Notes under the pieces: model-generated
What the model saw: only the letters and a program-made list of their open reading frames with translations
Told to the model about the DNA's origin: nothing
The model's database searches: none
Shown here: positions 1-29,890 of the stretch, one piece after another
Numbering within the stretch: position 1 is the stretch's first letter
Layout of the letters: each line of letters starts with the position of its first letter
Origin: a virus
Virus record (IMG/VR): IMGVR_UViG_3300027770_000195
Span: 1 to 29,890 of that record
Reading direction: 5' to 3' (one strand)
Length of the DNA stretch: 29,890 bases
Made by a program: the position numbers and the translations under genes

Positions 1-3000
1 ACGCCGAATGCTTTGCCGTATTCCTCAAACTCCTTTGGAGTCCAGTCTTTCGGTTCTTTGCCTTTGAAGTAGATGTTTCCATTTTGATCCCTTGAAACTC
101 CTGAAGCTTCAAAAGATGCACGCCGGGGAAGACCTTCCGCAACTTGTTTTCTGGCCGCCTCCTCTTCAGCCGGCATGAACCTTACATCCCCCGCTTGTCG
201 TACCGCCCCGCCTTCGCCTTGGCCTTCTTGGCCACCGACAGCGCGATTGCGACCGCCTGCTTCTGTGGCTTGCCGGCCTTCATCTCCGAGCGGACGTTGC
301 TGCTGACGGACTTCTGGCTGTATCCTTGTTTGAGTGGCATAATCTTTTTCTGCTTTGAGTTTGGCTTGTTCCTGAGTGTCGAAGATCCCAACGGTGGATC
401 CATCGGGGCTGTACAGGCGGAACTTTCCGTTCTTCGACAAGATTCGATAGCCGCCATTCTCATCGGTGCTGACCCTGGTCTCACCAATGGCCTCTGCAGG
501 CATGAAGTTCAGCTGAGTGCGGCGGTAGCTCGACTGCTCGCCCATGTCGCCTGTCCAGGGGATCTGGGCCTTAGTGGAGTCGGCATTCTGGATGCGCTCA
601 AGACGCAGATCCTGATAGACCGATCCTCCCTTACGGTTGGCGACGTAGCCGGCAGTCGGGAAGTTGACCATGACGTCCCCTTTCTTGGGAACTGCACCCA
701 TGATCTCGTTGAACATATTGCGCTTCTTAGCGCCCTCGATGCCTCCACCGAGCGCCTCAGCGGAAGGCACAGCACCGGTCTCAGCAATGTTCTTCAGGTA
801 CACGTCACGCATCGTGGACATGGCCTGGTCGTAGTTGTTGAAGAGGCTCTTGTAGGCCGGCTTGCTCAGTGCCTTGTACATCCGGGCCTGCACTTTGCCC
901 CAGTCGACCACCTTGACGTTGACGCCGCCCTTGCTGTTGATTGAGATGCCGTAGGGCAGGAACAGCTTCTGGGACTCTCCAAACACGCCGGACTTCCCGG
1001 TGGATCCGTACACCTTCCAGTAGCTGCCTTCCATGAGCGTGCCATCCCGGATTGCGGTGGCGATGTCGATCAGTGTCCTGGAAGAGGATGGCCCGAAGAT
1101 GCCACTCTTTGATACTGCATCGGCCTCGGCCAGGCTAAGTCTCCCTTCGATGACCGGGTTTCCGTAGGCATCCATGCCCGAGATGCTGGTGCGTTCAGCC
1201 TGAGGAACAGACTCGACAGCACGCATCGTGCGGTTGGCTATGTCAGCAGTCCGGGCTGCAATCTCCGCCTTAGACAACGGCCTGACGATACTGCCATCCG
1301 GGGCAGTCATAAACAGGTCCGAGTAGCCTCGGGCCATGATGACCGCATTCTGCTGCGCCTGGGTCATCTTGTTGATGTCGACCCGTTGCTCGGTGGGCTC
1401 GTAGCCTTCCTTCGGAGTCACCAGGTTCTTGATGGCATCCTCCATCCAGTCGAGCTTGATGCGCCGTCCGTTGGCGTCGTAGAAGGTGCGGGCAACAGGG
1501 TCGAAACCAGCCTGCAATGCACGCCGAGTGAACCGTTCCGAAACAGCCTCCTTGGCGTTGTTCAGCGCCATCTCAAGGAAGGAAGGAATGCGACCCGGAA
1601 GCATCGTCTTCGGGTCTTTGCCTTTAAGCATCTCCTGCGTGTAGTACGCGGCAAACTCATCGGTGATGCGCTTAAGAGACTCAACCTTTTGAGCCCGTTG
1701 TTGAGCAGGATCAAAAGCATCCCGGAGCTCAGTACGGATGCGGTCAGCAATCACGCGCCCACCAGCCGATTGTAGTTTGTCGGCGTACTTGTTAGCGAAG
1801 TCGGTGAATTGCCTCTGGAAGTTGGGATCAGCAGAGGCAGTGTCGATGGCTTTGGCCCCAAGCTGACTCACCATGTCCTGCGTGATGCGTGCGTGCAGGA
1901 TCTCATGCGGGAGTGCTTCGGGGCTGGCCTTGTCGACATTGATCAGGATCGTCGGCTTTCCGCTCTTGATGTTGTCGGGACCGATTGCAACACCGGCATA
2001 ATTCACGTTCTGCAGTCCAGCAGGGACCGTGTCTGCATCGGTGTGGAAGATGACATCAACCCCAGCGCCTTCAGCACCGGCAACCTCGGACAGCGCCTTG
2101 GTGAGCTGCTTGTTGTTGAGGCGTCCGTACAGGGTGGCGCGTGCCTCGGAATCCTTGATGGTCGCAGTCTGCTCACCGGCCACCGGGTCAATGTAGGTGA
2201 ACTGCACGTCGGTGGGACGAGTATTGAGATCATCCACCGCGGTCTGTCGGACACGCCCACCATTGAAGGCGTTGGCTTGAACAGCCTTAGCGAGCGTGAA
2301 CCCACCGTCAAAAACACCAAAGCCAGCACCGCTGCCAATGGCCGCGGCAACAGCATCGCCTTCTTCTCCGGTCAATGCAGCGAGCGCACCGCCGGCAATG
2401 CCAGCACCTGCCATCGGCAAAAGAATCGTTGCCGCTCCCCTTATCGGAGTCTCAAGGCCGCTCCTGGCGAGCGCGGTTCCTAAGGCCCGAGCCCTAGATG
2501 ATGCGCCTTCAGCCGCGGCAATACGCTCGCCAGCCCCTAGAAGGCCGCGCTGGGTCGCCGTAAGGCTTGGACCACCGGATACAGTTCCAGCTTCTCCAAC
2601 GGTCTCCATGGCCCCTCCTAGGCCCTTGGTTGCAGTGATTGTCTTAGCAACAGTTCCTAGACCAGGAACATTCATGGTGATCGGAAGGCCAGCAGCCTCA
2701 CCCAAGGTGATTCCTGTGGTTCCTTTAGCGATGCCTTCCTGCACCGCTTGTCCCATCTGCTCGGACCCAGTGACTCCGGCAGTGAATCTGCCTGCCATGT
2801 TTTCAGGAACACGGCCTAGGTTTGAAATGCGTTCGCCAGTGCGTTGGAGAATCTGCCCTGCCCGAGGGATTAGCGGGATAGCACGCTGCGCCAATGCAGA
2901 CGCCAGTTTTCCGCCGCCGGCAAAAGCAATGGATGACGGGTCAGCAAGGAATCCACCAACATCAAGTCCCTGCTGGCTGATTGCTTCCTGGGGGATGCCA

Positions 3001-3596
3001 TAGGCCTGCAAGACATCCTGAGAGGCAGGAACACGCTGGTCTCCTGGTGCGTTGGCACGGGCCAACTGCCGTTTGATCTCGGCAGCAGCAAGGAAGGCCT
3101 CGTACTTGTCGTCGTCGTTGCGGAGCTTTCCGGTAATGTCCGACAGCTTGTTCAGCGCGGTGTCGATCAGTCCGCGGCCCATGTTCTCGGCCTTCAGCCT
3201 AGATTGGACTGCGATTTCTGCAGCGGTGCCACCGGCAAGCTGCATCGGTGTGACGCCTTCAGGTGGGTCCATGTACTGCCCAATGGCTTCACCTAGCTTG
3301 TAAGGCATTGAGGCAATGTCCTCCACCGTTTGGACGGCAGCAGTGCCAATGGTTTCCAGTGGCTTCTCGCCAAGCAGTGGCTTGGTCTTGGAGACCTTCA
3401 GGTAGTCGAGGAACTCCTGCTTGCTGGGAGTGTAGTCGGTCTGCGCTCCTTGAAACTGCAGCACCTTGTTATAAGAGTCCTCGGGCGTTGGATCGACTTC
3501 GATTCCTCCCTGCACAAAACCGCCTTGCGCCATCTGAGGCGAGGCCTGTTGCTGTGTTTCTTCATCGACAACAATTCCGCCTTCAACGAATGGCAT
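1..3596 (-). CDS. Giant polyvalent virion protein with HExxH peptidase-like motif (partial)
   Basis: The frame is open from the ATG at 3596 to the left window edge (1198 codons with no stop), so the C-terminus is missing. A zinc-peptidase signature HEILH lies at residues 564-568, after a predicted strand (PTILINVD) and the segment ASPEALP. A stretch rich in Ala and Gly (about residues 270-400) is compatible with membrane interaction. The motif FMPAE occurs twice, at about residues 1031-1035 and 1140-1144, each time at a break between compositionally different segments, as if it were a linker between modules. Large multi-domain proteins of this kind are known from phages as internal or ejected virion proteins. 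The position at the end of the tail gene block fits that role. The start follows the stop of the 492-residue gene closely (TGA, CCT, ATG). No strong SD is visible. The peptidase activity is inferred from the motif only. Confidence 0.8.
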   Translation of the reverse strand, partial: MPFVEGGIVVDEETQQQASPQMAQGGFVQGGIEVDPTPEDSYNKVLQFQGAQTDYTPSKQEFLDYLKVSKTKPLLGEKPLETIGTAAVQTVEDIASMPYKLGEAIGQYMDPPEGVTPMQLAGGTAAEIAVQSRLKAENMGRGLIDTALNKLSDITGKLRNDDDKYEAFLAAAEIKRQLARANAPGDQRVPASQDVLQAYGIPQEAISQQGLDVGGFLADPSSIAFAGGGKLASALAQRAIPLIPRAGQILQRTGERISNLGRVPENMAGRFTAGVTGSEQMGQAVQEGIAKGTTGITLGEAAGLPITMNVPGLGTVAKTITATKGLGGAMETVGEAGTVSGGPSLTATQRGLLGAGERIAAAEGASSRARALGTALARSGLETPIRGAATILLPMAGAGIAGGALAALTGEEGDAVAAAIGSGAGFGVFDGGFTLAKAVQANAFNGGRVRQTAVDDLNTRPTDVQFTYIDPVAGEQTATIKDSEARATLYGRLNNKQLTKALSEVAGAEGAGVDVIFHTDADTVPAGLQNVNYAGVAIGPDNIKSGKPTILINVDKASPEALPHEILHARITQDMVSQLGAKAIDTASADPNFQRQFTDFANKYADKLQSAGGRVIADRIRTELRDAFDPAQQRAQKVESLKRITDEFAAYYTQEMLKGKDPKTMLPGRIPSFLEMALNNAKEAVSERFTRRALQAGFDPVARTFYDANGRRIKLDWMEDAIKNLVTPKEGYEPTEQRVDINKMTQAQQNAVIMARGYSDLFMTAPDGSIVRPLSKAEIAARTADIANRTMRAVESVPQAERTSISGMDAYGNPVIEGRLSLAEADAVSKSGIFGPSSSRTLIDIATAIRDGTLMEGSYWKVYGSTGKSGVFGESQKLFLPYGISINSKGGVNVKVVDWGKVQARMYKALSKPAYKSLFNNYDQAMSTMRDVYLKNIAETGAVPSAEALGGGIEGAKKRNMFNEIMGAVPKKGDVMVNFPTAGYVANRKGGSVYQDLRLERIQNADSTKAQIPWTGDMGEQSSYRRTQLNFMPAEAIGETRVSTDENGGYRILSKNGKFRLYSPDGSTVGIFDTQEQAKLKAEKDYATQTRIQPEVRQQQRPLGDEGRQATEAGGRNRAVGGQEGQGEGGAVRQAGDVRFMPAEEEAARKQVAEGLPRRASFEASGVSRDQNGNIYFKGKEPKDWTPKEFEEYGKAFG

Positions 3597-3599
3597 AGG

Positions 3600-5078
3600 T
3601 CAGTCTTGAAATTCTTGGTATTTTCCGGTGGCAGGATTGAAAACAAGGCCGCGCTTAATGCCTTTAGCACGCATATCTTCGGGCGATTGGAAACGCTGCA
3701 TAGATTCTGCAGCGCTTTGAGCAGACATTGACCTCCACGCCTTCAATGAGTTCTCAGGAAGGATAAGCATTTCAGGCACTCCACGATATTTCGCCTGACT
3801 TACAGTATCACTAATCGTCGACTCAACAGCTTTGAGTGAACCACGCACGATTGAATCAGCAGACTTTTTAATATCTCTCCGAATTTCAGGAGTCAGCTTG
3901 TTTCCGGTGGTATAGCTGTTGTAGATGTTTTGAATTTGAGTAGGAAGACCTCCAGCGTTTCCTACGGTTTGAAATTCGTTGTCACGGACAACGCTAGTGG
4001 GATCTAGCGTCTTCATGTACTTGAAGATCAGCGCAATATCATCGGAAGGGGTTGTTCCCAGTTCCTTTATCTCCATCAGATTCTTGAACTGTTCTCCAAC
4101 TGCCTTGATTTGCGGGTTCTTATTAATATCGCTAAGTGTATCGTTTGCCCATTTCTGCTGGGCTTCAGGAAGTTTATCGATTTCGGCCTGAATCTTTGGT
4201 TGAGCTTTAATTGGTGCGCCGGCTGCCTTCCCTGAAATCATTGGCTGAACGTAGTCAGTGCCTGGGACAGGCATAGAGGTGACCGTAGCCGGCAATCCGT
4301 ATTCCACTTTGGTCCCCTCGGGTCCGATAGTCGCACCGAGCGCAGTCATGTTTGCGGGAATAGACTGCCCCATCCTGCGCATCATTGGGATCAACGACTG
4401 CATCTGGGTCGGAGTCAGTTTGTCGCCGTACTTTCCAAGCATCTCCTGCGTCACGTTGGAGTACGGCTCGGAAGGAGCCTGACCGGGCTGCATTGACATG
4501 ACGTCGGAAAGCGCCTGCGTGAAATACGGAGCAGCAGCCTCCTCGCGTTGAGCCTTACCCAACTGCAACGCACCCATTGCCAACGCCTGCCTATTTGCCT
4601 CGTTCTTAAAATCGTCCTGCTGGTTGTTCCGATACTGGTTGAGCATCGTCACGGTGTCACCGAGCGCAGTCTTCTTCTTGGTCAGGCTCATGTCCGCCCA
4701 CTTAGCGCTGCTTCCAACCAAGTTGCTGATCATCCCGGCATCACGCTTCATCTGCGCCTCGTAGGACTTCAGCGTGGTTTCATCTACACCGGTGGGCAGT
4801 TGGCCGGTGTCCTCAAAGTATCGCACAGCCTGCACCTTCGGATCATTCTCCATCTGCTGCAGGAACATCTGCGTCACCGCGGTATTCGTTTGATCAGCGG
4901 CCTCATGCGCCTTCTTGTTCTCGGTGTAGCGTTCCAGCGCCTTGCCCAGGCCTTGACCGATGGCGGTGATGCCCATCGCCAGATTGCGACCGGAAGCCGT
5001 AGCAGCCTCCATGTAGCCCGGAGGCAATGGCGCAACCTGTTGACCGCTGTAAGGTGTTGAATAGCCGTATTGTGCCAT
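3600..5078 (-). CDS. Structural / internal virion protein
   Basis: A 492-residue, mostly helical, Q/M/A-rich protein. The recognisable part is a conserved phage segment at residues 344-379 (DDIALIFKYMKTLDPTSVVR followed by DNEFQTVGNAGG). I know this segment from many phage virion proteins placed near internal virion or lysozyme-like modules, where it is a structural signature and not a catalytic site. The N-terminus has a short G-rich helix (GITAIGQGLGKALERY, residues 36-51). The gene sits between the 140-residue small protein and the giant polyvalent protein. It starts four bases after the upstream stop (TAA, ATCT, ATG), so it is probably translated by reinitiation. Exact function unknown; an ejected or internal core protein is the best guess. 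Confidence 0.75.
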   Translation of the reverse strand: MAQYGYSTPYSGQQVAPLPPGYMEAATASGRNLAMGITAIGQGLGKALERYTENKKAHEAADQTNTAVTQMFLQQMENDPKVQAVRYFEDTGQLPTGVDETTLKSYEAQMKRDAGMISNLVGSSAKWADMSLTKKKTALGDTVTMLNQYRNNQQDDFKNEANRQALAMGALQLGKAQREEAAAPYFTQALSDVMSMQPGQAPSEPYSNVTQEMLGKYGDKLTPTQMQSLIPMMRRMGQSIPANMTALGATIGPEGTKVEYGLPATVTSMPVPGTDYVQPMISGKAAGAPIKAQPKIQAEIDKLPEAQQKWANDTLSDINKNPQIKAVGEQFKNLMEIKELGTTPSDDIALIFKYMKTLDPTSVVRDNEFQTVGNAGGLPTQIQNIYNSYTTGNKLTPEIRRDIKKSADSIVRGSLKAVESTISDTVSQAKYRGVPEMLILPENSLKAWRSMSAQSAAESMQRFQSPEDMRAKGIKRGLVFNPATGKYQEFQD

Positions 5079-5082
5079 AGAT

Positions 5083-5505
5083 TTAGCTGTGTTGAGAATG
5101 GTATGCGAACTCCCGCAACTTCAAGCTGATAGCCCTCATGTGCTTGTAACCACCGATTATCCAAGCCACTTGTAAAATCATGTCGTTGCCACAGAGCCGT
5201 AGGACATCGGCTGTCTTACGCTTCCATTCCTCATCGGCTTTCTCCCAGGCAACGGAATCTGCGTAGGTGCTGGTGATCATGGCTATCACGGGCTGCAGCC
5301 GGAACCAGTTGTCGATGTAGAACGGGGTCGAGTAGAGGCTGTTGGCCTGCATCAAGATATCCAGGAATGCCTCAGGGCTAAAAGGCACGTCCCCATCAAT
5401 CAGGTCGTCAATGGAATGGCAGTAGGCATGGAAGGCAGTGATGAACACCACTGCGTTGTGGTTGCCTCCTGCTGCGTCGAAGTAGAGCTGGCCGAGCTTG
5501 TTCAT
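5083..5505 (-). CDS. Conserved small phage protein, function unknown
   Basis: A 140-residue protein starting MNKLGQLYFDAAGG. I chose the ATG at 5505 because it forms an ATGA overlap with the stop of the cupin gene. A GTG at 5550 is also in frame but would overlap that gene more. Landmarks are HSIDDLID, YSTPFYIDNW, TYADSVAWEKADEEW and VAWIIGGYKHMRAISLKLRE. I recall this pattern (IDD/DG, NPFY, SVAWE, VLR.CGN, GGY.HMR) as a recurrent uncharacterised protein in the tail blocks of environmental phages. No catalytic motif, signal peptide or membrane helix is evident. Confidence 0.75.
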   Translation of the reverse strand: MNKLGQLYFDAAGGNHNAVVFITAFHAYCHSIDDLIDGDVPFSPEAFLDILMQANSLYSTPFYIDNWFRLQPVIAMITSTYADSVAWEKADEEWKRKTADVLRLCGNDMILQVAWIIGGYKHMRAISLKLREFAYHSQHS

Positions 5506-5831
5506 GCTGGATGGAGATCGACTGCAGCAGATGTCGGCTTGGATTGCCACCGTTCTAGGTTCAGGAACACCGAAAAAGTGTCTGCCACCGCTGAATGACT
5601 CACACCGGCAGGCACCGGCTTAGACCAGCCACAATGCCAGGTGGTGACGTGCTTCGACTTGTCGCCCATCGTCCAACGCATCCTCCCCAGGACATGGATG
5701 ATCCTAGAGCTGAATGACTGGTGGGTATGCGACGGGATAACCTCGCCAGCCGGGCAGCACCAGGCCTCAAGCTGCCAGGATCTGAACCTGAAGAGCTTGA
5801 TTCCAATGCATCGCTGGTATCGTTGAATCAA
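5502..5831 (-). CDS. Small cupin-fold protein
   Basis: A 109-residue single-domain cupin. The first cupin motif is visible as G29, H35 and H37 (GEVIPSHTHQSF), and the second as PVPAGVSHS with H79. The usual metal-binding glutamate after HxH is not at its normal place (serines stand there), so metal binding may be altered. Further landmarks are VLGRMRW and FLNLERW. Cupins of this size occur beside tail genes in several environmental phages, but their substrate is unknown. The start is a TTG in a TTGA overlap with the stop of the preceding gene. An AGGA lies about 14 bases upstream, too far to be a convincing SD, so translational coupling is likely. Confidence 0.75.
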   Translation of the reverse strand: MIQRYQRCIGIKLFRFRSWQLEAWCCPAGEVIPSHTHQSFSSRIIHVLGRMRWTMGDKSKHVTTWHCGWSKPVPAGVSHSAVADTFSVFLNLERWQSKPTSAAVDLHPA

Positions 5832-6190
5832 AGTGAAGACGCTAGTCCTGCCAATCCAGAGCCAGCAGAAGAGGCGGCGCTTGCAATGCCACTCCCTGCG
5901 CTTTTGAGACCGCTTCCAATAGCATCAAGAGCTTGTCCTTTCATCTCATCCCGTTTCTCAAGCATCCCCTGCTTCATTGCAAATGCATCATCAATGAACG
6001 AGTCGTCCAGGCCAAGTGCCTTGAGCCGTTTGCGCTGTTCTTCAACATCCGCAACGGTGTTCATGGGGTTCATCTGCTGCATCGGGGCACCATAACCGGT
6101 GCCGGGCTGCATTGCAGGCATCTGGGGGGCAAACTGACTCATGCCACCGCCCTGGCCGTAGGGCATGGATCCTTGGTATCCGTAGTTCAT
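5828..6190 (-). CDS. Small Q/G-rich structural protein
   Basis: A 120-residue protein with a low-complexity N-terminus (Gly, Gln, Met, Pro; residues 1-46), a charged helix with VEEQRKRLKALGLDDSFID at about 47-66, and an Ala/Ser/Gly tail (residues 90-120) resembling a flexible or membrane-active segment. It overlaps the 265-residue gene upstream by ATGA and the cupin downstream by TTGA. No family is recognised with certainty. Composition and place suggest a minor virion or ejected protein. Confidence 0.65.
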   Translation of the reverse strand: MNYGYQGSMPYGQGGGMSQFAPQMPAMQPGTGYGAPMQQMNPMNTVADVEEQRKRLKALGLDDSFIDDAFAMKQGMLEKRDEMKGQALDAIGSGLKSAGSGIASAASSAGSGLAGLASSL

Positions 6191-6984
6191 AGGCTGGATG
6201 CTGCTGACATACCGGCACCAATGAGTGCGGTGGAGTTGGCTGCAGAAGCAGTACGGGCAGCAAGCTGTTGCTGCTGGTTACCACCGATCAAGTTGGCGGC
6301 GTACTGCGACTCGGGGTTGAAAAGCTGGCCCGGATTGAATCCCTGGGCTTGGCCTAGGAAACTTTGAGATCCAGCAAAGGCCTGTGATGGGCGCCCAAGC
6401 ACCTGTTGGAACACGTCGCCGTACACGCCTTGTGATGCTCCGAGGGCTCCCATGGCCTGCTGGGAGCGTTGTTGCTGCATTCCGGCTCCAGATAGCTGGG
6501 AGCGCACAGCCTCCTGTAGGCCGGCTGTGGGGCTTCCTGCGAGGCCTCGGGCAGCAAAGGAGCCTCGGGTCTGTTGTTCGACCTGGCGCTGTTGTTCGGG
6601 CGTTAGCCGGGAGCCAGCGTTGAGCCCGGATTGAGCCTGGGCGGTAAGACTGTCAGCCAGTGCTGCCTGCTGTGGCGAGGCAGCCTTGATTGCAGCACGC
6701 GCCTGGGGGCCGAGGGTCGAGATGTCGGCAATGTCGCCAGCTCGGGAACGGGAGCGTGCGGCGGCCTCGACCTCGCCCATGGCCGGCGCGATCTGGTCCC
6801 GGTAAAGCTGTAGGAGTTCGGGAGTGGCAGACTTGAGTAGGCCGAGCTGCAACGCCTGATACTGCGGGGCATACTTGGCCTCTGCCGCATATTTCTGCGG
6901 AGCTAGGTCAAGCTGTGCCTGCAGCGTGTCACGGGTTTCTTGGCCGTAGTTACGCGGCGTTGGTGCTTCAACTGAGGTTCCCAT
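6187..6984 (-). CDS. Predicted internal virion protein, A/Q-rich
   Basis: A 265-residue helical protein. The N-terminal part (APQKYAAEAKYAPQYQALQL, residues 28-47) matches a pattern I know from putative internal or tail proteins of short-tailed environmental phages (YAAEAQYxPxYxxL). The middle is rich in Gln and Ala (LTPEQQRQVEQQTRGSFAAR), and the C-terminus carries NPESQYAANLIGGNQQQQLAA. There is no enzyme motif. The start follows an A-rich leader (ACAAAAAAT) instead of an SD and lies inside the end of the preceding 138-residue gene (17-base overlap). Confidence 0.7.
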   Translation of the reverse strand: MGTSVEAPTPRNYGQETRDTLQAQLDLAPQKYAAEAKYAPQYQALQLGLLKSATPELLQLYRDQIAPAMGEVEAAARSRSRAGDIADISTLGPQARAAIKAASPQQAALADSLTAQAQSGLNAGSRLTPEQQRQVEQQTRGSFAARGLAGSPTAGLQEAVRSQLSGAGMQQQRSQQAMGALGASQGVYGDVFQQVLGRPSQAFAGSQSFLGQAQGFNPGQLFNPESQYAANLIGGNQQQQLAARTASAANSTALIGAGMSAASSL

Positions 6985-7384
6985 ATTTTTTGTCTGCCAC
7001 CCTATAGATCGGCATCGAGCCTTTCTTGTAGGTGGTTAGTTTACCGTTGCGATAACCGATAGCCGGGAGGATTGCCGACTCCGGCCTGTCGTGGAAGAAC
7101 TTAGCCGCCGCCGCCATTGCGAACAACGCGCAGTCGGCGGCGAACTGGTGCCAGTACCAATGGTCGCCATTCGGATCGGACTTCTGCCAGGTCCATGCTT
7201 GAGGCTCCGGTCCCATCTGCCTCCAGCCTACCAGCACAGCAACAACGTGCCCGTCCTGCAGGGCCACCTTGAGCGTGTTCTGCTGGGCGTGGAACATCAC
7301 ATAGTCCTCCACAGCCTCACGGGTCCAGCCCTTGAAGGAATCCGGGAGCTTGTGCAGCAGGTAATCGGTGACGAGGGGGATCAA
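6968..7384 (-). CDS. Conserved small phage protein, possible acyltransferase (GNAT-like) fold
   Basis: A 138-residue protein starting with TTG in a TTGA overlap with the fibre gene stop. Features are LQDGHVVAVLVGWR (a beta hairpin like that of GNAT-type folds), the aromatic segment DHWYWHQFAADC at about 74-85, a helix AMAAAAKFFHDR and the C-terminal basic segment GYRNGKLTTYKKG. The last pattern is common in tail-block proteins of environmental phages. The GNAT suggestion rests on overall layout only; no acetyl-CoA loop is certain. Confidence 0.65.
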   Translation of the reverse strand: MIPLVTDYLLHKLPDSFKGWTREAVEDYVMFHAQQNTLKVALQDGHVVAVLVGWRQMGPEPQAWTWQKSDPNGDHWYWHQFAADCALFAMAAAAKFFHDRPESAILPAIGYRNGKLTTYKKGSMPIYRVADKKYGNLS

Positions 7385-8337
7385 GGGAGGATCTCTTGGA
7401 GGATTACTTGGGAAGTGGCAAACGTACGATCACTGCTATTGGTATTATCAGAGGTTCTGTTAATGTATAACGAAGAGAAACTTGAAGTCGCTGATGTATT
7501 GCCGTAAATTTTTAGTTTATACGTTGTAGCTGTAGCAGCACCGGGAGTATCTAGGAATTGTATGGTTTGGTTTTGTTGTGAATAATACAGATTGTAGTTT
7601 ACTGGTTTGATTCCATACACTTGATTAGAAAGATATCCTGAAGGTACGCCAAGTTCGGTTTCAACACCTCCTATTGTTCTGGTTAGAATGAACGCATACC
7701 TGTACCAAATGTTATTGCCTCCGTAGTCAGGCAATGAATGTGAAATATTGAAATTAACCAACACCTTTGAAGTTGAAGTCTGAGGTGTTATTGAGGTGGT
7801 GAGCGCACTTATTTCAGTAGCGCTTACTCTTGTGTTTGAAATGACGTATTGAGATGCTGTAAGAACATTTGTAAAAGCAACAGCCGGCCTCAACGCATTC
7901 AACGCTCCTGCAGACAGTGTAAGGTTGGATCCAACAGTCAGTTCCTGGACAACACCAGTAGATCCCGCTGATCGCCCTAACAACCGAGCATCTACAACAT
8001 CCTGAATCTTGGCATAGGTGACGTTTGAATTGGCAATCTTTGCGGTAGTGACAGCGCTTGTATTGATATTGACGGTCGTTGGCGTCAGCACTAAATCGGT
8101 CGTTGTAAGCGCCACTGGGCTTGCACTCGATCCTGCACCATTACCAACTATTGTCTGATCGTTCTGATAGTATAACGAAGGCAATGGAACAGACTGAACT
8201 CCCAGCGTTATCGACCCGCCATCTACCGTACCGGTGACATCGACACTGGGCGTGCCTAGCAGGTTGAGTGTGGACGCATCCAGCGTGGTGGAGCTGGTGA
8301 CGGTGGTGCCTGGCGTGACGGTGACAAAGAGTGGCAT
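7381..8337 (-). CDS. Tail fibre / receptor-binding protein
   Basis: A 318-residue, Thr/Ser/Val-rich, beta-type protein. The N-terminal third is repetitive (DASTLNLLGTPSVDVTGTVD). The middle has fibre-type segments TAKIANSNVTYAKIQDVVDA and LLGRSAGSTGVVQELTVGSN, which I know from trimeric phage fibres. The C-terminal 150 residues (from about AVAFTNVLTASQYVISNTRV) form a predicted beta-sandwich ending VILQEILP and are the likely receptor-binding head. It starts at the sequence ACCTATG three bases after the stop of the 1010-residue tail gene. Base composition of the distal part is visibly more AT-rich than its neighbours, as often seen in exchanged fibre tips. Confidence 0.75.
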   Translation of the reverse strand: MPLFVTVTPGTTVTSSTTLDASTLNLLGTPSVDVTGTVDGGSITLGVQSVPLPSLYYQNDQTIVGNGAGSSASPVALTTTDLVLTPTTVNINTSAVTTAKIANSNVTYAKIQDVVDARLLGRSAGSTGVVQELTVGSNLTLSAGALNALRPAVAFTNVLTASQYVISNTRVSATEISALTTSITPQTSTSKVLVNFNISHSLPDYGGNNIWYRYAFILTRTIGGVETELGVPSGYLSNQVYGIKPVNYNLYYSQQNQTIQFLDTPGAATATTYKLKIYGNTSATSSFSSLYINRTSDNTNSSDRTFATSQVILQEILP

Positions 8338-8340
8338 AGG

Positions 8341-11300
8341 TTAGACGTCGGTTTTGCCGTAGAGTCGGAAAGGGATTGCGATGGATTTGACGCTGTAAAT
8401 GTTCAACGCACCGGTGGTAGTGGTAACCACAGGCTGCATGGTAATGGAGTGGCGGCGCAAGCGAGCCTTCTGCGTGAACGATTGCGTAAGCCCCGCTTGG
8501 AATCCGGCAGTGTTACATCGAATACCTGGCAGCGTAGAGTAATCCTCGCGATATGGGTCGAGGAAGTTGTTCCCGGAGTTGTTGGTGACGTAGGTTCCGC
8601 TGCCATAGATGTAGTAGGCCGTGCGGCTCTTGGTCTCGTTTGTGGCAATCGGGTAAGACTCATTCACGCCGTCAAAGTTGGCCGTGATGGAATAAGTCGG
8701 ATTCCATGAGGAAAACTCAAACTGCAGGTTGGTCCACTGCTTGTGTTCGACGCTGTTGTTTGTTGGGTTTGCTTGAGAATAGGGGTTTTTGTCACCGCTA
8801 TGGCCCCGGAAGGATACCGAGGTGGCAATCTGTTGGATCGTGCCTACGCGATTGCGGTCCTGCAGTGCCTGGTAGTCGAAGTTGTGGATGAACCCGCTGT
8901 TGTCAGCCCAGCAGAGCGTGTCTGTGCCAGCGACCACCAGGCGAGTGTAATACCGTGGAACAAGCAGCGAGCCTTCCCAGTATCCTTCCCACGCCTGATT
9001 CAGGAAGTTGTAGACCAGGGTGCGTTGGTTTGTCCCGTCTCCACCTTCCACCGGGACGCTCAGGATGTAGCGGTTGTTGTAGTAGGCCCCACATGACTTT
9101 TCCCAGTTGGCTTGGTCGATCTCTTCGATGACATCCTGAATCGGATCTGACAACGGCAGCACCACCGACTGGCTGATACCAAACTCGGTCTGCTTGAGAC
9201 TGATTACACCACGCTGCGACAGGAAGACGATGTCTGAACCTGTGGACGCAATAGACGCCTGGCTGATGCATCCAAACTCTCGGGTAACCTCAGTGAGCCG
9301 GGTAGTCGACAGGTCGCCGTAAAGGTTCTCCACAGCAAGAATGCTGCGTTCCTTGAAGACTATCAGCGTGGTCGTGTTGAACGGGTACAGGGCCACTACA
9401 GCGTCATTGGCACCGGTGTTGAGCTTGAACTCATTCAAGATCGGGCTGTAGTGCAGCGGATCCAGCACGTCGGACACTGCCAGGTAGTCGGGACCGTAGA
9501 GCAGCAGCAGGCGGTTCTGAAAGTACAGGCCCTCACGGCCAGCAGGGACGTTTGCACCGGAGGCAGAGGACTTCTTGATCGTGCCAGTAATAGTGTCAGA
9601 CGTGATCTCGGTGAGAGTCGACGGCTTGGGTACGGTCACAACCACTGACGTAGCGGTATGCCCCGGGTTGGTGATAGTGACCGCGGTGACCTTGCCGTCA
9701 GTGATTGTAGTGGTTGCGGTTGCGCCTGTTACGCCGGTTATTACCGGGACTGGTGCGGTCACGTAACCAGCGCCTTGGTTGACAATGGTCAATGCAGTTA
9801 CACCAGTCGAAGTACCAGCAGGAGGGGCAACTATGACCGTTGGAGGCGTAGCGTACCCTGTTCCAGGTGTTACTACGGTAAACCCAGTAACCTTGCCTCC
9901 AGAGACGGTTGCTGTAGCCACAGCGCCAACTCCTCCTCCGCCTGAAAATGAAACACCCGGAGCTGTGGCGTAACCAGCACCACCGATTCCAAGAGTGATT
10001 GAAGTAACCGATCCGCTTGCAACAACTGCTGTCCCGGTTGCAGTAACTGCACTGGCTGTTGCGGTTATGGTAGCGACTGCCGCCGTGTTGAGCGAATCAA
10101 GCTCCTCGGAAGATCCGCTAAACAACTTCAGCGAGTTCTTATCGGTGGGGAATACGTAGTAGATTCCGTTTGCAACACCTGCGCTTACATTGCTGATTGT
10201 CACCTGATCACCAGCAACGAACGGATGGTTCGGGACCGTGATCGTGTCGTCCGTATTTGATGACGCTACGATAGCGTTCACCGATGCAATCCGGTTGAAA
10301 CCGTTATCAAGCGCCGATACAGGCACACCAGCATTGTAGGATGCCTCCATCATCAACGGTAGGCCGTCGTTATAGAAGTCGCTGACGCCTTGCGTTACGT
10401 CGTACCCGGTGGTGTTGTTCGACAGCTCAAAGTAGTACCGGTTTGAACTAGTGAGGCCTGATGAAAGAGCAACCGGAGATGATCCGGTTTGAGCGGATCC
10501 CTGGGATAAGTGTAACGTGCAGACTCCTCCGCCCTTCACGTTCACGAACATTGCGAAGCCTTGTCCGGCTGTGGTCGATGCCACCTTCCACAGGTTTGGT
10601 GCTACACCAACCTGCACTACTCCAATCCGATCACCGGACTCCATGTCTGGCGGGACGTGCAGCGTCACCGTGCTGTTGGTCGAATTGACATCAGCGCCGG
10701 TGAAGTAGTACCGGGCATTACCGGGTCGCAGCATCACCACCGCATTGGTGGCCTGCATCAGCCGCACCGGGCTGTAGATGTCGTGCCCGTTTAGCGGGAT
10801 CTCCAGGTTCGACTGGTTGGGTCGTACCAGATACATCCGGCCCTGACCGCCATCTTCTGTTGCCAATGTACGGGCCTCGTTAGTGGCCACAACTAGGGCT
10901 TGGTAGCCGGTGTCAGGATCGCGGAAAGGCAGCACACCGAGGATGTCGGTGAAGGCATCTGTGGAGCTGTAAAACTGAACGTTCTTGTTTACCGGCGGTC
11001 CAGCAAACGAGATTGCCGCGGTCGACATTGAGACGTTGGTGTTTTCATCCAGAATGCATCTGGTGCCATTAGGGAACACCAATGAGTTTATGCTTTTATC
11101 GGAGCAAACGATGGATCCGGCAGGGATAGTGGTTCCGCTCACTCCCACCGCTGTTGCAGAGCTTGAGGTGACCGTGACCGTCCTGGTCGACGTGGTCCAT
11201 TTACCGCCCCACTTAGGCTGCACAATGCCCCACCTGTTTGTGATGAGCTGGTTCTGGAAGATCCTGTTGATCGCCTGGCTGACGTACTGCGCCGGCACCT

Positions 11301-11373
11301 GGGCGGGATCTAGGCGCGAGATGACTCCCTTGAAGCCATCGTCGACCGACATGATCTCGGGTAAGTCGGGCAT
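8341..11373 (-). CDS. Large tail protein (tail-tube/nozzle-like, with repeat insertion)
   Basis: A 1010-residue protein from the ATG at 11373, one base after the upstream stop. A TTG at 11391 would add six residues. The N-terminus (DLPEIMSVDDGFKGVISRLD, then PAQYVSQAINRIFQNQLITN) resembles large tail proteins of short-tailed phages. The middle (about 450-585) carries three Gly-Tyr repeats (GGAGYATAPGVSFSG, PGTGYATPPTVIVAP, QGAGYVTAPVPVITG), a beta-repeat insertion found in phage tail proteins. After that come propeller-like segments (GLYFQNRLLLLYGPDYLAVS, FKERSILAVENLYGD, VIFLSQRG-like FLSQRGVISL, YNNRYILSVPV). Placement right after the adaptor-like gene matches a T7 gp12-type nozzle. That is analogy, not proven homology. 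Confidence 0.75.
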   Translation of the reverse strand: MPDLPEIMSVDDGFKGVISRLDPAQVPAQYVSQAINRIFQNQLITNRWGIVQPKWGGKWTTSTRTVTVTSSSATAVGVSGTTIPAGSIVCSDKSINSLVFPNGTRCILDENTNVSMSTAAISFAGPPVNKNVQFYSSTDAFTDILGVLPFRDPDTGYQALVVATNEARTLATEDGGQGRMYLVRPNQSNLEIPLNGHDIYSPVRLMQATNAVVMLRPGNARYYFTGADVNSTNSTVTLHVPPDMESGDRIGVVQVGVAPNLWKVASTTAGQGFAMFVNVKGGGVCTLHLSQGSAQTGSSPVALSSGLTSSNRYYFELSNNTTGYDVTQGVSDFYNDGLPLMMEASYNAGVPVSALDNGFNRIASVNAIVASSNTDDTITVPNHPFVAGDQVTISNVSAGVANGIYYVFPTDKNSLKLFSGSSEELDSLNTAAVATITATASAVTATGTAVVASGSVTSITLGIGGAGYATAPGVSFSGGGGVGAVATATVSGGKVTGFTVVTPGTGYATPPTVIVAPPAGTSTGVTALTIVNQGAGYVTAPVPVITGVTGATATTTITDGKVTAVTITNPGHTATSVVVTVPKPSTLTEITSDTITGTIKKSSASGANVPAGREGLYFQNRLLLLYGPDYLAVSDVLDPLHYSPILNEFKLNTGANDAVVALYPFNTTTLIVFKERSILAVENLYGDLSTTRLTEVTREFGCISQASIASTGSDIVFLSQRGVISLKQTEFGISQSVVLPLSDPIQDVIEEIDQANWEKSCGAYYNNRYILSVPVEGGDGTNQRTLVYNFLNQAWEGYWEGSLLVPRYYTRLVVAGTDTLCWADNSGFIHNFDYQALQDRNRVGTIQQIATSVSFRGHSGDKNPYSQANPTNNSVEHKQWTNLQFEFSSWNPTYSITANFDGVNESYPIATNETKSRTAYYIYGSGTYVTNNSGNNFLDPYREDYSTLPGIRCNTAGFQAGLTQSFTQKARLRRHSITMQPVVTTTTGALNIYSVKSIAIPFRLYGKTDV

Positions 11374-11374
11374 A

Positions 11375-12298
11375 TTATCTACCGGGGACAATTATCTGGC
11401 GCACATACTTCTCTTGGAGAGCTACCTTGTCGATCTCCTTGGTCAGCTCGACCTCACCGAGCTCAAGGAAGGTGTTCCCGAGGTCGATCTTGCCATCCAC
11501 TCGGAGCATCTGGCCGGCGGCCTTGAGGCTGCACACCTCACAGAACCTGTACGGGAAAGCATAAGCAGTAGCCTCGCCGGCAGTCGACAGCAGCGGAGGG
11601 GATTTGCGGAACTCGATCCAGACGTACGGAAGCTGCTCACCAATCAGGATACCGTAATCGGTGAGCGTGTAGGCTGGCTCATGCTGCCTCCAGGTTATCC
11701 GGGGGTCAGCAGGCCACACACTGAATGTCTCGCCAATCTCGACAGCCCGGGTAGTCCCGCTTGGGTTGAGCTGTTGGTTGATGTAGCGCAGGAACTTGTT
11801 GAGCCGGCCCCAGTAGACAGCGTTGGTGGGAACAGTTCCGGCGGAAGCAGTCGCAAAGAGCTGGTAGTATTCCTGGTCCTCAGGATACAGCACGATGTCG
11901 CCGATGTTGTAGACGGTCGTCGTGTCCCAGGTCGCAGTGCTTCCGTAGCTCGGCTGTGCCAGCCCCCAGTATTGGGAGTTCAGTGTACCTCCAGGTCCGT
12001 TGAGAGTCGGAGGGTTGTTGGAGTTGATGGCCCCAACGTACTGGTAGTACTTCTGCTCGGTGGGGTAGTAGACCACCATGCCACCGGAGTAGACCTGCGC
12101 CGAGCTGTAGTTGGCCGCAAAGAACTCCTGCTGATACACGGTCTGCTCGGGCCAGTTGAAACACTCCCAGGCGCTCCTCAGTGACATGGAGATGAACGTA
12201 CGGAAGAGATTAGACTCCTCGGTCGTTAGCGATGAGAAAACGCGACCAGTGAGCTCACAGGCACGCTGCAGTACATAGTCGTAGGTGACGGTTCTCAT
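11375..12298 (-). CDS. Head-tail adaptor-like protein with two carbohydrate-binding-like repeats
   Basis: A 307-residue protein. The ATG at 12298 was chosen because it forms ATGA with the stop of the 82-residue gene. The N-terminus (TYDYVLQRACELTGRVFSSL, then NLFRTFISMSLRSAWECFNW) and the C-terminus (FCEVCSLKAAGQMLRVDGKI) follow a pattern known for putative adaptor or tail proteins beside large tail genes. Two repeats sit in the middle, at about residues 69-113 and 129-166: each has Y-x-x-G-x-x-V-x-Y-x-x-x-x-x-Y-Y-Q and ends with YWG-L. This resembles the small CBM5/12 chitin-binding fold. Polysaccharide binding during adsorption is inferred. Confidence 0.7.
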   Translation of the reverse strand: MRTVTYDYVLQRACELTGRVFSSLTTEESNLFRTFISMSLRSAWECFNWPEQTVYQQEFFAANYSSAQVYSGGMVVYYPTEQKYYQYVGAINSNNPPTLNGPGGTLNSQYWGLAQPSYGSTATWDTTTVYNIGDIVLYPEDQEYYQLFATASAGTVPTNAVYWGRLNKFLRYINQQLNPSGTTRAVEIGETFSVWPADPRITWRQHEPAYTLTDYGILIGEQLPYVWIEFRKSPPLLSTAGEATAYAFPYRFCEVCSLKAAGQMLRVDGKIDLGNTFLELGEVELTKEIDKVALQEKYVRQIIVPGR

Positions 12299-12543
12299 TT
12301 CCAAGCCTTACAGGACCAATATTTAGCGGAGAGTTTAGTACCGGGGTTGTCGCAGCCGTGACGGGCGTTGAAGCTCTTTTTGTTGTCCGGGATGTGCTTC
12401 TTGATGCTCATGCCCGGGTCGCCGAAACGCACCAGGGCAACCTTATTACCCTCCTTAGCGAGCACCGCGGACTTCTTGCTTTCGCCAGGAGTGGCCTTGG
12501 GCTTGTTATAGCCTGCAAACTTTTGGCCGCGGTAGGTGATCAT
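12295..12543 (-). CDS. Conserved small phage protein
   Basis: An 82-residue, Lys-rich protein beginning MITYRGQKFAGYNKPKATPG, with an internal KEGNKVALVRFGDPGM and a C-terminus FNARHGCDNPGTKLSAKYWS followed by CKAW. I recall this ending (ARHxC...K..A.YWSC..W) from many phage and prophage small proteins of unknown role. The start at 12543 overlaps the lipoprotein gene stop by ATGA; upstream in-frame starts would run further into that gene. High Lys content could allow nucleic acid or membrane contact, but no function is supported. Confidence 0.75.
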   Translation of the reverse strand: MITYRGQKFAGYNKPKATPGESKKSAVLAKEGNKVALVRFGDPGMSIKKHIPDNKKSFNARHGCDNPGTKLSAKYWSCKAWK

Positions 12544-12761
12544 CGCTTGGGTAGTACATACCAACCAGCCGGAAGAACCACTCGGGATGGCCCCACTAGC
12601 TTCTTGTTACTGTCGAAAGAGTAGACGCTAGCCTTAGTAGGCTCGGCCAGCATCACCGGATCACCGTTTGGCACCAGGGCCACCTTGGTCACCTGGCAGC
12701 CCAGGCAGATCAGCAATGCGGTCAGCCAGATCGTTCTTGAGGGCTTTGGGAGCGTTACCAT
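12540..12761 (-). CDS. Small predicted lipoprotein, candidate outer-membrane spanin-like protein
   Basis: From the ATG at 12761 the protein begins MVTLPKPSRTIWLTALLICL followed by GC: basic N-region, hydrophobic core and a lipobox ending L-G-C, a typical lipoprotein signal. In-frame ATG at 12770 and GTG at 12788 are alternatives. The mature part is about 52 residues (KVALVPNGDPVMLAEP, VLPAGWYVLP). Its first 101 bases overlap, out of frame, a 57-codon ORF that itself follows two small membrane proteins. Nested lipoproteins are the hallmark of Rz/Rz1 spanins, but the partner ORF lacks a clear membrane anchor, so the lysis role remains inference. Confidence 0.6.
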   Translation of the reverse strand: MVTLPKPSRTIWLTALLICLGCQVTKVALVPNGDPVMLAEPTKASVYSFDSNKKLVGPSRVVLPAGWYVLPKR

Positions 12762-12834
12762 GTTGCACATCGGTAGGTGGTGTTTCACGGAGCCAGTCCA
12801 ACAGAGCCTTGAGGATCTGATAGATCCAGTTCAC
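12661..12834 (-). CDS. Small 57-residue protein overlapping the lipoprotein gene
   Basis: A GTG at 12834 in a GTGA overlap with the stop of the 65-residue membrane protein opens a 57-residue frame: an amphipathic helix (NWIYQILKALLDWLRE) followed by TPPTDVQHGNAPKALKNDLA, then a Gly/Pro-rich tail (LPGLPGDQGGPGAKR). The pattern ILKALLDWLR-TPPT resembles small proteins I know from environmental phages. It fills a space otherwise left non-coding and shares about 100 bases with the lipoprotein gene in another frame. Function unknown; a lysis or membrane-associated role is suggested only by position. Confidence 0.55.
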   Translation of the reverse strand: MNWIYQILKALLDWLRETPPTDVQHGNAPKALKNDLADRIADLPGLPGDQGGPGAKR

Positions 12835-13028
12835 TCGGGTTTCTTAATTTGGGGCACCTCGGTGGCGTCCTTAGCCCAGATCAAACCAATGCCAGCGGTG
12901 ACCGCTGCAATGGTCGTAGTTAGATCGACATTAGTGCCCGGGTCACCATCGAAGATGGCCTTCAAAGCCCCACCAACAGCGACCAGGATTGCACCTACAC
13001 CGGCGAGAGTTGTTTTCGTGTTTTTCAT
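12831..13028 (-). CDS. Small two-helix membrane protein, holin candidate
   Basis: A 65-residue protein with two hydrophobic stretches (TLAGVGAILVAVGGALKAIF, about residues 7-26, and LTTTIAAVTAGIGLIWA, about 36-52), separated by an acidic turn (DGDPGTNVD), and a charged C-terminus. Proteins of this shape, with the end GLIWAKDA, are frequent in phages near lysis genes. It overlaps the upstream 56-residue membrane protein by ATGA and the downstream 57-codon ORF by GTGA. Holin function is plausible but not shown; a head- or tail-associated membrane protein is the alternative. Confidence 0.65.
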   Translation of the reverse strand: MKNTKTTLAGVGAILVAVGGALKAIFDGDPGTNVDLTTTIAAVTAGIGLIWAKDATEVPQIKKPE

Positions 13029-13195
13029 TTGGATTTAAATAAGCGATATGCTCCGTAGCAGGCACAAACTAAGCCAACCACGGCTGTGATAAGCCTTACC
13101 CAGTCAGTGAGCACCGGAATAAACGAAACAGCGGTGGCACCTGCCGCTGCTGCTAGGGATAGTCCAGGGCTGGTGCTGCTGTTCGTTGGTTCCAT
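13025..13195 (-). CDS. Very small membrane protein, holin-like
   Basis: A 56-residue frame, ATG at 13195 (TAATG overlap with the stop of the 115-residue gene) to TGA at 13025 (ATGA overlap with the next gene). The N-terminus is Ser/Thr/Pro-rich (MEPTNSSTSPG). Then follow a moderately hydrophobic stretch (LSLAAAAGATAVSFIPVL) and a stronger one (VRLITAVVGLVCACYGAYRL) with a basic end (FKSK). The perfect coupling on both sides and the membrane topology support a real gene. Two adjacent small membrane proteins could be a holin/antiholin pair. Confidence 0.6.
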   Translation of the reverse strand: MEPTNSSTSPGLSLAAAAGATAVSFIPVLTDWVRLITAVVGLVCACYGAYRLFKSK

Positions 13196-13542
13196 TACTC
13201 GGATTTAGGCTGGACGGCTTCAACCACCGGCACCCACGGCAACGGCAGCGTAACCACCGGAGGATTGATCTGATCGTTGATCTGCTGCGTCACGTTCGCC
13301 TCGATGGCCGCTTGATCGACTCCATTGGCGTAGCACCAACCAAGCACCTGCTCTTGCGTCAGATCCTCGTAAGGCGTGAAGCTACCAGTCGGCGGAGCGA
13401 ACGAGCAGGAGCCGTAGCAGGTGCCGCTGTAGGTTTCGTCAGTGCCGTTGCAACGCCAGTCGGCGGTGATTACGACATCGGTGAGGGAGCCTTCGGTGGG
13501 CTTAACGAGAAGGCGTTCGATGATCCAGAGGATGGTAGACAT
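13195..13542 (-). CDS. DUF7936-like conserved phage protein
   Basis: A 115-residue protein. The core LTDVVITADWRCNGTDETYS plus GTCYGS (about 20-45), then FTPYEDLTQEQVLGWCY (about 55-71) and NPPVVTLPLPW (about 92-102) match a family I know as DUF7936. It is common in phages and prophages near tail-fibre or lysis genes (T/D-V-V-x-x-x-x-W-R, G-T-D-x-T-Y-S-G, F-x-P-Y-x-D-L-T-x-E-x-V-L-G-W). Biochemical function is unknown; the position between the fibre-like gene and the membrane protein pair is typical. Four Cys in the core are not arranged as an obvious zinc site. Confidence 0.75.
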   Translation of the reverse strand: MSTILWIIERLLVKPTEGSLTDVVITADWRCNGTDETYSGTCYGSCSFAPPTGSFTPYEDLTQEQVLGWCYANGVDQAAIEANVTQQINDQINPPVVTLPLPWVPVVEAVQPKSE

Positions 13543-13553
13543 AGTCGTTTAAA

Positions 13554-14198
13554 TTAGGCGGCTGCGATTGTGGTGATAGTGCCAGAGCTTCCACGGAACT
13601 TCAGCGCACCGGCTTCGACGTAGAGTTGACCCATTCCAGCGGGTGAAGTGCTTGGAGCAGTAGCATTAGCAAGACCGAGAACTTTAGCGGCAGAGGTTCC
13701 AAACGTAGTAACTCCGATGCCGACGTTGCCTGTGGAGTCTATACGGAGACGCTCAGTGTTGTTAGTTCCAAACAAAAGCGCGGCATTGTAGAAATTGTTG
13801 AAGAAGATTTCGTCAGTTGTGTTATTACCTTGAATTAAAAAGCCATTTGAGCTTGCAGAAGCAGTGCGAATACGCGCAATTGTCTGAAAACCAGCAGCAC
13901 CAGTTCCTGCAAAATCAGCGGCAATTCCAGTTGTGGCTATGACTTGAAAAGTGTTTGCCGGTGTCGCCGTACCAATACCCACCCGATTGTTCGTCGTGTC
14001 CACCTTCAACACGTTCGTATCCACCGTCAGATCGCCGGTGATGGTGGCGGAGGCGAGGGTGGCGGTGCCTCCAGAGCCTAGGATCTGGTTGGTGGTGATC
14101 TTCTTTGTGACGCCTCCAGAGTCGACCACAGGCAACACATCGGTGGCCGGTGTAAGGACTGAGATTGCTGTTAGCTGTGAAATCTTAAGGTCTGCCAT
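13554..14198 (-). CDS. Fibre-like structural protein
   Basis: A 214-residue, Thr/Ala/Gly-rich, beta-type protein. The N-terminal segment [20 protein letters not shown] is a recurrent tail-fibre or head-fibre start (adaptor region). It is followed by [20 protein letters not shown] and later [20 protein letters not shown], two copies of the D-T/S-x-x-x-V-G-I-G repeat seen in trimeric phage fibres. The C-terminus [18 protein letters not shown] is also fibre-type. It is preceded by the TAA stop of the 79-residue gene with one base between. Head fibre or tail fibre cannot be decided. Confidence 0.7.
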
Positions 14199-14199
14199 A

Positions 14200-14439
14200 T
14201 TATTGGATTGCTAGGACTAGTTTGCCGCCGTCTTCCTGTACGAGGAAGTCACCGGCTTGTGTGAGTAAAGAGTCGAATGTTCCGAAAGTGATGACGAGCT
14301 GCCCCGAGTCTTCCTGTACCAGGTACTCGCCGCTCTCGCACAGGATGACCACGCGCTCGATAGGAGGATCAGGCGGAATGCCACCAGCACCAATGCGCTG
14401 GCTGCTTCCAAGTCCTAGTCCTAGTCCAAGGCGTGCCAT
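14200..14439 (-). CDS. Small repeat protein with two GxxLVQED-G-x-LV units
   Basis: A 79-residue protein from the ATG at 14439, two bases after the upstream stop (a far upstream in-frame start would overlap that gene). After an unusual N-terminus, [17 protein letters not shown], come two beta repeats in the second half: [16 protein letters not shown] and [16 protein letters not shown]. Short LxQEDGxxL repeats occur in small phage proteins close to fibre genes. Function unknown; a small virion or fibre-attachment protein fits the place. Confidence 0.65.
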
Positions 14440-14441
14440 TG

Positions 14442-14696
14442 TTAGCCGTACTTGCGGTTGTAGGCCACCACAGAGCCACTTGAAATCGTGATCGAGGTCC
14501 ACACACCCGGGAGCTCATCACCGGCCTGTAGCGTCACGCCGGCAGGAAAATTGGTGATGTTGGACACGGTCGCCCCGAGGATGGTGATCTCAAGCGCGTG
14601 GATGGCCTGGAAGTTGCCAGTCACAGTGCCAGACGCACTCGAGATGTACCGGCCACCGTATTCGCCGGCGAGCTGACGATTAGATCCAACATTCAT
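14442..14696 (-). CDS. Small head-associated beta protein
   Basis: An 84-residue beta-rich protein with NFQAIHALEITILGATVSNI and LQAGDELPGVWTSITISSGS followed by VVAYN. The pattern F-x-A-I...L/V-x-x-x-x-G-x-x-L-P-G-x-x-T-x-I-x-x-x-S-G-x-V-x-A-Y recurs in small phage proteins encoded close downstream of major capsid genes, where decoration or spike-type roles are suspected. It overlaps the stop of the 128-residue gene by ATGA. Function is inferred from position only. Confidence 0.65.
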   Translation of the reverse strand: MNVGSNRQLAGEYGGRYISSASGTVTGNFQAIHALEITILGATVSNITNFPAGVTLQAGDELPGVWTSITISSGSVVAYNRKYG

Positions 14697-15079
14697 AATG
14701 GGAACTTTTGACTGCTTCTTTTGGCTCCTTCAAACCCAACTTGCAAGCGTGTACCTCCCGATTTCACACGCACCTCGGGATTGTCGCGCTCGACCTCTCG
14801 CAGGAACTGCGAATCCTTCCAGCAGCCGTAGCCTAGCTTGTGGCCCCAATAATGGTACAGTGTGGGGTCGACACGCATTCGGAGTCGACCGATGCCATCG
14901 ACAGACTTGAAGTCATTGATGGAGGTCTGCTTGGCTATTTTCTGCTGCTGGATGCCAGCATTGACCCACTCTTTGCGGTAGCCGGACTTGAACTCATTGA
15001 CCACCTGGTTGCGTAGATCGCCTGGGAGATCGTCCAGGGCATTTGCAATGAATGTCGAGATGGAGTTGGGATTGGACAT
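14693..15079 (-). CDS. Conserved phage protein of unknown function
   Basis: A 128-residue protein that follows the capsid terminator. Segments DDLPGDLRNQVVNEFKSGY (15-34), VDGIGRLRMRVDPTLYHYWG (about 60-79) and GYGCWKDSQFLREVERDNPE (about 83-102) resemble a family of uncharacterised phage proteins (GxxRxRVDPxxYHYWG). The YHYWG and CW motifs are striking, but no catalytic role can be assigned. It is the first gene after the terminator, so it probably depends on read-through or on its own promoter, which I could not recognise. Confidence 0.7.
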   Translation of the reverse strand: MSNPNSISTFIANALDDLPGDLRNQVVNEFKSGYRKEWVNAGIQQQKIAKQTSINDFKSVDGIGRLRMRVDPTLYHYWGHKLGYGCWKDSQFLREVERDNPEVRVKSGGTRLQVGFEGAKRSSQKFPL

Positions 15080-15084
15080 GATTC

Positions 15085-15127
15085 AAAAAAGAAGGGAGGC
15101 CCCCGGAAATTTCCAGTAGCCTCCCCC
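15085..15127 (-). terminator. Rho-independent terminator after the major capsid gene
   Basis: On the minus strand, a GGGAGGC arm (15125-15119) pairs with GCCTCCC (15100-15094). Within the loop, GGAAATTTCC can form a second small helix. The structure is followed by TTCTTTTTT (down to 15085). It begins 17 bases after the capsid stop codon, so it ends or attenuates the packaging/head transcript. Confidence 0.8.
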
Positions 15128-15143
15128 AATTTGCAACTAAAGA

Positions 15144-16205
15144 TTAGGTTGTCGGATCGAACATACCCATGCCGTTCGGATTTTTAACACACAGACCAGC
15201 AATGGCCTGAATCAAACGGCCCTCACCGCCACCGTTGTTGGGCAGCACAGTGACCTCAGGCAGCTTAGCGTAACGGATCTCAACCATGTCCATCGGGACC
15301 ACGTAGCCTTTGATGGCACCGCCATCCGTAGCGCTGTAGTCAAATGCTCCAGCATTCAAAGCATTTACCCATACGTCGGGGTGTAATACAAGCCGACCGA
15401 AGTCGCCCTCGAAAATATCGATTGACGCCTTGAAAGTGTCAGATCCGAGTTCTTGGTTAAAGGTGCGAACAGCGGTCGCAGCGATTGTGTTAGTGTTAGT
15501 CGTAACGGCAGTGGTGCTGGCCGTCAGATTGGTAAACGCACGCTTGAGATTGGCTCCCAAGAAACAATCGTAATCGCGGAAAGTTCCAGTAGCCGAGTAA
15601 ATCGCCGTAAGAACATTCTGAACAGTGGCTTCAGTAAACGAAGCAGTGGCCGTGGTAGAACGGGCACCGGATGCTGGCGCAAACGAAGAGGTGGGGGCAC
15701 CAGTGCCAGTCGAATTAGTGGTTTTAATCCACTGACCCAACGAGCTAGTCAGATACGCATTTGTTCCATCATCGTTTTTAATTGCCTGATTTGTGCACAG
15801 GAAAGTGCTTTCCATTTTGCGTTTCAGCTCAATGAGGCGCTTGCTGATGCCGTTGGCAATTTCACCGCCGTTACCAACGCCAGCGACGTTCTGGGTGTTG
15901 GCAATGAAGCCGATACGTAGATCGTTACGGAACACCTGGGCATTGTTGCTCAGGCGGGTACGGTTAGGAACCGGGTTAACCGGGCTACCAGGACTACCAG
16001 CAGTGTAGGTCACGTCAGTGCCGTCAACGATACCACCAGGCGCTGGCGTAGCATAGTTGTCGACCTGCCAGGAGAACACCATGTTCCCAAGGTCTTTGCC
16101 CTTGGGGGCCATAGACACGAACGGGGTCGACTTCTGGTCGACGATGGCAATGTAGTCAGCGAGTTCCTCGCGGATACCGACTTGGTTAGGTTGGAGTAGT
16201 GGCAT
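15144..16205 (-). CDS. Major capsid protein, DUF5309-like (HK97-fold)
   Basis: A 353-residue protein. The N-terminus shows the typical pattern of this capsid group: VGIREELADYIAIVDQKSTP, then FVSMAPKG and FSWQVDNYATP (about residues 8-53), followed by SNNAQVFRNDLRIGF and NTQNVAGVG (about 84-112). The helix of about 117-135 (EIANGISKRLIELKRKMEST) fits the long spine helix of an HK97 fold. The C-terminal half contains VWVNALNAGAFDYSATDGGA and EIRYAKLPEVTVLPN. It is three bases downstream of the scaffold gene and upstream of a terminator, as expected for a highly expressed capsid gene. The family call is from recognition of the pattern. Confidence 0.9.
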   Translation of the reverse strand: MPLLQPNQVGIREELADYIAIVDQKSTPFVSMAPKGKDLGNMVFSWQVDNYATPAPGGIVDGTDVTYTAGSPGSPVNPVPNRTRLSNNAQVFRNDLRIGFIANTQNVAGVGNGGEIANGISKRLIELKRKMESTFLCTNQAIKNDDGTNAYLTSSLGQWIKTTNSTGTGAPTSSFAPASGARSTTATASFTEATVQNVLTAIYSATGTFRDYDCFLGANLKRAFTNLTASTTAVTTNTNTIAATAVRTFNQELGSDTFKASIDIFEGDFGRLVLHPDVWVNALNAGAFDYSATDGGAIKGYVVPMDMVEIRYAKLPEVTVLPNNGGGEGRLIQAIAGLCVKNPNGMGMFDPTT

Positions 16206-16208
16206 AGG

Positions 16209-17231
16209 TCAGAGAATACGTTCTAGTAATCGAGCCAATTCAGATTCCCCTCCTGATTTCGAGAACCGAGACTTAGCCGCGGCGATTTCCGCCTGCGCAT
16301 TGTCCTTTTTAACGGGACTCGACGTAGGCTTTCCAGGCTGTCTAGGAGCCGTTTTAAGCGGTAGTTTAGCCGAGGGCTTCCCCTTGGCCGATTCACGCTC
16401 CAAACGCAGTCTACGGCCCTCCAGGAAGTCGCCAACAAGCACCTGGTGCTCCGGTAACGCAGAGAGTTGTGGCAACTGCCGCAACACTGCCTGCGCCTCG
16501 GTGTACTGAGTGCTGCTACGATCCTTCCAGAACGGATAGATCTGCTCTGCAATAGGCTGGATCTGCTTGTAGTTGTTCAGGAACCGGGCTCTCGACGGGA
16601 TGTGCATATCCAGCGCGTCTTCTACGCGCCGCTTGATCTGCTTGATCTCGCTAGAACTGTATTCCTTGTCACCTATTTCGCAGCCATCGATGTTATCTTC
16701 GCACCAGCGTTTGAGATCTCGGGCCTTGTTCCACTCTTCATCGAGTTTCTTCGCATCCCAGACATCTGCAAACGGATCGGCTTGATTCACCACCGGCACC
16801 GGCCTATCGGTTTGGCTCTTCTCCAGCTTGGACTTGGTTTCGTTCAGCTCCCGCTCTAGCTCACCGGCTTTTTCAATGGCCTCACGCTTCTGGCGAGTCA
16901 GCTTGTCGATGCGCTTGCGGTAACCGGACGGTTCCTCGTCGGCTTGGTCTTCGGTTTTCTGTTCAGAAAGAACATCCTCAGGAGACTCGTCCTGATTTTC
17001 CTCTTGGTTAGCGGTAGGATCCGCTTCCTCGGTCTGAGATTCCGCATCCGCGGCCTCGGACTCTGGGTCTTCCTCAATGATCTGCTGTTGCGGTTTTTCT
17101 GCCGGCTCACTGAACCTTTGTTCTAGTACCCTGGCCAATGCCGCCTCATCAAAGGTAAGCGGATTGATTTTAGGAGCCTGTGCCGTGTTTTTAGACAGGA
17201 TCGCTTCCTGTGTATTCTGTGAGTTATCCAT
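16209..17231 (-). CDS. Capsid scaffold-like protein
   Basis: A 340-residue protein from the ATG at 17231. A TTG at 17249 would add six residues but overlaps an 11-codon frame. The first 110 residues are highly acidic (EEDPESEAADAESQTEEADP). A predicted coiled coil with basic and acidic heptads follows (RKRIDKLTRQKREAIEKAGE onward, about 105-140). The C-terminus is basic and then ends ESELARLLERIL, a helix like the capsid-binding tails of phage scaffolds. Order portal - small gene - scaffold - capsid is canonical. It would assist procapsid assembly and leave before or during packaging. There is no protease signature. Confidence 0.8.
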   Translation of the reverse strand: MDNSQNTQEAILSKNTAQAPKINPLTFDEAALARVLEQRFSEPAEKPQQQIIEEDPESEAADAESQTEEADPTANQEENQDESPEDVLSEQKTEDQADEEPSGYRKRIDKLTRQKREAIEKAGELERELNETKSKLEKSQTDRPVPVVNQADPFADVWDAKKLDEEWNKARDLKRWCEDNIDGCEIGDKEYSSSEIKQIKRRVEDALDMHIPSRARFLNNYKQIQPIAEQIYPFWKDRSSTQYTEAQAVLRQLPQLSALPEHQVLVGDFLEGRRLRLERESAKGKPSAKLPLKTAPRQPGKPTSSPVKKDNAQAEIAAAKSRFSKSGGESELARLLERIL

Positions 17232-17232
17232 G

Positions 17233-17268
17233 CTATTTAGACCCTGCAAGCTGGGTATTGTGCGCCAT
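17233..17268 (-). CDS. Eleven-codon leader peptide frame before scaffold (tentative)
   Basis: An ATG at 17268 opens an 11-residue frame (MAHNTQLAGSK) whose TAG stop is one base before the scaffold ATG (TAG, C, ATG). The closeness would permit reinitiation. No SD precedes it, and it may have arisen by chance. Confidence 0.25.
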   Translation of the reverse strand: MAHNTQLAGSK

Positions 17269-17310
17269 GGTTGTTAAGGTCAACCAAGAAACCGTTGTGG
17301 TTAAGAGGTA

Positions 17311-17556
17311 CTAGTTGGACTGATCCGTCAAACCATTAGCTGTCCTCAAATTGTCGATGTAGCTCGATAGATCCTTGAGTGAAGCGGCTCTACCACAGTT
17401 GTGGGCCCGGCTGGAGTCCGTTAGGTCAGGCTGTATTGCACTGAGCACCTCGGACTCAATCATCTCCGATAGCAGTTGGGTCAAGGCACGCATAATTGGC
17501 GACTCGTCTCCCGTTGAAACGAAGGCCTCTTGGATTTTCTCGTCGGAAAGTCTCAT
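17311..17556 (-). CDS. Small conserved protein between portal and scaffold
   Basis: An 81-residue acidic, helical protein (MRLSDEKIQEAFVSTGDESP, MRALTQLLSEMIESEVLSAI, DLTDSSRAHNCGRAASLKDL). Proteins with the pattern L-x-x-x-x-x-x-E-x-x-x...D-x-x-R-x-H-x-x-G-R-x-x-x-L-x-D-L are common directly after portal genes in environmental phages. It has one of the few good SDs here (TAGGAG, eight bases before the ATG), although it also overlaps the portal stop by ATGA. The SD may raise its synthesis above that of the portal. Function unknown; an assembly helper is possible. Confidence 0.7.
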   Translation of the reverse strand: MRLSDEKIQEAFVSTGDESPIMRALTQLLSEMIESEVLSAIQPDLTDSSRAHNCGRAASLKDLSSYIDNLRTANGLTDQSN

Positions 17557-19643
17557 TGTTGAACTCCTAATCTACCGGTCACAGCGTTTTGCTGCTGTTG
17601 GACGCTGAACTGCAGGTTTTCAATGTATTTCTGCAGGTTAGCTTGGAAAAGCGGGTCTTGCTGCACCTGCTGCTGGTACTTCGGATTCGATTGAAGCACT
17701 TGTTGGCTGAATTGCAGCCGCATAGCAGCCGTAGGATCGGTTTCCCGGAGCTTGGGCGGATTGCCCAGGGACATCAGCGCGATCTCGTTGTTAGTATCCT
17801 CAAACATCTTCTGCGATGCAGGCCCGGCAGGCATCACAAGCTCAGTAGCCAGCATCGGGTCAATAGCCCGGAGTGCGACCGAGATTAATTTAGCCCGGTC
17901 GATGACGCCGGCGGTGTCCAGAGGCAGAATCAAGGTTGAGATCGCCTTCAGCTTCTCGCTCACCAGGTCGGATGACATCTCCCTAACGTCGAATTTCAAG
18001 GTCACGTCAAAGTCCTGCACGTCCTCGCCTATCTGAATCTGGGATCCAGTGATGCGCTGCACCTCCTGGGGGCCCATGTACTGCAAAGTCAGACTGAACA
18101 CCTGCCGGAAGGCCTCGGTCCAGCCATGCAGCCAGTTGTTGATGGTCCTCTGCTGCCGCATCTGGGTCACCGCGGGGGGCACCTTCTCCGTTGGGCGTCC
18201 AAAGTACCTGTCGGTCTGAGCCATGACCTCGTTGATCAGCGTGAAGGCCACATTGGGCTCACGGGCTGGGGGAGCCATGAAACCAATCTCACCGCGGCGT
18301 AGCACCGGGATCTGGATGGCCGGCCCTATTTTCAAATTACCACCACGTGTCTTTGGCACCTCAATAGGAGGCAGGGTGGCCAGGCTGGTGTAGTCGAACA
18401 CCGAGTCGCGCTGGGCCTTAATCTCCTGCTGCCAGGTCGAGCATATCTCGGGCACACCGCGGCTCTCGGTCATCTTCCGGTGGATGAGCTCGCTTCTCCA
18501 GCACACAAACGGGTACTGGCCATGCGCATAGTCTAGCAGCTCAAAGTAGCCCCATTTGTCGCCTACCAGAGGGCAGAACACGGTGTAGTACACACCCGGG
18601 ATACCATCGGCATCCACAGCCTTCTGGTACGCATAGACCACCTCAATAAGGTTTTGGCGGTCGTCGTAGGAATTGTTTGGAAGGCCTACGAGGTACGTGT
18701 AGTCGGCAAAGTTGGAGAACTTGCCCATCGTGTTGATCGCTTCCTTGGCCCACTCCTCATCCCAGTCGTCGGTCTCAACCTTCTGCATGAGCTCGATCTC
18801 GGTCATGTAGTATCGGCGGAACACCACCCGGGCACTCTGGATGTCGGTGGTCTCCGGTGGGCATATAATCTCATCCCAGGGTGCCAAGGCAGTGATCATT
18901 GGCTTGTTCTGGGTCATCACAGGCACCGGAAAGTCGCATTCGCCCTCCTCACGTAGCTCCCGGATAGCCTTAATGGCCCGGCGCTTTTTGAGATTCGGGA
19001 AGGCAGCCATCATCAACTCCGCGGACTGGTCATCAGCCTCGGGGTTGGCAATGAGGTTAGGGAAGTCTGCCAGAACCGAGCCCTCGGGGGACTGGGCGGC
19101 CAGTGCCATCACCTGGTCCATGGTCAGCTCCTGCTCCTTCTGCCCCATCTCCTGCTGCCAGGAGATATGCACACCGGTCCAGCCGTAGGTCCACAAGTAC
19201 TGGGACAGCAGCTCGACCTCCCGGGTAAGGTCCGAGTACATCTTGGAGTTAACCGCCCAGTCCATCAGGTTGTGCGCCGTAGCCGCCTGGTCGACCGTGG
19301 TCACATTGCTCGGGACCACCCGGAGCATCGAGCGCCAGAAGGCAGTCGAACACAGGTCGACCAAACCATTCACCACCTCGTCGGCCAGGGGGATGCGCGT
19401 GTCGCTGGCACCGTCCCAGGGGAACGCCGGCTTGTTGGCATTACCGTCGGCGTTGTTCTTCTTGCCGTCGGGCGTTTGGCCAGGCCAACGGCAGAAGCGC
19501 GTGTTCTCGATACGCTCGATGCGGGTACTAATGCCGTTATCCGTAGCAGCACGCCGCAATTCCTCGGTCAACGCACTCACATTGGGCTCCTCGCCCACCG
19601 TCGCCATTATATCAGCCGCCGTCTTGTATGAATCGCCTTGCAT
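17553..19643 (-). CDS. Portal protein
   Basis: A 696-residue protein. Recognised by RFCRWPGQTPDGKK (about 49-62) and AFPWDGASDTRIPLADEVVN (about 73-92), a conserved signature of portal proteins in many environmental tailed phages, with the long helical body and a Gln-rich C-terminus (residues 640-696: QQVLQSNPKYQQQVQQDP, SVQQQQNAVTG). It forms the dodecameric ring at the head vertex through which DNA enters. It lies 11 bases downstream of the large terminase gene, and its stop overlaps the next start by ATGA. The start is an ACCTATG without SD. Confidence 0.9.
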   Translation of the reverse strand: MQGDSYKTAADIMATVGEEPNVSALTEELRRAATDNGISTRIERIENTRFCRWPGQTPDGKKNNADGNANKPAFPWDGASDTRIPLADEVVNGLVDLCSTAFWRSMLRVVPSNVTTVDQAATAHNLMDWAVNSKMYSDLTREVELLSQYLWTYGWTGVHISWQQEMGQKEQELTMDQVMALAAQSPEGSVLADFPNLIANPEADDQSAELMMAAFPNLKKRRAIKAIRELREEGECDFPVPVMTQNKPMITALAPWDEIICPPETTDIQSARVVFRRYYMTEIELMQKVETDDWDEEWAKEAINTMGKFSNFADYTYLVGLPNNSYDDRQNLIEVVYAYQKAVDADGIPGVYYTVFCPLVGDKWGYFELLDYAHGQYPFVCWRSELIHRKMTESRGVPEICSTWQQEIKAQRDSVFDYTSLATLPPIEVPKTRGGNLKIGPAIQIPVLRRGEIGFMAPPAREPNVAFTLINEVMAQTDRYFGRPTEKVPPAVTQMRQQRTINNWLHGWTEAFRQVFSLTLQYMGPQEVQRITGSQIQIGEDVQDFDVTLKFDVREMSSDLVSEKLKAISTLILPLDTAGVIDRAKLISVALRAIDPMLATELVMPAGPASQKMFEDTNNEIALMSLGNPPKLRETDPTAAMRLQFSQQVLQSNPKYQQQVQQDPLFQANLQKYIENLQFSVQQQQNAVTGRLGVQQ

Positions 19644-19654
19644 AGGTTCAGAGA

Positions 19655-21361
19655 TTAGTATCCACCGCCGCCGCGGGAATTGAAGCCCCCATTGCCCACG
19701 TAAGCAAGGCCCGAGACCAAAAGCATACCGATGCAGTCGATAGGATCCTTGGATGCCCCTTTCTGACCATCCCTACCTGTGTGCTCGCTCAGAGCATAGA
19801 TCAGGTTGCTGCAGTTCTTGACCACATACAGCGCCGGCTCGTTTAGCGGGGTAAGCTCCTGCGTAGCATCGTAGGACAGCAGGCTGTTAATGGCGCTCGT
19901 CCTTTGGTCTACAGGCACACCAGGAGCCGGGATGAAGGCCATGCCATCGTCCAGTGGGTTGTCGGACTCAGCCAGCAGGTCGATGAGCGTGGTGCCCCCC
20001 TGCTCCGATAGTGCCGGGCTACCGCCGGCCTTGGGGTCGATCAATCGCATCACGGGCTCACCATAGCCCAGCTCCGCCTCAATGGTCCGAAACATGGTCC
20101 GATACTCCGATATTGACCTACCCGCATCCAGTGTCTGAGCCGGGCCTGCCTTGCCGTCGTGTTTCTCCGATGGGAACGTCCACTCGCCATAGTTGGCGTA
20201 ATCCGGGAACTCACGCACCACGATCCGCCTGCCATTCTCGTACACCAGCATCCACATACAGAACCAGTTCCGAGCGCCGGCAGGGTCGCATACCATGTAC
20301 AGCGTCCCCCCAGGAGGCACGGCCTCGGGCTCGATGCAGTGGATGTCCACTCGGAACCTAGCGAAGGCCTTCCCAATGTTATCAGAAGCCCACCCATAGG
20401 CCCGGGTAAGGATCTGCCCCATAGGTGCCGTAACCAACTTCGCCTTCATCTCGTCGAACGGGTTGTAGGGGTTGTCCTCCGAGAAGAAGAACACCGTACG
20501 CCTATTGGTCTGGGCCTGCACCATCGTCCTGGCTGCCTTGCCCACAGGCCATGTAGGCAGCGCCTGTTTGCCCTTCAGTAGCTCCGCATCGTCGAACCTA
20601 GTGATAGCAGAGCCGGCGGTGTATTCCTTGTATACCGAGGCAACGCCCTCCAGTGGCGTCTGGGTCACCAGTAGCTTGCCGCGGCGTGTAATGAGCCGGT
20701 AGCGCAGCGTCTCAACCCATGACTGTGGCACCAGCTCGTCGCACCAGATCATGTCAGCCTCCCGCCCCTCGATAGTGTTCTCCGACTGCGTGTAGTTTAG
20801 GAAGTCGCACCGGCTGCCATTAGGGAGGATGAATGAACCATCGGTGAAACCGTTCTTCCGAGAGTAGTTGAGATAGTGGATCCTGCCCTTCTTGGTGCCC
20901 CTTAGCGCCACAGGCAGGTAGTTATAGATCGCAGGCTGCTGAACAGTCACCGAGGTGGCATGGCTCGTATGGCAGCACAGTACCGCGGCGTTCTCCTTCT
21001 CCAGCAGCGTCTGCACCACTCGCCGGGCTGCCCATAGCGTCTTACCTGCCCGGTTGCCGCCCGATACCAACAGCTCCTGGGTGAGTGCGTACTCGGTGTT
21101 GCCGATCTCCCAGTGGTCGGGAATGTAGCCGTAGGTGTATGGGTCGGCTTTTTCTAAGGTTACGAGCTGGGTCCGCTTGAGTCGCAACTCGACAGCACGA
21201 GGGTGCGCGGCGTCTACCCGGGGTATAACAGGGTGCAACGGCTGTTCGTTCCACCAGGCTGTGTTGCACGCCTCGGTGCAGAAGCGCTTCTGCTTAGGGC
21301 CGGTGTGGTGCTTGAGGATTACGAATGGCTTGGAGCATAGGAGGCAGAGAGGGAGGGACAT
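19655..21361 (-). CDS. terL: Terminase large subunit with N-terminal zinc finger
   Basis: A 568-residue packaging ATPase-nuclease. Walker A GGNRAGKT is at 101-108, Walker B MIWCDE at 204-209, and the coupling motif LLVTQTPLEG at 230-239. Nuclease-domain acidic sites are seen at VCDPAGARNW (D359), LIDPKAGG, and the late SKDPIDCIGML. Unusually, the first 35 residues are a small zinc-binding module (C6, C9, C28, C32; CLLC and CTEAC) that most large terminases lack. It uses ATP to drive DNA through the portal and cuts the concatemer. A TAA lies in frame two codons upstream, fixing the start. The gene follows a 153-base spacer after the small-terminase-like gene. Confidence 0.92.
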   Translation of the reverse strand: MSLPLCLLCSKPFVILKHHTGPKQKRFCTEACNTAWWNEQPLHPVIPRVDAAHPRAVELRLKRTQLVTLEKADPYTYGYIPDHWEIGNTEYALTQELLVSGGNRAGKTLWAARRVVQTLLEKENAAVLCCHTSHATSVTVQQPAIYNYLPVALRGTKKGRIHYLNYSRKNGFTDGSFILPNGSRCDFLNYTQSENTIEGREADMIWCDELVPQSWVETLRYRLITRRGKLLVTQTPLEGVASVYKEYTAGSAITRFDDAELLKGKQALPTWPVGKAARTMVQAQTNRRTVFFFSEDNPYNPFDEMKAKLVTAPMGQILTRAYGWASDNIGKAFARFRVDIHCIEPEAVPPGGTLYMVCDPAGARNWFCMWMLVYENGRRIVVREFPDYANYGEWTFPSEKHDGKAGPAQTLDAGRSISEYRTMFRTIEAELGYGEPVMRLIDPKAGGSPALSEQGGTTLIDLLAESDNPLDDGMAFIPAPGVPVDQRTSAINSLLSYDATQELTPLNEPALYVVKNCSNLIYALSEHTGRDGQKGASKDPIDCIGMLLVSGLAYVGNGGFNSRGGGGY

Positions 21362-21514
21362 TTGTTAATATTTTTCGCTTTAGAGAACCCGTCGCCTTTT
21401 GGCGCTGCAGCCGATGGCCTGACCCCCTCCCCCCATCCTGCCTGGGCCTGCTTGTCGCCGGCCTTGGCGGTGGGGTGGTTATCAGGGTCTGATAATCTAT
21501 TTTATCATACTCAG
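21362..21514 (-). promoter_or_regulatory. Spacer between small and large terminase genes with a perfect dyad
   Basis: This 153-base gap has no convincing gene. It holds a perfect 7-bp inverted repeat with a 3-bp centre, TTATCAG-ACC-CTGATAA (21479-21495), next to an A/T-rich stretch (TATGATAAAATAG on the minus strand), and a G-rich purine run (GGATGGGGGGAGGGGGTC). The dyad could be an operator, a weak processing hairpin or part of a packaging site. No -35 box can be assigned and no terminator T-run follows. Confidence 0.45.
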
Positions 21515-22135
21515 TCAGTCGGTTACATCGGGCGTCTGCTCGTCGTTCACTGGGGTCACGTCACGGTCCTTTAGGTCTGCCATCAGGTCACGGTGGCTTA
21601 CTGATGCTGTCATATTGAGATGTATGCTAGTAGGCTGGCCCTTGATGACCGAAAGTTTGTCGGTAAGCACAGCGACCGCAACGGGTAAACTACGATCATC
21701 GATCAAGTTAATAGAGGATTCAGCCAGTCGCTTTGTTCCCTTCCAGATTGCAACCTCCAGGAATCCGGTCACGTCCTTACGCCAGTCGTCCTCGTTCTCT
21801 GGGTAATCCGTTGGAACCTTAACTCCTCGTATTAACTTGAAAGCAGTAGCAGTGCTCAACCCTGTATCAGTAGCAATACTCTCTAGTGATTTGTTTTGAA
21901 GTATTCCTTCAACAACAATATCAGCCTTCTCTTGTGTTAGCTTGCTATTGAAGTGCTGGTTTGGGTTATGTGTTTTAATATACCCAACCTCTTCAGCAGC
22001 CTTGATTACTTTCTCTTTAACACCAGCAGGCACCTTTCCTTTGCCAGACATAACAAATTGCGCGTGGTGTGGATATACACCAGCAGCTTGTGCTACATCG
22101 TTCAGCGATGGCTTCTTGTCCTTCTTACCCGACAT
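21515..22135 (-). CDS. Terminase small subunit-like protein with LacI-type DNA-binding domain
   Basis: A 206-residue protein from the ATG at 22135 (MSGKKDKKPSLNDVAQAAGV), overlapping the glycosyltransferase stop by 11 bases; further starts at 22150 and 22198 are less likely. Residues 9-52 match a LacI-family headpiece including the hinge-helix region (SLNDVAQAAGVYPHHAQFVM, then KVPAGVKEKVIKAAEEVGYI). A second HTH follows at about 82-104 (KSLESIATDTGLSTATAFKL). The C-terminal part (KGTKRLAESSINLIDD, LPVAVAVLTDKLSVIKGQPT, residues 132-169) matches the end of phage small-terminase-like proteins. Lying next to terL, it probably recognises the packaging site. A pure transcription regulator is the alternative. 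Confidence 0.7.
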   Translation of the reverse strand: MSGKKDKKPSLNDVAQAAGVYPHHAQFVMSGKGKVPAGVKEKVIKAAEEVGYIKTHNPNQHFNSKLTQEKADIVVEGILQNKSLESIATDTGLSTATAFKLIRGVKVPTDYPENEDDWRKDVTGFLEVAIWKGTKRLAESSINLIDDRSLPVAVAVLTDKLSVIKGQPTSIHLNMTASVSHRDLMADLKDRDVTPVNDEQTPDVTD

Positions 22136-22940
22136 ACGGTTTAAACCCATAGGGATATTCGCCCCAGTGGTTGAGATGTTTCTTCGGTTGCATGGCATAA
22201 TGCTTCACGTCGCACAGGGACAGCCTGACCGCGGCAGCATAGTCCTCGGACAGGTACTCATACTCTCCTGGGCGGCTGTCCATCGCGAACGGCATCCACA
22301 GTGTCGGGAACTGGTCGACCCTCACATCCTTACACCAGTCGATCCGATATGGGTTTGGCACCTCTGACCCTCCGAGCCAATCAAGTGCGCTCATAAGGCA
22401 ACGTCGAGGGATTGCGAGGCATCCCGATGCGAACATTCGGATCGGTACTAGCTCTGTGGCACACTCGGCATCCGATGTCTGCATCCTTAGAGCTTTAACG
22501 TGCTCGGTGTCAATACGCAGGGCCGGCCTTAGCGGTAGTGCTCGGCAGGGGTAGGGGATGCACACGGTCGCCTGGTGCTCATGGGCGAGCTCTGCCATGC
22601 GGATAATGTCCTTCGGGTCAAACTCAATATCGTGGTCGATCTGGATCCATACGTCCTTGCCACTGTCTAGGAACCATTTGGTAGCACGGCAACGGCTTCG
22701 GGATATCAGTGCATCCTCGCGAATGGTTCGTAGATCGGTCTGGCGGTCACTAGTACTAAAGGTGGCTGTTAGGCCTACCCAAGACATGAGACAGGCTGCA
22801 CTGATACCACCGTATGCATACAGGCTGACGTGTATCGAGGGCCTTGTGCCTGATGTAGTCGGCTCATTCACCACGGTTGTAGGCTGTGGAGCGTAAATGA
22901 ACGGGTCGTTCATGTTGGTTGCTGTTGCTGGATTGTTCAT
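22125..22940 (-). CDS. Phage glycosyltransferase-like protein (GT-A type)
   Basis: A 271-residue protein. VWIQIDHDIEFDP (about 97-109) contains a DxD-like IDHD site for a nucleotide sugar and metal. YLSEDYAAAVRL (229-240) gives the acidic SED site, and KHLNHWGEYPYG (254-265) the late histidine. These match phage GT-A-type glycosyltransferases. It could transfer a sugar to modified DNA bases or to a virion or host surface component. The cytosine methyltransferase in the same genome makes DNA modification conceivable, but no hydroxymethylase is visible here. It overlaps the upstream HTH gene by ATGA. Confidence 0.7.
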   Translation of the reverse strand: MNNPATATNMNDPFIYAPQPTTVVNEPTTSGTRPSIHVSLYAYGGISAACLMSWVGLTATFSTSDRQTDLRTIREDALISRSRCRATKWFLDSGKDVWIQIDHDIEFDPKDIIRMAELAHEHQATVCIPYPCRALPLRPALRIDTEHVKALRMQTSDAECATELVPIRMFASGCLAIPRRCLMSALDWLGGSEVPNPYRIDWCKDVRVDQFPTLWMPFAMDSRPGEYEYLSEDYAAAVRLSLCDVKHYAMQPKKHLNHWGEYPYGFKPYVG

Positions 22941-23281
22941 GGCTGTTTCAAATCGTGTTTGATTCTGTCGGATGCGAGTATTGCTTCATGCCCTTTGGCT
23001 AATATGTATGTAATTGATCCTCTTGATACACCAATTGCTTTTGCAGTGTCGTCCAGTGTAAGGCCTAGCTGCCTGAGTTCGTATGCACGCTGACAGAACT
23101 CCGGGGTGTACTGCTCCGGGTCGACGTGTATCTCTTCCTCGATGCCTGGGTCAAGCGAGCCGTCGTTGTGATACTTCTGACTGAGCGGGTAGGACATGAG
23201 GCCATGGTCGATGGCCCACTTGATCAGCCTGGGCGCTTCGTTCAAGAGCTTGGTGCGGTTGAGGTCGTATTTTATGGTCAT
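22937..23281 (-). CDS. Small HTH DNA-binding protein
   Basis: A 114-residue protein, ATG at 23281 chosen for its ATGA overlap with the helicase stop. The C-terminal half shows a helix-turn-helix (EFCQRAYELRQLGLTLDDTA, then KAIGVSRGSITYILA, about 62-96), similar to resolvase or sigma-type HTH folds. The N-terminal half (RLIKWAIDHGLMSYP) is unassigned. It is coupled to the DnaB-like helicase upstream and the glycosyltransferase downstream. A regulator or replication/packaging accessory protein is possible. Confidence 0.7.
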   Translation of the reverse strand: MTIKYDLNRTKLLNEAPRLIKWAIDHGLMSYPLSQKYHNDGSLDPGIEEEIHVDPEQYTPEFCQRAYELRQLGLTLDDTAKAIGVSRGSITYILAKGHEAILASDRIKHDLKQP

Positions 23282-24573
23282 TGGAAGGATGGAGATGGGT
23301 CGGTGAAACGGCAGTATTGGCCTTCGTACCACAGAGGGACGATGCCGCATTCACCGTCTCGTTGTTTTGCAATGGCGATGATGGCCTCGCCGTTGGCCTC
23401 ATGGCGCTCCCGGTTGAGCAGGAGCACTAGATCGGCATCACGCTCGATTTGCCCGCTATCCGAAAGGTCATTTAGCCTGGGCACTCGTTTTTCTTTTTCG
23501 TTCTCACGGTTCAACTGCGCCAAGGCTACGACGGCTGTTCTAGTATCTTGAGCCACTGCCTTCAGCTTGCCTGACACTTCCGCAATCTCATAGGTCTTCT
23601 TCTCGGCTGACTTGGAACCATGGATCTTTTGGAGGTAATCTATGAGAACTAATTTTACTCCCCACTTGCGTACTGCCCTGCGTATTACCGCGGTGATTGT
23701 AGCAATGCTGGATATGCCTGAGCCAGACACATAGTAAATAGGACTGCTGGCTACTTTAGCTGTAGCTGAACCCATAGCCTTCATGCCTCCTTCATCCATC
23801 TCACCGGTCTTGATGGCCTGCATCGGTATAGATCCAACGGTCGAGACCATACGGCGCACGATAGACTCATCGGACATCTCTAGGCTAATGAAAAGGGTTG
23901 GCACCCGGTGCTCGATGGCTGCTGCCTTGGCAATGGCTATGGCAATGGCCGTCTTACCGATGCTTGGCCTAGCTCCGATGATGGCTAACTCACCGAGCTG
24001 GAAACCATCGGTCAGCTTGTCCAGACGATGGAAGCCCGAGGTAATGCCGCTCAACTGGCCTTTGCGGTTGAACCGTTCCTGAGTGCTGTCGATGAACCGA
24101 CTTACAACGGACTTGGAGTTTTGTACTTCCTCTTTGGCTGCCTCGACGGTGAGGCCTGCCTCGGCATTAGAGACGATTTGATCTACCGAGAGGGTGGTGA
24201 CAGCGGATTCACGTATCAAACGATCTCCGGTGAATCGCAGATGGCGACGGTGGTGAGCCTCCAGGACAGCCTTGGCGAACTCGGGATAATTGGCCGGGCT
24301 GGCGCAGATCTCGTCGCAGCGGTTCAATTCCTCAAAAGGCGGGGTGATCTGAGGAATAGAGCGCTTCCACTCTTTGACCACGGTCTGGAGGCTGATTGCC
24401 TCGTGCCTGCCTATGAGGGCCTTGGTGATCTCGTACACCTGGCGGAGCTTATCCTGCTGGATTGCATCCGGTGGTATCCGGGCGAATACCTCGTAGCAAA
24501 CATCAGGACCGCCGGTGAGACAGGCACCGATGAGGCCGTACTCGTCGTCCTGGGCGTAGTAGGGGTCGCTCAT
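23278..24573 (-). CDS. dnaB: Replicative DNA helicase, DnaB family
   Basis: A 431-residue hexameric helicase. The N-terminal domain is typical (EYGLIGACLTGGPDVCYEVF, about 11-30). The RecA-like motor starts at about 178 (SGFHRLDKLTDGFQLGELAI), with Walker A GARPSIGKT at 200-208, FISLEMS (228-234), Walker B LVLIDYLQ at 308-315, and the late motifs VALAQLNRENEKEKR, LNDLSDSGQIERDADLVLLL. It unwinds DNA at the fork and is probably loaded by the product of the gene just upstream. It overlaps that gene by ATGA and is slightly shorter than bacterial DnaB (about 470). Confidence 0.92.
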   Translation of the reverse strand: MSDPYYAQDDEYGLIGACLTGGPDVCYEVFARIPPDAIQQDKLRQVYEITKALIGRHEAISLQTVVKEWKRSIPQITPPFEELNRCDEICASPANYPEFAKAVLEAHHRRHLRFTGDRLIRESAVTTLSVDQIVSNAEAGLTVEAAKEEVQNSKSVVSRFIDSTQERFNRKGQLSGITSGFHRLDKLTDGFQLGELAIIGARPSIGKTAIAIAIAKAAAIEHRVPTLFISLEMSDESIVRRMVSTVGSIPMQAIKTGEMDEGGMKAMGSATAKVASSPIYYVSGSGISSIATITAVIRRAVRKWGVKLVLIDYLQKIHGSKSAEKKTYEIAEVSGKLKAVAQDTRTAVVALAQLNRENEKEKRVPRLNDLSDSGQIERDADLVLLLNRERHEANGEAIIAIAKQRDGECGIVPLWYEGQYCRFTDPSPSFQ

Positions 24574-25340
24574 TGGTAGTCCGATATGTTGAGGCTGGAA
24601 GCGCCTAGCTTGTTGTTGCCTGAGATCAGATCGCTTTGAGTCTTGTCGATCTCACCGTTCCAATGGTTCAACAGGGTATCTAGTTCTTTCCTGAGATACG
24701 GGTCGTTTGATTTGTAGCGTTGCTCCAGGCGAACGAGGTCTTCCTCAGGTGTGTTCAGGTCGAACACCTCTTTGAGCTTTTTGATTTCACCGGTAGACCA
24801 TTTGGTCGAAGGCCTACGGCGAAGCATCGCACCAACACGTAGGCGAAAGGCTTCGAGGTCAGGACTCAAGGCTTTCTGCGAAACTCCTTCCTTTCCATTC
24901 CCTTCCCTTCCCTTCCCTTCCCCTTGACCCGCGTGGTCGTCGCGTGGGGCACGCGTGGGGCACGCGTCAATTTCATCGGTGTTTATTGGCGTTTCTTCAA
25001 TGTTTCCTTCTGGATCCGGCAGAATAGACTGCGATTCCCGGTTGTTGATCACCTGGTGCTTTAGAAAGCTCGGAATCCATCCAAAACACTCGTCATCTAC
25101 GCGATACTTGAAAACAAAACCACGCGTGGTCAACGCGTCGAGCACGCGTGAAAAGTCGACTCCATCGTAGGGCAGAACCTGCACACCGATGCGCCTGGGC
25201 TCCCACTTGAATCTGCCTTCTCGGTCAGCAATACACCAGAGGCCGGCAAAGGCCACTCGGATCGGTAGCTTGGTTTCCAGCTCGGCCTCAAACAGTCCCT
25301 CGTGGTGGAAGAACTCGGGCTTGATTGATCGGATTCTCAT
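24570..25340 (-). CDS. Phage replication initiator / helicase-loader-like winged-helix protein
   Basis: A 256-residue protein. The N-terminal domain (RIRSIKPEFFHHEGLFEAEL, then FAGLWCIADREGRFKWEPRR, VLPYDGVDFSRVLDALTTRG, FLKHQVINNRESQS) is the winged-helix domain of a common phage replication protein. A Gly/Glu/Lys linker at about 135-152 follows, encoded by GGGAA repeats. The C-terminal domain (about 160-245, WSTGEIKKLKEVFDLNTPEE) may contact helicase or primase. The gene lies directly before the DnaB-like helicase and overlaps it by ATGA. It has a strong SD (AAAAAGGAG, seven bases before the ATG). Inside the gene lies an array of CGCGT repeats with 11-bp spacing, so it may encode its own origin as lambda O does. 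Confidence 0.8.
   Translation of the reverse strand: MRIRSIKPEFFHHEGLFEAELETKLPIRVAFAGLWCIADREGRFKWEPRRIGVQVLPYDGVDFSRVLDALTTRGFVFKYRVDDECFGWIPSFLKHQVINNRESQSILPDPEGNIEETPINTDEIDACPTRAPRDDHAGQGEGKGREGNGKEGVSQKALSPDLEAFRLRVGAMLRRRPSTKWSTGEIKKLKEVFDLNTPEEDLVRLEQRYKSNDPYLRKELDTLLNHWNGEIDKTQSDLISGNNKLGASSLNISDYQ
24886..24929. repeat. Pyrimidine/purine tract of CTTCC units
   Basis: A strand-asymmetric tract of CCCTT/CCTTC units (purine-rich GGGAA on the coding minus strand). It encodes the Gly/Glu/Lys linker of the initiator and adjoins the first CGCGT repeat at 24930. Purine tracts beside iterons are known from phage origins, and the tract may also slip. Confidence 0.8.
24930..24973. repeat. Iteron cluster 1: four CGCGT units at 11-bp spacing
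   Basis: CGCGT begins at 24930, 24941, 24952 and 24963, exactly 11 bases apart. On the plus strand the units read CGCGTGGTCGT, CGCGTGGGGCA, CGCGTGGGGCA and CGCGTCAATTT. The period does not follow the codon frame, so it is not explained by a simple amino-acid repeat. It is a candidate binding array for the initiator encoded by the same gene. Confidence 0.7.
25123..25155. repeat. Iteron cluster 2: three CGCGT units at 11-bp spacing
   Basis: CGCGT begins at 25123, 25134 and 25145, again exactly 11 bases apart (CGCGTGGTCAA, CGCGTCGAGCA, CGCGTGAAAAG). The first unit shares nine bases with the first unit of cluster 1. An A-rich stretch (TTGAAAACAAAAC, about 25108-25120) adjoins it and could be the melting region of an origin. 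Confidence 0.65.
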
Positions 25341-25825
25341 TGGTTGTTCTCCTTTTTAATACAGGCCGACTTCACTTCATTCCTCAATTCAACCAACCAC
25401 TCTTTTGTCATCACTCCCTGTTCCGCTGCGTCTTTCAAGAGGTGCATGATCTCAAACGGAGGCCATCCAATATCATGCCCCGCTCGCTCAATAAAAAACA
25501 GACATCCCTCATCTGGAACTATGTCCTGCTGCATCATTTGAATTTGCCTTTCAATCTCAAAGCACGCGGAAACCTCCCACAAGTAAAAGTAAGCAGGCCT
25601 GGGACAGGAATCATCGTTTCCTTCGACGTGACACTTCCTGCAAAGAGTCACCATTGATTGGTCTGGGTATTCCCAGGGCATCCTTCCCGAGATGTAGTAA
25701 AAATGGTGAACGGTCAGTGTATTGGTTGCGGAATCGCATTTCACGCACTGAAACTTGTCTCGGGACATTATTTTTAGGCGCATCTTCTGCCACCGCGGAT
25801 CTTGTAATTTTTCGGAGTAGGTCAT
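25337..25825 (-). CDS. HNH endonuclease
   Basis: A 162-residue protein. The zinc-ribbon HNH core is clear: CVKC (C27, C30), TVHHFYYISGRMPWEYPDQS with H40-H41, and LCRKCH (C62, C65, H66). The N-terminus YSEKLQDPRWQKMRLKIMSR is typical of phage HNH proteins. The C-terminal half has no known motif. It may nick DNA as a homing-type endonuclease, or assist packaging or recombination; its location between modification and replication genes does not decide. It overlaps the initiator gene by ATGA. The start has no SD but lies at the base of a foldable leader. Confidence 0.85.
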   Translation of the reverse strand: MTYSEKLQDPRWQKMRLKIMSRDKFQCVKCDSATNTLTVHHFYYISGRMPWEYPDQSMVTLCRKCHVEGNDDSCPRPAYFYLWEVSACFEIERQIQMMQQDIVPDEGCLFFIERAGHDIGWPPFEIMHLLKDAAEQGVMTKEWLVELRNEVKSACIKKENNQ

Positions 25826-25919
25826 GGTTCAAACAGAAAACCCCACCCAATCCGTGCTAGGAACTCCCGTACAAGCAACGGGACGTGACACGGAAAGAGT
25901 GGGGAAAAGTGGGTTGAAC
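25826..25919 (-). promoter_or_regulatory. Foldable leader with four nested helices before the HNH gene
   Basis: Four inverted-repeat pairs nest concentrically: GTTCAA (25827-25832) with TTGAAC (25914-25919), CCCCAC (25841-25846) with GTGGGG (25899-25904), TCCGTG (25851-25856) with CACGGA (25889-25894), and CCCGT (25866-25870) with ACGGG (25878-25882), closing a 7-base loop. The outer helix ends one base from the HNH start codon. A translation-control structure or a protein-binding site is possible. It lies in a 153-base gap with no gene I can support. Confidence 0.5.
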
Positions 25920-25978
25920 ATGGCTTGTAGTTGTGGTGCCTGCGATCGCTTCCTAGGGCTCACGCTGACTGGTCTTCA

Positions 25979-27043
25979 TTAGCTGACAGGATGGTCGATG
26001 TCCAGCTCACTCATCAGGCTTCTGAAAGCTCGTTCTGCTGTTGCTGGGACAACACCGTTACCGAGGAGTCGGAGTTCATCCGTTCTATTGTCACAGGTGA
26101 TGCACAACTGGGCATAGTCCATCCCACTGGCAGACCCATCAGGGTTTCCACCCAACGGGGGTTGAGTTTGCCGTTGTTGCCTGTCTGTCTCAGCAAGTGA
26201 TTCCCCACATGGCCATATCCCTCCCTGCCCGCTCGACAGTTCATTTGTTCTGATCGTCCAGCCGTCATGCTGTTGCTTGGTGTCGCCCACGACTCTGGGC
26301 GGCTCCCATCCGTACTGCTGCTCGCCGGGACGGCTGGGCCATGCTGCTTGATAACCACCGTGGTGAGACTCTCTTGTTGTCCTTTCATACCGCGGCTCCT
26401 GTTCTGGAATCCCTGTCGAACCTCGCTGGCTTGGACTGTGGGCCAGTAGCACTGACGTGCCGAGGGGGGGGGGTGTGCGCTTGAGTTGAGACTCGCCTTG
26501 CGAATTCTTGGCCTCGTTCGCTGTCATGGTGGGCCATGATGAAGACCCGCTTGCGTTGGTGAGGCGCTCCGCATTCAGACGCGCTGAATATGCCCCACGT
26601 CGTTCGATAACCCATTCCTGCCAGGTCTTCGATGACGTCGGACAGCCCCAGGCTGATATGTCCTTCGACGTTTTCAAAGAAACAGATCCGGGGTCTGAGA
26701 AGTCGAATGCCGTCTGCGATGTAGGGCCAGAGGTGCCTTGGGTCGTCCTTGCCTTTACGCTGCCCTGCTGCACTGAAGGGCTGACATGGGTAGCCCCCAG
26801 TGAGGATGTCCACTCGGTCGCGAAACGCTGCCCAAGGGAAGGTCTTAAGATCCGGCCAGATAGGTGCCGGGTCCATGAGTCCCGCTTCCATTTTCGCAAC
26901 CAGATTGCTAATGGCGAAGGCTTCGATCTCACAAAGAGCGACTGTGCGCAGACTTGGGATTGCTCGTTTGAGTCCAAGCTCAATGCCTCCGTATCCAGCG
27001 CACAGGCCAAGGTGTGTAACTGCCGGGGTAGAATCCATGTCAT
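25979..27043 (-). CDS. Second-frame ORF over the methyltransferase gene, carrying the methyltransferase C-terminus
   Basis: A 354-codon frame open from the ATG at 27043, with SD GAGGAG five bases upstream. Its 5-prime part (to the C tract at 26473-26464) overprints methyltransferase motifs I-VIII and yet reads like a known phage protein type: PSVQQGSVKARTTQGTSGPT, SLKTSKDISAWGCPTSSKTW, ERRGAYSARLNAERLTNASG, SSSWPTMTANEAK. Its 3-prime part reads as the true methyltransferase C-terminus: WPSRPGEQQYGWEPPRVV and RTDELRLLGNGVVPATAERA (motif X). The written frame therefore looks like a join of two different proteins. Removing one C from the C10 tract would connect motifs I-VIII to this C-terminus (352 residues) and connect the second-frame N-terminus to the third-frame segment. 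Confidence 0.6.
   Translation of the reverse strand: MTWILPRQLHTLACALDTEALSLDSNEQSQVCAQSLFVRSKPSPLAIWLRKWKRDSWTRHLSGRILRPSLGQRFATEWTSSLGATHVSPSVQQGSVKARTTQGTSGPTSQTAFDFSDPGSVSLKTSKDISAWGCPTSSKTWQEWVIERRGAYSARLNAERLTNASGSSSWPTMTANEAKNSQGESQLKRTPPPLGTSVLLAHSPSQRGSTGIPEQEPRYERTTRESHHGGYQAAWPSRPGEQQYGWEPPRVVGDTKQQHDGWTIRTNELSSGQGGIWPCGESLAETDRQQRQTQPPLGGNPDGSASGMDYAQLCITCDNRTDELRLLGNGVVPATAERAFRSLMSELDIDHPVS
26014..26461 (-). CDS. Third-frame coding segment: C-terminal half of the second-frame companion protein
   Basis: Just after the C tract this frame is open to the TGA at 26014 and reads YWPTVQASEVRQGFQNRSRG, HGPAVPASSSTDGSRPESWA, then KLNPRWVETLMGLPVGWTMP. The last is a strongly family-specific motif (LNPxWVExLMGxPxGWT) known from the C-terminal parts of methyltransferase-linked phage proteins. 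It has no proper start of its own. With one C fewer in the tract it would continue from the SLKTSK...SSWPT frame, giving a 342-residue protein. Overlap with the methyltransferase C-terminus is complete. Confidence 0.45.
26385..27038 (-). CDS. C5-cytosine DNA methyltransferase, motifs I-VIII (N-terminal part in this frame)
   Basis: The ATG at 27038 opens 217 codons. Motif I LGLCAGYGGIELGL (10-23) binds S-adenosylmethionine. Motif IV GGYPCQPFSAAGQRKG (81-96) holds the catalytic C85. Motif VI is ENVEG (122-126) and motif VIII ECGAPHQRKRVFI (155-167). After the C10 tract the frame gives only a short unrelated tail, and the expected target-recognition/motif X region lies in the frame of the 25979-27043 ORF. 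The gene is therefore frameshifted as written, phase-variable, or carries a homopolymer sequencing error. The SD GAGGAG is ten bases from this ATG and five from the overlapping one. Product would make 5-methylcytosine, probably to evade restriction. Confidence 0.85.
   Translation of the reverse strand: MDSTPAVTHLGLCAGYGGIELGLKRAIPSLRTVALCEIEAFAISNLVAKMEAGLMDPAPIWPDLKTFPWAAFRDRVDILTGGYPCQPFSAAGQRKGKDDPRHLWPYIADGIRLLRPRICFFENVEGHISLGLSDVIEDLAGMGYRTTWGIFSASECGAPHQRKRVFIMAHHDSERGQEFARRVSTQAHTPPPRHVSATGPQSKPARFDRDSRTGAAV
26464..26473. repeat. Ten-base G/C homopolymer inside the methyltransferase gene
   Basis: Ten consecutive G on the plus strand (C on the coding strand), exactly where the methyltransferase and its overlapping partner both change frame. 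Such tracts slip during replication and are also error-prone in sequencing. Confidence 0.95.
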
Positions 27044-27052
27044 GGTTGCTCC

Positions 27053-27715
27053 TCAGTAGGCCGGCATCAATATGTCAGCCACCTTCTGGGTCAGCTCGAT
27101 ATCACGTAGGCAGTAGTTGATCGCCGCCTCACGGTCGGTCTTGAACAGCTCGGAGAACATGGCCCCATTGCCTGCCTTGTCGCCGAGCCCCAGATGCCTG
27201 CTGATGGCCCCGAGACTGCCGTGCGCCCTACTGTCGCCCAACTGCCAAACCTCGCGCAGATCGACCACCAGCTCGCTCCAGTAGCGGCCCTGCCGGATCC
27301 AGTAGGGTGGGGTGATCCGGTGCTTCCAACTGCGCTTAATAAGGAACGGTAGGTCAAACGGTTTAACATTGAAGCCGATCATCGTAGGCTGGCGCTCCAT
27401 GCTGGTAATGAGCTTCCACCACTGGCGCAGCATCTCGGCCTCGCCATCTGCATCATAGCACAGCACCGATGGTGTCTCATGCTCGATACGGTAGCCGATG
27501 CACAGGATCTGGCCCGATAGTGCATCCAGGGCAGCGTTGCGGATGTAATCGCTGACGTGCGTCTCCTCGGCACGCTGGATCTTTTCGGCTATGAGATCCG
27601 GGTTCTTGATGTTGCCCAGCTTTACGTCGGAGGCAACGAATGGCGGTATAACGAGTTCCGATAGAGGCATCGGGCCTGTTTCGATGTCAAAGTAGATTTT
27701 ATGGTTGGCTGGCAT
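27053..27715 (-). CDS. DEDDy-type 3'-5' exonuclease
   Basis: A 220-residue RNase H-fold exonuclease from the ATG at 27715 (MPANHKIYFDIETGP); a longer in-frame start at 27907 would run into the regulator gene. Exo I is YFDIETGP with D10 and E12, Exo II MIGFNVKPFDLPFLIKRSW with D121, and Exo III YCLRDIELT with Y201 and D205, giving the complete DEDDy set. The length and single domain match phage exonucleases of the DnaQ/PolB-exo type that act in replication proofreading or recombination. The gene is followed within 9 bases by the methyltransferase start region. Confidence 0.85.
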   Translation of the reverse strand: MPANHKIYFDIETGPMPLSELVIPPFVASDVKLGNIKNPDLIAEKIQRAEETHVSDYIRNAALDALSGQILCIGYRIEHETPSVLCYDADGEAEMLRQWWKLITSMERQPTMIGFNVKPFDLPFLIKRSWKHRITPPYWIRQGRYWSELVVDLREVWQLGDSRAHGSLGAISRHLGLGDKAGNGAMFSELFKTDREAAINYCLRDIELTQKVADILMPAY

Positions 27716-27807
27716 AATAGGATGAAAAGTTAATGCGCGTTTGTCGACCGATGCGCGCCCCCGGTATTCCCCATGAGTCCCCGGTAACAACAGGTTACCG
27801 GAAAGTG
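27716..27807. promoter_or_regulatory. Operator-like spacer with hairpin and CCCCGGTA repeats
   Basis: The 92-base gap between regulator and exonuclease genes contains a perfect inverted repeat CCGGTAAC-AACAG-GTTACCGG (27781-27801), two direct CCCCGGTA copies 20 bases apart (27759-27766 and 27779-27786), and ATGCGCG twice (27733 and 27751). No T-run follows the hairpin in either direction, so an operator is more likely than a terminator. Confidence 0.45.
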
Positions 27808-28203
27808 TTAGATGATCTTCCCGCAATGTGGGCAGATCCGGTGATTCGATGGCTTCTGAGTCGGCGGGACTTCCAGCCATTCGCAGATTTCGTAATAGCT
27901 CACCCACCCGAAACCGCGGACAGCTCCTGGTCGTAGATGGCCGCTGTTGTAGAGGTCAAGGGCCTGCTCACGGCTCTTGATGCACAGGCGCTCCAATGTA
28001 TTGAACGTCCTAACCGAGAACGGGAAGCCCCATAATTGAAGGATCTCTTCATGCATCTCGGCTGCCTGCTCGATCTGGTTGATCCGCTGCCTCGACAAGT
28101 TTAAGTGCTCGCCGATCTGCTTGAGGGTCATCCCCTCAGAGCGCATCCGTATCACGTCGGGGATCTTGTCGACCAACTTAACGTATTTCTTTTTAGTTTT
28201 CAT
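27808..28203 (-). CDS. Transcription regulator: sigma-4-like HTH fused to alpha-CTD-like domain and zinc knuckle
   Basis: A 131-residue protein with a basic start (MKTKKKYVKL). Residues 24-46 (GMTLKQIGEHLNLSRQRINQ) read like a sigma70 region 4 HTH, including the R-Q-R-I-x-Q-I-E signature that contacts -35 DNA. Residues 59-111 (PFSVRTFNTLERLCIKSREQ ... GFGWVSYYEICEWLEV) resemble the C-terminal domain of the RNA polymerase alpha subunit (LxVRxxNxLxxxxI ... GxxSxxEIxxxL). The end has CPHC (C124, C127). It may redirect host polymerase to phage promoters. Its start overlaps the SSB-like gene by TGATG. The domain calls are by pattern. Confidence 0.7.
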   Translation of the reverse strand: MKTKKKYVKLVDKIPDVIRMRSEGMTLKQIGEHLNLSRQRINQIEQAAEMHEEILQLWGFPFSVRTFNTLERLCIKSREQALDLYNSGHLRPGAVRGFGWVSYYEICEWLEVPPTQKPSNHRICPHCGKII

Positions 28204-28937
28204 CAGAAAGGTACGTCGTCGAAGTCGGGTTGGTCTTTGGCGTCGATCTCTTGCAGGCGCTTGATCACGGCTGCAATGAGCTGTTTGTCCTCCGGTGTCT
28301 TGCCGGCGTTAACCTGCGCCTTGGGCAGCCAGTGCTCGCCCAGGCCTTTAACCGCGGAGTCGGTGAGCTCCGAGATGGCGGTGCCCTTGAACTTGCCTAC
28401 GTGAACCTTGGTGCTGCCTAGGTCAACTGGTCGAGGTGTCGTAGTATTCGGGACCACGGTGGGGCCCTTTTCATCCTTAGCCGGGCGGTCTTGCATCCGT
28501 ACCCACAGGCCCGAGGGTTGGAGCGGCTCGCCATGCTTGTGCGGCATCATCAGTTTGATGTTGGCGTACGTCTTGGTGCCATCCTGGCTTTGCTCATGGG
28601 CAATGATGAGTGTTACTGGCCGGCCAATCAACGACTCGAGGTCGAGGCCATTGTTCTCCTGGTCTGTGAGCTTACGGCCAAACCAGTCCTTGAGCACCTT
28701 GGTGAGGGCTGCCTTCTCGTGCAACGAGGGGACCAGGGGCTTGCTGAACACCACCCAGGGCTGCACCGGGTCGCGTGATCCGTCAATCAAGTCCAACTCA
28801 AAAGCGAACTTGAACTTCTTTTTGATGCCGTACTCGGTCTCGTACTCCTTCAACGGAGTCACATCTACGCACACCGCTCGGCCCGAGAACTCGGGGCACG
28901 GTGCGAACTCTTTACCGCCTGCTGCTTTGATTATCAT
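28203..28937 (-). CDS. Single-stranded-DNA-binding-like protein
   Basis: A 244-residue protein with a beta-rich N-terminal half (GRAVCVDVTPLKEYETEYGI, KFAFELDLIDGSRDPVQPWV, IGRPVTLIIAHEQSQDGTKT) compatible with an OB fold. The acidic tip DQPDFDDVPF is of the kind SSB proteins use to recruit partner proteins. It sits at the head of the replication block next to the regulator and exonuclease. Before its ATG is a CAA-repeat leader of 25 bases and no SD. The product would protect single strands at the fork or during recombination. The OB fold itself is inferred. Confidence 0.75.
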   Translation of the reverse strand: MIIKAAGGKEFAPCPEFSGRAVCVDVTPLKEYETEYGIKKKFKFAFELDLIDGSRDPVQPWVVFSKPLVPSLHEKAALTKVLKDWFGRKLTDQENNGLDLESLIGRPVTLIIAHEQSQDGTKTYANIKLMMPHKHGEPLQPSGLWVRMQDRPAKDEKGPTVVPNTTTPRPVDLGSTKVHVGKFKGTAISELTDSAVKGLGEHWLPKAQVNAGKTPEDKQLIAAVIKRLQEIDAKDQPDFDDVPF

Positions 28938-28962
28938 TTCGTCTTACGTTTTGTTGTTGTTG

Positions 28963-29154
28963 TTATTTAGAGGCCTGTTTCTCGACCTCCGAAAGCTGTT
29001 TTGCCATTCGGTCGTATTGCGACCAGTACTCAGGCCAGGTGCCCTTGATCTTCGCCAGGTTCTCTGGATCGGCCACCAATGCCGCGGCACCGAGTTTGCG
29101 AACGAATGACCCGCCGTATTCGATCATGGTGAAGGCTACGTCGAAGTCTTTCAT
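28963..29154 (-). CDS. Small hypothetical protein
   Basis: A 63-residue protein from the ATG at 29154 (MKDFDVAFTMIEYGGSFVRK), which overlaps the upstream stop by ATGA; an earlier in-frame start at 29184 is less likely. The middle LGAAALVADPENLAKIKGTW and the end YWSQYDRMAKQLSEVEKQ are helical. I recall the type FxxxMxxYGGSFVxxLxxxxxxADxxNxxxxxxxxPxYWxxY from phages with unknown function. It belongs to a run of coupled small early genes. Confidence 0.65.
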   Translation of the reverse strand: MKDFDVAFTMIEYGGSFVRKLGAAALVADPENLAKIKGTWPEYWSQYDRMAKQLSEVEKQASK

Positions 29155-29339
29155 TGGATGATAAAGTCGAAGTTGATCTTCCAAGTGTCGCCGAGGCGAT
29201 TGTAGGTGTCGTGCTTGATCTTCCAGAGTCGAGGATTGCGAGTCGTCCCGGTGTGACGGCAGCGGATCCTGACATCAATGTCCTGGATGGCGACGTTCCT
29301 CAGCCGGTCGTCTTCCGGCAGTTCGTGCAGGTGTTTCAT
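29151..29339 (-). CDS. Small hypothetical protein
   Basis: A 62-residue protein, MKHLHELPEDDRLRNVAIQD, rich in charged and basic residues (RIRCRHTGTTRNPRLWKIKH) and ending with an aromatic strand (TWKINFDFIIQ). Coupled by ATGA to both neighbours. No family is recognised; nucleic acid contact is possible from composition only. Confidence 0.55.
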   Translation of the reverse strand: MKHLHELPEDDRLRNVAIQDIDVRIRCRHTGTTRNPRLWKIKHDTYNRLGDTWKINFDFIIQ

Positions 29340-29533
29340 TTTAGCAGGTGTTTGATGATAAGGTTCCGATCTTTGATCGTCGCTCGGAGAATTTGCTCCA
29401 GCACAAGGTGAGGATTCACTGTGCTAACGTGTTTCCATTCTGGATTTCCATCAATGTGTTTGGCTGTATCAATACTCTCAACGCGCACTAATCCGTTAAA
29501 AGCGTGGACGTAAATGAATGCGCAGTCTCTCAT
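29336..29533 (-). CDS. Small hypothetical protein
   Basis: A 65-residue protein (MRDCAFIYVHAFNGLVRVES) with an alternating hydrophobic N-terminal part and a C-terminal helix (PHLVLEQILRATIKDRNLII). No motif is recognised. ATGA overlaps with both neighbours support it as a true gene of the early cluster. Confidence 0.55.
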   Translation of the reverse strand: MRDCAFIYVHAFNGLVRVESIDTAKHIDGNPEWKHVSTVNPHLVLEQILRATIKDRNLIIKHLLK

Positions 29534-29721
29534 TTGTCCTCCTTCTCTTTATGGGCGTTGTTGTAGTTTTTCCATGCTGCCACTTCTAATCGTTTTATGA
29601 GTTCCTTCGCTTCGTTAAGCTCACGTTCTAGCTCGCGAGCAAACGCAATGTTAACAACTTCCTCTCCGTCGCATACGTCTACGCTGTATAGAACTTTGTC
29701 TGTCCTCGGTGTATCACTCAC
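29530..29721 (-). CDS. Small phage protein with SDTPRTD start and coiled coil
   Basis: A 63-residue protein. The GTG at 29721 (SDTPRTDKVLYSVDV after the start) is preferred over the GTG at 29742, because it gives the common SDTPRTD N-terminus seen in many small early phage proteins and forms GTGA with the upstream frame. A GGGAGGA lies ten bases before it. The second half is a coiled coil (FARELERELNEAKELIKRLE). Function unknown; similar proteins are typical of phage early regions. Confidence 0.65.
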   Translation of the reverse strand: MSDTPRTDKVLYSVDVCDGEEVVNIAFARELERELNEAKELIKRLEVAAWKNYNNAHKEKEDK

Positions 29722-29890
29722 GCTAATTTGTCCTCCCGCCACAGCAATAGATCCGCTCGCATGGCGTCGTTCTCTTCCTCTAACTGCTTGATGCGGTCTT
29801 CTATTTTACGGACCTCCAAAGCAATTTTTCGCAGTGAGTTTTTATCGCATAGGCCAAAGGGGTCTGATGCTATGTACAGTATTCGCTCTT
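29718..29890 (-). CDS. Partial coiled-coil protein cut by the right window edge
   Basis: A frame open from the right edge to the TGA at 29718, reading ERILYIASDPFGLCDKNSLR and then KIEDRIKQLEEENDAMRADL, a leucine/glutamate coiled coil, with the end LLWREDKLA. Its start lies beyond the window. It overlaps the next gene by GTGA. The open frame, heptad pattern and coupling support a real gene. Function unknown. Confidence 0.55.
   Translation of the reverse strand, partial: ERILYIASDPFGLCDKNSLRKIALEVRKIEDRIKQLEEENDAMRADLLLWREDKLA

Follow-up and report, generated by a model that had tools for sequence, protein, structure and literature searches.

The systems closest to the locus described here are the origins of bacteriophages lambda and SPP1 and those of the iteron plasmids. 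In lambda, a melting region flanks the iterons (PMC5043065). SPP1 gp38 binds direct repeats located inside its own gene, gene 38, and gp40 of the same phage is a DnaB helicase (PMC6316719). In iteron plasmids the direct repeats are arranged in helical phase and disturbing this phase can inactivate the origin (PMC5043065). In mycobacteriophage Miko, repA together with 171 bp of upstream sequence is sufficient for replication (PMC7157519).

The window analysed here is the whole 29,890-base stretch of an IMG/VR record from a freshwater tailed phage whose major capsid protein is of the SU10 type. A first-pass annotation had pointed to a candidate replication origin composed of CGCGT repeats with an 11-bp period inside an initiator gene. 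The predictions of this reading at the sequence level all held and support it: the theta-replication origin of the phage very probably lies inside the initiator gene, in a lambda-like arrangement.

The initiator gene and its neighbourhood

The features of the locus are collected in Table 1. The DnaB gene immediately follows the initiator gene in the same operon, and the two overlap by 4 bases. The match of the initiator to the phrog_16167 profile (E 5.3e-40) covers residues 1-117, which correspond to the N-terminal domain, and the related PHROG families 1408, 17247, 12556 and 2149 also match the N-terminal part. These five families are mostly named replication initiation protein and it is through its N-terminal domain that the window protein belongs with them. 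In relatives, the neighbours of the initiator gene vary and include DnaB, P-like loader or DnaC-like genes. Apart from lambda's own, none of the annotated records examined has an origin or iterons marked in the initiator gene.

Table 1. Features of the initiator locus, in window coordinates
Feature	Position	Strand	Remarks
DnaB-type replicative helicase	23278..24573	-	PF03796 E 9e-71; phrog_19
Initiator gene, 256 aa	24570..25340	-	PHROG phrog_16167 match E 5e-40; AlphaFold2 model
Polypurine tandem tract (GGGAA)n, codes for E/K/G/R-rich linker	24884..24925	-	DNA-level conservation; candidate opening/loading element
Iteron array B, four copies, 11-bp step, linker codons	24929..24967	-	nt 374-412 of gene
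Less stable segment, A-rich on coding strand, flanks array B	24968..25003		96th percentile of duplex instability in the window
Degenerate, offset iteron-like copy	25098..25103	-	In relatives, a perfect ACGCGT is often found 11 bp beyond it
Iteron array A, ACGCGT x3 at 25122, 25133 and 25144, 11-bp step	25122..25149	-	codons 64-73
HNH endonuclease gene	25337..25825	-	Directly upstream of the initiator gene

A C-5 cytosine methyltransferase match is also present at 25979-27043 of the window, in a 217-aa frame (26385-27038). This frame terminates close to a G run (about 26465), and another frame of the same strand, 354 aa long, overlaps it; the methyltransferase gene may be split by a frameshift.

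The arrays in the window

The seven CGCGT copies reported initially were all recovered, at plus-strand positions 24930, 24941, 24952 and 24963 and at 25123, 25134 and 25145, with every step equal to 11 bp. On the coding (minus) strand the word is the palindrome ACGCGT. In array B, the copies at 24929 and 24940 are degenerate and those at 24951 and 24962 are perfect. The two arrays are separated by about 160 bp. ACGCGT occurs five times in the whole window, always inside the initiator gene, and among all 5-mers of the 29.9 kb CGCGT alone reaches four or more equally spaced copies, steps of 7-40 bp being tested.

The earlier claim that an 11-base step cannot arise from codon repetition, 11 being no multiple of 3, was borne out by two null models. 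The gene includes five CGCGT pairs at 11 bp. In 20,000 codon resamplings which kept the protein, the mean number was 0.06 and the maximum 3, and in 20,000 runs of within-gene synonymous permutation the maximum was 4. The observed value was thus reached in 0/20,000 trials with either null.

Conservation in relatives

Conservation of the repeats in relatives had been suggested as a check, and the 11-bp step is indeed kept. Among close relatives we saw none in which the protein was retained and the 11-bp spacing lost; in more distant relatives a recognisable perfect array has disappeared. The viral contigs of 71 relatives contain ACGCGT 468 times inside the initiator gene versus 5 times in the 482 kb outside it, and additional copies are usually in the same 11-bp phase. 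A test of periodicity against a codon-permutation null, carried out with 87 representatives below 75 per cent identity, gave its strongest signal at lag 11 (mean Z of 2.2), with lags 10 and 22 next. The raised lag 10 is probably due mainly to the 5-bp purine repeat together with some 10-bp arrays.

The codons of array A are near-invariant in 37 dereplicated relatives: Ser is TCA, Ala is GCG and Thr is ACG in 100 per cent of them. This excess of synonymous conservation is significant (P=5e-7), and neighbouring conserved residues use many codons. In the linker, the residues vary among relatives while the iteron word stays. Selection therefore acts on the DNA itself, and sites in helical phase with conservation at the DNA level are what is expected of iterons. 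The arrays might have been envisaged as a mere consequence of the protein sequence or of codon bias, since the linker is of low complexity and the helix encoded by array A is conserved. The step, both nulls, the frozen codons and the persistence of the word across variable linker residues rule this out, and we give it practically no credence.

Internal 11-bp arrays are carried by hundreds of relatives from many bacterial phyla. Their positions (nt 191, 202 and 213 and about nt 350-400 of the gene) are the same in prophages of Mesorhizobium and Bradyrhizobium (Rhizobiales), Acidobacteria, Caballeronia, Gilvimarinus and others, Gammaproteobacteria included. Circular phage-like plasmids also carry the gene with its arrays, an observation simply consistent with autonomous replication.

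DNA-only scans and a second motif class

Viral contigs were also scanned by DNA alone for three ACGCGT words at a fixed step. With an 11-bp step this retrieved at least 120 stretches, compared with 15 for a 10-bp and 24 for a 12-bp step. Membership of the family was judged with a profile of the initiator N-terminal domain. Among the matches listed, 131 of the 151 arrays with an 11-bp step fall within a family gene and 20 outside; the corresponding fractions are 12/18 at 10 bp and 0/32 at 12 bp. The 11-bp arrays are in this way restricted to the gene family. Since some 11-bp ACGCGT loci are common to both, the DNA-only and protein searches are not fully independent.

TCGCGA, chosen as a composition control, had to be rejected as such because it proved to be another motif class of the same initiator family: 183 of the 202 TCGCGA arrays at 11 bp, among the matches listed, lie within genes of the family and 19 outside. 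Many members of this class are of the actinophage type, and they often carry two arrays, at about nt 170-215 and 345-430. Isolated phages such as PFR1 and Bernal13 are examples. These arrays recur at like positions in the same family, so the word switches while step and place stay.

In the window and the relatives' loci, ACGCGT is found once outside the gene, against 14 occurrences expected in 222 kb. We considered avoidance of decoy sites as an explanation and rejected it: ACATGT, CAGCTG and CGATCG are similarly depleted. Restriction avoidance suffices to explain the depletion of ACGCGT, and the strong depletion of all four looks like avoidance of restriction sites.

The tandem tract and duplex stability

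The purine tract which had been noticed beside the array B cluster is real and can now be described as a separate, conserved tandem element. In the linker stretch, defined by protein composition, all-purine codons account for 198/199 Gly and 55/61 Arg, compared with 282/734 and 176/927, respectively, elsewhere. A G-quadruplex was considered and rejected, many relatives lacking four GGG runs on inspection; it hence appears to be the purine bias, rather than a quadruplex, that is conserved.

Other lineages carry a tandem array at the same place, made of 7-bp CTGATTCC units or of 8-bp units of the GGAACAG type. Enterobacterial, Pseudomonas and Acinetobacter relatives include 7-bp tandems of the CTGATTCC type which encode DSLIPDSLIP at about nt 390-530, and in several of these relatives weaker 11-bp repeats of other words are located upstream. 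In actinophage-type TCGCGA members, the two arrays are followed by 8-bp GGAACAG-type tandems.

The A-rich stretch described beside array A exists (about 25111-25121), but no evidence for its conservation was found. In both motif classes the average duplex instability rises to a mild maximum at the place of the tandem array, 50-70 nt beyond the point where array B starts; the tract itself is G+A.

Predicted protein architecture

In the AlphaFold2 model of the initiator (mean pLDDT 77.6), residues 1-116 are predicted to fold as a winged-helix N-terminal domain and residues 117-155 to form a disordered linker, and the C-terminal domain (about 160-240) is helical. Array A corresponds to helix 63-72, the predicted third helix of the winged-helix fold, and array B and the purine tract lie among the linker codons. 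This placement refines the initial reading, since array A overlaps codons for the third helix of the DNA-binding domain. The third helix is quite different in relatives with array B only. Residues N99, N100, W46 and R40 were examined as specificity determinants and track ACGCGT strongly. They were not retained: tree-aware pairs number only 3-5, too few for the association between residue and word to be separated from shared ancestry. In several relatives the C-terminal domain is exchanged or missing right after the iterons and purine tract, a pattern which suggests recombination at the candidate origin.

A search of solved structures by sequence with the initiator gave no useful match, and a fold search of the PDB returned weak winged-helix matches only. 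The nearest of these, proteins of the ArsR/MarR fold, would suit arrays acting as operators, at which the operon would be regulated by the initiator itself or by another regulator while replication starts elsewhere. Initiators often autoregulate. The arrays are nevertheless located 190-410 nt inside the gene rather than at a promoter, and the word is absent from the rest of the window. The conserved tandem tract beside array B, which is like lambda's flanking element (PMC5043065), also argues against operators, and we regard them as improbable.

The weak matches also include the centromere-binding proteins AspA, TubR and those of pNOB8, and direct repeats are typical of partition and packaging sites. 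Such a site, bound by the winged-helix protein, is nonetheless very unlikely here: the word travels with a family of DnaB-adjacent replication initiators, and no ParA was noticed beside the gene in the window or in annotated relatives.

Proposed functioning of the origin

By analogy with lambda and the iteron plasmids, copies of the initiator would bind the ACGCGT iterons through their N-terminal winged-helix domain. A step of 11 bp is approximately one helical turn and would therefore place the subunits on one face of the DNA in a phased complex, which may span arrays A and B. Wrapping or bending by this complex could open the flank of array B, composed of the short purine tract and the adjoining weak duplex, and the C-terminal domain would then recruit the DnaB helicase encoded next door. 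GC skew was uninformative: neither in the window nor in the complete phages VvAW1 and ct4oC223 does it turn at this site.

For this process array A may be either indispensable or accessory. Possibly, though we lean away from it, the origin is composed of array B and the purine tract alone, array A acting in copy control, handcuffing or autoregulation; this would modify the origin proposed here and does not exclude it. One group of relatives, accounting for 26 of the 125 array-bearing genes, has array B without array A, and lambda has a single array, in the linker. In two Curvibacter prophages devoid of array A, a second ACGCGT array is found instead in a small gene immediately downstream of the initiator (L126 4894-4937; L135 1252-1290). 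However, array A is as strongly constrained as array B in the group to which the window belongs, and it recurs in the TCGCGA class.

Further ACGCGT arrays or pairs at 11 bp occur outside the initiator gene in these Curvibacter prophages and in ct4oC223 and VvAW1. They tell against the proposed origin in that the word also works elsewhere or further sites exist. In ct4oC223 the additional array (37460-37509) is located just upstream of the terminase gene, leaving a packaging role there possible; in VvAW1 the arrays or pairs are at 6939-6977, 20084-20100 and 25522-25538. The additional arrays of ct4oC223 and VvAW1 are possible second origins, control sites or packaging sites.

With the origin inside the initiator gene as the preferred reading, we tentatively advance a broader proposal, to which we give slightly less than even weight. 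The locus would represent a widespread class of origins whose binding sites are written in the codons for the DNA-binding domain (array A) and for the linker (array B) of the initiator itself. Specificity and origin would then form one inseparable unit, movable by horizontal transfer, with a switchable word (ACGCGT, TCGCGA and others) and a fixed 11-bp geometry. The second tandem array, of the GGGAA, CTGATTCC or GGAACAG type, would be the strand-opening or loading element.

Origins of this family, in Pseudomonadota, Acidobacteriota and actinophages, appear to have been unmapped so far. A simple sequence rule predicts both the origin and the word read by the initiator for a large family of phages and prophages, and word swapping renders the specificity of a phage origin directly testable. 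The locus also offers a natural case in which one stretch of DNA is both a binding site and the code for the domain that presumably binds there. It further suggests a modular replicon that could be built into vectors for hosts in which few tools exist.

Comparison with known systems

As lambda gene O and SPP1 gene 38 both include internal repeats, this kind of origin is already known. We found no earlier description of the 11-bp arrays in the open-access papers searched. Miko RepA, which might have provided functional proof, was rejected: it does not match the family profile and has no 11-bp array.

The likeness to the iteron plasmids P1, F, RK2 and R6K is one of description and consists in direct repeats phased with the helix. 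These plasmids have longer iterons, many of them situated outside the rep gene. The likeness to SPP1 is also one of description; in SPP1 the two origins are separated by about 13 kb and have AT-rich unwinding elements, and the additional arrays in ct4oC223 and VvAW1 may be comparable to its oriR.

A parallel with lambda gene O was drawn initially. In gene O the annotated iterons cover nt 349-433, which is where array B (nt 374-412) is placed here; both are inside the initiator gene after the DNA-binding domain, and a helicase-recruiting gene adjoins. Profile comparison with lambda O gave a probability of 0.4 per cent, and homology of the window protein to it was not detected. The iterons of lambda, four in number and 18 bp long, are some 20-24 bp apart, bind O dimers and have a 40-bp A+T-rich flank. 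In contrast, the origin proposed here has 6-bp words with an exact 11-bp step, the codons for the DNA-binding domain carry a second array, and a purine tandem tract, not AT-rich like lambda's flank, lies beside array B.
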